Shown here: piece by piece, positions 1 to 64,000 of the stretch
How positions within the stretch are numbered: the stretch's first letter is position 1
How the letters are laid out: every line of letters starts with the position of its first letter
Source: Myxacorys almedinensis A
GTDB lineage: Bacteria; Cyanobacteriota; Cyanobacteriia; Leptolyngbyales; Leptolyngbyaceae
Length of the DNA stretch: 64,000 bases
Reading direction: 5' to 3'
Assembly: GCF_010091945.1 (NCBI RefSeq)
Contig: NZ_WVIE01000008.1
Span: forward strand, 1-64,000
Position numbers and translations under genes: made by a program
Notes under the pieces: model-generated
What the model saw: the letters and a program-made list of their open reading frames with translations, nothing else
Database searches by the model: none
Told to the model about the DNA's origin: nothing

Positions 1-228
1 GACAACATTGTTTTGCTGTTTCAACCACCGTATTGCCCGGAGCTAAATCCGATTGAACGATTGTGGCAGCACTTGAAAAAGGATTTGCGCTGGGCGCTGT
101 TCCAGAACTTATCTCAACTGCAAAACAAGGTAGACGGGCTGATTGCCGATTTAACCACCGAAACCGTTGCTTCTGTCACTGGCTTTAGCTTTATCGTAAA
201 TGCACTATCTGTCGCAGGCATTTTTTGA
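1..228 (+). mobile_element. IS630-family transposase, C-terminal fragment
   Basis: The reading frame is open from base 1 and its 5' part lies outside the window. It encodes the end of a DDE transposase. The segment PYCPELNPIERLWQHLK is the typical C-terminal signature of IS630/Tc1-type enzymes and carries the last catalytic acidic residue (Glu of NPIE). The tail ends in SFIVNALSVAGIF. Such enzymes cut and paste their element at TA dinucleotides. Whether the full copy is active cannot be seen here. It sits directly against degraded genes, so this edge looks like an insertion hot spot. Confidence 0.85.
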
Positions 229-462
229 TTTGGTATCACCCATACCGGACTCTACGCGAAGGGTGACTTTTGCATCACGCCTGCTCAAATGCCATTTTTT
301 GCCCGTTGGGAGAGTGACGATTGCTTCGTTCAGATTCGGATTGCCTCTCGGTTTATCCAACAGGTGGCGTGCGAAACCTTGACTGGGAAGTCTAGTGCGC
401 TGGAGTTGCTGCCCGAATTTAAGCAGCGTGATCCGCAATTGGCAGCGATCGCAAGGCTCCTC
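229..462 (+). pseudogene. AraC-family regulator, internal fragment
   Basis: After the transposase stop one frame reads GLYAKGDFCITPAQMPFFARW, then FVQIRIASRFIQQVACETL and LELLPEFKQRDPQLAAIARLL. This is the sensor half of the AraC regulators common in cyanobacteria (pattern: GD..LTPA, then F.....E......ELLP.F...DPQ...IA). The extreme N-terminus and the whole C-terminal helix-turn-helix half are missing. At about 463 the sequence switches to a DGQHR-type gene on the other strand. It is a relic that cannot bind DNA. The N-terminal side was probably removed by the neighbouring IS630 element. Confidence 0.6.
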
Positions 463-1003
463 CAATGTCATCAATTTGGGATTATGTGTCCCTAGACCGT
501 TCTCGACCATCTCAACATTGTTCCGAAACTGGGGAACGCGATCGAGCAGATTTTTAGCAATCAAAACCAAGGGAGAGCGTTGATCGAACGTATGTGCCAA
601 AGAAACACTAGGGCGCTGACCAGTAAGTTTTGATCCCGAAATGCCTGCCGCTCCTGTTCCAAAGGTAGCCCAGCATAGATTAACGCTCCCAGTTCAAGTT
701 GAGCTAGAGCAGCAGCTTTAATCGGATCGTCTTCGATATTTTTGAGCGCCTGACGAATTCCAAAGCACCTGTGTTGTCCATCGGTTAGACGTAAACTAAC
801 TGAGGAATAAGGAAGTACAATGCTACTATCTCGATAGATTGGTCGCGGTTGAACATTGACACAGATTGCTGGGAAAAACGTACTACCATCCTCGTAGGTG
901 TCTAGAATGTATTGCGCGATCGCTTTGACGAATGACTAGCCCCGTAAACACGACATCGGCAAATTGCGCGATCGTAAGTAAATCAACAGAGTATTTCAAG
1001 CAG
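463..1003 (-). pseudogene. DGQHR-domain (DndB-like) protein, frame-broken
   Basis: The minus strand encodes, in three different frames, one recognisable protein. A probable N-terminal piece is KYSVDLLTIAQFADVVFTG. The middle piece has AIAQYILDTYEDGSTFFPA and then LTDGQHRCFGIRQAL, with the diagnostic DGQHR motif near 768-783, and PLEQERQAFRDQNLL. The last piece has TFDQRSPLVLIAKNLLDRV. The frame changes near 930 and near 605-620. DGQHR proteins include DndB, the regulator of DNA phosphorothioation loci, and related ParB-like proteins. No other dnd gene is in the window. The order of the pieces matches the family, so this is a decayed gene and not chance similarity. Confidence 0.6.
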
Positions 1004-1133
1004 TCGGCAACTCTTCAAGTTACTGACACAGCTTACAACCTGCAAAAGCATGAAAAGGCAAAAGCATACGGGTTGAGTACAACGAATAACGGGCATGAGA
1101 AACAATCCTTCTAAAAAGCAACTGAGCGATCGC

Positions 1134-2927
1134 TTACAATTTTGCGGTATCGAGCAATGCCATTAACTTGCGTTTCTTACCATGCGCGAGAACTAAATCT
1201 CTGCGGTAAGTCTGCCATTCGGACTGGCGATCGCTTTCAACATAAGCCGCCTTAGCACGTTTCAACCACTCGATCGCAGTATTGTATTTCTCGCTTTTAC
1301 CAGCATTCATAATTTCATCTGCATTCTGAATCGCCGTTTCAATCACCCAATCCGGTTGATGAGCGATCACCGCATCCATCACGCGATAAGCCAGACCCAC
1401 GTTGTAGATATACCGTTTATTGACGGTTGATATTGCATCATCCCACAACTCTTCATGCAAAAAGATATCTACTTTCGCCGCTTCGCTGTTCCAGCTATCC
1501 GCTCGGCGCAATGCTTGAAGCAATTTTGGCTGCAAGCGTTTCCAGTTCTTTCCTGCAAGCGTTTGCAAGCGTTGATAGAGGTCAAAAGAAGGCTGGCTAG
1601 AAAAAGCGGTTTCGTAGGCTTCGATCGCAGTTGCGTCTTGATTCAGTCCTTCTGCGAGTTCTCCTGTCCAGATCGCAAAGTTATACAACTCGTAGCCAGA
1701 GAAGGCTAATCCAAGCTTGGCAACTTCCAACGCTTCTGCCAGATGATTGGATTCCCGCAACGTTGTCGCCAGAGCAAACGCTTCTTGCACGGTGGATAGT
1801 TCCGTTTCTGCTAGAGCGATCGCAGTCTCAACATCGCCAGATTCAGCCAGTCGAGTCAGATACTGTTCCGTCAATCCAGCCACTCGTGCCAAATTGAGAT
1901 ATTCAGCGTCTCGGTCTTGGCGATCGAGGATTTGCAGCCGAATCAACGCTAAATCCGTCGTGAAATCAGGACGTTCTTCGATCCAGAATTCTGCTTCTGA
2001 AAGCGTTCCAGCTAAAATTTCCAATAGAGTCGGATCGTTCCACCCTTGCTCTAAGGCAGCGAGGCTCATGCTGAAATCTGCTTGAAGCTCATCCTGCCAA
2101 GCTTCGAGCATAGCTTGGAGATCAACCGCTTGCGCTTCATCAATGTCGGTGGACAAAATTGCTTCGCTCCAAGCTTCGTTCAACTCCTGGTTAATCCCAT
2201 AAATTTCGCCGCCGTACTCGTTCAGTTCGTCCCATTCTTCGGCATAGCCTTGGGTGATGGCTTCGAGGATTGCGACCCTTGCGGTATCTGCGGAGCAGCG
2301 CGCGCTTTCGCCGTCCTCATTCTGGGAAAACGATCGAGCGCGATCGATGAGTTCTGATAACGCTTCTCCAAACGGATCATGTTCGCAGCCATACTCTAGC
2401 TCTCGAATGCCCTCGCGCAAGATATGACGTACCTGCCGTCGAAAAGGCGTGACATCGATCGGACTTTGCCGAGGCTTACGCGCAGCAGTTGCAGGCTTCG
2501 AGTTCGTCATTAAATGCACCTGCCGATCCACTAGTTCAATTAACTCTGGTTGTTCCGCGACTAATTCTTGTACTAATCGCTGCGTCTGAACTGGATTTAA
2601 GCGATCGAGCAATTGCACTAAAGTTGGACGCGCTTCAATCTTGTCCGGTTGCCGATCGCAGGTGAGCACAGTTGCAACAATATGCTTGCACCATCCACCG
2701 TATTCGTAAGGGCAAGTACAACGAGCATCAGTTATCCCTCCAGCATCAAACTCAAGGGTCACGCGGTAGGGTTTGACCTCGGTGCCTTCGACTTCAGCTT
2801 GCAAAATCGCGCCGCGCTGCACGACATCCACGACTGACCCCATCCGGTCATACTCTTTGCCCCGACTCAACGAGTTTTCGGTTGAATTGTGCCGAATCAC
2901 GCCTTCAGAAATTGATGGGAACTGCAT
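1134..2927 (-). CDS. SWIM zinc-finger domain protein with helical repeat tail
   Basis: The predicted protein has 597 residues from the ATG at 2927; a GTG at 2936 would add three. Near residues 70-82 it has CTC, seven residues, then CKH. This is the CxCxnCxH zinc ligand set of a SWIM finger, a fold used for DNA or protein binding. The rest is acidic and alpha-helical, with repeated segments such as AIALAETELSTVQEAFALA and ALEVAKLGLAFSGYELYN that resemble TPR-like solenoid repeats. Cyanobacteria carry many SWIM proteins of this layout with no settled function. The gene is single and divergent from the downstream kinase, with a spacer of over 600 bp. It looks intact. Confidence 0.8.
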   Translation of the reverse strand: MQFPSISEGVIRHNSTENSLSRGKEYDRMGSVVDVVQRGAILQAEVEGTEVKPYRVTLEFDAGGITDARCTCPYEYGGWCKHIVATVLTCDRQPDKIEARPTLVQLLDRLNPVQTQRLVQELVAEQPELIELVDRQVHLMTNSKPATAARKPRQSPIDVTPFRRQVRHILREGIRELEYGCEHDPFGEALSELIDRARSFSQNEDGESARCSADTARVAILEAITQGYAEEWDELNEYGGEIYGINQELNEAWSEAILSTDIDEAQAVDLQAMLEAWQDELQADFSMSLAALEQGWNDPTLLEILAGTLSEAEFWIEERPDFTTDLALIRLQILDRQDRDAEYLNLARVAGLTEQYLTRLAESGDVETAIALAETELSTVQEAFALATTLRESNHLAEALEVAKLGLAFSGYELYNFAIWTGELAEGLNQDATAIEAYETAFSSQPSFDLYQRLQTLAGKNWKRLQPKLLQALRRADSWNSEAAKVDIFLHEELWDDAISTVNKRYIYNVGLAYRVMDAVIAHQPDWVIETAIQNADEIMNAGKSEKYNTAIEWLKRAKAAYVESDRQSEWQTYRRDLVLAHGKKRKLMALLDTAKL

Positions 2928-3565
2928 AAAACACACTGGTTTCTCTGAGTATCTGTTTTCAGCCTATCAGACCTGTGGAAAAGCGATTGATCAACGATTA
3001 ACTCTTCGACGTGCCACCTTCTGAATAAAATTGTTGTACAGTCGCACGGTAAATGTCGCTCGTCGCATGATAATGTCGTTTTCGGCAATTTTTTGACGTA
3101 AAAATGACTTACGCATTGGCAGCGGATTGGGTAACAGATGTACCGGATGAAAAACCAAGTTACTGTTTCATCCGTTCATTCGCTATCTCCGCTATCCCAT
3201 CCGTTGCCAACAAAAAGGCGTTGCATAAGTCCCAGAAGATACAGGTAGAAATAATATCCATGAGAGTAAATTTATCCAGAGGCGAGGCACACAATCGGAG
3301 TCAGTCGCATAAAGACTTGCGAAAAAAGACTTACAGATCTAACCCTTCTTGAGGATGATACGCCTTGAAAAAACACAAGCAATAATAAAAATGCGGTTTC
3401 AGAAACGCTAGAGGAAACTAGTATAGCTATCAATGAGTATGCAACGAACAATCTATTGCGGATTGATAGATTCTATGCTTATGACTCTGTGTTAACTGCA
3501 AAGCTCTGTTCTCTTGAGGCTCAACGACACCTGCATTGACCCTGTTTTTCGCACAACTCATGCTC
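2928..3565. other. Divergent intergenic region, no gene recognised
   Basis: This spacer lies between the SWIM gene and the sensor kinase and must hold both promoters. Its short ORFs have no family-like sequence. The stretch around 3360-3480 is AT-rich and could hold the kinase promoter, but I cannot assign -35/-10 boxes with confidence. I see no RNA gene or clear repeat. Confidence 0.4.
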
Positions 3566-5929
3566 ATGAACGACGCGCTCAACATCTTGCTCATCAATAA
3601 CGCCGTGGCACGAATCGCGGTTCGCCATCTGATGCATCAAGCAGGAGTGAGCCTTCAAGAGGTGACCGAAGTGGAGACCCAAGCAGATGCGATCGCCGCC
3701 CTTGAGCACGCCTCGTTTGACTGTGCTATCTTAGGCTCTCACCTGCCCAATGGCGACGGGATAGAGCTAGTAAACCAGATCCGCGATCGCGGCTTTCGGA
3801 TCGCTTTAATTGCTCTGGTTAGCCAAGGCGATGAAGCCTTAGCCGTTGAACTGATGAAAGCGGGCGTCAATGATTGTTGGTTTAGGGGCGAAATTCAACC
3901 TGGCAACTTGGCTCGGCGGTTGGGGCAGGTCATCCGTCTGCACCGTGCCGAAGCCCTCGCCCAAGAAGCAACGGCAAAACTTTTCGAGAGCGAAGAGCGC
4001 TATCGATTAGTTCTTGAAGGATCAACCGATGGAATTTGGGACTGGAACATCTGCAAAAACGAAGTGTTTTGCAACGATCGCTTGCTCGAAATTTTAGGCA
4101 TACCCCGCTCCCAAATGGGCACAGCTTATGATGCCTTCCTCCAACTCATTCACCCAGATGATCAGCAACGAGTGCAGCACGCCATCCGATCGCATTTGCT
4201 GCAAGACACCACCTTTGAAGTGGAGTGCCGTTTGCAGCACGCCTCTGGAACCTATCGCTATTGCACCGCCCGGGGAAATGCTCAGCGAGATCAGCACGGC
4301 AGTCTCTTTCGCATGACTGGCATCATTCACGATATTACTCAGCGCAAAATTGATGAGCAAAAGATCCTCAAGCTCAACCGCGATTTAGAGCGCCGTGTCA
4401 TCGAGTTGCAACCCTTTTTTAATGTCTTGCCGCTTGAAAGCAATAGTGTTAAAGATGGTGCCCCGACCAACGCTGACGCGAATGATTCTGAAAACTTGGC
4501 TCAGTGCTCTGCTTTAGCAGCAGACAATGCCTTCCTCTATCAAGTGACTCAGCGTGCAGAAGAAAATTTACGTCAAGCTGTTTTAGATTTAGGAGAACAG
4601 CAACAGCAACTGAAGGCGCTTCAAGACTTGATCGATCTTTTAAATCGACGGCTCACCGACTTGCCCAGTTTGTTGCAGGCAACCATCGATTCTGCGTGCG
4701 CTGCCATTTCCGGGGCAGATTTCGGGCTGATTCTGCTGCACAATTCCTATACTGACCAGCTTGAGGTTGCCGCCACGATCGGGCTTGAGCGTGAGCAAGC
4801 CGTGCCCTGCCTCGCCTCCTTAGAGCACGTTTTGCTCACCGGAAATCCTTATTTGGCAAGCCTGCCTGAGTGTGCATCGTCTGAGCTATCGTTTCTCTGC
4901 GCTGTGGCGATTTGTCCTATAAAGTTTCGCCAAATCGTGGCTCCCAAGGTAAAGCGACTTGGCGTGCTTGCGGTTGGGAGTTGGTCAGAGAAGGCATCGT
5001 TTGGGCAAGAAGATATGAACTTGCTGACGGCATTTAGTGAGCAAGCAGCGATCGCGCTAAACAATGTCCACCTGATTAAGGCGCTCGAAGAACGGGAAGA
5101 ACGGTTGGCGCATCAAAACGCCATCCTGGTGCAGCAAAACCATGAATTGGAAAATCAGCGTCAGCAGATCGAGTTGCAAAATCTCAAACTCACAGAAGCG
5201 GCTCAGCTAAAAAGCCAATTTCTCGCCACCATGTCCCATGAGTTACGCACGCCAATGAATGCGATTATGGGCTTTTCCCAGCTATTGCTGCGGCGAAAAC
5301 ACCTAGAGCCACAAGCGGCAGAAATGCTGCTCCGTATTCTGACCAACAGCAAAAATCTCCTCGCCTTGATCAATGACATCCTAGATCTTTCCAGAATTGA
5401 AGCCGGACGCCTAGAGCTAAAACCAACCCGATTTAATCTCTCTGATTTGCTTCAGCTAACTACCGATGAGTTGCGATCGCTTGCCGACCAAAAAAATCTG
5501 AGCCTTCAAAGCCTCTCTAACCTGGATAATTCTTGGGTTGTGAATGACTGCGATCGCATCCGCCAAATTTTAGTCAATTTACTATCAAACGCGATTAAGT
5601 TTACTGATGTCGGTCGTGTTGACGTTGTGATTCAAGAAATTTCGCCAGAGCGAATCAAAATTTCTGTTCATGATACTGGGGTTGGCATTGCCCAAGCCGA
5701 TCTCGAACATATCTTTAAAGAATTTCGCCAGGTTGATCAAAGCATTGCTCGTCGTTCTCCGGGTACGGGCTTGGGGCTAGCCATTACTCGATGGCTCGTT
5801 CAATTAATGAACGGTTCTATTGCAGTGGAAAGCGAGCTAGGGCAAGGATCAACGTTTACGGTTGAGTTACCCCGCAGCATTCTATCTGGCTCAGATCAAT
5901 CATGGCGTTCTTCGACAAAGCTGTTTTAG
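3566..5929 (+). CDS. PAS-GAF sensor histidine kinase with degenerate receiver domain
   Basis: The predicted protein has 787 residues from ATG 3566; ATG 3560 and TTG 3536 are also in frame. The order is an N-terminal receiver-like domain (about 5-125), a PAS domain with PAC tail (about 150-270), a GAF domain (about 380-510), a coiled coil, HisKA with SHELRTP (His 558) and HATPase_c with [16 protein letters not shown] and GTGLGLAI. The kinase half looks complete. The receiver does not: the acidic pair is Asn-Asn (11-12), the phosphoacceptor position is Gly (57, in [10 protein letters not shown]) and the conserved Lys is Arg (107). It probably acts as an unphosphorylated docking module. There is no membrane segment, so sensing is cytoplasmic. 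The stop overlaps the convergent rsmH stop by 4 bp. Confidence 0.88.
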
Positions 5930-6816
5930 GGCGATAGCCGTTCGGCAATTCTCAGTTTGGCAGAGCGCGATCGCACGTTTTCCCGTAGCTCATCGGCTTG
6001 AGGAATAATCGGCTTCTTTGTCAACACGGCGAGTAAGGGCGACTCTTTTAACCGATGTTTGACGATCCGATCTTCCAAACTGTGGAAACTGATGATTGCA
6101 ATTCGCCCACCCGGCGTAAGCCACTGCGGCGCTTTTTCAATAAACGTCTCTAGCACCTCCAACTCTCGGTTAACGAAGATTCGCAGGGCCTGAAAGGTGC
6201 GTGTTGCGGGATGAATTCTGCCGTAGCGATAGGATTTGGGAACGCAGTGCGCGATCGCGTCTGCTAAGCCGGTCGTTGTGGTAAATGGGCGTTGTTCAAC
6301 GATCCGTTTCGCAATGCGCCGCGACAATCGTTCTTCGCCATAGACATAAAAAATATTCGCCAGTTCTGATTCATCCCAATGATTCACCACCTCGGCGGCG
6401 GTCAACTGCTGCCGTTGATCCATCCGCATATCTAGCGGGGCTTCGTTGCGAAAGCTAAACCCTCGTTCTGCCACATCAAACTGGGCAGAACTGACGCCCA
6501 AATCTGCCAAAATTCCGTCAAACTTGGTTTCTTGAGGATCAAACTGGGCAAAATTACGCTGATGAAATTGCACGCGATCGCGCTCTTCCGAAGAATAACC
6601 CAGGGCGCGCAGTTTGAATTGAGCCGCCGCGATCGCCTGTTCATCTTGATCCAATGCCGTGACTCGAACCTCTGCCTCTGCTGCCAAAATCAGGGCTGCA
6701 TGTCCACCACCGCCAACGGTTGCATCTAAATAATGTCCCCCCGAACGAATCGCCAACCCATCGATCAGTTCCCGGCTCAAAACCGGAATGTGCGAGAACG
6801 TTACACTTTCAGCCAT
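5926..6816 (-). CDS. rsmH: 16S rRNA (cytosine-1402-N4) methyltransferase RsmH
   Basis: The 296-residue protein has the usual length and features of RsmH (formerly MraW): [13 protein letters not shown] at the start, the SAM-binding loop [35 protein letters not shown] and, near the end, [13 protein letters not shown]. It methylates N4 of C1402 in 16S rRNA, with RsmI adding the ribose methyl group, and so tunes P-site decoding. It does not sit in a dcw cell-wall cluster here, as is common in cyanobacteria. Its first 16 bases overlap the end of the upstream Uma2 gene, which implies co-transcription and translational coupling. Confidence 0.96.
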
Positions 6817-7364
6817 CCAAATAAATCTCCGAGCGTGAGTTGCAAGTCTTTCGCAAACTCTGGAACAGTAAGAACCTCAGTCTCAGCTTCAAAAACATCC
6901 ACGAGTTGATCGGGGGCATACACGAGCAGCAATTTTTCACCCGGATCGATCAGCCATCCTAACTGAGTGCCGTGGTGCAGACAATGCACAATATTGGAGG
7001 TCACTCTGGTTTGGCTCTGCTCAGGGGAGAGAATCTCGATCGTCCAATCCGGAGCCGAGGCGAACACATTTACAATGTCCCCGTTTTCATCAAGTGGAAT
7101 TCTTTTCCAAGTAAATACCGCCACATCGGGAACCGTCGATCGTCCCCCAAAGGTGCAGCGCAACTCTGGAAAAGCGTAAGCAATGCGGTTGGATTTGACG
7201 GCACCATTGATTCCACCAACAAGCTCTTCTTGTAACTTACTGTGTTTTCCTTGGGGCATGGACTTTTGAATAATTTGACCGTTGATATACTCACTGGCAG
7301 GCTTAGTCTCTGGAAGTTTCAGAAACTCTTCTAGGGTGACGGGCTTAACTGGGGTTTGTACCAT
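6801..7364 (-). CDS. Uma2-family (DUF820) putative endonuclease
   Basis: The 187-residue protein has the Uma2 layout: [22 protein letters not shown] at the N-terminus, an acidic residue in VPDVAVF, then [14 protein letters not shown] and [15 protein letters not shown]. These positions carry the Asp/Glu and nearby residues of a PD-(D/E)XK nuclease core. The family is strongly expanded in cyanobacteria and its biological role is unknown. The gene overlaps rsmH by 16 bp and probably forms a two-gene unit with it. The window has another intact member at 61882. Confidence 0.88.
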
Positions 7365-7512
7365 ACGACCTCGCTCTTACACATTCAACCTTACATATTC
7401 AACTGACTATCGATCGGTTTGATGAACACCATCTGTGGAAATTAGCGCGACGAATCACAAATCTAAATCTTAGCTAAAGCATTTCAGATCCGCGCTTTCA
7501 CACAGGTATCTC

Positions 7513-7518
7513 TATAAT
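7513..7518 (+). promoter_or_regulatory. Candidate -10 box (TATAAT) upstream of ndhH
   Basis: A perfect TATAAT lies about 125 bp before the ndhH start. No clear -35 hexamer stands 16-18 bp upstream, so recognition may depend on an activator. The implied leader is about 115-120 nt. It ends with the strong Shine-Dalgarno stretch AGGGAGAGG just before the ATG. Confidence 0.4.
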
Positions 7519-7643
7519 GAATGGAGATGTAACAAACGCTAAATAAAGTCCTACAGGTTTGGCGGGATAAAAGCATTCTAACCACCTGCTGCCGTAGAAA
7601 AACGGGGCTTTTGAGAGAGTTGTAAGGGAGAGGCAGAACACCT

Positions 7644-8828
7644 ATGGCAATGATCGAGACCAAAACAGAACCCATGGTTCTCAACATGGGACCGCACCAT
7701 CCGTCTATGCATGGTGTGATGCGGTTGATCGTCACCCTAGATGGGGAGAACGTGATCGACTGCGAACCGGTGATCGGCTATCTCCATCGCGGCATGGAAA
7801 AGATCGCCGAAAATCGCACGAATATTATGTTTGTGCCCTACGTCAGCCGGTGGGACTATGCAGCAGGCATGTTTAATGAAGCCATCACGGTGAATGCTCC
7901 AGAAAAACTAGCCGGGATTTCAGTGCCCAAACGCGCCAGCTACATCCGCGTCATCATGCTAGAACTCAACCGCATCGCCAACCATTTGCTGTGGCTGGGT
8001 CCATTCTTGGCAGATGTGGGCGCGCAGACCCCATTCTTTTATATCTTCCGAGAACGGGAACTAATCTATGATCTGTGGGAAGCGGTGGCTGGATACCGCA
8101 TGGTCAACCACAACTATTTTCGGATTGGCGGCGTTGCGGCAGATCTTCCCTACGGCTGGGTCGATAAATGTGAAGACTTCTGCGACTATTTTTTGCCCAA
8201 AGTGGATGAATACGAGAAACTAATTACGAACAATCCGATTTTCCGTCGCCGCGTTGAGGGGATTGGGGCGATTAGTCGCGATGATGCCATTAACTGGGGT
8301 TTGTCAGGTCCCATGTTGAGGGCATCGGGTGTGCAGTGGGATTTGCGAAAAGTAGACCATTACGAATCCTATGATGATTTTGACTGGGAGGTGCAATGGG
8401 AAACCGCCGGTGATTGTTTTGCTCGCTACGTTGTCCGGATTCGGGAAATGCGCGAGTCGGTTAAAATTCTTCGTCAAGCCCTAAAAGCCCTTCCTGGAGG
8501 ACCGTTTGAGAACCTAGAAGCAAAGCGGATGATGGAAGGTCCGAAGTCTGACTGGAACGGGTTTGATTATCAATTTATTGGTAAAAAAATTGCACCAACC
8601 TTCAAAATTCCCAAAGGTGAACATTATGTTCGTTTGGAAAGTGGGAAGGGGGAGCTAGGGGTATTTATAATGGGGGACGATAATGTTTTCCCGTGGCGTT
8701 TTAAGGTTCGGGCAGCAGACTTTAATAATGTGCAAATTTTGCCGTATTTGGTGAAGGGAATGAAGGTTGCCGATATTGTGACGATTCTGGGAAGTATCGA
8801 CATTATTATGGGATCGGTCGATCGCTAA
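7644..8828 (+). CDS. ndhH: NAD(P)H-quinone oxidoreductase subunit H
   Basis: The 394 residues match the full length of cyanobacterial NdhH. Visible signatures include [32 protein letters not shown], the Q-site loop IANHLLWLG and the C-terminal ending of the NuoD/49-kDa family. NdhH lies in the peripheral arm of thylakoid NDH-1. It forms part of the quinone-binding cavity and serves respiration, cyclic electron flow and CO2 uptake. The start is fixed by AGGGAGAGG at about 7626. The gene is monocistronic and followed by a 13-bp inverted repeat. Arg49, in YLHRG, aligns with the arginine methylated in mitochondrial NDUFS2. Confidence 0.97.
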
Positions 8829-8882
8829 GGCATGGAACTCAGCCTTGGGATCGATAACCTTCCTAAGGGCGATGCAGTGTTT

Positions 8883-8959
8883 GGGGATCATCAGCGGGGA
8901 TCATCAGCGATCGCAAGACTTGGAATTCAATACTTTTCAATTTGCAATGATCCCCGCTG
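8883..8959. repeat. Tandem 13-mer plus 13-bp inverted repeat after ndhH
   Basis: GGGGATCATCAGC occurs twice in tandem (8883-8895 and 8896-8908). CAGCGGGGATCAT at 8892-8904 is exactly complementary to ATGATCCCCGCTG at 8947-8959, giving a 13-bp stem with a 42-base loop. It may act as an mRNA 3' end structure or terminator for ndhH, although no T-run follows. Confidence 0.6.
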
Positions 8960-9802
8960 TTTGCAGCGCGCAATTAGCACAGCCACAACCTTGAAGAAAC
9001 GGTAAGTTGCCCAGAATCTATGGCTCTGATTTGCTGAGTTGGCGCTAATTTATATCCCAACTTTTTGTCATGTTCTGGAGTTTTTAGTGTCTTATTTTTA
9101 GCCCTGAGGAACCTGCGTGCTAGCAGCAAATCTATCCTCTTAATGTATTGCAATTTATGACACAACTAGTCTATCTCAACAAATTTCGCCTTTTCGAGAC
9201 GCTTTTGCGTTAGGATGAAACCCGGTCAAGTTAATGTCTCAGTAATCTTTTTAACGGTAGTCTGCGCTTTGCAGAAATTAATCTTTCAATTTTTCTTTCA
9301 TTTTTTAAGGTAGAAAAGTTGGATAAAAAGGATACGATTTATCACCACTCTCAGGGCAGCACTGGATATGCTTCTAGGCTCTCAGTCGTTGCGATCGCAA
9401 GGTAGAGCGAAAGCTGACTGCCCTCTCTTTCACATTATCTTTCCGTTGCATCCCATAAGGTATGATGATGTCCTTTCTCCTGCCGTTGTGTCGGCATGGG
9501 TTGCGAGCATCTGATGCCTTTTGTAACGCCAGTGCACCCTAGGCACTACTGATTTCGTGTAATCAAGGCTAACGTCTCTGCCAGCAACGGGATTATTATC
9601 ACCTCTGCTGCCTAGGGGTTGGCTAGCTGGTTGACTCGATAGAAGCTGCAAAAGCAGTTGACACTCAGCAGATTAAGCGCTATATATAGGTGTGAATCTT
9701 AATTCAATGCTCCATATAGCGTCAGCGAAAGATTTCCCTTGATCGGCTAAGGTTCCATTTGCTTCTTTGTACGTCCCTATTCTTTATTCCTCCACTAAAG
9801 CC
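8960..9802. other. Long intergenic region with small hairpins, no gene recognised
   Basis: No convincing coding sequence lies here. Several short hairpins cluster between 9481 and 9660: TGCCG with CGGCA (9481-9496), AGTGC with GCACT (9531-9547) and CTGCAAAAGCAG near 9650. The sequence TATATATAGG near 9680 could be a -10 region for the following small gene. The cluster could be a small RNA or a long leader, but I recognise no known RNA family. Confidence 0.3.
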
Positions 9803-10036
9803 ATGACCTACCAAGATCAGTTGACTCCCTGGGTTATCTATCAACTTCTACCGAATGCTGAGCGCCAGATTGTGACTCGCTTCCGTCGCCGAAACGATGT
9901 AGACGGATATCTCAAAGTGTTGCAGCAGACTCGCCCTAACGCTGAGTTTGTCGTTGCATTCATCGCAAAAACTGCTACGCCTAAGAACCCAACCGAAGAC
10001 ACGCCTCCAACCAAGAAGAAATTAGTGAAGGCATAG
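9803..10036 (+). CDS. Small conserved cyanobacterial protein of unknown function
   Basis: The 77-residue protein starts at ATG 9803 (MTYQDQLTPWVIYQLLP); a TTG twelve codons upstream is less likely. It is basic, with FRRRNDVDGYLKVLQQTRP and a Lys-rich tail, and has no signal or membrane segment. I do not recognise a domain. The compact, well-formed N-terminal part reads like a genuine conserved protein. It stands alone between ndhH and the MidA-type gene, in the same orientation as both. Confidence 0.6.
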   Translation: MTYQDQLTPWVIYQLLPNAERQIVTRFRRRNDVDGYLKVLQQTRPNAEFVVAFIAKTATPKNPTEDTPPTKKKLVKA

Positions 10037-10352
10037 ATATCAGAGTGTGGCGTGGCAGCCTGAGGCTATCTTGGCTAGATGCTCTTTTTCAAAACCGCAG
10101 GCTTTGGCGTTCCTGTAACTGACAATTTTTTTGTCTGGCAAGTTTAGGTTTTTCACCCTGTATTCGGGCAGCTTGCGATCGCTAATCGTCATATTACTCA
10201 CTCTTGCTTTTAATGAGGGGTAGTTAGCGATCGTTACTGCAATATCGCTTTTTACGTGGTAATCCTCTATAGTACAAATATTCTATTTAGTATAGAAATC
10301 CTACTATAGAAGTTTGGAAAACGCAATAGAGCAACCGTCTAATGTTGAAGCC
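10037..10352 (+). promoter_or_regulatory. MidA-gene upstream region with nested inverted repeats
   Basis: Most of this spacer is featureless. Just before the methyltransferase gene, CTATAGTA (10267-10274) pairs with TACTATAG (10302-10309), and inside that pair TTCTAT (10281-10286) pairs with ATAGAA (10292-10297). The TATAGAA and TACTAT copies also resemble -10 boxes. The nesting suggests an operator over the promoter, or a hairpin at the start of the leader. Confidence 0.45.
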
Positions 10353-11570
10353 ATGAACCAATCACAGGGAACTCATGCAAATTATCCGCCAAACCAGAAG
10401 AATTTACCCTTAATCCGTGCTCTCAGGCAGCATATCGAGTCGCTTAGCCAGCCGCGTATTTCATTTACTGAGTTTATGGATTGGGTGTTGTACCATCACC
10501 AATATGGATATTACACACAATGGCGGCAAAAGATTGGGGCGAAAGGTGATTTTTTCACCTCGCCCCATTTGGCGTCTGACTTTGGTGAACTCGTTGGCAA
10601 GCAACTTGCTCAGATGTGGCAACTGCTAGAAAAGCCAGTGCCGTTTACAGTCGTTGAGATGGGAGCCGGGCAAGGGTTGCTAGCAGACGATGTTTTAACT
10701 TATTTACAGCATCACACGCCAGAATGCTACGCTTCGCTCCAGTATCAAATTGTTGAGAAAGCAGAAGCGCACGTAGCAGAGCAGCGATCGCGCCTCCGCC
10801 GGTGGATCGCATCAGGCGTATCGATCGAATGGTGCGCCCTCGACGCTATTCCGTTGCACTCGGTCAGAGGCTGTTTTCTCTCGAATGAACTGATTGATGC
10901 GTTTCCGGTTCACTTAGTAACTGTGCAAGATCATCAATTAAAAGAGATTTATGTCACAACCGAAGGCGACACGTTCACAGAAGTTACTGATGATTGCTCC
11001 CATCCTGACTTAATGAACTATTTTGACTTTACCGGAGTCAATGTTTTGGGTTATGAAACAGGGTATCGAACAGAGGTCAATTTAGCTGCCCTAGAGTGGA
11101 TGCAAACTGTGGCTGACCGGCTAGAGCGGGGCTACGTGTTAACGATCGACTACGGATATTCAGCAGAGCGATATTATAGCTGGGCGCGATCGCAAGGAAC
11201 CCTGCAATGCTACTATCAGCACCGCCATCACAACAATCCCTACATTCATATTGGCGAACAAGACATGACGGCTCACGTTAATTTCACCGCGTTACAACGC
11301 CAGGGCGAATCTGCCGGGCTAGAAACCTTGGGATTTACCCAGCAAGGCTTGTTTCTCATGGCACTGGGGCTAGGCGATCGCTTAACCGCTCTCACTCAAA
11401 CCGAAACCACCCATCCTCAAGAGTTGCACGAGCGATTGAGCCGCAGAGAGGCGTTACATCAACTCATCAACCCGATGGGGTTGGGTGGGTTTAGGGTTTT
11501 GGTTCAGGGGAAAGGCTTGGTCAAGCAAAACCAACAGCCTTGCTTGACCGGGCTAAAAACGATGCTCTAA
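10353..11570 (+). CDS. MidA/NDUFAF7-type SAM-dependent methyltransferase (DUF185)
   Basis: The 405-residue protein starts at ATG 10353 (MNQSQGTHANYPPN); a TTG at 10314 is also in frame. The family signature is clear: ISFTEFMDWVLYHHQYGYY, KGDFFTSPHLASDFGELVG, the SAM loop VVEMGAGQGLLADDVL and SNELIDAFPVHLV. The human member NDUFAF7 dimethylates an arginine of complex I subunit NDUFS2, the homologue of NdhH. Here the gene lies 1.5 kb downstream of ndhH, in the same direction and separated by one small gene. A role in NDH-1 assembly is therefore plausible but inferred. It is cytoplasmic, with no membrane segments. Confidence 0.85.
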   Translation: MNQSQGTHANYPPNQKNLPLIRALRQHIESLSQPRISFTEFMDWVLYHHQYGYYTQWRQKIGAKGDFFTSPHLASDFGELVGKQLAQMWQLLEKPVPFTVVEMGAGQGLLADDVLTYLQHHTPECYASLQYQIVEKAEAHVAEQRSRLRRWIASGVSIEWCALDAIPLHSVRGCFLSNELIDAFPVHLVTVQDHQLKEIYVTTEGDTFTEVTDDCSHPDLMNYFDFTGVNVLGYETGYRTEVNLAALEWMQTVADRLERGYVLTIDYGYSAERYYSWARSQGTLQCYYQHRHHNNPYIHIGEQDMTAHVNFTALQRQGESAGLETLGFTQQGLFLMALGLGDRLTALTQTETTHPQELHERLSRREALHQLINPMGLGGFRVLVQGKGLVKQNQQPCLTGLKTML

Positions 11571-11603
11571 GAACGCCGGGTACATCGCCCCTACGAGCAT
11601 CGG

Positions 11604-12770
11604 CTAGTTTTCCATCGCAGTTCTGCGGCGAGTGTCAAGCACTTCTAGCTTAACGGGAGCCACACCAGACTGGATTAAACCCAGAATTCGAGCGGCTCCA
11701 GCAGAGAGGTCAATAACGCGACCGCCCGAAAAAGGGCCGCGATCGTTGATCCGCACCACAACCGACTTCCCATTGTCTAAATTAGTCACCTGAACCTTGG
11801 TGCCGAACGGCAGCGACTTGTGGGCAGCCGTCATCGCATTCTGGTTAAACACCTCCCCACTAGCGCTTCGATTGCCATCAAACCCAGGTCCATACCACGA
11901 CGCCATGCCATTAATGGTCAGTCTGATAGGTCCAAAGGAGACTTGCTGTGCATTACGTGGCGCGGGTTTACCGATCACCTTTGGCAGCGGAGCCGCGTCC
12001 CCCATCAGCCGCCGGAGCCGATTTGTCACTTGGAGGGCATCCTGCTCAGGATTTTTCGTCGTGTCGGGCAAAATCGTTGCTGAATCGACGGCAATAATCG
12101 TGATCTTATCTGCTTCGATCACATACTGACCTGGTTCTCTGGCATCCCTTGGCTTCACTTGATTGGGTTTCCAACTGACCGTGATCGAATCGGCCTTTAC
12201 GCCTTGGCGATGGAGTTGGTTGAGTTTGGCGGCAATTGCGGTAGCTCTAGCAATTGGGTCACCTGAATTTTCAAAATCTTGACGCTGCTCGGATGGGGTT
12301 CCTACCGGGTTAGTTACAGAACCAGACTTGAGCTTGGCGGGTTGAATATCGTCAGTTTGCACCTCTCCCATTTTGATGTCACTAGAGGTTGATCGCTGTG
12401 GACCGACGAACGTAAGGACTGGAATGTTTTTAACGTAAACGGTGGCGGCTTTGCGCCCTGTGAGATCGTGAGATTGAATTTTAGCGATGGAATCCTCGGC
12501 TTGAGAAGCGGGGGTTTGCTGTTCTCCAACTTTCACCACATCAAGGCTCTGGGCTTGAGCAATCTGAGGTTGAGTTGAGGGTTGTTGGCTACCCATCTTC
12601 GCCGAGTTGCCTATTCGAGGGTCGGGAGGAAGGGGGCGCAGGGCTGAAGGTTCAGCTTTGGTTTCTTGGCTTTCTGTCGATGTGGTCTCCGCATTACTGC
12701 TGGAGGTTGCACTCATGACTGCCATCAGCAGCAATGTCGCAGTCAGACCGCTTATCAGTGTTTTATTCAT
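11604..12770 (-). CDS. rlpA: RlpA-like septal lytic transglycosylase / DPBB protein
   Basis: The 388-residue protein starts at ATG 12770, preceded by AAAAGGGAT as ribosome binding site; a start 6 codons upstream is less likely. An N-terminal signal peptide ([22 protein letters not shown]) is followed by a long Pro/Ser/Gln-rich spacer. The C-terminal 100 residues are a double-psi beta-barrel: [37 protein letters not shown] and [13 protein letters not shown]. RlpA cleaves glycan strands lacking stem peptides in the cell wall, often at septa. It is probably exported to the periplasm or outer membrane. The ordinary SPOR domain is not visible. It is convergent with the MidA-type gene and divergent from purM. 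Confidence 0.88.
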
Positions 12771-13043
12771 ATCCCTTTTGAGAGTCACTTCACACCAGAG
12801 TTTGAAGGTTGTACTCGATTGGACTTAGCGATCGCCGCTTGCCAACCTTGTGCCCACAAACTCGTACTCGTTTCGTGTTCACTCCTGGTTACAGAACTGC
12901 AACAGACTAACATGAAGTTTTTACCCAGGGGATCAGGGTGCTTGCTGTGCGCCATGAAACTTTATACTTCCTTTAAAAAGCGGACATTCTGTAAAATTCA
13001 GCTATAGAAAGCGATCGCGCCATTTTTTCCTGAAATTTATATT

Positions 13044-13095
13044 CTTTACTTCATATTAACTTTACATTAACTTCACACTCATTGTGGGTTATGCT
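13044..13095 (+). promoter_or_regulatory. Candidate Pho box and -10 upstream of purM
   Basis: Three 8-mers stand exactly 11 bp apart: CTTTACTT (13044), ATTAACTT (13055) and ATTAACTT (13066). This fits the cyanobacterial SphR/PhoB box, described as direct 8-mers of the type PyTTAAPyPy(T/A) separated by 3 bp. A -10-like TATGCT follows at 13090-13095, at a distance suitable for an activator that replaces the -35. The purM start is at 13125. Confidence 0.5.
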
Positions 13096-13124
13096 GAAAT
13101 CTTGCATTTCTGTCATCACTACTC

Positions 13125-14156
13125 ATGGATTATCGCGACGCTGGAGTTGATGTTGAGGCAGGGCGAGCCTTTGTCGATCGCATCAGCACGATGGTGAAAC
13201 GCACGTATCGCCCAGAAGTGTTGGGCGGGATTGGTGGCTTTAGCGGCTTATTTCAACTCCCGAAGGGATATCAGGAACCGGTCTTGGTCTCTGGTACCGA
13301 CGGGGTTGGAACGAAGCTAACGCTGGCGCACAGGTTAAAATGCCATGACACGGTGGGGATCGACCTCGTGGCAATGTGTGCCAATGACGTATTGACCTGT
13401 GGTGCAGAACCGCTTTTCTTCTTGGATTATGTGGCGACCGGGCATTTAGACCCAGCGCAACTCGCGCAGGTTGTAGAAGGAATTGTCCAGGGCTGCGAGC
13501 TAGCGGGCTGTGCATTGCTGGGCGGCGAAACCGCAGAAATGCCAGGGTTTTATCAAGCCGATGAGTATGATTTAGCGGGATTTGCGGTGGGAATTGTTGA
13601 AAAAAGCCAAATTTTGGATCGATCGCAGGTGCAAATTGGGGATGTGGCGATCGCGCTTCCTAGTACGGGGGTGCACAGCAATGGCTTTAGTTTGGTGCGA
13701 AAAATTATCCGCGATCGCAGCTATGCATGGAGCGATCGCCCAGACGTTTTGGGTGGCAAAACCCTCGGCGAGGAGTTGCTTACCCCTACGCAAATTTATG
13801 TCAAACCGGTGTTGGCGGCTCTCAAGCGCGGCATTCCGATTCATGGCATGGCGCACATCACTGGAGGCGGATTGCCAGAAAACTTGCCGCGTTGTCTACA
13901 GCCCGATCAGAGTGTTGACATCGATCTGTTTGGCTGGGAAATCTTGCCAATTTTTCACTGGCTGGCAGCCGAAGGCAACGTGCAGCCCCAGGCGATGTTT
14001 CACACCTTTAATATGGGAGTAGGATTTGTTGTGATCGTTCCGTCTGATCACGAAGAGAGCATCCTACGATTTTTCAGGGATGAGCAGGGCATCAAGGCAT
14101 CTGCGATCGGAAAAGTTGTGGCGGGTGATGGTCAACTGCTCGGCATCCCAACCTAG
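13125..14156 (+). CDS. purM: Phosphoribosylformylglycinamidine cyclo-ligase (AIR synthetase)
   Basis: The 343 residues match full-length Pur[68 protein letters not shown] and [15 protein letters not shown]. The enzyme closes FGAM to aminoimidazole ribonucleotide with ATP in purine biosynthesis, in the cytoplasm. No other pur gene is near, which is normal for dispersed cyanobacterial pathways. It is followed by rsmA after 19 bp and probably co-transcribed with it. The upstream region carries a possible Pho box. Confidence 0.97.
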
Positions 14157-14175
14157 AATTCTTTAAACAAAAGCC

Positions 14176-15003
14176 GTGCCAAAAGCGAGAAAACAATTTG
14201 GGCAACATTGGCTCAAGAGCGAAAAAGCCTTGGGTAAAATTGTCAGTGCGGCAGAATTAAATGAGCGCGATCGCGTCTTAGAAATTGGACCAGGAACCGG
14301 CATTTTAACGCGCCAATTGTTTCAGCAGGCAGAAGCAGTTGTAGGCGTTGAACTCGATCGCGATCTATGTCCCATTTTGATGCAGAAATTTGGCAAGATC
14401 GACAACTTTTTGCTGCTACAAGGCGATTTTTTAGCCCTCGATATGGACTCGCTATTGGAACCATTTCCAGGGTTTCAAAATCCGAACAAGGTTGTCGCTA
14501 ACATTCCTTACAATATTACTGGTCCAATTCTAGAAAGGCTGTTAGGAACGATCTCAAATCCAAATCCCAAACCATTTGAATCGATTGTACTACTCGTCCA
14601 AAAAGAGGTTGCCCTACGGATTTGCGCTCCTGCTCACTCCACTCACTTTGCAGCATTGTCCGTACGAGTTCAATATTTAGCTAATGCCGAGTTTATTTGT
14701 GATGTTGTTGCCAAAGCTTTTCAGCCTCCACCCAAAGTAGATTCGGCTCTGATTCGGTTACGTCCTCGCCAGATTGCGATTCCTCCTAGCAGCCCACGGC
14801 AGATGGAACGCTTGATTCGCTCCGGGTTTTCTAGTCGGCGAAAAATGCTGCGAAATAATCTTAAGAGCCAGATTGAACCGGAGCAACTCGGTCAGGTTTT
14901 GGAAGAGTTGGGCATTCATCCAAACGTTCGGGCGGAGGATCTCAGCGTTGAAAACTGGGTGTCGCTTAGCGATCGCTTAGCGATCGATCCGGGTTCTGTC
15001 TGA
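14176..15003 (+). CDS. rsmA: 16S rRNA dimethyladenosine transferase RsmA (KsgA)
   Basis: The 275-residue protein starts with GTG at 14176. It has the RsmA signatures KARKQFGQHWLKSEK, the SAM motif LEIGPGTGILTRQLF, the catalytic loop VVANIPYNITGPI and FSSRRKMLRNNL. It dimethylates two adjacent adenines (A1518/A1519 in E. coli numbering) at the 3' end of 16S rRNA during small-subunit maturation. The catalytic motif is NIPY, a normal variant of NxPY. The 19-bp gap after purM indicates an operon. Confidence 0.96.
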   Translation: MPKARKQFGQHWLKSEKALGKIVSAAELNERDRVLEIGPGTGILTRQLFQQAEAVVGVELDRDLCPILMQKFGKIDNFLLLQGDFLALDMDSLLEPFPGFQNPNKVVANIPYNITGPILERLLGTISNPNPKPFESIVLLVQKEVALRICAPAHSTHFAALSVRVQYLANAEFICDVVAKAFQPPPKVDSALIRLRPRQIAIPPSSPRQMERLIRSGFSSRRKMLRNNLKSQIEPEQLGQVLEELGIHPNVRAEDLSVENWVSLSDRLAIDPGSV

Positions 15004-15159
15004 CGCAAACTGTTCTTATCCTCTAGCCATTCCTCTGGGTACGTTAGAGCAGTTTAAAAGACAGTTCAACATATTTGCCAATCGAGACGATTAGAATATT
15101 TCAGTTCTCGCAGATGGTTCGGGAACTCTACCAATAACCGTGTAGAGTCAGAAAAAACC

Positions 15160-16416
15160 ATGAGCGAGATTCAGCTAGAGCAATGCTACAAACTGCTTGG
15201 GCTAGAGCCAGGAGCCTCTGTTCAAGAAATCGATGCTGCCTATTCTAAAACGATGTTTGAGAAATTGCGGCAAGGCGCTAAACACGAAAAGCAACCTCTC
15301 AAACTAGCCTATGAAACACTGAGAAATTATACGCTGATGCAAGCGTGTGAAACGGCTCAAGACGACCCGACTTCTGCCCTACCGCGCAGCATTGCCGAGC
15401 ATCTGAATCAACAGTTTGGCGCTCAACAGGTGCACGTTCAAATCAAGCTGCACCAGGATGAGTTGCAAGTGTTGCTCAAAGCAAAGCAGCCTCCTAGCGT
15501 TGAGTTTGCAAAAGTGGTGTATCGCAGCTTGAGCACATTGGAACTACCAAACATCAAACTCGTCAACATTTACGGGATGCGAGGAAACCAGTCTATTGCG
15601 TGGAAACAGCAATTTCAGCTTTTTGAAACTTATTCACCAACAGATTCAGATCCCTATTCATTTGAGAATCGCAATATTAATACTTTAGCGTTTCCTGTAG
15701 CGCTCATTTTTGCCTGGATTACGAATGTAACTCCCTTAAAAATTTTATTTCGCTCGACTCATATTTGGATTCACGAAGTCGGACATGCAACCGTTGCATG
15801 GCTTGCCGGGCGGAAAGCAACTCCTCTGCCCTTTGGCTGGACAAATATTGAAGAGGCGCGATCGCTATTCGTCTACGGCGGCATTCTGGTTTTACTTGGG
15901 CTGTTGTTTTGGGCAGGCAAACGCGAAGGCAAACCTTGGCTTATGGGGTTAGCCATTGGCTTTGCTGCTTTGCAGTTCTACATGACATGGCTCATGCCGA
16001 CCGATGCCTACGAGATGTGGCTATCGTTTGGTGGCATTGGTGGCGAATTTTATCTCAGCACCCTGCTGATGGCTGGCTTTTACGTTCCCCTCCCCGATCG
16101 ATGGCGCTGGGATTTTTGGCGATACTTCGTCGTTCTTGGAGCCGCCAACACGCTCTGGTCTAGCTTTTTGCAATGGCACCAGATCAAAATCGGCAACGAT
16201 ACCATTCCCTGGGGAACGCTGTTTGGCGGCGGTGGAGATGCAGGCGGAGATATGAATCAGTTGAGTTTGGTTTACGGTTGGAGCGATCAGCAAATTATTA
16301 ATACTTATAGCCAGTTGGGGAACACCTGTCTGATCATCTTAATTGGCATTTATGGCATCATGCTGATTAAAGGAGATCCTGCCTTTTTGATTAAGCTACG
16401 CCAACGGTTTAGGTAG
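15160..16416 (+). CDS. J-like domain fused to a membrane HExxH putative metalloprotease
   Basis: The 418-residue protein has a soluble N-terminal third that begins like a J domain (CYKLLGLEPGASVQEIDAAYSK, then LAYETLRN) but lacks the HPD motif needed to stimulate Hsp70. From about residue 175 there are six or seven hydrophobic segments. HEVGH at 205-209 (IWIHEVGHATVAWLAG) is an HExxH zinc-peptidase motif at a membrane boundary, as in site-2-type proteases. A Gly/Asp-rich loop (GGGGDAGGDMNQ, about 356-367) could give a third ligand. The substrate is unknown. A non-catalytic membrane role cannot be excluded. It is separate from rsmA by 156 bp. Confidence 0.6.
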   Translation: MSEIQLEQCYKLLGLEPGASVQEIDAAYSKTMFEKLRQGAKHEKQPLKLAYETLRNYTLMQACETAQDDPTSALPRSIAEHLNQQFGAQQVHVQIKLHQDELQVLLKAKQPPSVEFAKVVYRSLSTLELPNIKLVNIYGMRGNQSIAWKQQFQLFETYSPTDSDPYSFENRNINTLAFPVALIFAWITNVTPLKILFRSTHIWIHEVGHATVAWLAGRKATPLPFGWTNIEEARSLFVYGGILVLLGLLFWAGKREGKPWLMGLAIGFAALQFYMTWLMPTDAYEMWLSFGGIGGEFYLSTLLMAGFYVPLPDRWRWDFWRYFVVLGAANTLWSSFLQWHQIKIGNDTIPWGTLFGGGGDAGGDMNQLSLVYGWSDQQIINTYSQLGNTCLIILIGIYGIMLIKGDPAFLIKLRQRFR

Positions 16417-16714
16417 AGCGGCATAGTTCTACAGCATGTTGTAGGCTTTTTCTAGTTTGACTTACCGCAAATCTAACCAGACTGTGAACAAAGCAATATC
16501 ATCCCGATGGGCTATTAAACGGTATTTTTCATAACAATAAATCATGGCATCTATTTTAAGTTGGAAATACGAGCAAGATCATCTCAGCCTAAAGTAGTAA
16601 AAATCATGAAACATGACTAAATGATTTCAGTAAAGCCAATCTCTGAATTTCATAAAACGAAATATTAGCAATACAATAGACAGTAAGAACAACGCTGCAT
16701 GTCGCAAACTTAAA
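16417..16714. other. Intergenic region before the hybrid kinase
   Basis: This AT-rich spacer of 298 bp must hold the promoter of the hybrid kinase gene. It contains short imperfect repeats of the kind ATCATG/CATGAC near 16605-16620 but no recognisable gene or RNA. Confidence 0.3.
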
Positions 16715-19700
16715 ATGCTAGACCACCTGAAAATTGGAACCAAAATTGGCGCAGGCTTTACCCTTGGCTTGGCGATCTTCGCCGCGATCGGGGGTATCGC
16801 CTACCGGGGAACCAATCACTTGATCGAAGCATCACGGTTGGAAAAGCACACCTACGAAGTGTTAGGAGAGCTTAAGAATGTTTTATCGCTCGTGCAAGAT
16901 GCCGAAACCGGACAGCGCGGCTACATTATCACCGGCGAAAAGCGATATCTTGAACCTTACGAAACCGCTAACAAGGCAGTCGGCGAGAAGCTTACAAACA
17001 TCCGACGGCTGACGCAAGACAATCCGGTGCAACAAGCCAGCCTAAATGCGCTAGAGCCTGCGATCGCAACTCGGCTCGGCATTTTGCGAGAAACCCTTGA
17101 GGTGCGGCAACGACAGGGGTTAGAAAGAGCTATTTCAGCGATTCGCAGCAATCGCGGCAAAAACGCGATGGATAACATTCGTCGGATGGTGGCAGCGATG
17201 GAAGATCGGGAGCGCCAGTTGCTAGAGCAACGCACCCTAGTCGCGCGCTCAGCCGCTCAAAATACCCTAAACAGCATTACCTACGGCATACCGATCTCCC
17301 TGGGTTTGCTCGTTTTGCTAGGCGCTCTGCTGGCTCGCAGCATTGCAAAACCTATTAAAAAAATCTCTGACCTCACCGAAATTGTTGCTGGAGGCGATCT
17401 CGATATCAATTTACCAAAAAGCGATCGTACCGATGAAGTTGGTATTTTGACGCGCAACTTCAACAAAATGGTGACCAACTTGCGCGAAACAACCCTGCGG
17501 AACCAAGAGCAAACCTGGCTCAAGTCCAACATTGCCGAATTGAGCCAACGGATGCAAGGGCAGCGGGAGTTTGAATCGGTCGCCCGGTCGCTTTTATCTC
17601 AGCTTGTGCCCTTGGTCAACGCCCAGCAAGGCGCATTTTATGTCGCCGAAACCCTCAATGCCAAACCGATTCTACACTTGCGCGGTAGCTATGCCTATCA
17701 AGAGCGCAAACATCTGGGTCATCAGTTTCAGCTAGGTGAGGGTTTGGTTGGGCAGTGTGCTCTAGAAAAGCAACGCATCTTGTTGACTGAAGTTCCCAGT
17801 GATTATATTCGCATTGGCTCTGGGTTGGGTGAGGCGACGCCGCTCAACATTGTGGTGCTGCCGATCGTGTTTGAGCAGCAGGTGCTGGCGGTGCTAGAGT
17901 TGGCATCTTTTCAACGATTTACCAACGTTCATCTTCGTTTGCTCGATCAAGTCAGTGAAACAATTGGGGCGGTGCTGGTTGCGATCGCAGCGTCGTTGCG
18001 CCAGCAGGAACTGTTAGAAGAGTCTCAGACACTGGCAGAAGAACTGCAAGCTCAGCAAGAAGAGTTAGAAGAAAGCAACGAGCAGCTACATGCTCAAGCT
18101 AAAGCGCTACAGATATCTGAACAACTGCTGCGGCAGCAACGAGAAGAATTGAAGCAATCCAACGATGAACTACAGCAACTCAACGAAGAATTAGAAGAAA
18201 AAGCCGAATCGTTGGAAGCACAAAAACGCAAAGTAGAACTCAAAAATGATGAGATTGAGCAAGCACGAACATCGCTCCAAGAAAAAGCTGAGCAACTCGC
18301 GCTTTCCTCTAAATATAAATCAGAGTTTCTAGCCAACATGTCCCATGAGTTGCGGACACCCTTAAACAGTTTGCTGATTTTGGCACGGCTATTGTCGGAC
18401 AATACAGAAGGTACTTTAACCGATAAACAAGTCGAATACAGTAAGACCATTCATTCCTCTGGAAACGATCTGTTAATCCTAATCAACGATATTCTTGACC
18501 TGGCAAAAATTGAATCGGGAACTCTATCAATCGACATTGAGACGGTTTCTTTCACCGAGCTACGAGGCAGCCTAGAGCGAGCGTTTCGGCAAATTGCCAA
18601 TGAAAAAGGCGTGTCATTTGCCATTACTCTAGACGACTCGTTGCCTGATGCGATCGCAACGGATAGCAAGCGATTGCAGCAGGTGTTGAAAAATTTGTTG
18701 TCCAATGCGTTTAAGTTTACTGATCACGGTCATGTCACATTGCGAATCAGCAGTACTCAACGATCGACCGAGCAAAGCTCTGACATGGGTAATGCAACGA
18801 TTTCGTTTGCCGTTAGCGATACTGGGATTGGAATTGCGGCTGACAAACAAAAGATCGTGTTTGAAGCCTTTCAACAGGCAGATGGCACAACTAGCCGCCG
18901 CTATGGCGGCACCGGACTTGGCTTGTCGATCAGTCGCGAAATTGCCTACTTGCTCGGTGGAGAGCTTCGACTGGTGAGCCAGCCAGGGCAAGGGAGCACC
19001 TTTACGCTGTCTCTACCGCAGCTTTATCGCGGTGGTGAAGTGTCCCATCCTTCTGCTGAAGGGCAGTCTCCTAGGGCGCTTCCCAGCGAGCCGATCTCGT
19101 CGGGTTATCTGATCCGTCGAGAAACGCCGAGTAACCGTTCTGATGCCTCTGAGCCAATGTCTCAAACCGTGCAACGACCCTACAGCCCAGATATTGCTGA
19201 CGATCGCGGCGCAATTCAACCGGGCGATCGCACGTTGCTGATTATCGAAGATGACGTCAAATTTGCCAAAATTCTTCTAGAGATGGCAAGAGAGCAAGGC
19301 TTTAAGGGGTTGGTTGCGCTGCGAAGCCAGACCGGATTAGCCCTCGCTCAGCAATTTCAACCGCATGCAATCATGTTAGACATTCACCTGCCCGATGGCG
19401 ATGGGTGGATGGTGCTAGATCGGCTGAAGCGCGATCCCAACAGCCGTCACATTCCAATTCATATTCTGTCTAGCGATGATCAGCGTCAGCGGGGGTTACA
19501 ATCTGGTGCGATCGCATATCTTGTCAAGCCAATTTCACCAGAAGCACTATCGCAAGTGTTAATAGATATCAAACACTTTATCGAACGCCAGGTCAGAAAT
19601 TTGCTTATCGTTGAAGATGATCCAGTGCAAGCGCAAAGTATTGTTGAATTGATTGGCAATGGAGATGTCAAGAGCATCACTGTCTATACAGGAGCAGAAG

Positions 19701-20398
19701 CGCTAGAAGCCTTGAAAACAGACACGTTTGATTGTGTTGTGATGGATTTGGGTTTGCCCGACATCAACGGAATTGACTTGATTGAGCAGATCAAGCAGGA
19801 ATCAGGGTTAGCTGATTTACCGATCATTATTTATACCGGGAAAGAGCTAACTCGTCAAGAAGAGACGCACCTCAAACGCCTTGCCGAAACGATCATTGTT
19901 AAAGACGTGCGATCGCCAGAGCGCCTTTTAGATGAAACCTCAATCTTCTTGCACCGGATGCAGTCCAATTTGCCGCAACCCAAGCGCCAAATGTTGGAAT
20001 CATTGCGCCAAGCTGATCCGATTTTGGCAAACAAAAAAGTGCTGATTGTCGATGATGATGTTCGCAATATTTTTGCCCTCACCAGTTTGCTCGAAGGTTA
20101 TCAGATGCAGGTGGAGTATGCAGAAAATGGTCGAGATGGGCTTGATGTATTGCAGGCAAATCCTGATATCGATATTGTGTTGATGGACATTATGATGCCA
20201 GAAATGGATGGATACGAAACCACTTGTGCCATTCGCCAGCAAAATAGTATGCGATCGCTGCCGATTATCGCCCTCACTGCCAAAGCTATGCAGGGCGATC
20301 GCGAGAAGTGCATCGAAGCTGGAGCGTCAGATTACATTACAAAGCCGGTTGATTCTGAGCAGCTAATTTCTCTATTGCGCGTATGGTTATATCGGTAG
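16715..20398 (+). CDS. CHASE3-HAMP-GAF hybrid histidine kinase with three receiver domains
   Basis: The 1227-residue protein has TM1 (about 10-32), a CHASE3 sensor containing AETGQRGYIITGEKRYLEPY, TM2 (about 187-207), HAMP, GAF (about 290-430) and a long Glu/Gln-rich coiled coil. HisKA follows with SHELRTP (His 544), then HATPase_c (DTGIGIA, GTGLGLSI) and three receivers with Asp 889, 1011 and 1158. Receiver 1 keeps EDD and Lys, receiver 3 is fully canonical, and receiver 2 has YTGKELTR and VKD at the expected Thr/Lys places. This is the layout of large cyanobacterial phosphorelay kinases. CheR follows after 27 bp, as is common with such kinases, so the two probably form an operon that links signal relay to methylation. 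Confidence 0.93.
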   Translation: MLDHLKIGTKIGAGFTLGLAIFAAIGGIAYRGTNHLIEASRLEKHTYEVLGELKNVLSLVQDAETGQRGYIITGEKRYLEPYETANKAVGEKLTNIRRLTQDNPVQQASLNALEPAIATRLGILRETLEVRQRQGLERAISAIRSNRGKNAMDNIRRMVAAMEDRERQLLEQRTLVARSAAQNTLNSITYGIPISLGLLVLLGALLARSIAKPIKKISDLTEIVAGGDLDINLPKSDRTDEVGILTRNFNKMVTNLRETTLRNQEQTWLKSNIAELSQRMQGQREFESVARSLLSQLVPLVNAQQGAFYVAETLNAKPILHLRGSYAYQERKHLGHQFQLGEGLVGQCALEKQRILLTEVPSDYIRIGSGLGEATPLNIVVLPIVFEQQVLAVLELASFQRFTNVHLRLLDQVSETIGAVLVAIAASLRQQELLEESQTLAEELQAQQEELEESNEQLHAQAKALQISEQLLRQQREELKQSNDELQQLNEELEEKAESLEAQKRKVELKNDEIEQARTSLQEKAEQLALSSKYKSEFLANMSHELRTPLNSLLILARLLSDNTEGTLTDKQVEYSKTIHSSGNDLLILINDILDLAKIESGTLSIDIETVSFTELRGSLERAFRQIANEKGVSFAITLDDSLPDAIATDSKRLQQVLKNLLSNAFKFTDHGHVTLRISSTQRSTEQSSDMGNATISFAVSDTGIGIAADKQKIVFEAFQQADGTTSRRYGGTGLGLSISREIAYLLGGELRLVSQPGQGSTFTLSLPQLYRGGEVSHPSAEGQSPRALPSEPISSGYLIRRETPSNRSDASEPMSQTVQRPYSPDIADDRGAIQPGDRTLLIIEDDVKFAKILLEMAREQGFKGLVALRSQTGLALAQQFQPHAIMLDIHLPDGDGWMVLDRLKRDPNSRHIPIHILSSDDQRQRGLQSGAIAYLVKPISPEALSQVLIDIKHFIERQVRNLLIVEDDPVQAQSIVELIGNGDVKSITVYTGAEALEALKTDTFDCVVMDLGLPDINGIDLIEQIKQESGLADLPIIIYTGKELTRQEETHLKRLAETIIVKDVRSPERLLDETSIFLHRMQSNLPQPKRQMLESLRQADPILANKKVLIVDDDVRNIFALTSLLEGYQMQVEYAENGRDGLDVLQANPDIDIVLMDIMMPEMDGYETTCAIRQQNSMRSLPIIALTAKAMQGDREKCIEAGASDYITKPVDSEQLISLLRVWLYR

Positions 20399-20425
20399 AG
20401 AAACTTACGTTTTCCAAATATTGAT

Positions 20426-21271
20426 ATGTCTTCTGAACATCAATCTTTTAAACATCAATCTTTAGAGGAAATTGAGATTCAACTTTTGCTAGAAGGCATT
20501 TACCGCTACTATGGCTACGACTTTCGCAACTATGCGCCCTCTTCTCTAAAGCGGCGAATTATAGGCTTTCTAAATACCGAAAACCTGTCCAGCATCTCGG
20601 CACTTCAAGATCGCGTTTTGCATGACCGAGAGTGCCTCGTTCGTCTGACGCGCAGCCTTACGGTGAATGTCACCTCAATGTTTCGTGATCCAAGCTTCTA
20701 CATTGCCTTCCGAAAATGTGTCATTCCTATCTTGCGAACTTACCCCTTTATTCGCATCTGGCACGCAGGTTGCTCAACGGGAGAAGAAGTGTATTCAATG
20801 GCAATTTTGCTGCAAGAAGAAGGACTTTACGATCGCTGTCGGCTCTATGGTACTGATGCAAACGAATCGGTCTTGCACATCGCTAGAGGGGGGGTTTATC
20901 CGTTGCGATTTATGAGAGGCTACACCCAGCTTTATCTCAATTCGGGAGGGCAGCGATCGTTCTCTGAATACTATACGGCTGCTTATGAGGAAGCCATCTT
21001 GAGAAGCTCGCTCAAACGAAACATGGTATTTGCTCAGCACAACTTAGTTACAGATGGTTCGTTTAATGAGTTTAATGTTATTTGTTGCCGCAATGTTCTC
21101 ATCTATTTTGATCGAACCTTACAAAGGCGAGTCCATGACTTGTTTTATAACAGCTTATGCTCGTTCGGAGTTTTAGGATTGGGGCGGCAGGAGTCGGTTA
21201 AATTTACTCAGTATTCTGCTCACTACAATGAGCTATCTCCGCTAGAAAAGATTTATCGCAAAATAAGTTAA
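20426..21271 (+). CDS. CheR-type protein-glutamate O-methyltransferase
   Basis: The 281-residue protein has the CheR fold: an N-terminal helical part with YYGYDFRNYAPSSLKRRI, then FRDPSFYIAFR, the SAM loop IRIWHAGCSTGEEVYSMAILL and NVICCRNVLIYFDRTLQRRV. CheR enzymes transfer methyl groups from SAM to glutamates of chemoreceptors or related coiled-coil proteins. No chemoreceptor or cheB is nearby. The partner is most likely the CHASE3 kinase encoded 27 bp upstream, whose coiled coil is Glu/Gln-rich. That pairing is inferred. Confidence 0.92.
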   Translation: MSSEHQSFKHQSLEEIEIQLLLEGIYRYYGYDFRNYAPSSLKRRIIGFLNTENLSSISALQDRVLHDRECLVRLTRSLTVNVTSMFRDPSFYIAFRKCVIPILRTYPFIRIWHAGCSTGEEVYSMAILLQEEGLYDRCRLYGTDANESVLHIARGGVYPLRFMRGYTQLYLNSGGQRSFSEYYTAAYEEAILRSSLKRNMVFAQHNLVTDGSFNEFNVICCRNVLIYFDRTLQRRVHDLFYNSLCSFGVLGLGRQESVKFTQYSAHYNELSPLEKIYRKIS

Positions 21272-21553
21272 AAAATTGCTTTTATTAAAAATCAAAACTT
21301 TGCTTGTGGAGAGCAAGTTTGCAGGGTTTGAGGATGAAAAATGATACCAATTTAACTGGTAAATACGACAGAGCAAGGGTAGGGTGCAGGGGTAGAATCT
21401 TCATTCTTTAGATTTTTAGTGTGAAAATTTAAAGCTGTTTCGCTTGCTTACGCCACACGCCAAACGGTTCAACTAATTCTTTTGCGATCGTTCCACACGC
21501 CAAAAAGTGACGTTACCATGAGAGGTAGTTCCTTTATACGCTTGCCTCCAGCT

Positions 21554-22315
21554 ATGAACTTTTTGACTCAACTGCTCCATATCGCAGGATCAGGCGCGAT
21601 CGCATACATCACCGCTAGCAGCGTGCGCGACCCAAAAACCCGCCCCGATGTTCTCGCAGGCTTTCAGATGGCAGAATCAGGCTCGGTGCCATTTTTAGAA
21701 GCATTGCGCGATCGCGCCAACGCAGAAGGTGACGAGTGGTTAGCCGTGCGCCTCGACAAACATGCGTCTGATGAAAAGCGTCATGGTCAAATCTTTGCTC
21801 ATGGACTCAAGCAACTCAATAAAAAAGTGATTGACTTCGCCAAGATGCAAGAAAAGAAATTGGTCGATGGCAGACCCGACGAGGAGAAGCGCAGCCCGTT
21901 CTTTGCCGCTTACTTTAATGGATTTTCCCAAAACGACTTAAAACCTCAAAACATTGACTGGACGGTTTTTCTAGCGAGCACTTACATTTTAGAGCTTGAT
22001 GCTAGCAAAGACTTTGTGCGAATCGCAAATGCGCTACCAAATGATCCGGTGAGCCTTAGTTTAAAGAAAGGAATTTTAAGCATTGCTGATGACGAAACAG
22101 GTCACGCAAGTTACCTTCAAGAGACAATGCAACAACGATTGGGAACTGCTAAAACTCAGCAATTGATTGATGAATGGCGGACTCGTAAAGTAAATGCCCT
22201 AATGGCAACCGTTGAAAACTTTGTGCGGAAAGGGGGCAACATGGGGCAAATGGTGGAAGAGGGGTCTCCGGTGGACATGGCAGAAATTCAAGCGGCTGAC
22301 CAGAGAGCAGCATGA
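21554..22315 (+). CDS. Ferritin-like domain protein
   Basis: The predicted protein has 253 residues from ATG 21554 (MNFLTQLLHIAGSGAIAYI); ATG 21518 or TTG 21482 would lengthen it. Metal-ligand-type motifs stand in two helix pairs: AESGSVPFLEAL with SDEKRHGQIFAHGL (ExxH-like, DEKRH), and YILELDASKDF with ADDETGHASYLQ (DETGH). This spacing fits a diiron ferritin-like four-helix bundle. The protein may store or oxidise metal, or act as an oxygenase; the substrate is unknown. It stands alone and is closed by a strong terminator at 22346. Confidence 0.75.
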   Translation: MNFLTQLLHIAGSGAIAYITASSVRDPKTRPDVLAGFQMAESGSVPFLEALRDRANAEGDEWLAVRLDKHASDEKRHGQIFAHGLKQLNKKVIDFAKMQEKKLVDGRPDEEKRSPFFAAYFNGFSQNDLKPQNIDWTVFLASTYILELDASKDFVRIANALPNDPVSLSLKKGILSIADDETGHASYLQETMQQRLGTAKTQQLIDEWRTRKVNALMATVENFVRKGGNMGQMVEEGSPVDMAEIQAADQRAA

Positions 22316-22345
22316 GTAGCCTAGCAGAGTTGATGCTCAATATAG

Positions 22346-22401
22346 GATGGGTGTCTCACCAGATCGAGCAATTTTGATCAGTTGAGATACCCATCTTTTT
22401 T
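22346..22401 (+). terminator. Rho-independent terminator after the ferritin-like gene
   Basis: GATGGGTGTCTCA (22346-22358) pairs with TGAGATACCCATC (22383-22395) with one internal mismatch, followed directly by TTTTTT. This is a clear intrinsic terminator for the gene that ends at 22315. Confidence 0.85.
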
Positions 22402-22439
22402 AGGCTAAACCTGAGCAGTCATGATTGAAAAGCAGTTAT

Positions 22440-22516
22440 GATACTAAACTAATCTGTAAATGCTACAGATGTGCGACCTCCCCCAACCCCTCCTGAGCCA
22501 GGAGAGGAGCCGGAAA
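22440..22516 (+). repeat. Dispersed repeat family 2, copy A
   Basis: This roughly 77-bp element contains two hairpins: CTGTAAATGCTACAG and CTCCTGAGCCAGGAG. A highly similar copy lies in reverse orientation at 62806-62881. Copy A is joined to the truncated 5' end of a DUF29 gene. It may be a small mobile or REP-like sequence. Confidence 0.75.
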
Positions 22517-22520
22517 TTTG

Positions 22521-22853
22521 GTTGAAGAGGTTGAAGACTTGGGGAAGAGTGAACGGCGCGGAATTGCTAGCCAACTCACTCGTCTTTTACTACATTTGCT
22601 CAAGTGGCAATATCAACCTCAGCGGCGATCAGATAGTTGGCTAGATTCCATCACTGATTCGCGTACCTAGATTGAATTGGTTATTGAAAATAGTCGCAGT
22701 TTGAGAGATTATCCAGCAAAGAAGCTTGAAGAGAGTTATCAACGGGCACGTCGCCAAGCCGCTAAGCAAATGGGTACAGAAATTTCGATGTTTCCAAGCG
22801 TGTGTCCATACTCTCTAGAGCAAGTATTGGCGGAAGATTGGTTGCCAGACTAA
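22521..22853 (+). pseudogene. DUF29 protein, truncated and with an internal stop
   Basis: One frame reads VEEVEDLGKSERRGIASQL, LLHLLKWQYQPQRRSDSWLDS, then a TAG stop at 22668-22670, then IELVIENSRSLRDYPAKKL and PYSLEQVLAEDWLPD with a natural stop. This is the second half of a DUF29 protein, a family multiplied in cyanobacteria with no known function. The N-terminal part is missing and replaced by dispersed repeat copy A. Truncation plus the in-frame stop make it a dead gene. Confidence 0.8.
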
Positions 22854-23080
22854 CAATATGCCCTGGTGTAGTGAACGTCTGAGGGTGTTGTGGTGCTTAA
22901 AAAAGTCGAGAAGGAAAGGATTCCTTAGTCTTTAGTCTTTTTGGAGAGCCAACATTTTGTCTTACTTGATGCTTGAGCTAGTTGCTGTTCCACGGCTTTT
23001 TATGAGTTGGTGAAGGATGTTGCTACAAATCGCTGAACCAGACAGAGTTGATGCGATCGCTGAGCAACTTCTTTCATAAA

Positions 23081-23106
23081 TGTAAAGAATATTTACAATA
23101 TGTAAA
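23081..23106. promoter_or_regulatory. Alternating TGTAAA/TTTACA sites upstream of ocp
   Basis: TGTAAA (23081), TTTACA (23092) and TGTAAA (23101) form two overlapping perfect inverted repeats with 5-bp and 3-bp spacers. They lie about 110 bp before the OCP start. They look like an operator for a dimeric regulator. The spacing is not the GTA-N8-TAC of NtcA. Confidence 0.45.
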
Positions 23107-23215
23107 TTTTTATGTATCGTATTAAGCAGAAGCGAACTTGCTTCTTGAAGGGATTTGGCATTGTCTTTTTGCTAAATTCTGTCAACTGTAAACCTTGATA
23201 AGGTAGATTTGTACT

Positions 23216-24175
23216 ATGCCCATTACTCTTGACTCAGCCCGTGGTATTTTCCCTGGCACTCTGTCGGCTGATGCAGTACCGGCTTTAACTGCCAGATTCA
23301 ACCAACTCAGCGCCGAAGACCAACTAGCATGGACTTGGTTTGCGTTTCTTGAAATGGGTAAGACCATTACGATCGCTGCTCCGGGGGCTGCCAGTATGCA
23401 GTTCGCAGAAGCAACATTAGAGCAAGTTAAGAAGATGAGTTTTCCTGAGCAAACCCAAGTGATGTGCGACTTGGCAAACCATGCCGATACGCCGATTTGT
23501 CGAACCTATGCGGCTTGGTCTCCAAACATCAAGTTAGGGTTTTGGTATCAGCTTGGGCAGTGGATGGAGCAAGGGATCGTAGCGCCGATTCCGGCAGGCT
23601 ACCAGCTTTCAGCGAATGCTTCGGCGGTGCTGCAATCTTTGAGAGAGATGGATCAAGGTCAACAAATTACGGTCTTACGCAATTCTGTCGTAGACATGGG
23701 ATTTGATCCAGAGAAGTTAGATGGTACTACCAGAGTTGCAGAACCGGTTGTTGCGCCTACCGAACTGTCACAGCGAACACAGGTCACCATTGAAGGCATC
23801 AACAATGCAACCGTATTGAACTACATGAATAACCTGAACGCCAATGATTTTGGTACCCTGATCACCCTATTTGCACCAGATGGGGCGCTTCAGCCTCCCT
23901 TCCAGAGACCGATCGTGGGCAAAGAGGCTGTCCTTCGGTTTTTCCAAGAAGAATGCCAAAACCTCAAGCTCATCCCAGAACGGGGGATTTCTGAGCCAAC
24001 AGACGATGGTTATACCCAAGTGAAAGTCACCGGAAAAGTCCAAACGCCTTGGTTTGGTGCGGCAGTTGGAATGAACATGGCTTGGAGGTTTTTGATTAAT
24101 CCGGAAGGCAAAATTTTCTTTGTAGCGATTGATTTGCTTGCCTCTCCTAAGGAATTGCTAAACCTGGTTCGTTAG
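23216..24175 (+). CDS. ocp: Orange carotenoid protein (OCP1-type)
   Basis: The 319-residue protein matches OCP over its whole length: MPITLDSARGIFPGTL, MCDLANHADTPICRTYAAW, IKLGFWYQLG, PIPAGYQLSANA, then the NTF2-like C-terminal domain with NYMNNLNANDFGTL, GALQPPFQRPIVGKE and GMNMAWRFL. OCP binds a ketocarotenoid between its two domains, is activated by blue-green light, and quenches phycobilisome energy. Arg155, needed for phycobilisome binding, is present. Position 44, a carotenoid-ring contact that is Tyr in the Synechocystis protein, is Phe here; this change is conservative and the protein should work. An FRP gene follows, typical of the OCP1 clade. Confidence 0.97.
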   Translation: MPITLDSARGIFPGTLSADAVPALTARFNQLSAEDQLAWTWFAFLEMGKTITIAAPGAASMQFAEATLEQVKKMSFPEQTQVMCDLANHADTPICRTYAAWSPNIKLGFWYQLGQWMEQGIVAPIPAGYQLSANASAVLQSLREMDQGQQITVLRNSVVDMGFDPEKLDGTTRVAEPVVAPTELSQRTQVTIEGINNATVLNYMNNLNANDFGTLITLFAPDGALQPPFQRPIVGKEAVLRFFQEECQNLKLIPERGISEPTDDGYTQVKVTGKVQTPWFGAAVGMNMAWRFLINPEGKIFFVAIDLLASPKELLNLVR

Positions 24176-24224
24176 AAAACAGCTAAGGCGAGTTGATCGT
24201 CAAGGGTCGGTTTTTCCCAGTCGA

Positions 24225-24255
24225 GTAGGTGGGTGTTCTTTGAGCGCTCACCTAC
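24225..24255 (+). promoter_or_regulatory. Stem-loop between ocp and frp
   Basis: GTAGGTG (24225-24231) is complementary to CACCTAC (24249-24255) with a 17-base loop. No T-run follows. It could weaken read-through or process the mRNA, giving ocp more transcript than frp. TGATACAGT near 24277 could serve as a -10 for a separate frp promoter. Confidence 0.35.
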
Positions 24256-24318
24256 CTTAAAGCGATAAACGCGGGTTGATACAGTAAAGTGACGCACGGA
24301 TGGTTCCGAGTTTGAGTG

Positions 24319-24648
24319 ATGCAAGTGAGTGATATTAAATGGTCTGTATCAGAAAAAGAAGTAGCTCAGAACGCCTTTGAGAGCGCTTATAGCCGAGAAA
24401 TTGATGCGTTGATGAAAGAGGTTTGCGAAAAAGCCAGCGCGATCGCAGACCTGCAAGATGTGTGGAAACTGCACGATTTCTTGAGTGCTAGACGGCACGA
24501 AATCGAGGGCAAATACGATTACAAATACCCAATTTTGATTTTTGTATTTGCCCAATTGGTTAAAGAGGGATGGCTTCAGTTGAACGAACTCGAAGGACTA
24601 GAGGCAAGCAAACTCAGTAAGATCGCCGCGATCGCTCGGATGTCCTAG
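24319..24648 (+). CDS. frp: Fluorescence recovery protein (FRP)
   Basis: The 109-residue protein starts at ATG 24319, with a GTG directly before it. The residues important in FRP are present: DVWKLHDFLSARRHEIEG holds Trp49, His52, Asp53 and Arg59, which correspond to W50, H53, D54 and R60 of the active 109-residue Synechocystis form. The C-terminal part has YPILIFVFAQLVKEGWLQ. FRP is an alpha-helical dimer that binds the C-terminal domain of active OCP, speeds its return to the orange form and restores phycobilisome fluorescence. It lies 143 bp after ocp in the same direction. Confidence 0.93.
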   Translation: MQVSDIKWSVSEKEVAQNAFESAYSREIDALMKEVCEKASAIADLQDVWKLHDFLSARRHEIEGKYDYKYPILIFVFAQLVKEGWLQLNELEGLEASKLSKIAAIARMS

Positions 24649-24784
24649 GCTGAGTGCAGTTGTCCTCATCCCCATCAAGGGTGCAACAACACCCTGCATT
24701 CCCAAATTTCCGCCTTGCCTAATTGTTAAATCGGTCTGCTCTGAGGCTTACAATGGACATTTAGTGAATTTATCGTATCGCGTT

Positions 24785-25675
24785 ATGCAGGTTGCGCCCT
24801 CGGTTGCGCCAACTCCTGGACAGTATTGGAATTGGCGGCAACAACAAATTTATTACGTCAAAGCAGGGGAACGTCGTTTGGATCGGTCACCGCTTTTATT
24901 AGTTCATGGCTTCGGTGCCTCAACCGACCATTGGCGAAAAACCATCTCCGGACTAAGTGCCGAGTTTGAAGTGTGGGCGATCGATCTCCTGGGATTTGGG
25001 CGATCGAGCAAACCCGAATGGCAATATAACGGTGACCTGTGGCGCGATCAGTTGCACGAGTTTATTACGGATGTGATGGGTCAGCCTGCGGTTTTAGCCG
25101 GGAACTCGCTCGGCGGCTATACGGCACTGTGCGTTGCGTCGCAGCGCCCCCAGTCAGCGACGGGATTGATTCTCATCAATAGTGCAGGTCCGTTTACCGA
25201 TCTTCAAGGCACGACAAAACCCGATCCGCTTCGGCAGGTGATGGGGAATGTCGTCACGACATTGTTTCAGCAAGATTGGGCAAGCTGGCTGCTGTTTCAG
25301 TATGTCCGGCAAAAGTCGGTGATTCGCAAAACCTTGGAAAAGGTCTACCTCGACCAAAGCGCCGTCACCGATCAACTGATCGAAGAAATTTATCGCCCCT
25401 CGGCAGATATGGGAGCCGACAAAGTGTTTGCTTCTGTGTTTCGCACGCCTCAAGGCGAGAAAGTAGATGTGTTGTTAGGACAATTGACGACGCCACTGCT
25501 GATGATTTGGGGCGATGGTGATCCGTGGATCAATGCGCGATCGCGGGGGGAAAAGTTCCGCAGCTATCATCCGCAGTTGACGGAATATTACCTCAGGGCA
25601 GGTCACTGTCCCCATGATGAAATTCCTGATCAGGTAAATGCCTTGATTCGCGATTGGGTAATCGAGTCAACCTGA
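24785..25675 (+). CDS. Alpha/beta-fold hydrolase
   Basis: The predicted protein has 296 residues from ATG 24785 (MQVAPSVAPTPGQYW). A GTG at 24764 is in frame, but a -10-like TACAAT near 24748 favours the ATG. It has LLLVHGFGASTDHWR (oxyanion loop), AIDLLGFGRSSKP, the nucleophile elbow GNSLGGYTAL, the acid in WGDGDPW and the catalytic His in AGHCPHDEIP. The full Ser-Asp-His triad is present. The substrate is not evident. Similar cyanobacterial proteins are annotated only at fold level. It converges on the ABC permease gene with a 5-bp gap. Confidence 0.88.
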   Translation: MQVAPSVAPTPGQYWNWRQQQIYYVKAGERRLDRSPLLLVHGFGASTDHWRKTISGLSAEFEVWAIDLLGFGRSSKPEWQYNGDLWRDQLHEFITDVMGQPAVLAGNSLGGYTALCVASQRPQSATGLILINSAGPFTDLQGTTKPDPLRQVMGNVVTTLFQQDWASWLLFQYVRQKSVIRKTLEKVYLDQSAVTDQLIEEIYRPSADMGADKVFASVFRTPQGEKVDVLLGQLTTPLLMIWGDGDPWINARSRGEKFRSYHPQLTEYYLRAGHCPHDEIPDQVNALIRDWVIEST

Positions 25676-25680
25676 TCGAG

Positions 25681-26577
25681 TTAACCTAATTGTTGGTTGT
25701 CTGTAAATCGCTGAATGCCAAGCCGCACGATCGATAGAAACAAAATGATTAAAAACATCACCAAACCGATCGTGCAGGCATAGCTAATTTCCAGATTTCT
25801 AAACGCTTGCTCGTAAACGTAGTACACGATTGTTTTTGAACTGTTGAGCGGGCCTCCCTGAGTCATGATGAAGATTTCTTCAAACACCTTTGTTGCCGAA
25901 ATCGCAGAAATGACGCCCACCAACACCAAATAAGGCTGCATGAGCGGCACGGTGATGTCCCAATGTTTGCGGATGCCGTCTGATCCATCGATCGCGGCAG
26001 CTTCATATAAATCGGCAGGAATCGCTTGCAACCCTGCTAGATAAATCACCATGTAGTACCCTAGCCCTTTCCACACGGTGACTGCCATCACGCTAAACAG
26101 CGACCAACTGGGATCAGTTAGCCACGGAATCGCCGACAACCCTGCTGCCCTCAGCGTCTGATTGAGTAAGCCATTGTCTGCATACAGCCACTTCCAGGCA
26201 ATGCCAGCCACCACCATTGAAATGATCACAGGCGTGTAGTATGCCACTCGAAACCACCGAATCCCTCGGAGTTTTTGGTTGACTAAAATCGCGAGTCCCA
26301 ACGGTGCGATGACCAAAATCGGCACAACGCAGACCAGGTATAGGAGTGTGTTGCGTAGCGTCTGCCAAAATAGCGGATCGGCTGATAGCCTTTGAAAGTT
26401 TGCCCAGCCGATCCACTGAGGCTCGTCTAGCAGATCATATCGAGTGAAACTCAAGTAAAACGCTTGAAGTGCTGGGTAGAAGACCGTGATTCCCAGCATC
26501 ATTAAGGCAGGCAGCAAAAAGAAGTAGGGCGTCAGGTGGCGTTGAGTGGGATACCAACTTTTCTGGAGGGTCTTCAT
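25681..26577 (-). CDS. Sugar-type ABC transporter permease (MalF/UgpA family)
   Basis: The 298-residue protein has six hydrophobic segments, an N-terminal YFFLLPALMMLGITVFYP and the cytoplasmic EAA loop EAAAIDGSDGIRKHWDITVP, which contacts the ATPase. This family imports sugars, glycerol phosphate or compatible solutes such as glucosylglycerol. A working importer also needs a second permease, a binding protein and an ATPase. None is encoded nearby, so the partners must lie elsewhere. It appears monocistronic. Confidence 0.88.
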   Translation of the reverse strand: MKTLQKSWYPTQRHLTPYFFLLPALMMLGITVFYPALQAFYLSFTRYDLLDEPQWIGWANFQRLSADPLFWQTLRNTLLYLVCVVPILVIAPLGLAILVNQKLRGIRWFRVAYYTPVIISMVVAGIAWKWLYADNGLLNQTLRAAGLSAIPWLTDPSWSLFSVMAVTVWKGLGYYMVIYLAGLQAIPADLYEAAAIDGSDGIRKHWDITVPLMQPYLVLVGVISAISATKVFEEIFIMTQGGPLNSSKTIVYYVYEQAFRNLEISYACTIGLVMFLIILFLSIVRLGIQRFTDNQQLG

Positions 26578-26664
26578 ACAAAATCTAGCAAAGCTTGAGA
26601 AACTGGAGGATAAAAATCACTCTCATACTTTACCGTTAGCCATTCGTGTTTACTCAAGATTCTT

Positions 26665-27300
26665 TTAGTCTAGATCTTCGGCTTCGACCCGCCGGATTGT
26701 GCGCCGCGTTGGTAATGCTTGCGATCGCCGCCTCGCGGTCAAATAGGTTGGATAGTCTTCATGGAATACTTCGATGGTGCGGGAAGGGCGCTGCTGGCGG
26801 GCAAACAGCACAAAAATACTGACCAAGGCGATCCCGCCTCCAAATGTAAGAATCATTCCTCCGAGCGCCCACATCAAGCCATTGATGACCGGGTTAGATG
26901 GCTCAGGATTGAGGGTGGGGGTAGGGGTTGCTCTAGCGGGCAGGGCAGAGCCGCCGTTCGTTTTGTTTTGAGCGGTCAGCGTGTCGATGAAGGCTTGCTG
27001 GCTTTGGGCTTGCGCCTTTAGCTGATCGATCTGAGTGCGTTGCTGCTCGACCTGCGATCGCAGCTGATCGGTCTCCAAGCGCTGTTTCTCGTAGTCGGGC
27101 ACAGGTGACCCCATGGCTCCAGGCGGATACATTCCGGGAGAGACCGGGTAGGGGGGAATGGTAGAGTAAGGCTGAACCGGGGCTAAGGGTTGGGACGACG
27201 GCAGAGAGGGTGAATTGGCAGACACACCTCCGCGCAACAGCACGATCGCCGCGAGTCCTGCGATCGCTGCGCCGCCTAAAAATGATGTTGTGTCGCTCAT
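26665..27300 (-). CDS. Membrane-anchored Pro-rich coiled-coil protein, unknown function
   Basis: The 211-residue protein has a hydrophobic N-terminal segment (about 8-25), a Pro/Tyr/Ser-rich stretch with PYPVSPGMYPPGAMG, and a coiled coil (about 70-110, ending in LKAQAQSQQAFIDTLTAQN). A second Pro/Thr-rich linker, one strong membrane segment (about 142-165) and a basic, Arg-rich tail with EAEDLD at the end follow. I do not recognise a family. The layout suggests an envelope or scaffold protein with a spacer between two membrane anchors. It is transcribed towards the ABC permease, 87 bp away. Confidence 0.6.
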   Translation of the reverse strand: MSDTTSFLGGAAIAGLAAIVLLRGGVSANSPSLPSSQPLAPVQPYSTIPPYPVSPGMYPPGAMGSPVPDYEKQRLETDQLRSQVEQQRTQIDQLKAQAQSQQAFIDTLTAQNKTNGGSALPARATPTPTLNPEPSNPVINGLMWALGGMILTFGGGIALVSIFVLFARQQRPSRTIEVFHEDYPTYLTARRRSQALPTRRTIRRVEAEDLD

Positions 27301-27686
27301 CTCCTCATCACCTTCTCTGGATTGGAAATTGGTTACCGATGGTCTCTAATGGTTATTCAGACGTGGGCGCTGCAATCCAGGAACTTTCGTGAATTGACAT
27401 TCATCAAAGGGCGACCCGCGATCGCGGTGCTTAAAATGCCTGACTACCATTCAAAGACACAATTCCCCATTTGTCTATTTTAGTTTATACAAGTTTGCCG
27501 AAACAAATCACTGAATTCATCGATTTAGCGATGAGAATCAGCCATAAGTTTCATAACTCTGATATAAGCCTGACCTCTGATGATCGCCCGATCGTGATTG
27601 CAACATCAGAGTGCCCAAAGATGAGGTTTAATGGCATACCGACTATATCTTGATCGTAGGTTGGCATTTTACTTGAGTTGGCACTT
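27301..27686. other. Intergenic region, nothing recognised
   Basis: This spacer holds the upstream region of the Pro-rich membrane protein and the 3' side of egtD. The short ORFs show no family pattern. I see no terminator with a T-run and no RNA gene. Confidence 0.35.
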
Positions 27687-28727
27687 CTAGCTCACCCTTC
27701 GTTCGAGTTGGCAGAGCAAGACACCAAACCAGTGATGCTGATCTGTCCACACTTCGACAGGAGTTAACCCTTTACTCTCAAGCAGGTGTTGGGTTTGCTC
27801 TAGATCAAACTTACGAGAGATTTCGCTCAAAATCGTTTCTCCGGCTGCAAACTCAACCGTGAGATCGAGCGCCTTGAGATGAACCACCTGCGATCGCACA
27901 CTTCTCAAATGCATCTCGATCTGTCGCTGCGACTCGTTGTAAATCGCGACATGCTCGAATTGCGTTAGATCAAAATCACCCGCAAATCGGCGATTAAGAT
28001 GACGCAGCATATTTAGGTTGAACGCGGCGGTAATGCCTTGGCTATCGTTGTAAGCGGCTTCTAGCTGAGGTGTTGACTTGTGCAAGTCGATGCCCAACAA
28101 AAAATATTCTCCCGGTTTCAGCGCATTCGTAATCTGCTGAATAAAGGTCTCACAGGCTTGCGGGTTGAGATTTCCCAACGTGCTACCGATGAACCCGATC
28201 ACGCGGGTCGGCAATTCGCTATCGGGTAATTTTTCGAGGGCAAGTTCGTAAGTACCCGCAAACCCGTGGACTCGCAGATCGGGGTAGTCGAGTAACAACT
28301 GCTGAGCGCTGCTTTCTAAAATTCCGGCGCTGATATCGATCGGGCAATAAATCACCTCGTGTTCGGCATTTTGATAGGCATCGAGTAAAATTCGCGTTTT
28401 AGTCGAGCTTCCACTGCCAAGCTCGATCAGTTCGCAGGAGCCGGTCAGATCTGCGATCGCACCTGCATACTGCTGCAAAATGTTGGTTTCGGTTCGGGTG
28501 AGGTAATATTCTGGCAAGTTACAGATTTGCTCAAACAGTTGAGAGCCGCGATCGTCGTAAAAATAGCGGGGTGGTAAAGTTTTTGGTGTTTGGCTTAGCC
28601 CCCGCACCACATCGCTTCCGGGGTGCAGTTCGGCTTCGGAGGGCTGGGTAGAACTGATGAGGTGTTCGATCCGAAGCCGGGTTTCAACGGGGGAGGAGTT
28701 GGGATGAATCGACTGAAATGTGGACAT
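27687..28727 (-). CDS. egtD: L-histidine N(alpha)-methyltransferase EgtD
   Basis: The predicted protein has 346 residues from ATG 28727 (MSTFQSIHP); a TTG 24 codons upstream is unlikely. Family motifs are PPRYFYDDRGSQLFEQICNLPEYY, TRTETNILQQYA, the SAM loop ELGSGSSTKTRILLDA and IGFIGSTLGNLNP. EgtD trimethylates histidine to hercynine with three SAM, the first step of ergothioneine synthesis. It lies downstream of egtB in the same direction with a 144-bp gap and completes an egtC-egtB-egtD cluster. Ergothioneine is a thiol antioxidant against singlet oxygen and peroxide. Confidence 0.94.
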   Translation of the reverse strand: MSTFQSIHPNSSPVETRLRIEHLISSTQPSEAELHPGSDVVRGLSQTPKTLPPRYFYDDRGSQLFEQICNLPEYYLTRTETNILQQYAGAIADLTGSCELIELGSGSSTKTRILLDAYQNAEHEVIYCPIDISAGILESSAQQLLLDYPDLRVHGFAGTYELALEKLPDSELPTRVIGFIGSTLGNLNPQACETFIQQITNALKPGEYFLLGIDLHKSTPQLEAAYNDSQGITAAFNLNMLRHLNRRFAGDFDLTQFEHVAIYNESQRQIEMHLRSVRSQVVHLKALDLTVEFAAGETILSEISRKFDLEQTQHLLESKGLTPVEVWTDQHHWFGVLLCQLERRVS

Positions 28728-28750
28728 AAGCTTTCTAAAATCATTCCTCA

Positions 28751-28785
28751 ATGGGCGATCAAATGGGCGATCGAAATGGGCGATG
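28751..28785. repeat. Triplicated ATGGGCGAT in the egtB-egtD spacer
   Basis: ATGGGCGAT starts at 28751, 28763 and 28776, so the periods are 12 and 13 bp. The copies are partly HIP1-like (CGATCG). They lie just upstream of the egtD start on the opposite strand and could form a small binding array or simply be slippage. Confidence 0.5.
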
Positions 28786-28871
28786 GTCGCAGGGTTCAAA
28801 AGATCGCGGTTCTCATCGATGCATCGGATGCAACGTAAAACGACGTTCTTGAATCGGCTTTGGAAACAGGC

Positions 28872-30155
28872 TCAAAATCGGTGGGAATGGCTAGCGCACC
28901 GGAACCCTGCAAAAACCTGTTGGACATGGGGATGATACCAATTGCGAAAGGCATTCCGCATCGCCCACCGCCGAGTTGCCCAACTGCCGCCTTTTAAGAC
29001 GCGATGGGCAGCATCAAAATAGGTTTGGGAGTAACTAGCATAGGGGAAACCCTTGAAACCCGGATAGCTACCAAACCAGGTAGCTGTCCATTCCCAAACG
29101 TTTCCCAGCATATCAAAACATCCGTAAGCACTCTGACCCTGGGGGTAGCGATCGACGGGAGTGGTCATACCAACCAAATGCTGATGATTACAGCGGGTTT
29201 GCTCCGGTTCTTCATGCCCCCACGGATAGAGGAGCCGCTCTTGCAAGGTCGGATTCCAACTTGCGGCTTTTTCCCATTCTGCCTCGGTTGGCAGCCGCTT
29301 CTCCACAAACTGAGCGTAGGCATTGGCTTCATACCAGCTAACGCCGCAAACGGGATGATCATCATTCCTCGGATCATCAACCCAATACAACGGATGCCGG
29401 GTCTGAGATGTTTGCAGCCACTTCCACGCCTCTTCTGACCACCAACGAGGATCATCGTAGCCCCCGGCTTGAATGAAGAAACGATAGTCGCGACAGGTGA
29501 CAGGGTAGCGATCGATCCAATAATCTTCTAAATACACCGATTGGATCGGGCGCTCATTGTCGATCGCGTCTACGGCATCGTTTCCCTGCTCAAAATAGCC
29601 CGCCTCCACAAAAACCATCTCTCCGGCGATCGCGCGGGACAAATCACCACTGCCCCCCTCTGCTCTATCAGGGGTTTGCGTGATCAGAATGGATCGTTTA
29701 TCTGTTGCTTGAGTTAGGGCTAGCACCATGGCGATCGTTTCTGCGTGTTGGCTTTCGTGTTGCAGTAACCATCGCCACAGCCGTTCTTGGTGCTCGAAGG
29801 GGGCACTGTCTAGATAGGTTAAAACCTTTGAGCGAACGGTGTCTAAATAATCTACAACCTCGGCGATCGGAGGGAGATAGACGCGATCGCACTTCGACAA
29901 ACCATCTTGGGCAAACAGGCAGTGATACTCGGAAAACACGGGTGGATAGCCTGCCAACCGTTGCAAAATCCACAGTGCTTCGGTGTAGGCGATATGTCCG
30001 AGATGCCACCCGATCGGGCTGAAATCTGGATGCGCCTGTCGGCAAAATATCTCGTAGTCTACATCTTCAAAGAGTGCCAGCGTTGCATGGCGACACGCTT
30101 GAATCGTTTGGATAAGAGAGGCGCTAGAGAGACTTGATATCGATCGTAAGGTCAT
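28872..30155 (-). CDS. egtB: Hercynine oxygenase EgtB (iron-dependent sulfoxide synthase)
   Basis: The predicted protein has 427 residues from ATG 30155 (MTLRSISSLSS); an upstream in-frame start would add 23 residues. The N-terminal DinB-like domain carries the iron ligands in WHLGHIAYTE and HESQHAET. The C-terminal FGE-sulfatase domain has MVFVEAGYFEQGN, ERPIQSVYLEDYWIDRYPVT, CFDMLGNVWEWTATW and VLKGGSWATRRWAMRNAFRNW. EgtB joins hercynine to cysteine or gamma-glutamylcysteine with O2 to form the sulfoxide. The presence of egtC points to gamma-glutamylcysteine as sulfur donor. The start lies inside the egtC coding end (32-bp overlap), so translation is coupled. Confidence 0.94.
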   Translation of the reverse strand: MTLRSISSLSSASLIQTIQACRHATLALFEDVDYEIFCRQAHPDFSPIGWHLGHIAYTEALWILQRLAGYPPVFSEYHCLFAQDGLSKCDRVYLPPIAEVVDYLDTVRSKVLTYLDSAPFEHQERLWRWLLQHESQHAETIAMVLALTQATDKRSILITQTPDRAEGGSGDLSRAIAGEMVFVEAGYFEQGNDAVDAIDNERPIQSVYLEDYWIDRYPVTCRDYRFFIQAGGYDDPRWWSEEAWKWLQTSQTRHPLYWVDDPRNDDHPVCGVSWYEANAYAQFVEKRLPTEAEWEKAASWNPTLQERLLYPWGHEEPEQTRCNHQHLVGMTTPVDRYPQGQSAYGCFDMLGNVWEWTATWFGSYPGFKGFPYASYSQTYFDAAHRVLKGGSWATRRWAMRNAFRNWYHPHVQQVFAGFRCASHSHRF

Positions 30156-30918
30156 GATGTACGGTAAAAAGGCAGCGATCGGGCAACGATTTCCAATGTC
30201 CCGCAAACAGGGGTTCTGAAGCAATCAGCACTGAGTTAGAGACTAAGTTGGAGAAAGATGCTTCAGGGTGCAGGTAGTAAAGCGTGGGAACGGTTCCCCG
30301 GTGAGCGTATCGAGATCCCACCAACTGTTGTCCATCGCTCAAAATAATGTTGGCAGAAAACGACGTTTGGTGAGTTTCTCCTAGCTCTGTCAAGATTTTC
30401 AGCGTTTGGTGCAGGGCTTCGGTCAGGGTAGAACTCGTCTGAAGCTCGTCGATCAGCAACGCGAAAATGTGTTCTGAATCGGTCAATCCATGAATTGATT
30501 GGTAGACACTATCACTTAAGCGATCGCGGATCGGACGATACAACGTCTGCCGAAAATCTTGAATGAAGCCATTATGAACGCCCAAGATGAGAGAATGCTG
30601 AAACGGCTGACAATTGCTCACATCTACGGCAAGCCCGGCGGTTGCACTCCGAACATTTGCCAGGATGCAGTGGGATTTGACATAGCGACTGAGGCTGGGC
30701 AAATTGCGATCGTTCCAAATCGGTGCAGTGTTTTTGTAGGTAAATGGCTCGGTTTCTTGGTCAGGATGATACCAACCCACGCCAAAGCCATCTGCGTTGA
30801 GGAGTCCTGCGGTCATCTCTTGGGGCTGATAGCTCTGCACGATTAAGGAATGGTCTGGTTTAGAAAGAACGTCTTCTAGGAGGATGGGAGATCCTAAGTA
30901 GCCCAGCAAGCGGCACAT
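30124..30918 (-). CDS. egtC: Gamma-glutamyl-hercynylcysteine sulfoxide amidase EgtC
   Basis: The 264-residue protein begins MCRLLGYLG, leaving Cys2 as the N-terminal nucleophile after Met removal, as in class II glutamine amidotransferases. Further motifs are NADGFGVGWYHP, ANVRSATAG, HNGFIQDFR and DSEHIFALLIDEL. EgtC removes the gamma-glutamyl group from the EgtB product. It is the first gene of the egtC-egtB-egtD cluster and overlaps egtB by 32 bp. The other steps (EgtA gamma-glutamylcysteine ligase and EgtE C-S lyase) are not in the window. General glutathione synthesis could supply the first. Confidence 0.9.
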   Translation of the reverse strand: MCRLLGYLGSPILLEDVLSKPDHSLIVQSYQPQEMTAGLLNADGFGVGWYHPDQETEPFTYKNTAPIWNDRNLPSLSRYVKSHCILANVRSATAGLAVDVSNCQPFQHSLILGVHNGFIQDFRQTLYRPIRDRLSDSVYQSIHGLTDSEHIFALLIDELQTSSTLTEALHQTLKILTELGETHQTSFSANIILSDGQQLVGSRYAHRGTVPTLYYLHPEASFSNLVSNSVLIASEPLFAGHWKSLPDRCLFTVHHDLTIDIKSL

Positions 30919-31075
30919 ATGGTAAGGGAATAAAAGTTGTCTGATCTTGGCACGATTTGCCAGGTTTTGCCGAGGATGGTTGCCTGTTTAAAGCCTGCGC
31001 TGCGATCGCACACCTCTAGACCTGATGCATCGAAGGTGCCCATTGCCGTTTCTTACCCAGCCTCAAGAAAATAGG

Positions 31076-31450
31076 TCACAGTTTGGCGCACGCGATCGCA
31101 AGACTTATCCATCCTACAATCAAGGCTATGCCTCCTAATGGAGCAACTGCCCCTAGCTGCCTTATTCCCAATAAACTCAGCGCGTACAGACTGCCTGAAA
31201 ATAATCCAATTCCGACCACAAAACTGATTCCTGATGCAGTGAGCAGCATTGAATTAATCGTTGGACGAGCGAATAATATGCCTACTGCAAGCAATGCTAA
31301 GGCGTGATACATTTGATATCGCGCTCCTGTTTCAAAAATTTCTAACATTCGTTCGCTTAGGGTTTCTCTAAGTGAGTGGGTTGCAAAAGCTCCGGCTGCA
31401 ACCGAGATTGCTCCCAGTATTGCACCCAGCATTAAAAATAATCGATCCAT
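31076..31450 (-). CDS. DUF423 membrane protein
   Basis: The 124-residue protein has four hydrophobic helices and the family signature GAILGAISVAAGAFATHSL, then FETGARYQMYHALALLAVG and GSLYALSLLG. DUF423 proteins (YgdD-like) are small inner-membrane proteins of unknown function found in most bacteria. It lies 16 bp after the preceding membrane gene and is probably co-transcribed with it. Confidence 0.88.
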   Translation of the reverse strand: MDRLFLMLGAILGAISVAAGAFATHSLRETLSERMLEIFETGARYQMYHALALLAVGILFARPTINSMLLTASGISFVVGIGLFSGSLYALSLLGIRQLGAVAPLGGIALIVGWISLAIACAKL

Positions 31451-31466
31451 ATCTTACCGTTTGAAA

Positions 31467-32123
31467 TTATGGGGTTGGAATGATCAGTATCGTTGCACCG
31501 CATCTTTCTAGTTTTTGTTTGAGCGCCTGAGCGCGGCGTTCGGTAACCCCTGTTGCGATCGCAACGGGTTGCATTTTTGCAGACTTCAGCAGGGCTTTTA
31601 TGTTCGAGCGTTCAAGGTTCACGTCCCGATACAGCACATCGAGAATGCGATCGCGGCTCCGCCCAGAAAACGACTGCAAAATCACATCGTAAGATTGTGC
31701 TGCCGGAAGCACCGTGAAATCTCCATCAAACGAGTAGAATATCTTTCCTTCTTCTGACACATTAAAGGCCGCGTTAAACTCTCGTGCCCGCTCATCTAAA
31801 TACTCTTTTGCCTCCGTGCCGCTAATATTCGCTTCCATGGAAAAGCGCAACACATTGAGGTGTCCGCCCGTTTCTCTCAGCAATTTATAGAACACCTTTT
31901 GCAGCCGATCGCGCTCTTTTTGGGTACGGCGATCGCGGTTTTGCACTAACAGCCAAGTCCCCAGCGCGGTTGCAGGAACGCCGCCCAGTAACCCCACTCC
32001 CACCGCCCCAAACTGCTGCTCAGGGGTGGCGTTGGGCTGAGTGATGCCCAAAACTGCAATCAGACCAAAAAACAGCCCAATTCCTAAGGAGGCTCCAGCC
32101 GCAATCGTTCTTCCCTGCGCCAT
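31467..32123 (-). CDS. Membrane protein with L7/L12-like C-terminal segment, unknown function
   Basis: The 218-residue protein has two N-terminal membrane helices (about 7-28 and 40-62). A basic QNRDRRTQKERDRLQKV region follows, then a soluble part with YFLKELL-like helices. The middle SMEANISGTEAKEYLDERA followed by NVSEEGKIFYSF resembles small winged-helix regions that sense cofactors. The last 40 residues, TGVTERRAQALKQKLERCGA followed by TILIIPTP, resemble the C-terminal fold of ribosomal L7/L12, a pattern seen in some cyanobacterial membrane proteins. The function is unknown. The gene leads a two-gene unit with DUF423. Confidence 0.65.
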   Translation of the reverse strand: MAQGRTIAAGASLGIGLFFGLIAVLGITQPNATPEQQFGAVGVGLLGGVPATALGTWLLVQNRDRRTQKERDRLQKVFYKLLRETGGHLNVLRFSMEANISGTEAKEYLDERAREFNAAFNVSEEGKIFYSFDGDFTVLPAAQSYDVILQSFSGRSRDRILDVLYRDVNLERSNIKALLKSAKMQPVAIATGVTERRAQALKQKLERCGATILIIPTP

Positions 32124-32270
32124 AGTCTTTGGATGACGATACTCATTCTGCTGCTATCTTAGCCGCTACAGCCAAATCGAGGGCAGGAAGATCCCGCTGC
32201 AATGTGTTCCGACCCATTCTCTGAACTTAGTTTGCAACCCGTTTAGCCATGGGTTTGGCAACCTTGCAAA

Positions 32271-32406
32271 TTGTAATCAATTACAAATCTATAGAAAGAT
32301 GTAAATGTGCTGGAAAAACTTGCAATCTCTGCCTTAAGTAATACTTAAACTGCCTATTTGTAGTTAAAGAAACAAAATTAGTTTTTCATAATTGCGATTG
32401 TATACA
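32271..32406 (+). promoter_or_regulatory. Two palindromic operator candidates before the NCS2 permease
   Basis: TTGTAAT CA ATTACAA (32271-32286) is a 7-bp inverted repeat with a 2-bp centre; its inner GTA-N6-TAC is shorter than the NtcA site. TGTATACA (32399-32406) lies 30 bp before the permease ATG. The same octamer, with the extension ACTGTATACA, stands between the divergent amidohydrolase and AIG2 genes at 43151. A GntR-type repressor is one possible reader. Confidence 0.4.
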
Positions 32407-32436
32407 GTGTAATTTAACTCCTCTTTAAGGGACTAC

Positions 32437-33876
32437 ATGGCACAGGCAGATCAGGATTTTGTTTTAGATGAAGTAGACGAACAGGAGCCGATTGGCAAGT
32501 CAGAACTCATTTACGGCTTAGACGACAGACCTCCTGTGGGCGAATCAGTTTTTGTCGCCTTCCAGCATGTTCTCGCGGCGTTTGTGGGAATTATCACCCC
32601 GCCGCTGATCATCTGTAGTGGCTTAGGTTTGGATGCAGAAAATACGAGCTATCTCATTAGTATGTCGCTCTTTGCTTCTGGCATTTGCACCTATATTCAG
32701 TGCAAAAAAATTGGTCCGGTTGGGTCAGGGCTGCTAAGTTTACAAGGAACCAGTTTTGCATTTCTAGGTCCTATTCTGGGTGTGGGTACAGTAGCTCTGC
32801 AAGGTGGACGATCGCCTCAAGAAGCATTGGCACTCATCTTTGGCGTATGCTTTTTTGGCTCATTTGTCGAAATCATCTTGAGCCGTTTCTTGCACCTGAT
32901 GAGCAAAATTATTACGCCCGTCGTGTCTGGCACGGTGGTGATGATTATTGGTTTGGGGCTGATCAAAACTGGCATGATCAGTTTGGCAGGCGGAGCCGCC
33001 GCCCTCGCCAAGAAGGATGGATCGTTTGGCAGCCCGCAAAACCTCTTGCTAGGTGGGACTGTGTTGCTGATTGTGGTGGTGTTAACCCTATCGAGAAATC
33101 GATTCTTGCGGATGGGCGCGATCGCAATTGGGCTGGCAGTGGGTTACGTTGCCTCACTGTTTTTGGGCATCGTTGACTTTAGCTCGCTCAGTACGCTTCC
33201 CTTCTTCAGAATTCCGATTCCGTTCCGCTATGGCATGAGTTTTGATTTTGGCGCATTCTTGCCCTTTATCTTGCTCTACGTCTTAACCGCAATTGAAACC
33301 GTTGGAGATCTAACCGCCACCTCTGCGGTTTCGGGGCAGCCCGTTAGAGGATCGACCTACGTGCGCCGCATCAAAGGAGGGGTTTTGGGCGATGGGGTCA
33401 ATTCGCTGATTGCTGCGGTGTTTAATACGTTCCCTAACACTACCTTTAGCCAAAACAATGGCGTGATTCAGATGACCGGGGTAGGAAGTCGCTATGTTGG
33501 CTTTTTTGTGGCGGGGATTTTTGTGATCTTAGGCTTGTTGCCGATTGTGGGCGGCGTCTTTCAAGCGCTTCCTCAGCCTGTGTTAGGCGGCGCAACGCTG
33601 GTTATGTTTGGCTCGATCGCCGTTGCAGGTCTGAAAATTGTTTCGTCTGCGGGGCTCGATCGGCGTGCCATGATTATTGTGGCAGTGTCGCTGGGCTTGG
33701 GCTTGGGAGTGGTCTTTGTTCCCGAAGTGTTTGCTAACCAGTCGCCTCTGATTAAAAATCTGTTTGGGTCTGCTATCTCGACGGGTGGGTTGACTGCTCT
33801 GCTTTTAAGCTGGCTTTTGCCTCAGAGTTCGGAGTCGTCGGTTAGGGTCAACGCTCAAGCCGAATTTGAAGGTTGA
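32437..33876 (+). CDS. NCS2-family uracil/xanthine permease
   Basis: The 479-residue protein has 12 or more hydrophobic segments. Family motifs are VFVAFQHVLAAFVGIITPPL, LQGTSFAFLGPILG, the substrate-site region LTAIETVGDLTATSAVSG and NTFPNTTFSQNNGVIQMTGV. NCS2 carriers import purines or pyrimidines with protons or sodium. The longer hydrophilic N-terminus and the QGTSF motif resemble xanthine/uric acid carriers. The exact substrate is not decided by sequence. The amidohydrolase and AIG2 protein 8-10 kb downstream could use products of such nucleobases. Confidence 0.9.
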   Translation: MAQADQDFVLDEVDEQEPIGKSELIYGLDDRPPVGESVFVAFQHVLAAFVGIITPPLIICSGLGLDAENTSYLISMSLFASGICTYIQCKKIGPVGSGLLSLQGTSFAFLGPILGVGTVALQGGRSPQEALALIFGVCFFGSFVEIILSRFLHLMSKIITPVVSGTVVMIIGLGLIKTGMISLAGGAAALAKKDGSFGSPQNLLLGGTVLLIVVVLTLSRNRFLRMGAIAIGLAVGYVASLFLGIVDFSSLSTLPFFRIPIPFRYGMSFDFGAFLPFILLYVLTAIETVGDLTATSAVSGQPVRGSTYVRRIKGGVLGDGVNSLIAAVFNTFPNTTFSQNNGVIQMTGVGSRYVGFFVAGIFVILGLLPIVGGVFQALPQPVLGGATLVMFGSIAVAGLKIVSSAGLDRRAMIIVAVSLGLGLGVVFVPEVFANQSPLIKNLFGSAISTGGLTALLLSWLLPQSSESSVRVNAQAEFEG

Positions 33877-34231
33877 GCTTGGAATGGCTAGCGTCTACAA
33901 CGTCTAACTCGCGCTTCCTGACTGGTTTTTGCATAACGTCTATCGTAAACTCGGTGCACCAACGCGCCGGGTTTTGCGTTGCTGAGTTCTATGGTAGATC
34001 CTCCAGATACTCTTATTTTCTCTGCACTTGCGATCGCACTGCCTTGGTGGTGATGCGCGATCGCACTCCACCGAACGGGCGCTGTTGCTAGAACGTTGGC
34101 GGCGAGATAACACTTCGATATCAACAATCTCTGTGAACACCCAAAGCATAAGGGTATACTTCAGCCTAGAGGACAGTTTTCTTGAGTAAGAAAGTTTGTC
34201 ACGATGGTAATTGTTATTGTGAGTAAGGGCT
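33877..34231. other. Intergenic region, nothing recognised
   Basis: This 355-bp stretch holds several HIP1 octamers and no family-like reading frame. The promoter of the following small secreted protein should be near 34150-34220, but boxes are not clear. Confidence 0.35.
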
Positions 34232-34600
34232 ATGAGGAGATCTTCTGGCAAAATTTTAGGTAGTGTTTTGATGGCGATCGCTCTAGGATTAATCCTTCAC
34301 GGTACCGGTGCGTTCTCTCAAGGTAATGCAGTGTCGCAAAACCAGAACGAAAGCGATCGTCCACCTGTTGCCGATCCAAACGCCACCCGAACGCCCTCTG
34401 CAACTGCATCGCCCCAAACTGGAACGCAGCCCTTTGCTCCCCCGGCGACTCCTCCCAATTCATCCGATTTGCCAGAGGGCGCTGTCCCCGACACTACTAC
34501 CGTGCCAGATAGCCAAACTCCCCCGCCTGCCCCTGGCTCGTCTGCAACCATCCCTCCCAATGCCACTACTTCTAGCCCAGCCGTGCGGGCAGGATGGTAG
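34232..34600 (+). CDS. Small secreted Pro/Thr/Ser-rich protein
   Basis: The 122-residue protein has a basic start (MRRSSGK), a hydrophobic core (VLMAIALGLILHGTG) and a likely cleavage site after GAFSQ or nearby. The rest is low complexity, rich in Pro, Thr, Ser and Ala, with no domain. Such disordered exported proteins are frequent in cyanobacteria and poorly conserved. The gene ends 29 bp before thiO and is probably co-transcribed with it. It may be a real lineage-specific gene. Confidence 0.55.
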   Translation: MRRSSGKILGSVLMAIALGLILHGTGAFSQGNAVSQNQNESDRPPVADPNATRTPSATASPQTGTQPFAPPATPPNSSDLPEGAVPDTTTVPDSQTPPPAPGSSATIPPNATTSSPAVRAGW

Positions 34601-34629
34601 AACGGAAAGGAGTTCATTGATGGGTCGTA

Positions 34630-35745
34630 ATGGCTGAGCAGCGAGATATTTTAATCGTTGGGGGCGGCGTGATCAGTGTTGCGATCGCGCTAGAGTTAGC
34701 CCATCAAGGCGCAACGGTGACAATCCTCTGTCGAGATGCGGCACAAGCAGCAACCCAAGCGGCAGCAGGGATGTTGGCTCCCCAAGCCGAAAGAATTTCC
34801 CCTGGCCCAATGCTAGAGTTGTGTTTGCAGAGCCGAGCGCTCTATCCAAGCTGGATTCATAGGCTAGAAACGTTAACCGGCTTGAGTGCAGGATACTGGG
34901 CATGTGGCATTTTGGCTCCTCGATACAAGCCAACAAAAGACCCCAAATCAGATTGGCTGGGGCGAGAAGAACTTCATGCCCTCCAGCCCGGATTGAGCGC
35001 CGAAGTAGCAGGAGGCTATTGGTATCCGAAAGATGCTCAGGTTGATAATCGAGCCTTGGCAAAAGCGCTTTGGGCGGCGGCTCCAGCGTTGGGCGTTGAG
35101 ATTCAAACTGGGCTAATGGTGGATACGATCGTTCATCGCAATGGCGTCGTCACTCACTTGCAGACTAGCCTAGGCGACTGGCAAGCCGATCATTATATCG
35201 TTGCAACTGGGGCATGGTCGCACGATTTGCTGCCCATTCCGGTGTTTCCCAAAAAAGGACAAATGTTCTCTGTGCAGGTGCTGTCTGAGGCTGAGCAGTT
35301 TGCGTTGCAGAACTCCGCAGAGGTTTGCACAGCAGGGTTTAGAGAGTCGTTGCCCCTGCAACATGTGCTCTATGGCGAAGACGTCTACATTGTGCCGCGC
35401 CAAGATGGGCGGATTGTCATCGGTGCGACGAGCGAGAATGTTGGTTTTGCGGCGGGGAATACGGCGATAGGAATCGAGAGTTTGCGGCAGGCGGCGTCCC
35501 GGCTTTATCCAGCGTTGCGGCAGTTTCCGGTTCAAGAGTCGTGGTGGGGGTTTCGCCCTGCAACGCCCGATGATCTGCCCATTTTGGGTGAAAGTCCTTA
35601 CCGAAATCTGACGCTAGCAGTGGGGCATTATCGCAACGGCATTCTGTTGGCTCCTGCGACAGGACGCGCGATCGCACAGTGGGTGCTGTGCCAATCGTCT
35701 CCCCTTCCTCTCGATGCCTTTCATTGGTCGCGGTTTAGCGACTAG
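34630..35745 (+). CDS. thiO: Glycine oxidase ThiO
   Basis: The 371-residue flavoprotein has the FAD loop DILIVGGGVISVAIALELA, the DAAQAATQAAAGMLAPQAE region typical of ThiO, YIVATGAWSHDLLP, GRIVIGATSENVGF and a C-terminal GHYRNGILLAPATG. ThiO oxidises glycine to dehydroglycine, which ThiG uses for the thiazole of thiamine. In many cyanobacteria thiO is fused to thiG; here it is separate. The third Gly of the GxGxxG loop is Ser (GGGVIS), an uncommon change. The stop codon falls inside the end of a repeat element that begins at 35742. Confidence 0.9.
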   Translation: MAEQRDILIVGGGVISVAIALELAHQGATVTILCRDAAQAATQAAAGMLAPQAERISPGPMLELCLQSRALYPSWIHRLETLTGLSAGYWACGILAPRYKPTKDPKSDWLGREELHALQPGLSAEVAGGYWYPKDAQVDNRALAKALWAAAPALGVEIQTGLMVDTIVHRNGVVTHLQTSLGDWQADHYIVATGAWSHDLLPIPVFPKKGQMFSVQVLSEAEQFALQNSAEVCTAGFRESLPLQHVLYGEDVYIVPRQDGRIVIGATSENVGFAAGNTAIGIESLRQAASRLYPALRQFPVQESWWGFRPATPDDLPILGESPYRNLTLAVGHYRNGILLAPATGRAIAQWVLCQSSPLPLDAFHWSRFSD

Positions 35746-35895
35746 TAGATTGTCAACGTTAAGTGGAGGGGTGCATGAGTGGAGGGGTGCATGAGTGGAG
35801 GAGCCGATGGGCTGGATTACTGAGCGACCCATCCACCCATCGACTCTCTAACCCATCCACTTTTAGTCCCTCATTTCGATTTTGATAGACTACTA
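35742..35895 (-). repeat. MITE-like repeat family 1, copy A
   Basis: The left end (TAGTAGATTGTCAACGTTAA) and the reverse complement of the right end (TAGTAGTCTATCAAAATCGA) are similar, so the unit has terminal inverted repeats. Inside, GTGGAGGGGTGCATGA is duplicated in tandem. The interior matches the repeat at 43798-43914 in opposite orientation. The element supplies the last bases of the thiO stop codon. There is no coding capacity. Confidence 0.75.
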
Positions 35896-36162
35896 AGTCG
35901 TTGCCTCGGTTCTTAATCACGAACCACTTTACAGCGCAGCATCTATCAGTTGGTGGATTCAGAATCCCTCTCTAGCGGGAGGAAGAGGTTATTTCTCTAG
36001 ATACAGCGATTTTGGCTCTCATCAGAATTATGGTGTAACCATGATAAGTGCTTAAGTCTAACCCCCGGATGCATCTACTAGAACCATGTTTTGCAAGCAG
36101 AATGGAACCGCTTGTATAGCACTTCTAGAAACTATTTTGTTTGATGAGTTTTAATTACTAAA

Positions 36163-36792
36163 ATGGCAAATCTAAACGACCGCAATATTTACGATCGCGA
36201 TAACAATCCGAATCCTAACCCCGATCCCAACCCCAGCAGCAGCCCAGAAAATCTGAACCCATCTGGCGACTATCATGTAGTTGACCCTGATCCTGTGAAT
36301 TATCGGCAGGGCTATGTTGAAGGAAAAGCGGTTGAGCAGCACCGTTATGAGGCAAATCAGCAAATTCGGGATAACGATAATGCTGGGCGTGGCTTACTGG
36401 TCGGCATTTTAGCCACAGGGCTGCTGGCGTTAGTGGGTGCAAGCTTCTACTTCTTGACCCAGCGCCCTACCCCTCCTACGCGAACGATTGTTGTTCCCAG
36501 TGCGGCTCCGTCTGTCAGTCCATCGCCAAGTCCATCGCCAGAAGTACGAGAACGGGTGATCGAGCGCGATCGCATTGTCCCTGTTCCTCAACAATCTGCT
36601 CCGGCTCCAAACATCATTACCATTCCTCAGCCTGCGGCTCCTACCCAGTCGGCTCCGGCTGCCCCTCAGCCTGCGGCTCCAGAAAGCTCTGCCCAGCCAA
36701 GCCCGTCTAGCGACTCGACCCAAAGCGCGCCAACGACCGAAGCCCCGGATGAGCCAGCCACCAGTTCTCCTGAGCCGCAATCAGGTCAGTAG
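36163..36792 (+). CDS. Single-pass membrane protein with Pro/Ser-rich tail
   Basis: The 209-residue protein starts with an Asn/Pro/Asp-rich segment (NPNPNPDPNPSSSPENLNP), then YRQGYVEGKAVEQHRYEANQQ and one membrane helix (about 87-106, GLLVGILATGLLALVGASF). A Pro/Ser/Gln/Ala-rich external tail with VRERVIERDRIVPVPQQ follows. The YRQGYVEGK part before the helix is the most conserved-looking section. I know no function. Such proteins may span or decorate the cell envelope. A terminator follows at 36935. Confidence 0.65.
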   Translation: MANLNDRNIYDRDNNPNPNPDPNPSSSPENLNPSGDYHVVDPDPVNYRQGYVEGKAVEQHRYEANQQIRDNDNAGRGLLVGILATGLLALVGASFYFLTQRPTPPTRTIVVPSAAPSVSPSPSPSPEVRERVIERDRIVPVPQQSAPAPNIITIPQPAAPTQSAPAAPQPAAPESSAQPSPSSDSTQSAPTTEAPDEPATSSPEPQSGQ

Positions 36793-36934
36793 ACCTTTGT
36801 AAGAGGCTGACGAGATGATCCTAAAGTGAGCGTTCTGAATCTTAGTGTCAACAGGTCAACTGACCAGGTTAACTGACTAAGTTGTTAACTGACTAAGTTA
36901 GATGCTCGAATAGAAAGTGTGTTGTTCTGCGATC

Positions 36935-36965
36935 GCACCATATCCAATTGGGTATGGTGCGTTTT
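36935..36965 (+). terminator. Rho-independent terminator
   Basis: GCACCATATCC pairs with GGGTATGGTGC across the loop AATT, followed by GTTTT. One G-U pair is in the stem. It is placed 140 bp after the membrane protein gene ending at 36792. Confidence 0.7.
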
Positions 36966-37070
36966 AATTTGCCAAAATCGAATTCACATTTCTGTAAGCC
37001 AGACTTCCATAAGATAGACGGTGAAGTCTCTCAGCCCGCTTACCCTGAGATAAAGTTGCAAAATTGACTG

Positions 37071-37598
37071 ATGAAAGCGACGAATTTTTCTACTTCGGGC
37101 ACAGTCCAGGTCCTACCAAAGCGACTCATTGCGGCTGGAATTCTTCTAGGGCTAGGGCTTGCAGGATTTTTTGATGGCATTGTGCTGCACCAGATCTTGC
37201 AATGGCATCACCTCCTCTCCAATGTTCGCCCGATCCTGAGTTTGGATGATGTATCCGCAAACACGTTAGCAGATGGCTTGTTTCATCTACTGGCTTATTT
37301 ATTCGCGATCGCAGGTGTAATTACCTTGTGGCAAACTCATCAACAAACCGAGATGCCAAAATCGGCTCAGCCATTGCTTGGCGCAATTTTAATTGGGGCT
37401 GGAACCTTTAACCTAAGCGAAGGCTTAATCGATCATCAGATCCTTGGAATTCATCATGTTCGTTCCGGCACCCATTACATTCTCTGGGACATTGGTTTTC
37501 TTGTGATTGGAGCATTACTTATCTTGATTGGAATAGGGTTCATTCAGCGTTGGAGAAATGCCTCTCAATCGATTGATCACTCTCCCTCCATAGAATGA
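37071..37598 (+). CDS. DUF2243 membrane protein
   Basis: The 175-residue protein has four hydrophobic helices. The family hallmark LGLAGFFDGIVLHQILQWHH is near the N-terminus, and a second His-rich motif, NLSEGLIDHQILGIHHVRSG, is in the second half. The paired D-H-Q and HH motifs suggest metal or heme binding, but no function is proven. It is read 86 bp before the first Mn-catalase gene and may belong to the same unit. Confidence 0.88.
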   Translation: MKATNFSTSGTVQVLPKRLIAAGILLGLGLAGFFDGIVLHQILQWHHLLSNVRPILSLDDVSANTLADGLFHLLAYLFAIAGVITLWQTHQQTEMPKSAQPLLGAILIGAGTFNLSEGLIDHQILGIHHVRSGTHYILWDIGFLVIGALLILIGIGFIQRWRNASQSIDHSPSIE

Positions 37599-37684
37599 TT
37601 AATGGCATTGCTAATCCCATTAAAAATGGAGTGTTCTCAATCGTTACATACCCGCTTAAATCACGTTGAATCACGGAGAATCAA

Positions 37685-38584
37685 ATGTTCTACCACAATA
37701 AAAAACTGCAATATTTCACCCCGCCCGATAATCCTGATCCGATCTATGCAAAGAAGGTTCAAGAGCTAATTGGTGGAACCTTTGGCGAAATGACCGTTAT
37801 GATGCAATATCTGTTTCAAGGATTTAATTGCCGGGGACCTGCAAAATACCGAGACATGTTGCTTGATATTGGTACCGAAGAGATCGGTCACATTGAAATG
37901 CTGGCAACGATGATCGCCCATTTGCTCGATAAAGCTCCTATTAACATGCAAGAAGATGGAGCAAAAGATACCATTGTTGGCGCAGTTATGGGCGGCAATG
38001 GGGCGCGAGATTCGATTATGGATGTAATGGCGGCAGCGATGAATCCTCAACACGCTATTGTGTCAGGATTGGGTGCAATGCCTGCTGATAGCGTTGGCTT
38101 CCCTTGGAATGGTCGCTTTATTGTCGCAAGTGGCAATCTAATAGCTGATTTTCGCTCTAATCTGCACGCCGAATCTCAAGGGCGTTTGCAGGCAGTGCGG
38201 TTGTATGAAATGAGCACTGATCCGGGAGTAAAAGATACGCTTAGCTTCATGATCGCGCGCGATACCATGCACCAAAATCAGTGGTTAGCTGCGATCGAAG
38301 AACTCAAAGCAGATGGGTTGGAAGATACTCCTGTGCCCAGTAGCTTCCCTGATCTGCCCGATAAAAAACAACATGCTTATCAGTTCCTCAATCTCTCTGA
38401 AGGGACAGAGAGCGCTGAAGGTCGGTGGGCAAAGGGGCAATCAATAGATGGCAAAGGTGAATTTGAATACGTTGAACAGCCTAAACCATTAGGATCAGAA
38501 CCCAATCCGCCTACTCCTGATCCTCGCTTGCATGGCACAGCAATGACGCCTCAAGTGCCTGCTGCTCAAACCCTTACTAGCTAA
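37685..38584 (+). CDS. Manganese catalase, long form
   Basis: The 299-residue protein has the dimanganese ligands of the family: Glu35 (TFGEMTVMMQYLFQGF), Glu66 and His69 (GTEEIGHIEMLATM), and the second set in LHAESQGRLQAVRLYEM and RDTMHQNQWLAAIEEL. A Pro-rich C-terminal extension with LPDKKQHAYQFLN resembles the Lactobacillus/Thermus-type enzymes. It converts hydrogen peroxide to water and oxygen without heme, in the cytoplasm. A second, shorter Mn-catalase lies 2.4 kb downstream, on the other side of htpG. Confidence 0.95.
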   Translation: MFYHNKKLQYFTPPDNPDPIYAKKVQELIGGTFGEMTVMMQYLFQGFNCRGPAKYRDMLLDIGTEEIGHIEMLATMIAHLLDKAPINMQEDGAKDTIVGAVMGGNGARDSIMDVMAAAMNPQHAIVSGLGAMPADSVGFPWNGRFIVASGNLIADFRSNLHAESQGRLQAVRLYEMSTDPGVKDTLSFMIARDTMHQNQWLAAIEELKADGLEDTPVPSSFPDLPDKKQHAYQFLNLSEGTESAEGRWAKGQSIDGKGEFEYVEQPKPLGSEPNPPTPDPRLHGTAMTPQVPAAQTLTS

Positions 38585-38629
38585 TAAAATCCGGAAGCGG
38601 ACAGGTTGCTAGTTACGAGTGTCGTTGTG

Positions 38630-38701
38630 AGGGCTTGCGCGATCGCTAGACAAGTTTCCTAGCGTATTGGCTGGGGAACCTTGCTCGATCGTGCAAGCCC
38701 T
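38630..38701. terminator. Long-stem structure between convergent Mn-catalase and htpG
   Basis: AGGGCTTGCGCGATCG (38630-38645) pairs with CGATCGTGCAAGCCCT (38686-38701), 15 of 16 positions. It sits between two gene ends that face each other and could stop or protect transcripts from both sides, although T-runs are weak. Confidence 0.6.
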
Positions 38702-38716
38702 ATCTAAACCGCGCGA

Positions 38717-40729
38717 TTAACGAGCGGCTTTGTCTGTTAGCTTTGTTAGCACTTGATTTGATCGCTCGACAAACGACCTCATGCCATCTGCGTCAAATCC
38801 CTTTTGTGCCATCAATGCTAGATCGTAGACATGATGACAAATGAGCGTTGCAAGTTCTGCCGACGGAGATTGCCCATCAGGGGTTGCGATCGCGCCTTGG
38901 CTCAAGCTCATCAGGTTCTCAATCATCGGGTGCGATGTGTTGATCAGCAGAATGTGCTCTTCCGGAAATTGAACGGCTTGCTGTTGCATCAGAGCCGTCA
39001 TTTCTTGCATCCGGCGTAACTGCTCAGGCAGCAACACCATTGCTGGAGGCGTTGAAGCTGCATCTTCTCCCTTGAGCGCTTCGGTGCGAATGATCAGTTT
39101 CGGCTTGTCTAGCGCTTTTTGGAACAGCGTTTTAATCTGCTCACTTCGGGTTTGGTTTGTGGTCGGATCGACAATTTCCTCAGATTTGTTTTTGTCGATC
39201 AGCGTCTCATCTAGCTCAGAGTCTACGCGGGAGAACTTAATGTGAGAATACTCACGCTCTAGGAAACTGGCAAAATGGCTGTCGATAAACGAGTCCATAA
39301 ACAGAACTTCTATCCCTTGGCTGGTATGGAGTTGCACATACGTCGCCTGCGAGACCTCATCGTTGCAGTAGAATACGCGATTTTCGTGGCGTTCTTTGTT
39401 GCGTTCAAGATACTCTTGCAATGTTGTGTAAGATTTGCCATCAACCGTATTGCTCTGACCATTAGAAGAGTCTTGCCAAACGTCTCCCTCTTGCGTTTGG
39501 ATTTCTACTTTAGGAGCAGCATCACTCAGGTTGGCAGTGGTGCGGTAGATGATGATATCTTCGACTTGCTTCTTAAATTTTTCGTCGTTGAGCGACCCAA
39601 ATTTGACAAACGTTCCCAAATCTTGCCAACAGCGAATATATTCCTCTCGGTTATCACGGTAGAGTTCTTTCAAGCGATCGCCCACTTTTTTTGCGATGTA
39701 GTCAGCAATTCTACGAACGGTGCGATCGCTTTGTAAGAAACTCCGAGACACGTTCAACGGAATGTCTAAACTATCAATCGCACCCCGCAACGGCATCAAA
39801 AATTGCGGAATTACTTCTTCGCAGTTATCACTGACAAACACCTGATTGCAGAACAGCTTGATTTGCCCCTTAGACACATCAACGTCTGGCTTGAGTTTTG
39901 GAAAATAAAGAATACCATTGACTACAAATGGATAGTCTGTGTTGAGATGAACCCACAACAACGGCTCTTCTTGAAATGGGTAGAGATATCGATAAAACTC
40001 AAGATAATCTTCGCGGCTGAGATTGCTGGGCGACTCCTTCCACGGTGCAATCTGACGGTTGATTTGCTCTGGGGCTTGCGCGTCTTCGTCCTCCTTCTCA
40101 ATCACTTGCAACTTGATCGGAAACGGCATAAAGTCGCAGTAGGTTTTGACTAGCTGTCGAATTCGGTGCGGCTCAAGGTATTCTAATTCTTCGTCTTGCA
40201 GCGTTAGCTTGATCGTTGTGCCCTGCGTTGCTCGATCCGATTCGGAAAGCTTAAATTCTGTTGAGCCGTCACATGCCCACTTGACCGCTTGCGCTCCTTC
40301 TTTATAGGACAACGTATCGATCTCGACATATTTTGCCACCATAAACGAGGAGTAAAACCCCAGCCCAAAGTGACCAATAATTTGCTGATCGGCACTCGCT
40401 TGATATTTTTGGACAAACTCTTCAGCGCTAGAAAAGGCGACTTGGTTGATGTATTGTTTCACCTCGTCTGCCGTCATTCCGATGCCAGTATCAGAGATAG
40501 AGAGCGTCTGTTTTGGCTTGTCGATCGTCAGTATAATTTCCGGTTCAGCCATGTCGCCGGAAAACTCTCCAGAGCGAGCCACCATCTTCATTTTCTGGAT
40601 GGCATCTACAGCGTTTGAAACTAGCTCACGCAGAAAAATTTCGTGGTCTGAGTAAAGCCACTTTTTGATAATCGGAAAGATATTCTCAGTATGGATCGAG
40701 ATGTTGCCTTGTTCAAGAATGGTCGTCAT
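38717..40729 (-). CDS. htpG: Hsp90-family chaperone HtpG
   Basis: The predicted protein has 670 residues from ATG 40729 (MTTILEQGNISIHTENIFPI). The open frame continues 41 codons further upstream, but cyanobacterial HtpG normally starts here. The Bergerat ATP site is visible as FLRELVSNAVDAIQKM, ISDTGIGMTADEV and GHFGLGFYSSFMVAKYVE. The middle domain has NVSRSFLQSDRTVRRI. There is no MEEVD tail, as expected for bacteria. HtpG is an ATP-driven chaperone; in cyanobacteria it protects against heat and light stress and helps phycobilisome and tetrapyrrole proteins. It is divergent from the short Mn-catalase gene. Confidence 0.97.
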   Translation of the reverse strand: MTTILEQGNISIHTENIFPIIKKWLYSDHEIFLRELVSNAVDAIQKMKMVARSGEFSGDMAEPEIILTIDKPKQTLSISDTGIGMTADEVKQYINQVAFSSAEEFVQKYQASADQQIIGHFGLGFYSSFMVAKYVEIDTLSYKEGAQAVKWACDGSTEFKLSESDRATQGTTIKLTLQDEELEYLEPHRIRQLVKTYCDFMPFPIKLQVIEKEDEDAQAPEQINRQIAPWKESPSNLSREDYLEFYRYLYPFQEEPLLWVHLNTDYPFVVNGILYFPKLKPDVDVSKGQIKLFCNQVFVSDNCEEVIPQFLMPLRGAIDSLDIPLNVSRSFLQSDRTVRRIADYIAKKVGDRLKELYRDNREEYIRCWQDLGTFVKFGSLNDEKFKKQVEDIIIYRTTANLSDAAPKVEIQTQEGDVWQDSSNGQSNTVDGKSYTTLQEYLERNKERHENRVFYCNDEVSQATYVQLHTSQGIEVLFMDSFIDSHFASFLEREYSHIKFSRVDSELDETLIDKNKSEEIVDPTTNQTRSEQIKTLFQKALDKPKLIIRTEALKGEDAASTPPAMVLLPEQLRRMQEMTALMQQQAVQFPEEHILLINTSHPMIENLMSLSQGAIATPDGQSPSAELATLICHHVYDLALMAQKGFDADGMRSFVERSNQVLTKLTDKAAR

Positions 40730-41010
40730 CAGCTTATCCACAGTTCTTACAATAACCTCAGCACTATTTTGCACGAAGGTCGGGGCTTGCGTTCCCATTG
40801 TAATCAGTAGAGTTGACCGATAGAACGGTTCGGATATCCTCACCTGTTGCATTCAGCACTGCCAAATTTCTGGCTCTAAAGGTAGAGATTGGCGGTCTAA
40901 CTAATCCCTCCTAAGCTGATGTAATCCTAAAATCTTTCGTCTTAAGATCGCATAGCTTTTGAAGGCATCAAAGGCGAAAACAAGGCGAATATCTAGAGAG
41001 GACAATTTCA

Positions 41011-41697
41011 ATGTTTTTTCATAAGAAAGAAACTATCCATAGCGTTAAAATTAACGAGCCAAATCCAAGGTTTGCTCAACTACTTCTAGAGCAGTTTGGG
41101 GGGGCAACGGGAGAATTAACGGCTGCTTTGCAATATTGGGTTCAGTCTTTTCATGTCGAAAACGCAGGCATTCGGGACATGCTTCAAGATATTGCGATCG
41201 AAGAGTTTGGTCATCTAGAAATGGTGGGTAAACTCATCGAATCTCACACTAAAAATGTCGATCAAACTGAAGCTTTTAAAAGCAGTTTGTTTGCCGTTCG
41301 AGGTATGGGTCCTCACTTTCTCGATAGCCAAGGAAGCGCTTGGACAGCGACCTACATAGACGAGGGAGGTGATGTTGTGCGCGATCTCAGAGCCAATATT
41401 TCGGCAGAAGCTGGAGCGCGCCAAACCTACGAAGCGCTAATTAAGCTAGCGACCGATGAAGGCACCAAAAAAACACTCACCCATCTTTTGACCCGTGAGA
41501 TTTCTCACACTCAAATGTTTATGAAAGCATTGGATTCGATGGGTAAACTCACTGACCCAATGTTTGGTAATATCCAGCCTGATGAAACCGTGGACATCTA
41601 CTATAATCTGTCTTCCAACGGTGAGAAAGATGAGCGCGGCGCTTGGAATTCGGAACCAACGTTCCGGTACATTGCCGATCCCATGAATCAGAAGTAA
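41011..41697 (+). CDS. Manganese catalase, short cyanobacterial (KatB-like) form
   Basis: The 228-residue protein has Mn ligands Glu35 (ATGELTAALQYW), Glu65 and His68 (AIEEFGHLEMVGKL), with the second set in NISAEAGARQTYEAL and TREISHTQMFMKAL. The compact size and IEEFGHLEMVGKLIE motif match KatB of Anabaena, a hexameric peroxide-removing enzyme. AGAGAGGA is the ribosome binding site. It lies 281 bp from the htpG start on the opposite strand, so both may share a stress-responsive region. It differs strongly from the 299-residue enzyme at 37685, so the two are not a recent duplication. Confidence 0.94.
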   Translation: MFFHKKETIHSVKINEPNPRFAQLLLEQFGGATGELTAALQYWVQSFHVENAGIRDMLQDIAIEEFGHLEMVGKLIESHTKNVDQTEAFKSSLFAVRGMGPHFLDSQGSAWTATYIDEGGDVVRDLRANISAEAGARQTYEALIKLATDEGTKKTLTHLLTREISHTQMFMKALDSMGKLTDPMFGNIQPDETVDIYYNLSSNGEKDERGAWNSEPTFRYIADPMNQK

Positions 41698-41714
41698 ACC
41701 TAGCAGCAGGAAGT

Positions 41715-41810
41715 CTAGCGATCGCTAGAATCTTCTGTCCCTGTCTCTCATTTATTTAAGTATTTAATTTTATTTAAGTATTTAATTTAAGTGAGGGCAG
41801 GGATATTTTT
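41715..41810. terminator. Terminator-like hairpin with 18-bp tandem repeat and HIP1 palindrome
   Basis: CTAGCGATCGCTAG (41715-41728) is a perfect 14-bp palindrome. CCCTGTCTCTCA (41739-41750) pairs imperfectly with TGAGGGCAGGG (41792-41802), followed by ATATTTTT. The loop holds a perfect tandem duplication of TATTTAAGTATTTAATTT (41753-41788). It lies between convergent genes. Confidence 0.55.
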
Positions 41811-41839
41811 AAGGTACAACTGTGTCCTAAAACTGCGTC

Positions 41840-43087
41840 CTAAATCGGATAGAGTTTATCTAGCGCTAGCAGGGTGTGCAGCAGCACGGTTGCCCCTTGG
41901 GCACAGTGTTCTGGCGAGGTATATTCGGCTTCGGAATGGCTTAGCCCTGCTTGACTCGGCACAAAAATCATTCCCATGTCTGTGATCCGTCCAACTTCGA
42001 GGGAATCGTGCCCGGCACGGCTGGGAAGATGGCAGTGACTTAGCCCTAGCTGGTGGCACACTGCCGCGATCGCATCTTGCACCAAGCCTGCTGCTAAGGT
42101 CGGTTCGACGCACAAAAGCGGCGCTACGGTAATTTGCGTATCCGTTTCTACTGCGATCGCCGCTACTGCTGCCTCCAACTGCTCGACCATCCCATCTAGC
42201 ACCTCTTTCGATAAATCTCGCATATCCACGGTCAGTTCTACGGTTCCCGGAATAATATTGACGGCATTGGGCAAAACGCTCAGAAAGCCGACGGTGGCGA
42301 CGGGCTGAGTGGGCATCGCCAGCGCGATCGTTTGAACTGCCAACACCAGCTTAGCCGCTGCAATTAACGCATCTTGGCGCATCTCCATGGGCGTTGTGCC
42401 TGCATGGTTTGCCTGCCCGGTAATGATGATCTTGCGGCGGCGCATCCCGACGACCCCTTGAACAATGCCAATCTCATGCTGGGTGCGCTCTAAAATAATC
42501 CCTTGCTCAACGTGGAGTTCGACAAAGGCAGCTAAGTTAGTGCGATCGCGCCGTGCTGTGGCTAGGTGATCCCACTCTCCGCCCAACCCTTCTAGCGCTT
42601 CTTGAATCGATTTTCCGCTCGGCAAATGGTAGCGCTCGATCTCGTCGTAAAGGACGGTGCCTGCGATCGCTTGAGAGCCGATCATCGTGCTTTCTTCGTC
42701 GGTAAACACAATCACCTCAAGCGGATGATTTAACCGGAGGTCGTTTTGGCGGAGCGATCGCACCACTTCAAGCCCTGCCAAAACGCCTAACGCCCCGTCA
42801 TATCTCCCCCCCGATGGAACGGTATCAATGTGTGATCCCGTTGCTAACGCTGGAGCATGGTGATAAATCCCGTCATATTTGCCGATCAAGTTGCCAGCGG
42901 CATCGGTGCTTACGTGCATATCAAGCTCAGTCATCCACTGCTGAATCAGATACCGCGCTTGCAGTGCCTCTGGCGTAAACGCAAGGCGACAAATACTTCC
43001 CGATGGCTGTTTCCCAATTTTTGCAATGCGCTCAATATTGGCGTTGAGGCGATCGCTGTTAATGTCTAGTCTTGAAAGAGTCAGCAT
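41840..43087 (-). CDS. M20-family Zn-dependent amidohydrolase (N-carbamoyl-amino acid / allantoate type)
   Basis: The 415-residue protein has the metal and dimer motifs of the HyuC/AllC group: LATGSHIDTVPSGGRYDGALGVLAGLE, VIVFTDEES, LHVEQGIILE and GQANHAGTTPMEMRQDAL, with HDSLEVGRITDMGMIFVPS and AGLSHSEAEYT at the end. These enzymes remove the carbamoyl group from N-carbamoyl amino acids, ureidopropionate or allantoate. The acidic motif is DEES where DEEG is usual. It is divergent from an allophanate-hydrolase-like AIG2 protein, which supports a role in recycling nitrogen from purines, pyrimidines or hydantoins. The precise substrate is not known. Confidence 0.88.
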   Translation of the reverse strand: MLTLSRLDINSDRLNANIERIAKIGKQPSGSICRLAFTPEALQARYLIQQWMTELDMHVSTDAAGNLIGKYDGIYHHAPALATGSHIDTVPSGGRYDGALGVLAGLEVVRSLRQNDLRLNHPLEVIVFTDEESTMIGSQAIAGTVLYDEIERYHLPSGKSIQEALEGLGGEWDHLATARRDRTNLAAFVELHVEQGIILERTQHEIGIVQGVVGMRRRKIIITGQANHAGTTPMEMRQDALIAAAKLVLAVQTIALAMPTQPVATVGFLSVLPNAVNIIPGTVELTVDMRDLSKEVLDGMVEQLEAAVAAIAVETDTQITVAPLLCVEPTLAAGLVQDAIAAVCHQLGLSHCHLPSRAGHDSLEVGRITDMGMIFVPSQAGLSHSEAEYTSPEHCAQGATVLLHTLLALDKLYPI

Positions 43088-43150
43088 AATGGTGTCCTAG
43101 GGAAAGAAATGCAACGTTAATTCAGAGACACAAGGGATAGTCTACGGTAG

Positions 43151-43160
43151 ACTGTATACA
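43151..43160 (+). promoter_or_regulatory. ACTGTATACA site in the divergent amidohydrolase/AIG2 promoter
   Basis: The octamer TGTATACA (43153-43160) is palindromic and lies 66 bp from the amidohydrolase start and 125 bp from the AIG2 gene start. The same core is at 32399 before the NCS2 permease and at 45488. A GntR-type regulator is possible. Confidence 0.4.
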
Positions 43161-43285
43161 AAAAATGCAACACCAGCTACAGCCTGTAACGGTGTTAGGA
43201 AGTTCTAACAGTCGATGAACTGCTCCGGTGGATAGAGTATGCTTTCATCGATTGTGCTTTTGTTTTAGCAGCTAAGGAGAACGGT

Positions 43286-43702
43286 ATGAGTCAGTCAGCA
43301 GATACACCGAAGAAGCGCATCTTCATTTGTGGGTCAGCGTTGCGCGGTCAGCCCGATCACAACAATTTGGGGAATGCAGCCTTCATCCAAGCGACCCAAA
43401 CAAAACCTCTGTATCGCCTCCATGCCGCAGAAAACGGTTGGCATCCTGCGATTTATCAAGTTGCCGAAGGGGGCATCGCTATTCCGGGGGAAGTGTATGA
43501 ACTGACCAACGCCGAGTTTGAGTATCTTGCTGCCAATGAGCCACCTCATATGTACCCTGCTGATGTGATTCTAGATGATGGGGACACGGCGACGGCGTTT
43601 CTTTATCCGCGCGCATTGGTTGAGCAGTATAACTGGCTTGACATTTCTGATATTGGCGGATGGATCGCTTACAAAAACAGCAATCTGGCTGTTGCTCCCT
43701 AA
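43286..43702 (+). CDS. AIG2/GGCT-like protein related to the allophanate hydrolase C-terminus
   Basis: The 138-residue protein has RIFICGSALRGQPDHNNLG at the N-terminus, LYRLHAAENGWHPAIYQV, GIAIPGEVYELTNAEFEYL and TAFLYPRALVEQYNWLDISD. This pattern fits the gamma-glutamylcyclotransferase-like fold found as the C-terminal domain of allophanate hydrolase and as a separate protein. In AtzF that domain works on the N-carboxylated intermediate from the amidase domain. As a free protein beside an N-carbamoyl-type amidohydrolase it probably acts in the same nitrogen pathway. AAGGAGA marks the ribosome binding site. Confidence 0.75.
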   Translation: MSQSADTPKKRIFICGSALRGQPDHNNLGNAAFIQATQTKPLYRLHAAENGWHPAIYQVAEGGIAIPGEVYELTNAEFEYLAANEPPHMYPADVILDDGDTATAFLYPRALVEQYNWLDISDIGGWIAYKNSNLAVAP

Positions 43703-43797
43703 TGTCTGAACCGCCAGCTTTTGGAGCAGGCAGCGCGATCGCATCGTATGCCAAAATTAAACGCCGAAATCAAAGTCCTTCTTTTGTGGGAGAGGGC

Positions 43798-43914
43798 TAG
43801 TGGTCTGTCAAAGTTGAAATGAGGGACAAGGAGTGGATGGGTTAGAGAGTCGATGGTGGATGGGTCGTTCAGTAATCCAGCCCATCTATCCCTCCACTCA
43901 TGCACCCCTCCACA
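43798..43914 (+). repeat. MITE-like repeat family 1, copy B
   Basis: From TAGTGGTCTGTCAAAGTTGA to the ending CATGCACCCCTCCAC this matches copy A at 35742-35895 in the opposite direction. The inner tandem unit is present only once, and the second terminal repeat is cut short (CTCCAC then AAAACTAG). It abuts the 3' end of the peptidoglycan-binding gene. Confidence 0.75.
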
Positions 43915-43924
43915 AAACTAGCTT

Positions 43925-44473
43925 TTACCACCACTTGCCCAAATCAATCCACTTTTGGATCTCCGGAGAAAGCATTGCCGCATTTGACTTGTTCGGTAAA
44001 GGGCAGGTCTGCAACTGGTTCCAAGTTGCCATATCGACGATGCCATCCGCTTCTAACTGGCGCTTTTGCTGAAATCGCATAACGACCGCCTTGGTTGCAT
44101 CATCAAAGCAGCCATCTTTTTTAACCGAGTAACCATGATGTTCTAAAAGTTCTTGAAGCCCCCGCACATCTGTTCCGGTGTGCCCTGGTTTTAGCATCCG
44201 CGCTCCCGGTCGAATATTTGCCTCTAACCGTGCCCAAGTGTCTAAATTAACGACACCATCAACTCTCAGCCCCTGCTGCTGCTGAAATTTTATAACGGCA
44301 ATTTCGGTAAGGCTGCCAAAGTCGCCGTCAATCCGCAGTGGGTAACCGCAAGCATTAAGCAGCACTTGCAGTTCGGAAACTTGTGCCCCGTTATCCCAAG
44401 GGCGGAGGCAATCTCTTGAAGGCGTGCGGTGAATTTCTATCTTGGGTGCATCGGCGTCAGAACTCATGGGCAT
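43925..44473 (-). CDS. Peptidoglycan-binding domain protein (two PG_binding_1 repeats)
   Basis: The 182-residue protein has two repeats: GAQVSELQVLLNACGYPLRI with DGDFGSLTEIAVIKFQQQQG, and GTDVRGLQELLEHHGYSVKK with DGCFDDATKAVVMRFQQKRQ. The repeats end in VDGVVNLDTWARL and ADGIVDMATWNQL. These are classical wall-binding three-helix units, usually attached to a hydrolase; here no enzyme domain or clear signal peptide is present. It might bind the wall by itself or target a partner. Repeat copy B ends 10 bp beyond its stop codon. Confidence 0.9.
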   Translation of the reverse strand: MPMSSDADAPKIEIHRTPSRDCLRPWDNGAQVSELQVLLNACGYPLRIDGDFGSLTEIAVIKFQQQQGLRVDGVVNLDTWARLEANIRPGARMLKPGHTGTDVRGLQELLEHHGYSVKKDGCFDDATKAVVMRFQQKRQLEADGIVDMATWNQLQTCPLPNKSNAAMLSPEIQKWIDLGKWW

Positions 44474-44610
44474 CTCGGTAGGGCGAACGGGCTTTTTTTG
44501 ACCTTTCTTTTTTGACCTTAAATCATGACCTTAAATAAATAATCTGCCGTGATCTGTTCAGCACCAACATCTGCATCGCAGAGGGCTGAACTTGAACGGC
44601 TGGCTTTAAA

Positions 44611-44652
44611 GTGTGAGTAAAAAAGTGTGAGTAAAAAAGTGTGAGTAAAAAG
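44611..44652. repeat. Triplicated 14-bp repeat GTGTGAGTAAAAAA
   Basis: The unit starts at 44611, 44625 and 44639 with a period of exactly 14 bp; the last copy is one A short. It lies in the 423-bp spacer 5' of the small gene at 44897. Slippage duplication is the simplest cause. No other gene is seen in this spacer. Confidence 0.7.
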
Positions 44653-44864
44653 CATCAAAAACCAGAGTATCAAAAATTTACACCAGGGGAGTGCATCCTA
44701 GCCTACTTGCCGCGATCGCAGATCATGCCAGTTCGACAGTGCCCGCGATCGCGACCTGGTGCAAGATTATGTTAAGGTAAAAAGTAACGTAAGGCACAGA
44801 AAAAGATTCGTACATGCGCTCGCCCTGTTAGTAGCGAGATCGTGTGGTGACAGGTTTAAACGTG

Positions 44865-44891
44865 CCTCCTGCAATGCACAAATTGAGGAGG
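44865..44891 (+). promoter_or_regulatory. Shine-Dalgarno that can pair with an upstream CCTCCT
   Basis: GAGGAGG before ATG 44897 is a very strong ribosome binding site. CCTCCT at 44865-44870 can pair fully with AGGAGG at 44886-44891, closing a 15-base loop. The leader could therefore hide the site, as in a thermometer or attenuator. GTGC and GCAC nearby offer an alternative pairing. Confidence 0.45.
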
Positions 44892-44896
44892 TTCTC

Positions 44897-45166
44897 ATGC
44901 AATTCTTAAACCCTAATTCCGATGTTCAGTGGCAATCTTACAAAGCCTTAGAACTCATTCCAGATGTTATCCAAAACAGTCCTACAACAGGTAGCCGATT
45001 TACGTTTGGGCTAGGTTGGGCTTGGGCACTGTTGCTGACGCTGTTAGCTGACGAACTTGTGGAGGAGCAAACGGTTGAATATCTCGATCGCTGCTGGTCA
45101 CATGACGAGTCTGAAGAGCCGTCTCCCTCCAAAACTCTGCAACGGCTTTGGGCGCTGATGAATTAG
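44897..45166 (+). CDS. Small protein of unknown function
   Basis: The 89-residue protein is chosen from ATG 44897 because of the excellent GAGGAGG site; the frame is open 46 codons further but lacks such a signal. It begins MQFLNPNSDVQWQSYKALEL and has one hydrophobic helix (FGLGWAWALLLTLLADEL). The tail is acidic, with CWSHDESEEPSPSKTLQRL. I recognise no family. The single helix could be a membrane anchor or an amphipathic segment. Confidence 0.55.
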   Translation: MQFLNPNSDVQWQSYKALELIPDVIQNSPTTGSRFTFGLGWAWALLLTLLADELVEEQTVEYLDRCWSHDESEEPSPSKTLQRLWALMN

Positions 45167-45496
45167 CTCTGCATTAGCTCTACGGTTGATGTGCTGGTTG
45201 GCATGGCAAAAATTGTCAGCAATGGTTTTTGGGGTTGCGATCGCGCAATCTTCAAAGACCATCACCTGTGCATCTAGTCTTTCGATAACGCCATTTGTTG
45301 GGATGGCATAAATTTGATATTTTTTTGGATTGCCATACACAATTTTGTAAGCATAGATCTGTTTACAATAGCCCAAGGCGTGCATCACTCTTGCAGTGGC
45401 TGTAGCGATCGTAAAGACGCAGATTTTTGCACTATTTAGCAGAAACCGTATCTTAAATAACAAACTGCGATGCTGGATGCAGTAGACTGTATACAT
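45098..45496 (-). CDS. Possible protein of unknown function, overlapping the neighbouring gene
   Basis: The 132-codon frame contains a protein-like middle (CKQIYAYKIVYGNPKKYQIY, then GVIERLDAQVMVFEDCAIAT). Its last 23 codons run antisense into the end of the small gene at 44897, which speaks against the full length. A start at 45385 (MHALGYCKQ) is also possible. It may be a real short gene with a worn 3' end, or a shadow. No domain is recognised. Confidence 0.3.
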   Translation of the reverse strand: MYTVYCIQHRSLLFKIRFLLNSAKICVFTIATATARVMHALGYCKQIYAYKIVYGNPKKYQIYAIPTNGVIERLDAQVMVFEDCAIATPKTIADNFCHANQHINRRANAELIHQRPKPLQSFGGRRLFRLVM

Positions 45497-45750
45497 TGTT
45501 AAAACTAGACTTAACTCTTGCTGTTCAGGCTCTCGTGCTATGGCTCTGGCATCGGCTTAGTTCGTTTGCTAGCCTCTCCTGAAGCAGTTTCCGAGGCTGA
45601 GTTCAACGCAAATCTGGTACAACAATGTTCGATTTTTAATGTTCGATTTTTGAGGTGCAATCTGAAGGTAAATGGGTTCAGGCTCTATAGCTTACCCAGG
45701 GTCTCGACTTCATCTAATGAGGTTGAGCTTCGATGACTACTCGACTCTCT

Positions 45751-45783
45751 AAAACGCCGCCTGATTCAGAGGCGGTTTGGTTT
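45751..45783 (+). terminator. Terminator-like hairpin
   Basis: CCGCCT and AGGCGG (45757-45775) enclose a 7-base loop, preceded by AAAA and followed by TTTGGTTT. No clear gene on the plus strand ends close by, so it may close an unrecognised transcript or insulate the next gene. Confidence 0.55.
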
Positions 45784-45817
45784 AACATCTAACAAGTTCT
45801 AAGGTGAGGGGAGATTT

Positions 45818-46300
45818 ATGAAGGATTTTGTCCGTAGGTTAGGTGTGTTGACCTTGCCCTGTCTCATGCTACTTAGCACTTTCGCAACGTTTCCTCGTGC
45901 CGCCTATGCCGCCATCAGCGCAGAGCGCACCTCTGGAAGCACTGAGATGATTGCTATCGGGGCGCTTGGCTCATCAGGTCTGCCTCTGTTTATGGCTCAA
46001 GCTGTGAGTGCGCCTGAGCTAACCGAAGCAGATGCTGAGGCTACAAAAGAGCTAGAAAAAGCTGCAAAAGAAGAAGCGAAAATAGCAGCCAAGGCAGCCA
46101 AGGCAGAGGCAAAAGCAGCCGAGAAAGTCGCCAAAGAGGAAGCAGAAAAAGTAAAAGAGGCTGCCAAAGCTGAAGAAAAGGCAGCTAAAAAGGCAGCGAA
46201 GGAGGAGGCAAAAAAAGCGAAGGAGTTAGCCAAAGCTGAAGCCAAAAAGCTAAAGGAAGCTGAAAAGGCAGCAGCGATGGAAGCAATGGAAGCAAAGTAA
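45818..46300 (+). CDS. Exported Lys/Glu/Ala-rich helical protein
   Basis: The 160-residue protein has a signal peptide (MKDFVRRLGVLTLPCLMLLS, cleavage likely after AAYA). From about residue 68 it is almost only Ala, Lys and Glu, in patterns such as KAAKEEAKIAAKAAKAEAKA. This charged repeat should form one long single alpha-helix or coiled coil, as in TolA-like spacers. GGGGAG is the ribosome binding site. The function is not known. It may act as a periplasmic spacer or nucleic-acid/metal binder. Confidence 0.65.
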   Translation: MKDFVRRLGVLTLPCLMLLSTFATFPRAAYAAISAERTSGSTEMIAIGALGSSGLPLFMAQAVSAPELTEADAEATKELEKAAKEEAKIAAKAAKAEAKAAEKVAKEEAEKVKEAAKAEEKAAKKAAKEEAKKAKELAKAEAKKLKEAEKAAAMEAMEAK

Positions 46301-46375
46301 GCTGTAGCTTTCAAGAACCTTTTGTGGAGGGAGCGAGACTTTAGAGGTAGCTTGGTGCAGCGATGGGCTTACCGA

Positions 46376-46539
46376 GAGTGTGTCTTTCTGGCTCACACTC
46401 ACGTCTGCAAGCAAGTTGCCCTGTCTGCTCTGGTTGCCAGAGCGGTTTATGCCAGGTTTCTGGGTCGAGTGATGGGGATGGGATGAGAGATCCGGCATCC
46501 CTTGCATGGCACGATCGCGTCGTATCCCCTATCGATAGG
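46376..46539 (+). promoter_or_regulatory. Structured leader of the DUF1275 gene
   Basis: Three hairpins follow each other: GAGTGTG/CACACTC (46376-46400), GCTCTGG-TTG-CCAGAGC (46427-46443) and GGGATG/CATCCC (46480-46501). A perfect palindrome, CCTATCGATAGG (46528-46539), then covers part of the AGGAG ribosome site. The set resembles a regulatory RNA leader but matches no riboswitch that I recognise. Confidence 0.45.
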
Positions 46540-46546
46540 AGTAGCA

Positions 46547-47326
46547 ATGACCGTAGTTCCACGTCAGAGTGAGACATTTAGCTTTGGGGCTTTTTTAATT
46601 AGCGATGCGCCTGCCGGGTTTCTGCTGAGTTGGGTGGCAGGGTTTGTCGATACCTCCGCTTTTATTATTTTGTTTGGTTTGTTTACCGCTCATGTAACGG
46701 GCAATTTGGCGCTGGCGGGTTCGTCGTTTGTCAGTTCAGATGAAGGCAGCACGGTCACCCGCTTGCTGATGATCCCGACCTTTATGTTGGTTGTGGCGTT
46801 GACCTCGCTGCTTGCTCGCTTTGCTCGGATGCAGAAATGGTCGGTTTTAGCGACTCTGCTTACCCTAGAAGCGATCGCACTAGGGGTTTTTCTGGGGATT
46901 GGCACTCGCCTTTCTCCTGCTCTGCTGCTAGATGTGCAAGAAGATTTGATTTTACCGATCGGGATCGCTGGAGTTGTGGCGATGGCGATTCAAAATGCCT
47001 TGATGAAAGAGGCGAAAGACTCGTTTAAGAGCTACATTCCAACAACGGTGATGACGGGAAATACGACCCAACTGACGATCGATGTCGTTCAGTTTTGGGT
47101 TGCTAAAGTGTTGCCCTCGTGGAGCAAGTCGCCGGAGACGGAGGCGGAAGAGGCAGTTGAGCGGATGGGGCGGGTTTTCCCAACGTTGCTCGGCTTTGCC
47201 TTAGGTGGATTGGCGGCGGCGTGCTTTGTGCCAATGGCTGAGTTTTGGTGTCTGGCGGCTCCTTTGGGGATCGTGTCGGCGCTTGCGATCGCAGCGTTTT
47301 CGCAGCACGTTTCGATTTCTCAGTAG
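46547..47326 (+). CDS. DUF1275 (YoaK-like) membrane protein
   Basis: The predicted protein has 259 residues from ATG 46547, preceded by AGGAG; an earlier in-frame ATG at 46502 has no such site. Six or seven hydrophobic helices are visible. The family motifs are LSWVAGFVDTSAFIILFG with LFTAHVTGNLALAGS near the start, and AIQNALMKEAKDSFKSYIPT with TVMTGNTTQLTIDV in the middle. DUF1275 proteins are widespread inner-membrane proteins of uncertain role, possibly transporters. A multi-hairpin leader precedes it. Confidence 0.88.
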   Translation: MTVVPRQSETFSFGAFLISDAPAGFLLSWVAGFVDTSAFIILFGLFTAHVTGNLALAGSSFVSSDEGSTVTRLLMIPTFMLVVALTSLLARFARMQKWSVLATLLTLEAIALGVFLGIGTRLSPALLLDVQEDLILPIGIAGVVAMAIQNALMKEAKDSFKSYIPTTVMTGNTTQLTIDVVQFWVAKVLPSWSKSPETEAEEAVERMGRVFPTLLGFALGGLAAACFVPMAEFWCLAAPLGIVSALAIAAFSQHVSISQ

Positions 47327-47394
47327 CCAGCGTTGTCAAGACCGATAAATCATAACGTTTGATGTTTGATGATAGATGCAGCTTGGAGAGGATA

Positions 47395-47829
47395 ATGAAA
47401 CGTGTATTGCTGGCTTTCTTCGCGGCTTTGCTGGTTTTATGTAACTTTGCGATCGCGGATGGGGCACAGGCTCAGCCTTGGATGGGGTTGGCTGCTAGTG
47501 CCAATGCATCGGTTCAGGACGATTTGATCGAGCAGCTAAAAACCCAAGTCTTGCCTCAGATTGATGACATTCTTACCTCTGAGCAGCAAGATGAGCTTGA
47601 AGCGGCAGTTGGGGAGGGGAAGGTAAGTTTGCGGAAAGCGTTCAAGTCGCTATCTCTAACTCCTACCCAAAAAACAAAGTTAGCGGTAGTTTTCAAATCT
47701 CTGCCAAAAAAGGAGATTTTTACCACCATGACTCCAGATCAGAAGAAATCGTTTTTTGCTAAGAAGAAAGAACTGTTTACGCCTACCCCGAAAGAGATTG
47801 CTGAGTATAAAACTCCGAGCGGCAAGTAG
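47395..47829 (+). CDS. Exported helical protein with LTxxQ-like motifs
   Basis: The predicted protein has 144 residues from ATG 47395, with GGAGAGG as ribosome site; an upstream start would add 12 residues. The signal peptide (KRVLLAFFAALLVLCNFAIA) likely ends after AQA. The mature part is helical and Lys-rich. It has three spaced motifs, LTSEQQDEL, LTPTQKTKL and MTPDQKKSF, similar to the LTxxQ motif of the periplasmic chaperones Spy and CpxP. Whether it shares their function is not known. It is read 68 bp after the DUF1275 gene and may be co-transcribed with it. Confidence 0.6.
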   Translation: MKRVLLAFFAALLVLCNFAIADGAQAQPWMGLAASANASVQDDLIEQLKTQVLPQIDDILTSEQQDELEAAVGEGKVSLRKAFKSLSLTPTQKTKLAVVFKSLPKKEIFTTMTPDQKKSFFAKKKELFTPTPKEIAEYKTPSGK

Positions 47830-48090
47830 CTTTTTCGAGCAGATTGGGGGTTAACTTGGGTGGCTCATCGGTTACATCTGCTGGCGAAGCCCGAAGATAT
47901 CCCCAACTCTGCTGCCCATGCGTCAGTCCTCTTTAACGTGAATTCGCCAGAGTTGCTTGGCTGCGATCGCCGATCCGGGAAGCCCCAAACCACGAAGCAG
48001 ATCATCTACATCGAACTCACGCCCTCTTTCTGTTAGATCTCGATCTCAGCGTTGCTTTGGGGATAACTGCCGATTGCCAGAGTGTGGTTC

Positions 48091-48768
48091 ATGACAGATT
48101 CTCAAGAGAAAACCCCCTTTTACTCAAGCCTGGTTGTCGAACATATCGTTCCAAAGGGCAAAGATTTTGCATTTAAAAAATGGCATACCGAGTTTACTAA
48201 TGCAGCGAAGCGCCATCCTGGGTTCATTCGGCTCGATCTCACGCCGCCTCTGAGGTGCGAAGACCCGGTGGTAAAGTGGTATTCCATTGCCCATTTTGAT
48301 ACGCCAGAACGGTTGGATGCCTGGATCGAATCTGACGATCGCAAGCGGCGTTTAGCATTGGGACAGCGCATTTTTGAGGCGTACCGATTTAAGTCATTTA
48401 CGACAGGGTTAGAGGGCTGGTTTTCGTTTGAGTCAGGCTCATCTGAACGAGTAGGGTTAGGTCCTCCAACCTGGAAGCAGATTTTAGCTGTCGTGTTGGG
48501 ACTCTATCCGATCATCATGATTCAATCGAGGCTATTTGACGCACTGGGCATCATGCAGTCTTGGTCGCCTCCGCTCAGAACCCTCGTTAGTCTTTTAATC
48601 ACCTCCACGATTTTGAGCTTAGTTGTGATGCCTATTGTCTCGAAAGGACTTAGCTTTTGGCTAAAGCCTGCCCATCGGCTTTCTTCTAGAAAAGATAATG
48701 CTGTAGGAGGCGCGATCGTAGCCATTGTCCTCACATTTTTAGTCAGCTTATTTCACTATTTGCCGTGA
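48091..48768 (+). CDS. ABM-domain protein with C-terminal membrane helices
   Basis: The predicted protein has 225 residues from ATG 48091 (MTDSQEKTPFYSS); a start three codons upstream is possible. The first half (about 12-110) resembles an antibiotic-biosynthesis-monooxygenase ferredoxin-like fold: VVEHIVPKGKDFAFKKWHTE, HPGFIRLDL, WYSIAHFDTPERLDAWIES. The second half has three hydrophobic helices (about 130-150, 160-185 and 195-222). This fusion is recurrent in bacteria and annotated as an antibiotic biosynthesis monooxygenase. Its reaction is unknown. It may be a membrane-bound quinone or heme-related enzyme, but this is a guess. Confidence 0.75.
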   Translation: MTDSQEKTPFYSSLVVEHIVPKGKDFAFKKWHTEFTNAAKRHPGFIRLDLTPPLRCEDPVVKWYSIAHFDTPERLDAWIESDDRKRRLALGQRIFEAYRFKSFTTGLEGWFSFESGSSERVGLGPPTWKQILAVVLGLYPIIMIQSRLFDALGIMQSWSPPLRTLVSLLITSTILSLVVMPIVSKGLSFWLKPAHRLSSRKDNAVGGAIVAIVLTFLVSLFHYLP

Positions 48769-48955
48769 TCAGCAAAAGGCTAAAAGGCTTACTACAAAAA
48801 CTTTCTGGCTGAGGTAAGCAATATCTATTGTGTTTTAGTTTGCTGTCGTTCTACCATTATTTTTACTGTTCAATGAGTTGTCTAAGATAGCGAATTGCTT
48901 TATGATCAGCCCATCACATCAATACGCCTGATAGCCAAGCCGCTATCTTCCCCGC

Positions 48956-49198
48956 ATGGATTCTTTGCTTGGGTCTGTAGATTCACAAACGGTGTTGGTC
49001 ATCGCTGCGATCGCAGTAGCGTTTTTAGCGTTGCGCCTGGTGCTGCGAGTATTGAGTGTTAGCTCAGGCTTGATCTTATCAATTGCTGCGATCGCTCTAG
49101 CGCTAAACTATTTCTTTGGCATCAGCCCCAAACAATTGTGGTTTGAAATCAGCCACTTGCCCCAAGACCTACTTCAACTGGTCAAGAGTCTGGGGTAA
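48956..49198 (+). CDS. Small two-helix membrane protein
   Basis: The 80-residue protein has two hydrophobic helices (TVLVIAAIAVAFLALRLVLR and SSGLILSIAAIALALNYFFG). A short amphipathic tail follows: SPKQLWFEISHLPQDLLQLV. It looks like a conserved small cyanobacterial membrane protein, but I cannot assign a role. It is monocistronic, with HIP1 octamers inside both helix-coding parts. Confidence 0.6.
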   Translation: MDSLLGSVDSQTVLVIAAIAVAFLALRLVLRVLSVSSGLILSIAAIALALNYFFGISPKQLWFEISHLPQDLLQLVKSLG

Positions 49199-49399
49199 CT
49201 GGAAGGTTATGCTCAACTAAATCGACAACCTTACCTTATAGGCAAACGTTGAACAGTAATCCTGTAGCATGGCTCAGGTTGGCTCGTGCGACAGGTTCTG
49301 TCACCCTTAGATTTAGCCTCGCACCATACCTTCAACAATGGCAGCTAAAATTAAAGTCTTAGTGTTCTAACCTTCGTTTGGTTCATTCAGCGTCATCAG

Positions 49400-49888
49400 A
49401 TGCACTATTCTGTCCATCCGCCTAGCAAATTTATCGACAAGTACTGCGACCAACTTTTGCCAACCTGGTCTACTCCTGTGCGCTCTATCGTCGTGATTTT
49501 GCAACCTGCTGAGCTAGAGCTAACCCATTGCACTCCCGCAGCCGAACACTGCAAGCATCGCCTCAGACAACGCTTCCTAGATATTGGGCTGGCGATCATT
49601 GAGCATCTCAAGCAGTTGGGATACTTAGCCGACGGGTTTGATCCTAAAACGGGTCTGCCTTTAACATCTCAAGCTGGGTTCATGCGATTAGATGATGTGG
49701 CGGTTGTGCGATCGTCGCTCGGCTACCCAGCGGCTCAGCTAGGCGCGTGTTCTACTCTCGTCCATCCCTTGTGGGGCAGCGCTGTCTATCCTTCTATTTT
49801 GATGTCTTCAGCAGATACAAAACTCGTAGAGTCTGCGGTTCGTGCAGTGGCGGGTTTACTAGAATGCCACCATTCCTTGAGCGGCTGA
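49400..49888 (+). CDS. CblD (MMADHC)-like protein
   Basis: The 162-residue protein begins MHYSVHPPSKFI and has LLPTWSTPVRSIVVILQPAE, then FDPKTGLPL, DDVAVVRSSLGYPAAQLGAC and HPLWGSAVYPSILMSSAD. This pattern recalls the cyanobacterial proteins annotated as methylmalonic aciduria and homocystinuria type D homologues. In animals MMADHC receives cobalamin from MMACHC and directs it to two enzymes. The cyanobacterial version is short and its partner is unknown. I recall this family from annotation only, so the assignment is moderate. The Cys in LGAC could be a cobalt ligand. Confidence 0.55.
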   Translation: MHYSVHPPSKFIDKYCDQLLPTWSTPVRSIVVILQPAELELTHCTPAAEHCKHRLRQRFLDIGLAIIEHLKQLGYLADGFDPKTGLPLTSQAGFMRLDDVAVVRSSLGYPAAQLGACSTLVHPLWGSAVYPSILMSSADTKLVESAVRAVAGLLECHHSLSG

Positions 49889-50169
49889 GGCAGTTTTACC
49901 CAATACAAGGTGATCACGATGGGTTTTCTAAGGTGCCCTTGTCCAACAATCTCAACGCTATAAGATGGGCTATTGCGAGTGGCAAGATCCGCGATAAATC
50001 GTTTGCCGATCCGTCGCCAACTTGGTTCTTTGCTGTGCCACTCGATCCGGCAACTAGGGTAGGGCAAAGTTTCTCGATCAAACAATCGGCAACATGAACC
50101 AACCACACGGTACGTGTAATGACAACCAGGGCTGAAAAAGATGTGTCCGTGAGAAAAGGGATGGGTCAT
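49786..50169 (-). CDS. Possible small protein, unknown function
   Basis: The frame from ATG 50169 reads MTHPFSHGHIFFSPGCHYTY, then CCRLFDRETLPYPSCRIEWH and RIGKRFIADLATRNSPSY, with SVEIVGQGHLRKPIVITLYW. The amino-acid mix, aromatic pattern and lack of interruption look like a genuine beta-rich protein. The last 35 codons overlap antisense with the CblD-like gene end, which favours a shorter product or a chance frame. No known domain is recognised. Confidence 0.4.
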   Translation of the reverse strand: MTHPFSHGHIFFSPGCHYTYRVVGSCCRLFDRETLPYPSCRIEWHSKEPSWRRIGKRFIADLATRNSPSYSVEIVGQGHLRKPIVITLYWVKLPQPLKEWWHSSKPATARTADSTSFVSAEDIKIEG

Positions 50170-50628
50170 AGATGAAGACTGGAGATGAGACGATGGAGCT
50201 AAGGAACTGAGCTAGAATCTGCCAAGTCTGCCAAGGTTGACGGGCGAGCCTGGTTGGAAGACAGGATTAAAGATCTTAACTGAAGTCACAAATAGGTAAC
50301 TAAGAAATTTTGCTTAGCTAGAAGAAGCGTCGGAACAAGGAGGGCAAGCCTCTCCCCTAATTCCCTTCTATATTTTATTCAGCCTTTTCTGTTTCCTGAC
50401 GCTTCTTGAAGATTGTTCTGCCCATTGTCTTTGACCCAAGCGTGATGGGGCTTTTTTAGAACCTAATGGCTTTTTCAAGCGGGGTGCGAAACGAACAGTT
50501 CTGCCTACCTTAATACCCTGAATCGCCTTCTGCACCTTGGTCACAAGGCAAGGAAACCATGGTCTAGCTGCCTGGTTCTAGCTAACCTCAGATAGTCCTC
50601 ACGCCACATTCGTAACCAATCGATCTGT
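50170..50628. other. Intergenic region, nothing recognised
   Basis: This spacer separates the CblD-like region from the 3' end of the giant gene. I see no reading frame of family character, no RNA gene and no clear T-tailed terminator for the giant gene on the minus strand. Confidence 0.35.
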
Positions 50629-53600
50629 CTAACGGGTGTGTTTAAAGTCGTCTACTGCCTCGATTTTCCAATTATTATTAACATAAGTTGGTAGATAAAC
50701 ATCGATGCCAAACTCCGTTCCATGCAGAAACCAGATGACATTTTCTCCAGTTTGGTTGTTGCGCCACAAAAGGTCTGTCAAGCCATCTCCACCAAAGTCA
50801 CGTACGGCATGAATGTCCCAACTCCGATCTGAAACGGTGGGCAAGTATCGATCAAACTGAAACTGAGTATCATTCATAACCCAAATTACGGTTTCTCCAG
50901 TTCGCTCGTTGAGCCAGAGCAAGTCGGGTTGGTTATCTATATTAAAGTCTCCAATGCCTTTGATTCTCCATTCATTGGAGACAGTTTGCAAAGACACAGA
51001 ACTATTGTACTTAAACCCGTCCATCAACCAGATATCCGTTTGACCCGTGCGGTGATTGCGCCAGACAATATCGGGTTTGCGATCGCGGTTAAAGTCGCTC
51101 ACACCTACAATTTTCCAATCTAGGTCAGATACTTGCATGAGATAGTGACTATCAACCCGATTCCCTTTATCCATGTTCCATAGGGCAATTTCTCCGGTGC
51201 GGTGGTTGCGCCAGAGCAGATCGAGGCTGCCATCTCCATCAAAGTCGGCGGCGGCGGCGGCAACCCACTGGGGATCGGGGAGTTGGGTGCTGAAACTGCT
51301 CCCGTAGGGTGCGCCATTTTTCATTAAGGAGATATCCATGTGCCCACTGCGAACCTGACGCCAGACGAGATCTGCTTCTCCATCGCCATCGAAGTCACCG
51401 GTAAGATCGATCACCCAATCGAGGTCGCTGACGGTGACAAAAGGAACAGCACGATCGTAGAGGGTGGTATTGAGTTGCCAGGTCATCGATTCTCCGGTCT
51501 GGTCGTTATGGAACAGAATTTCTTGAGCGCGATCGCGGTTAAAGTCGCCCACAAAGACACTGTTCCAATTGAGATCTGGGATAACGGGTAGTCTCAACCC
51601 TACGCCAAAGTTAGTGCGGTTCATGTACCAAATCACATTTTCTCCGGTGAGGTAGTTGCGCCAGAGAATATCAACATTGCGATCGCTGTTGAAGTCGGCG
51701 AGTCGTTCTACTTCCCAACCGCGATCTGTGACCGGCTTGATCCAATAGTCGCGCTCAAACTTAAAGTTACTAGTTTGCCAAATGACATTCTCGCTCGTGT
51801 TAGTGTTGCGCCAGAGAATATCGAGGAAACTATCGCCTGTAAAGTCTCCTACTCCTTCGATTGTCCACGATAAATCTGCCACCGTTGGCAACACGAACGA
51901 CGCCTGATGTTGGGTATTTTGCATTTGCCAGAGATGATTTTCTCCGGTCGTGTCGTTGCGCCAGAGAATATCAGTGTCCCCATCGTTGTCGAAGTCACCA
52001 AATTGCTGCATCTTCCAACTCTGATCGGGCACGGTGAGGAAGTAAGCATCGTTCACGAAGGTACTGCCATCCATGAGCCAAATCACATTTTCCCCGGTTT
52101 TGGTGTTGCGCCAGATGATATCTGCCTTGCGATCGCGGTTAAAATCTGCTGCGCCCACGATGCTCCAACTCAAGCCTGGAACGATGGGTAACGTCACATC
52201 CTGAGCGAGTTTCCCCCCCTGCATGATCCACACTTTGACAGCACTTGTGAGCACGTTTTGCCAGACGATATCGTCATCTCCATCAGCATCGAGGTCAGTT
52301 GTGGCTCGAATGCGCCAGCCCGCCTCTGCCATGATGGGTAAGTTGGTGCTAGCAGCATACGTGGTGTTGTTGAGATACCAAATGGTATTTTCGCCAGTCT
52401 GTGCATTGCGCCAAACAATATCAGTTTTGCTATCGCGATCAATTTGAGCACCGGGAGCAGTATCATCGTTTTCAATGATGGCATCTACCAAGTCTGACCC
52501 TGCTGCGATCGTGGCATTGGTCGGATTGCTGAGTTTGAACTGGAACGTTTCGTTGGCTTCGGGTCGCGTGTCACCCAATACATTAACGGCAACGGTCTTC
52601 TTCAGTTCGCCTGGGGCAAAGGTGAGCGTGCCAGCGATGGGGGTGTAGTCATTGTCGGCGACGGTGGCTTGTCCATCGGCGGTGGTGTATGCCACAGTAA
52701 TCGGCAAGGGGCTTGCCTGCGACAAACTGACCTCAAAGACATAAGGAATAATTCCGCTATTTCCTTCTTTCTGGCTGGTGGGCGCGCTAACTTGAAGTTG
52801 TGGCACCGGATCGTCATTTCTAATGGTGCCAGTGGCGCTTAAGGTAGAGCCTGAAGGCGGCAAGAGTGCGTTACTCGGATTGCTCAACTCGACGGTGAAG
52901 GTTTCATCGAGTTCGTATTCCGTGTCACCAATGATTTGTACCGCGATCGTTTTGGTTTGCTCTAGGGGGGCAAAGGTCAAAACGCCGGTGCTGCGAATAT
53001 AGTCACTAGTGTTTGCGGTTCCAGGCTGGCTGTCATACTGGACGGTCACAGTTTCGCTGCTAGGATTGGATAGCTCAACGGTGAACAGCAGAGGGGTGGT
53101 GGCACTGTTGCCCTCGAAAGCGGCGGCATTTTGAATACTCAACGTTGGGCGAAAATCGTCTGCCAGAATGGTGCCAATTCCCTGATTGGGCACAGTGGAC
53201 AGGTCTGCATTCTTGGGATTTTTGAGGCTGACGCTGAAGGTTTCGGTTGGTTCATAGATGCGATCGCCCACGACTTTAACTGTGATGAACTGCCTTAGAG
53301 GTGCGCCCGGAGCGAAGGTCAGCGTTCCGGTTGATCTTTGATAGTCGCCATCATCCAGGCGAGCCGTTCCATCTAGAGTGTCGTAATCCACCTCTACCCC
53401 ATCGGCGGTGGGGTTAGAGAGATCCACCGCAAAGACAAAATCTTTGAGTCCGGTGTTGCCTTCGGTTAGCGCGATCGCATTGATGCTGAGCGTTGGTTTA
53501 GCGTCGTCGTTGATGATGACGCCTGTGGCTTGACGTGCGATCGTAGAGAGTTGAGCATTGGTCGGATTGGCTAACGTGACGTTAAAGGTTTCGCTTGGCT

Positions 53601-56600
53601 CAAACTTGTTGTCACCATTAACCAAAACAATCACATCTTTTTCAATTTCGTTGGGTGCAAACGTTAGCGTTGTGGTTGCAATTCCTGTATAGTCTGCGTC
53701 ATCAGTTCTAGCAGTGCCGTTGCTCGTTGCGTATTGCACTGTTACTGGAATAGTGGTTGCTTGGGATAGTCTAATTTTGAATGTGAGTGCTGTTGTGGTT
53801 CCAGCGTTGCCTTCGTTGCCGCTAGCATCATCAATACTGATGGTGGGAAAGGGAGGTGCGTCGTCATTCACAATGATGCCTTGAACATCGGTTGCGCTGA
53901 CTGGCAAACTAGCATTGATCGGGTTGCTAAGTCTCAAAATAAAGTCTTCGTCTGGCTCAACCTCCGTATCTCCTGTGGCTAAAACGGTGATGGTTTTCTT
54001 CTGCTCTCCTGGGTTGAAGGTGAGGGTTCCAGCCGTGGAAAGGTAGTCTACATCAGCCGTTGCGGTTCCAGGAATTGTTGTGTAACTGACGGTAACAATG
54101 TCGCTACTGGGGTTCGAGAGATTGACCTCAAATACAAAGGGCGTGGTGCCACTGTTGCCTTCATTTTGAGATTGGCGACCACTCAGAGAAAAGGTCGGCT
54201 GGCTGTCATCGTTGGTCAGAATGCCATCGGCTTGGCTCACTGAAATATCTGCATTCACAACCGACTGCTCTAACAGTTTAACGATGAATTTTTCTGTCGG
54301 TTCAAATTTGGTGTCTCCGATCGTTTGAACGGTAATTTGCTGTTGCAGAAGCCCGCCCGGATTAAAGATGAGCCGCCCAGATTTGGCGATGTAGTCTCCA
54401 TCGGCAATAGTTGCACTATCGTCTTGGGTCGTATAATCGACCGTGATTACTTCTGTGCTGCCATTGGATAGGGAGACAGTGAAGACATAATCTTGAGTGC
54501 CGCTATTGCCTTCGCCCTTGGTGACGCCACTAATTCCCAGGGTTGGTCTAAGGTCGTCGTTTTTAATAGTTCCGGTTGCGATCGCGTTTAAAATCGTGGC
54601 GTTGGTTGGCGTGGTGAGCGTAACTTTGAAGTCTTCGTTGGGTTCTAATGTGGTGTCTCCATTGACAAAAACCGTGACCTGTTTCGAGGTTTCGCCCGGT
54701 GCAAAGGTGATGGATGCATTCGACACTGGAACATAGTCACTGTCACTTACCGTGGCTGAGCCATCGCTAGTTGAATAGAAAACCGTGATCGGATCGGTGC
54801 TTGCGCTGGATAGGTTTACCGTAAACGTTAGCGCCGTTTGACCCGAATTTCCTTCATCAATACTGGCATCGAGAATGCTGATCGTAGGAGGGTTATCGTC
54901 GTTTTGAATAATTCCAATGGCGGTATCGGTCTTGAGAGTGGCGCTACTACTGGCATTGCTGAGTTTAACTAAATACGATTCGTCCGGTTCACGATCTTCA
55001 TCTCCTTTAACATTAACGATAATGGTTTGTGTTGTTTCGCCAGGATTAAACGTTACCGTACCAGATGTTGCTTCAAAATCATTATCTTCAAGCGTTGCGT
55101 TTGCACCTTGGATCAGATTGCCATTTATAGCATCATAGTTGACCGTAATCACTTGATCGCTTGGGTTGGATAACACAACTTCAAACGTGTTGGGATTGAC
55201 CGTGCCAATTCCACCCTCTAAAGAATTTGTTGTTGTGTTGCTGATGGTGATTTCTGGTAGTGGATCATCGTTTTGAATGGTTGCAATAGCGTTAATACCA
55301 TTCCCATTCGCTAAGGTCGCATTGGCTGCGTTTGTGAGTTTAATCGAAAAAGTTTCGTTCGGTTCGTGCTTGCGATCGCCCAACACAGTCACCGCGATCG
55401 TTTTCTCTGTTTCACCCGCCGCAAAAGTCAGGGTTTGATTAGTCTGAGCGGTGTAGTCTTCCCCTGCGATCGCAGTTCCATCTTCGGTGGCGTAGGTAAC
55501 GGTGACCTCTCTATCTGTTGGATTGGAGAGCGAGACGAGGAAGTTGAACGGATTAGGCACGTCACCTTCGATCTTGTTGGGCGCAACAATTTGAAGAGTT
55601 GGCTGTAGGTCGTCGTTTTTGATCGTTGCAACAGCGCTGCCTTGCCCGATTGAAATAGCCCCATTCGTCGGATCGCTTAAAATGACGCTGAACTGTTCAT
55701 CGTTTTCAAAGGTGCGATCGCCTTTTACTTTCACGAAAAATGTTTGCAGTGTTGTATTAGGCGCAAAGGTTAGCGTTCCCGTGGTTGGCTCATAGTCATT
55801 GTCAGATGCTTTTGCTGTGCCATCCTCAGTTCTATAGTTCACCGTGACAACTTCACCACTTGGTTTATCTAAATTCACGGTGAAGGTGTAATCCGTCGTT
55901 GTGCCTTCTGTTCCTTCATTGAGTTCGCTAAGGGTACTGATGCTGATGATCGATCCTTGATCATCATTTTTAATGGTGCCTGTTGCACTTGTTGTGCTAA
56001 TTGAGGCATTACTACTCGCATTACTCAACGTGACGAAAAAGGTTTCGTCTTGCTCAAATTTTGTATCTCCAATACCGTTGATGGTAACGATCTTTGAGGT
56101 TTCTCCGGGGGCAAAAGTCAGCGTTTGTGATGCCGGTGTATAATCGCTATCGCTGGCTTTGGCACTGCCATCTGTTGTGGCATAAGTCACTGTTACGGGA
56201 TCGCTCGTAGGGTTAGACAGGCTGACTTCAAACTGATAATCTGTTGTGCCTGAGTCACCTTCAGTTACGGTTGGCGATGTGATATTTGCGATCGCAATAG
56301 TCGGCGGATTATCATCATCTAAAATTGTTGCGATCGCGCTCGTCTCTGTGCCCAATACTCCATTGACTGCATTGCTAAGAGTCACCCTAAATGTTTCGTT
56401 TGGCTCATTGACGTTATCACCCTTCGCATTAACCGTAACGGTTTTCACGGTTTCGCCTGGTGCAAACGTGATCTCTTGATTGACTGCATCATAATCATTC
56501 GTGTTAGAGGCTGTGATGTCCTCTGTATTGACCTGCACCGATACGGTCTGACTGCTCGCCTGATCTAGCGTGATGGTGAATGTGTAGGATGTTGTTGTTC

Positions 56601-59600
56601 CTTCTGCGCCTTCTAATTGCTCTAAGGTTGTGGGGCTAATCGTGATGTTTGGCACTGCAATCACACGAGCATTCGAGAATTCAGACGTGTTGCCATTCGC
56701 ATCTGTAACAGTGGCGGTGATGAACTGTCCGATGGCAAGGGCTTCAGGATGGGTGTAATTTACGATCGCTTGTCCGGCATTATCGGTGGTGATGGTGGTT
56801 GCGCCTAAAAAGCGTTGCCCCTCTCCAAACCCTGAGGAATCCGCTAAGTTGCTGCTAAAAAACTCGACCCGAAACGTAGAACTTGCTGCCCCGTCAAACG
56901 TGCCTGCGATCGCAGTATTGGTCTCGGAGGGTGCGGCGATCGTCAGCACTGCTGTATTTTGAAGTCCGTTTGCGCCTGTGTCGATGTCTCCTGCATCATT
57001 TGCGGTCACGCCATCGTTGCCCAAATCAATACCCAAGCCAGCGTTGAGAAAAATAGCGTTTTGTTGAATTCGGTTTCCGGTAGCACTCCCTTCGATGGTG
57101 ATTCCTGAGCCTTGATTGTTGGCAATAATGTTTGCGCTTCCGTTGGTTGTTCCACCGATTGTGTTGTTACTAGAATTGAGACTAATGCCGTTTAGAGCGT
57201 TGCCAAAATTGCTATCGCCAGCCGCATCTGTTCCGATATAGTTTCCTTGGACAACAGTGTTAGTGCCTTCTAATCGAATTCCATGTTGCGAAAATCGATT
57301 GATGATTAATCCTTTCACTGTACTGTTATCTGCTTTGATCGTTAATCCATTGGCGTTACCTGCACCTTCACCGTTGAGTTCAATGATCGGAGTTGCGATG
57401 TATCCCGCTTGCGTTGTACCGTCAATGATTACCGCGTCCAAGAGGTCTGGAAGGGCAGATGCTAGAGAAATTGTTCTAACGTCAGATCCTGGAATTTGAA
57501 AGCTAATCGTATCTTCGCCACTAAACGCATTGGCATTAAGAATGGCTTGTCTGAGCGATCCTTCACCGCTATCGTTGGTGCTTGTTACTACCGTGTCATT
57601 CGCTTCAATGATGACCGTATCTGTGTTGGCGATCGCGGAGACGGCATAGGTTGGGTCGCTTGCTAGCGTGAGCGTCACAAACTCGGCAGCTTCTGCCTGA
57701 ATGTCATCTTGCGGGGTGAGGGTTAAGGTTACAACCCCTACGGCATCTGGCATTGTGATGATCAGGTCGCTGCCGCTGATGGTGAATGATCCGGCATCAA
57801 GGGTTGGGGTGAAGTCTGCGATCGCGCCTAGGGTTGCTGCGATCGTCGCGGTGCTGGTTGGGTCAATTTTTAGCGCAATCGTGAGTGCACCCTCTGTGCG
57901 GCTGCGACGAATCTCATAGGTTGGGGCGGTTGCTGCCCCTGATTCGGCAACGCTTTTGTTGGCTGCTACCAAACTGACGACGGTGGTAAGTGTTGAGCCA
58001 AAAACATCGGGTTTGCCGTTGAGGTCAGAACTAGTGAGGTTGATGGCTTGGCTGGCAAAGGCAAGATAACTGCCGCTGCGATTGATGACCGGATTAAACG
58101 ATGCCCCGTTGCCGCCTGCGCTGATCCAAAGGGTTGAAGCGGTGCTTAAGTCTCGAACGAAGACATCTTGGCTGCCATTGGTGTCGCCGCTGACCAGATT
58201 GGTGGAGTAGCTGCTAAATCCAACAAAGCGCCCATTGCTGCTAATCACCGGGTCAGAAGAACCTGTTCCTGGTGAGCCAGATGCGCCATTGCTCGTGCCA
58301 GTTTCGCTACTTCCTTGGGAGGTAATACTAACAATCTGAGTTGTGTTGTCATTGAGATTGCGAACAAACACATCCTCAGCATTATTCAAATCGTCGCTAA
58401 CGAGATCACTAAATGTACTGCTAAACGCAACAAATTGACCATTGCCGCTCACAACGGGCTTGAATGCGCCAAAGCGGTTAATTAGTTCGCCGCCGCCTAT
58501 GCTATAAGCATTGTCTTTGCTAACGCTGACTAACGTTGTTGTGTTGTTGGTCAAGTTTCGAGCAAAGATATCTTGCCCACCATTGTTGTCTGTTCCACCG
58601 CCTAAGTTAGTGGCTAGGCTAGCAAAGGCAATAATTTGCCCATCGCTGCTGATGCTCGGTGCAAAAGAGTCGCCATTACTGGCTGTGCCTTCACTCGATT
58701 GGCTAACCACTGCGATCGCATTAGTCGAGCGGTTCCAAACAAACACGTCTTTTTTGCTGTTAATATCGTTTCCGGTTAAATCCGAAGCACTGCTGGCAAA
58801 CGCAACATACCCACCATCATCACTAATAACAGGGCTGTCAGAGTCTGCATTTCCTCCGTCATTACCATTGATATGGCTGACTAAAATCGTTGTATCTGTT
58901 GCACTATTCCAGATGAAAATATTTTGTTTATTGTTGGTGCTGCCACTTGTTAAGTTTTGCGCTACGCTAACAAACGCAACGTATAGCCCATCTGCGCTCA
59001 ATACAGGGTTGAGGGATGCACCATCTGCTGATGCTGTGCTGTTGTGGGCATGGCTGACCAACACCATTCTATTTTCTTGTCGATCATACCAAAAGATATC
59101 GCTGGCATTGTTACTATCATTGGCAACAATATCTGATGCGGTACTGCTAAAGACAATATATCGACCATTTGCACTAATTTGGGGGCTGGTAGATATGCCG
59201 TTAGCGCTGCCGGTTTCTGCTTGGTTGCGGCTGATCAGGGTGGTCTGATTGGTTTGGCGATCGCGCAAAAAGACATCTTGCGCTGCGTTAACATCATTTG
59301 CCGCGAGTTCAGGCGCGGTGCTGGTAAAGACTATATATCGCCCGTCTTCGCTTACCGACGAGCCAAAACTGGTGTCAGAATCACCGCTTCCCGTTCTAGA
59401 GTTTCCCAGCCCTCCGGTGTTGCGGCGGGTGGCAAGCACTGCATTTCCAGAGGCAACTACGACGCCGGTGATGAATACGTCTTCTACTGCATTGCCATCG
59501 TTGGCAATCAAGTCGGTAGCTGCACTGTTAAATACAACAAAGTTTCCATCTTCACTGATGACAGGCGCGATCGCAGTTGGAAAGCCGGTAATGCTGGTAC

Positions 59601-61560
59601 TTCCCGACGTATCGTTTCCTACCGTGCCCTCCGGAGTGCGGCTAATTAAGTGCGTTACGTTTGTGGTAATATCTCGAACAAACACATCAGGTTTGTTGTT
59701 GGTGTCGTTGGCGACTAAATTGGTAGCGCTGCTAATAAAGCTGACTTGCTTACCGTTATAGCTCAGGGTGGCAAAGTCAGATTCGCTGTCCCCAGTGACC
59801 CCAGAGGAACTACGGTTGACCAAGAAGGTCTTGCCTTGCTCAAGGTCTCGAACAAACACATCTTTTTTGCCGTTGGTGTCTCCCCCATCTAAATCGCTGG
59901 CGGTGCTAGTAAAGGCGACGTGAGTTCCAAGGACATTAAGCACAGGTCTAAATGAGCCATCGCCAAAAGCAGGGTTGAGCGTTGTCCCGCTTTGACCCAG
60001 GTCATTAACGCTGACCAATTGAATTATTCCTGTGGTTGGGTTGCTTGTCGAACGAGTCCAGACAAACACATCTTGGAGGTTGTTTGTATCGTTTGCGCCT
60101 GTGAGTGGGTTGTTGCTCACAAATGCGACGCGATCGCCCCCAATGCTAATCGAGAGTGACCCGCTCACATTTGCGCCTGATGTAAGGGCAAGCAATACGC
60201 TGTCATCTACTGAAGGATTACTAGGACGCTTCCATAGAAACACATCTGAACTTGAGTTTGAATCTGGATCGTTAGGAATTAGGTTGCCTGACGTGCTGGT
60301 AAAGGCGACGTACCCTCCATCGCTACTCAACACCGCAGCACTCACGCCGCCTTCTCCAACTCCAGTTTTGGCTGCATCGCGGTCTACCAAAATGACTTTG
60401 TTATCTGTTCTTGTCCATAGGTAAGCATCTCGCTGAGTGTTTCCATCGCGTGGATCAAGATTTGTGGCTTGGCTGAGGAATAAAATAGTGTCTCCATCGG
60501 CACTGATGGACTGGCTAGAGGAATTGCGATTTCCGCTCAGACCTAACGGGTTGCGGCTAACCAGTGTGGTGACATCATTTTGTCGATCCCACACAAAAAT
60601 GTTTTGTCGGTTTTCGCTATTTTGAATATCACCAGAGACCAGATCACTAGCATTACTAATAAACGTAACAAAGTCTCCGTTGCTGCTGATGACTGCATTG
60701 CTTGAGGCTCCTTTTGCACTGAATGTCTTGTTAAATTTATAACTAATGAGCTTGATCGAATTATTAGTGCGATCGAATAAGAACACATCAGATAAGCCGT
60801 TTATGTCATTGTCTACAAGATTGTTGGCGCTACTGGTAAAAACAACAAACCTGCCATCAGAACTGACACTATTTGCACCGCTAGATCCACCAACACTATC
60901 GCTAAACAGCGTTGGATCGGAAACTGAAATTAGATCAACGGATAAAACGCCACGGTAGGCATCTAGTGCCTCTGGTTGAAATGCGATCGCAGTCCCAATC
61001 TCTCCGGTATTGACTTCTAATATCCAGTTGCCGCCTTGCTCTACATCACCCGTCAGGTCACTGGATGCAGCGATATCCGCTCCGGTGAAGTAACTCAATT
61101 GCCCCAAAAAGGCTTGCCCTTGCTCTCCCTGAGCCACATCGCACCCATACAGCAAAATGTCGGCATCCTCGGTGAGGGCGGCTGACCAACTTCTAAACTG
61201 TGTGGCATAGCGGCTCATAGTTGCGCTGGTGAGCCAGCTATTGCCCAGTTGCAGCCCTCCTGCTTCTCCGTGAGAAACGATGTGCAAACTAGAAATGCCG
61301 TGACGCCCAAGCAGCGTTTGGGTAATTTGTTCGACGGCATCTTGGGCTGAACTGAGAACATGAATCTCGGTTCCTGTCTGGATGCCTGCGATCAACTGCT
61401 GATAGTTTTCAACCCCTGCATCAATGAATAACAGAGAAGCGGTGCTAGAGCGCAACGGCTGAAGCGTGAAGGGTGCGGTTTCTCTTGCAGTGCGTTCGGC
61501 ATCAGCCGTATCCAGGGCATACGGCTGACGACTCCAGACAGATGACCCGGAAAATTCCAT
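50629..61560 (-). CDS. Giant DUF4347 / propeller / beta-helix / Calx-beta / VCBS-like protein
   Basis: This single intact frame has 3643 residues and starts at ATG 61560 with TAGGAG upstream. A DUF4347 head spans about 40-205 and holds LHIVSHGEAGG (His97) and ILLYGCDVAQG (Cys140). About sixteen propeller-like repeats of the type SxDGxYVxFxS with DVFVRDxxT cover about 208-1225. A divergent Calx-beta-like unit and a right-handed beta-helix segment with GEGSLRQAILNAN follow (about 1320-1540). Twelve Calx-beta repeats of about 116 residues (about 1637-3030), each ending in a NDD-type motif, precede twelve repeats of about 50 residues with DFNxDxxxDIxWRNxxTGE (about 3040-3640). No classical signal peptide, LPxTG or RTX block is visible. 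It is probably exported and binds calcium. Adhesion or a motility-linked surface role is likely but inferred. Confidence 0.9.
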   Translation of the reverse strand: MEFSGSSVWSRQPYALDTADAERTARETAPFTLQPLRSSTASLLFIDAGVENYQQLIAGIQTGTEIHVLSSAQDAVEQITQTLLGRHGISSLHIVSHGEAGGLQLGNSWLTSATMSRYATQFRSWSAALTEDADILLYGCDVAQGEQGQAFLGQLSYFTGADIAASSDLTGDVEQGGNWILEVNTGEIGTAIAFQPEALDAYRGVLSVDLISVSDPTLFSDSVGGSSGANSVSSDGRFVVFTSSANNLVDNDINGLSDVFLFDRTNNSIKLISYKFNKTFSAKGASSNAVISSNGDFVTFISNASDLVSGDIQNSENRQNIFVWDRQNDVTTLVSRNPLGLSGNRNSSSQSISADGDTILFLSQATNLDPRDGNTQRDAYLWTRTDNKVILVDRDAAKTGVGEGGVSAAVLSSDGGYVAFTSTSGNLIPNDPDSNSSSDVFLWKRPSNPSVDDSVLLALTSGANVSGSLSISIGGDRVAFVSNNPLTGANDTNNLQDVFVWTRSTSNPTTGIIQLVSVNDLGQSGTTLNPAFGDGSFRPVLNVLGTHVAFTSTASDLDGGDTNGKKDVFVRDLEQGKTFLVNRSSSGVTGDSESDFATLSYNGKQVSFISSATNLVANDTNNKPDVFVRDITTNVTHLISRTPEGTVGNDTSGSTSITGFPTAIAPVISEDGNFVVFNSAATDLIANDGNAVEDVFITGVVVASGNAVLATRRNTGGLGNSRTGSGDSDTSFGSSVSEDGRYIVFTSTAPELAANDVNAAQDVFLRDRQTNQTTLISRNQAETGSANGISTSPQISANGRYIVFSSTASDIVANDSNNASDIFWYDRQENRMVLVSHAHNSTASADGASLNPVLSADGLYVAFVSVAQNLTSGSTNNKQNIFIWNSATDTTILVSHINGNDGGNADSDSPVISDDGGYVAFASSASDLTGNDINSKKDVFVWNRSTNAIAVVSQSSEGTASNGDSFAPSISSDGQIIAFASLATNLGGGTDNNGGQDIFARNLTNNTTTLVSVSKDNAYSIGGGELINRFGAFKPVVSGNGQFVAFSSTFSDLVSDDLNNAEDVFVRNLNDNTTQIVSITSQGSSETGTSNGASGSPGTGSSDPVISSNGRFVGFSSYSTNLVSGDTNGSQDVFVRDLSTASTLWISAGGNGASFNPVINRSGSYLAFASQAINLTSSDLNGKPDVFGSTLTTVVSLVAANKSVAESGAATAPTYEIRRSRTEGALTIALKIDPTSTATIAATLGAIADFTPTLDAGSFTISGSDLIITMPDAVGVVTLTLTPQDDIQAEAAEFVTLTLASDPTYAVSAIANTDTVIIEANDTVVTSTNDSGEGSLRQAILNANAFSGEDTISFQIPGSDVRTISLASALPDLLDAVIIDGTTQAGYIATPIIELNGEGAGNANGLTIKADNSTVKGLIINRFSQHGIRLEGTNTVVQGNYIGTDAAGDSNFGNALNGISLNSSNNTIGGTTNGSANIIANNQGSGITIEGSATGNRIQQNAIFLNAGLGIDLGNDGVTANDAGDIDTGANGLQNTAVLTIAAPSETNTAIAGTFDGAASSTFRVEFFSSNLADSSGFGEGQRFLGATTITTDNAGQAIVNYTHPEALAIGQFITATVTDANGNTSEFSNARVIAVPNITISPTTLEQLEGAEGTTTSYTFTITLDQASSQTVSVQVNTEDITASNTNDYDAVNQEITFAPGETVKTVTVNAKGDNVNEPNETFRVTLSNAVNGVLGTETSAIATILDDDNPPTIAIANITSPTVTEGDSGTTDYQFEVSLSNPTSDPVTVTYATTDGSAKASDSDYTPASQTLTFAPGETSKIVTINGIGDTKFEQDETFFVTLSNASSNASISTTSATGTIKNDDQGSIISISTLSELNEGTEGTTTDYTFTVNLDKPSGEVVTVNYRTEDGTAKASDNDYEPTTGTLTFAPNTTLQTFFVKVKGDRTFENDEQFSVILSDPTNGAISIGQGSAVATIKNDDLQPTLQIVAPNKIEGDVPNPFNFLVSLSNPTDREVTVTYATEDGTAIAGEDYTAQTNQTLTFAAGETEKTIAVTVLGDRKHEPNETFSIKLTNAANATLANGNGINAIATIQNDDPLPEITISNTTTNSLEGGIGTVNPNTFEVVLSNPSDQVITVNYDAINGNLIQGANATLEDNDFEATSGTVTFNPGETTQTIIVNVKGDEDREPDESYLVKLSNASSSATLKTDTAIGIIQNDDNPPTISILDASIDEGNSGQTALTFTVNLSSASTDPITVFYSTSDGSATVSDSDYVPVSNASITFAPGETSKQVTVFVNGDTTLEPNEDFKVTLTTPTNATILNAIATGTIKNDDLRPTLGISGVTKGEGNSGTQDYVFTVSLSNGSTEVITVDYTTQDDSATIADGDYIAKSGRLIFNPGGLLQQQITVQTIGDTKFEPTEKFIVKLLEQSVVNADISVSQADGILTNDDSQPTFSLSGRQSQNEGNSGTTPFVFEVNLSNPSSDIVTVSYTTIPGTATADVDYLSTAGTLTFNPGEQKKTITVLATGDTEVEPDEDFILRLSNPINASLPVSATDVQGIIVNDDAPPFPTISIDDASGNEGNAGTTTALTFKIRLSQATTIPVTVQYATSNGTARTDDADYTGIATTTLTFAPNEIEKDVIVLVNGDNKFEPSETFNVTLANPTNAQLSTIARQATGVIINDDAKPTLSINAIALTEGNTGLKDFVFAVDLSNPTADGVEVDYDTLDGTARLDDGDYQRSTGTLTFAPGAPLRQFITVKVVGDRIYEPTETFSVSLKNPKNADLSTVPNQGIGTILADDFRPTLSIQNAAAFEGNSATTPLLFTVELSNPSSETVTVQYDSQPGTANTSDYIRSTGVLTFAPLEQTKTIAVQIIGDTEYELDETFTVELSNPSNALLPPSGSTLSATGTIRNDDPVPQLQVSAPTSQKEGNSGIIPYVFEVSLSQASPLPITVAYTTADGQATVADNDYTPIAGTLTFAPGELKKTVAVNVLGDTRPEANETFQFKLSNPTNATIAAGSDLVDAIIENDDTAPGAQIDRDSKTDIVWRNAQTGENTIWYLNNTTYAASTNLPIMAEAGWRIRATTDLDADGDDDIVWQNVLTSAVKVWIMQGGKLAQDVTLPIVPGLSWSIVGAADFNRDRKADIIWRNTKTGENVIWLMDGSTFVNDAYFLTVPDQSWKMQQFGDFDNDGDTDILWRNDTTGENHLWQMQNTQHQASFVLPTVADLSWTIEGVGDFTGDSFLDILWRNTNTSENVIWQTSNFKFERDYWIKPVTDRGWEVERLADFNSDRNVDILWRNYLTGENVIWYMNRTNFGVGLRLPVIPDLNWNSVFVGDFNRDRAQEILFHNDQTGESMTWQLNTTLYDRAVPFVTVSDLDWVIDLTGDFDGDGEADLVWRQVRSGHMDISLMKNGAPYGSSFSTQLPDPQWVAAAAADFDGDGSLDLLWRNHRTGEIALWNMDKGNRVDSHYLMQVSDLDWKIVGVSDFNRDRKPDIVWRNHRTGQTDIWLMDGFKYNSSVSLQTVSNEWRIKGIGDFNIDNQPDLLWLNERTGETVIWVMNDTQFQFDRYLPTVSDRSWDIHAVRDFGGDGLTDLLWRNNQTGENVIWFLHGTEFGIDVYLPTYVNNNWKIEAVDDFKHTR

Positions 61561-61762
61561 GGGGCGTGCTCCTAAGAAAGAGATGGAGAGTACAGGCTTT
61601 TAGTAAGATTTGCTACCTAACTGCCGTAAATATTTTGCCCAAAGAACCTCTTTCTGCGTACATTTTCAGGTATGAATACGTAGATTCTCTTAAGGTTTTA
61701 TGTAGTTGTTTTATGAGAAAATCGAAAATCCTAAGAGAAATTACAGAAGAAAATTTCTCTAT
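61561..61762. other. Upstream region of the giant gene
   Basis: This 202-bp AT-rich stretch lies upstream of the giant gene and borders an AraC remnant. Promoter boxes for the giant gene cannot be fixed by eye. No RNA gene is seen. Confidence 0.3.
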
Positions 61763-61870
61763 GATCATTTAGGGCATTTTGCAGCGGGGTTTAAGCGGCA
61801 GTTTGACATTACCCCCAGCCAATGTTGGGCGGGTTTAGTATCGAGAATGCCTAAAGCGCCAGATCTCTAG
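61763..61870 (+). pseudogene. AraC-family regulator, C-terminal remnant
   Basis: The frame encodes DHLGHFAAGFKRQFDITPSQ, then CWAGLVSRMPKAP and a stop. GHFAAGFKRQFDITPSQ is the second recognition helix and following turn of an AraC/XylS DNA-binding domain. Everything upstream is lost. It is the third AraC trace in the window, besides the fragment at 229 and the intact gene at 62914. Confidence 0.7.
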
Positions 61871-61881
61871 GGGAGGCACAG

Positions 61882-62511
61882 ATGACAACATTGCTGATTC
61901 AAACTGAGCACATTCTGCTAACGGTCAGCTTCCCTGCGCTAGAGCAGATGACACCTGAGCAATTTTATCAATTTTGCCAAGCCAATCGGGATTTACGCAT
62001 TGAGCGAACGGCGCAGGGAGAAGTCATGATTATGCCACCTGCTTTTTCGGATACAGGTAATCGAAACGTGAAGATTAGTCAGCAAGTGGCTAACTGGGCA
62101 GCACAAGATGAAACAGGCGAAGCCTTTGACTCTAGTACCGGGTTTACCCTGCCCAATGGCGCAATGCGATCGCCCGATACCTCTTGGATTCGCCTAGAGC
62201 GATGGAATGCGCTCACCGACGAGCAAAAAGCATCATTTGCGCCAATTTGCCCTGATTTTGTGATCGAGTTGTGGTCTGCCAGTGATGCATTAAGCAGGCT
62301 ACAAGCCAAGATGCAGGGATATAGCAAGGATGGCGCTGTTTTAGAATTCTTAATCGATCTCAGAGAGATATCTGCTGAAGCAGATCGCAAAAATGTTACG
62401 GTTCACGTCTATCGTCCCGGTCGAACCCCTGAAATTTTGGAGAACCCTGAAGCGGTAAGTGGTGATCCCGAATTACCAGGGTTTAGGCTGCGAATGGCAA
62501 AGATTTGCTAA
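61882..62511 (+). CDS. Uma2-family (DUF820) putative endonuclease
   Basis: The 209-residue protein is preceded by GGGGAGG. It has LEQMTPEQFYQFCQANRDLR, IERTAQGEVMIMPPAFSDTG, SPDTSWIRLERW, CPDFVIELWSASDAL and YSKDGAVLEFLIDL. These give the acidic residues of the PD-(D/E)XK-like core. After FLIDL a longer stretch (REISAEADRKNVT) than usual precedes VHVYRPGR. The role is unknown, as for the whole family. It stands alone between an AraC remnant and a dispersed repeat. Confidence 0.87.
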   Translation: MTTLLIQTEHILLTVSFPALEQMTPEQFYQFCQANRDLRIERTAQGEVMIMPPAFSDTGNRNVKISQQVANWAAQDETGEAFDSSTGFTLPNGAMRSPDTSWIRLERWNALTDEQKASFAPICPDFVIELWSASDALSRLQAKMQGYSKDGAVLEFLIDLREISAEADRKNVTVHVYRPGRTPEILENPEAVSGDPELPGFRLRMAKIC

Positions 62512-62805
62512 GGCATAGCCGCCGCGCTCAACTCATACTTCAACTTATTTCAACTTATATAGTCCAGCCCGTTACTTAGATCCATACTCAAATTCCTACT
62601 TGAGAGCATAGAAATGTCTAACCTTTCCTAAAGGCCACTATCTGGGTTTGGTTTACCTGCGCTCTGCCTTTTGAATTTAAGATTGAGAATTAATTGCATT
62701 TACAGTATGGTTTGAACGAGTACGGAAGTCATACCAAATTGATTTTCCACTGCGACAGATCCTCGACCCCCCTGCCTACGGCATCCCCCCTGGGTCAGGA
62801 GGGAC
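62512..62805. other. Intergenic region next to the dispersed repeat
   Basis: This non-coding spacer holds no gene-like frame. Near 62760-62800 it has runs of C and G flanking GTCAGGAGGG that could be part of the dispersed repeat family or a further hairpin. Confidence 0.3.
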
Positions 62806-62881
62806 TTTCCGGCTCCTCTCCTGAATAAGGAGGATTGGGAGAGATCGCACATCTGTAGCATTTACAGATTAATTTAGTATC
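62806..62881 (-). repeat. Dispersed repeat family 2, copy B
   Basis: Its reverse complement begins GATACTAAATTAATCTGTAA and ends GGAGAGGAGCCGGAAA. It closely follows copy A at 22440-22516, including the CTGTAAATGCTACAG hairpin. The second hairpin is altered. It lies 33 bp before the AraC regulator start and may hold part of its promoter. Confidence 0.75.
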
Positions 62882-62913
62882 ACTCGTCAGATTACTGCTC
62901 TCGCCTAAACACA

Positions 62914-63957
62914 ATGACCATTACCCTTTCGCAGCAAGACTATTGGGATCTCGTTTACTCAATGGACGAAACGGATGCTCTTTCAAATCAACACGAGCAA
63001 CAGCCTGAAAGCCAAAAAACTGATAGCCAATCAGCCGATCATGACACGACTTGGAGATCTCACAATCCGCTTAGGAAAGGCTATTATCGGGAAATTCAAA
63101 TCCGCGATGGATTAGACCTCGCGATCGCAGATGAGTGTTTTCACACCGATTTGATCATTACTAGCTGCGATCGCGATCATCCCCTGGAACTAAACTACAC
63201 CCTGGTCGGCGTAGAATCCTCGAATCTGAACTCTACCCATGCAGGACAACACGCCTTCTATGGTAGCGGCATGGCTCCTGGTGAAGCTCTAAACGTGGTT
63301 GCAAATCAGCGTAGCCTTTGCATCAGCATTCACATTGAGCCAGCACTTTTCTGTCAATGGGCAGCGGGTTCTCCTGAGCAACTTCCCGATCAGATCCGCC
63401 ATTGGGTGAAACCATCTGATCAAATCTATTACATCCAGGTGAGCAAGACTACAACAGCCATGCAGACTGCCCTCCAGCAGATTTTACAGTGCCCGTTTCA
63501 GGGGTTAACCCAACGCCTCTATTTAGAGAGCAAAGTGTGGGAATTGATGGCATTACAACTTGCCCACACCTTAGAGCCAGAGGGTGCCAATCCGAAGGCT
63601 AAACCGCTTAAACCTGAGGATGTAGAGCGAATTCACTATGCTAAAGAAGTGCTGGTGGCGCGCCTCGATCAACCCCCTTCGTTAATTGAGTTAGCCCGGT
63701 TAGTGGGGATTAACGATTGCAAGCTAAAGGTTGGGTTTCGGCAGGTGTTTGGCACAACAGTGTTTAGCTATTTGCACGACTGTCGCATGACGCGATCGCG
63801 CCAGTTGTTAGACGCAGGTGAGTTGACGGTTGCTGAAGCGGCAAAGGCAGTTGGGTTTGCCAACCGCAGCCATTTTGCGATCGCGTTTCGTAAAAAATTT
63901 GGGGTCAATCCCAGAACCTATCGTCAAGAAATGCTGAACTCGTGCAGAGTCGGTTGA
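62914..63957 (+). CDS. AraC-family transcriptional regulator (PchR-like)
   Basis: The 347-residue protein has an N-terminal ligand region with GYYREIQIRDGLDLAIADEC and LELNYTLVGVES. The C-terminal AraC domain has two helix-turn-helix units: PPSLIELARLVGINDCKLKV, then TVAEAAKAVGFANRSHFAIA followed by FRKKFGVNPRTYR. The pattern GxxxCKLKxGFRxVFGTT is typical of PchR-like regulators, which sense ferric siderophores and activate TonB-dependent receptor and siderophore genes. The next gene is not in the window, but a 21-bp direct repeat behind this gene fits such a target promoter. Confidence 0.92.
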   Translation: MTITLSQQDYWDLVYSMDETDALSNQHEQQPESQKTDSQSADHDTTWRSHNPLRKGYYREIQIRDGLDLAIADECFHTDLIITSCDRDHPLELNYTLVGVESSNLNSTHAGQHAFYGSGMAPGEALNVVANQRSLCISIHIEPALFCQWAAGSPEQLPDQIRHWVKPSDQIYYIQVSKTTTAMQTALQQILQCPFQGLTQRLYLESKVWELMALQLAHTLEPEGANPKAKPLKPEDVERIHYAKEVLVARLDQPPSLIELARLVGINDCKLKVGFRQVFGTTVFSYLHDCRMTRSRQLLDAGELTVAEAAKAVGFANRSHFAIAFRKKFGVNPRTYRQEMLNSCRVG

Positions 63958-63959
63958 GC

Positions 63960-64000
63960 CAAAAAACTCCGACTACCGTTCAAAAAACTCCGTTCACCGT
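63960..64000 (+). promoter_or_regulatory. 21-bp direct repeat, likely PchR-type operator
   Basis: CAAAAAACTCCG starts at 63960 and again at 63981, each followed by a related tail (ACTACCGT and TTCACCGT). The 21-bp period equals two DNA turns. This places both sites on one face, as expected for an AraC activator. The array may continue beyond the window. Confidence 0.6.

Follow-up and report, generated by a model that had tools for sequence, protein, structure and literature searches.

A J-like module without HPD joined to a putative M50-like membrane metalloprotease in a patchily distributed cyanobacterial protein family

The gene at positions 15160–16416 of the analyzed window, a 64,000-nucleotide stretch of Myxacorys almedinensis A, raises the question of what a protein does that joins a J-like domain to a membrane HExxH protein. 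The preliminary description had noted a J-like start without HPD and, after it, a membrane part of several helices in which HEVGH occupies residues 205–209, and had proposed that such a J module could pass unfolded clients on to an intramembrane peptidase. The open reading frame bears out the first of these statements. We read the protein as a divergent M50-like intramembrane zinc metalloprotease with Hsp70-independent docking modules, probably cytosolic, and assign this reading a probability of about 0.6. The protein and its homologues are termed family A, and a second set of related proteins is termed family B. The gene is organized as follows.

15160–16416, + strand: whole gene of the family A membrane HExxH protein, 418 amino acids, ATG start, from the open reading frame and homologues
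15172–15339, + strand: J-like module without HPD, residues ~5–60 (hhalign 97%; AF2 helices at residues 3–13, 21–37 and 44–66)
15379–15624, + strand: unnamed α/β module, residues ~74–155, common to many cyanobacterial proteins
15670–16374, + strand: membrane part, residues 171–405, with about seven helices predicted by AF2 at low confidence and a Pfam M50B match over residues 180–221 only
15772–15786, + strand: HEVGH, residues 205–209, with proposed zinc ligands H205 and H209 and proposed catalytic E206, from column conservation
16045–16047, + strand: invariant E296 in GGxGGE (61/61), which pairs with the Glu of GxGME in family B
16249–16251, + strand: invariant D364 in GDMN (61/61), candidate third zinc ligand, which pairs with the second Asp of DNDF in family B

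In the Pfam search, the 418-residue protein passes the cut-off of PF13398 (Peptidase_M50B-like) with 26.3 bits against 26, a margin of 0.3 bits over 42 matched residues, and the likeness is confined to the HExGH helix. Other proteins score below this cut-off, including L110 of family A (20.7) and L015 and L027 of family B (12.6 and 13.0). A DnaJ match to residues 9–33 remains below threshold (16.6 bits, cut-off 27.8). The single NCBIfam match is to a YopR model (16.4 against a cut-off of 114), and a sequence search of solved structures returned two matches at chance level (E 0.42 and 0.62).

Phylogenetic distribution had been suggested as a check, and family A proved patchy in cyanobacteria, with a profile of ten members placing it in 70 of the 388 genomes of the class. 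An initial search with the query protein gave matches in 37 of 58 related genomes, in many of them through the α/β module alone. The ten-member profile matched 74 of the 388 genomes at E ≤ 1e-10, of which G004, G014, G020 and G071 were removed as weak matches, the first three being carriers of family B. The family A alignment comprises 61 open reading frames from 60 of the 70 genomes, G137 supplying two; a second, weaker frame of L121 (344 amino acids, E 1e-14) was left out of the set. Ten genomes were kept outside the alignment by choice (G015, G024, G031, G034, G130, G273, G289, G340, G361 and G384). Among these, a stop interrupts the match in G289 and G384, the copies in G024, G031 and G340 are incomplete, and those in G034 and G015 keep the motifs in a separate 12-row alignment.

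Non-conservation of HEVGH among homologues had been named in the preliminary description as a finding that would speak against a peptidase. This objection fails, because HExGH is intact in 60 of the 61 members and the D364 and E296 columns are invariant. H205 and G208 are likewise found in all 61, E206 and H209 in 60 each, and N366 in 56; elsewhere, W339 and W374 are present in 61 members and E256 in 59. The residue following D364 is Met in 55 members and Leu in six. The HExGH and GD(M/L) motifs occur jointly in 60 of the 61, as do HExGH, GxGxE and the Asp motif taken together, with a spacing of 151–155 residues between the last His and the motif Asp in the 60 members that have both. From composition alone, HExxH is expected 0.007 times in the 418-residue protein. 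A third conserved position had been anticipated near residues 356–367, a range that includes D364. In the proposed mechanism, a zinc ion within the membrane would be coordinated by H205, H209 and, probably as third ligand, D364, while E206 would activate a water molecule and E296 would probably shape the site.

The sole exception to the motifs among the 61 is L099, the second copy in G137, in which a stop codon lies inside the match and HExGH has decayed; the other G137 copy, L073, keeps the motifs. This stop-interrupted copy is the little that can be cited for a catalytically dead pseudo-protease scaffold. Scaffolds usually lose their catalytic motifs, and the joint retention of all three motifs runs contrary to this pattern, making such a scaffold highly improbable.

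A divergent metalloprotease, as we propose, invites comparison with the site-2 proteases, which are defined by HExxH and NPDG in PMC4284730, where four of them were profiled in Synechocystis. The HExGH of family A lies in a helix (residues 194–215) that is assigned to the membrane by a low-confidence prediction. The third motif of site-2 proteases, NPDG or xDG, is absent across the 61 members, in which D364 precedes Met or Leu and not Gly. Family A shares with the cyanobacterial site-2 proteases Sll0528, Slr0643, Slr1821 and Sll0862 and other M50 kin a HExxH in a predicted membrane helix, a multi-helix membrane architecture and a distant conserved Asp. It differs, by description, from these four in having neither NPDG nor LDGG and in carrying the J-like and α/β front modules. 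In profile comparisons, 18 LDGG-bearing proteases of related genomes align with family A at the HExGH helix (73%, 30 columns), with no alignment found beyond it, and L155, a strong member of PF13398, aligns in the HExGH surroundings only (58.6%, 38 columns). Because D364 lacks the Gly of NPDG and only the HExGH helix aligns with the LDGG proteases, the protein follows the pattern of an intramembrane metalloprotease but not that of a standard site-2 protease.

A further comparison is provided by family B, whose membrane part is homologous to that of family A (220 aligned columns, 97.7%, E 1.6e-12, 22% identity) and whose motifs are in register, with H205, E206, H209, E296 and D364 each standing opposite an identical residue. 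A direct search relating family B to the query protein gave only local similarity. The two families share the α/β front module and differ in that family B has mostly GHGME and DNDF where family A has GGxGGE and GDMN. Family B also differs in having no J-like module, as none of its genes appeared among the listed matches to that module in the 58 related genomes. The family B loci are L015–L018, L023, L027, L029, L190, L191, L193 and L194, all HExGH membrane proteins.

This homology also bears on whether the metal site might serve a non-peptidase role, for example in a lipid-modifying or a regulatory metal-binding protein. The nearly invariant acidic and aromatic residues beyond the zinc motifs (E296, E256, W339 and W374) would suit such a role, as would the missing NPDG and the lack of a fold match. 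E256, however, is not kept in family B, HExGH with a distant Asp is a metalloprotease pattern, and the query lies above the M50B cut-off. We therefore regard a non-peptidase role as unlikely.

At the level of full matches, family A was found in 70 and family B in 54 of the 388 genomes, and no genome had both, where 9.7 would be expected if the two were independent and kinship is ignored. These counts depend on list thresholds that we chose (E ≤ 4.6e-40 for A and ≤ 1.9e-41 for B, with four and 12 weaker matches dropped), and the best four or five candidates were scored per genome. The mutual exclusion is as expected if both families do the same job. Genus g103 has family A in two species and family B in another, which suggests that one family has replaced the other. 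By the same lists 264 genomes have neither family, so the function seems dispensable.

Structure prediction gave models of low confidence. With four sequences each, AF2 reached a mean pLDDT of 55 for the full length and 50 for the membrane part alone, the best-modeled part being the J-like helices (block-mean pLDDT 66–85, residues 1–60). The middle module is modeled in the order helix-strand-helix-strand-strand, and the membrane helices follow downstream of it. A Foldseek search of the model against the PDB gave no match at E ≤ 0.001; weaker hints were a J domain (2och, probability 0.84, E 3.8) and an α-lytic protease prodomain-like structure (4hlb, probability 0.82, E 2.8). VIA-align of the membrane model returned unrelated proteins with a top Z of 4.0; no site-2 protease was among the best 50 rows, a result that carries no weight given the low confidence of the model. 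The J-like and α/β modules precede the first membrane helix and would probably be cytosolic. By positive-inside counts, a seven-helix path with the N-terminus inside fits only if residues 216–254 are re-entrant or cross the membrane twice.

A profile of 15 J-like modules, two of which carried one wrong flanking letter each, matches ten J domains encoded in the query's own genome (hhalign 97%, E 1e-10), and the three AF2 helices given above are those of a J fold. In this alignment the HPD loop of the J domains lies opposite a gap, and HPD is absent from the stretch between helices II and III in all 45 J-like modules; the one HPD string found, in L070, is in the loop between helices I and II. 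The module is present in 45 and absent from 14 of 59 family A members, the 59 being the 61 minus L099 and L076, which is truncated at its 5' end. A quickly built tree of the membrane part needs at least six changes to explain where the module occurs (two if only well-supported branches are counted), compared with 12.8 for shuffled labels on the same tree, of which 0 of 500 were as low as observed. The f36 branch, adjoining the midpoint root, has the module. Given the low count and the f36 branch, an early fusion followed by several losses is plausible. Strong matches to the J-like module (E ≤ 6e-22) in the 58 related genomes number six, all of them family A proteins. The other 32 listed matches have E 3e-8 at best; of these, the 14 inspected at their loci are J proteins with HPD, for which the ordinary J profile gives a better score.

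It is on these data that the proposed feeding model has to be judged, in which the J module would bring unfolded clients, or clients bound to Hsp70, to the intramembrane protease to be degraded. The J-like fold is genuine by its profile match, and its occurrence in 45 of 59 members, the f36 branch included, with few changes on the tree, implies that it is kept for a reason; ordinary HPD-bearing J proteins are also encoded in the same genome. For the CPP1/CJD1-like family of Pfam, which we take to be PF11833, neither the query protein nor its front piece has a match up to E 1, and the parallel with CJD1 drawn here is one of description, not of sequence. HPD is thought to be essential for contact with Hsp70, according to PMC3196505. 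The same paper describes CJD1 (At1g08640) as an HPD-less J-like chloroplast membrane protein of plants that failed to complement a dnaJ/cbpA mutant and that its authors concluded not to be a co-chaperone. As described there, CJD1 resembles family A in having an HPD-less J-like domain ahead of membrane helices and in being specific to photosynthetic organisms. It differs in having three predicted membrane helices, whereas family A has about seven together with HExxH and the α/β module. Since HPD is missing from that position in every J-like module, 14 of 59 members do without the module altogether, and the CJD1 parallel points the same way, Hsp70-based feeding is not supported and seems very unlikely, although the module may bind clients without Hsp70. 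A docking role independent of Hsp70, as suggested by CJD1, would fit better.

The preferred reading, a metalloprotease with front modules that would probably dock substrates or regulators without Hsp70, also has to account for the middle α/β module, which the preliminary description had overlooked. This module (~94 residues) is distinct from the J-like and membrane parts. No Pfam family matches query residues ~74–155 or three isolated pieces of other copies, and the copy in L028 has a weak GGDEF match below the cut-off (E 0.08). Within family A it stands before the J-like module, after it, or on both sides of it. The genome encodes the module at eight places in five open reading frames, including the query gene. 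The other four carriers are L148, L149, L151 and L152, and the 1043-residue frame of L149 has four consecutive matches. Across the class, it was found in 96 of 116 cyanobacterial genomes at up to 13 places per genome, in carriers that include kinase-like, NB-ARC-like and pentapeptide proteins, kinds that were assigned by eye. Carriage by unrelated kinds of protein would suit an interaction module of general use, which we infer it to be. In L028 (HEGGH ... HDWN), the middle module is attached to a different HEGGH membrane protein, possibly a third kin of families A and B; a profile comparison gave no significant match (4%).

We tentatively suggest, as a possibility and not a conclusion, that a single undescribed intramembrane metalloprotease of cyanobacteria exists in two forms, family A and family B, which replace one another from genome to genome. 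In this enzyme, the third-ligand Asp would be placed in GDMN or DNDF instead of NPDG, and substrates would be taken up through docking modules, among them a J domain that has lost its contact with Hsp70. Membrane proteolysis in cyanobacteria would gain a branch if this is a distinct family with a motif of its own and adaptor modules built into the protein. The fusion would also offer a testable case for the role of an HPD-less J-like domain, and would highlight an unnamed module common to most sampled cyanobacteria. In the open-access literature, judged by titles and the beginnings of abstracts, no paper on a cyanobacterial J-domain/M50 fusion was found. Strings reading 'M50' in PMC3196505, PMC7824862 and PMC3710099 are DOI fragments in reference lists.

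The surroundings of the gene vary between genomes. Across 61 loci (60 and the window), no class-wide conserved neighbor of family A was found beyond clades; the commonest neighbor cluster occurs in 18 loci, at varying places and mostly in one clade. Plasmids, phages and viral contigs gave no match to family A. With neither a conserved neighbor nor a mobile copy, the function must be argued from the protein alone. Promoter and terminator scans at the gene gave scores close to shuffled means. Upstream of the gene lie an AIR synthase (purM-like) gene and a gene with an rRNA adenine dimethylase domain. The histidine kinase adjoining the query belongs to a cluster found in 14 of the 61 loci, at varying positions and on varying strands. 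In the window, this downstream gene (16715–20398) encodes a large hybrid histidine kinase with CHASE3, HAMP, GAF and three receiver domains, and is followed by CheR at 20426–21271.
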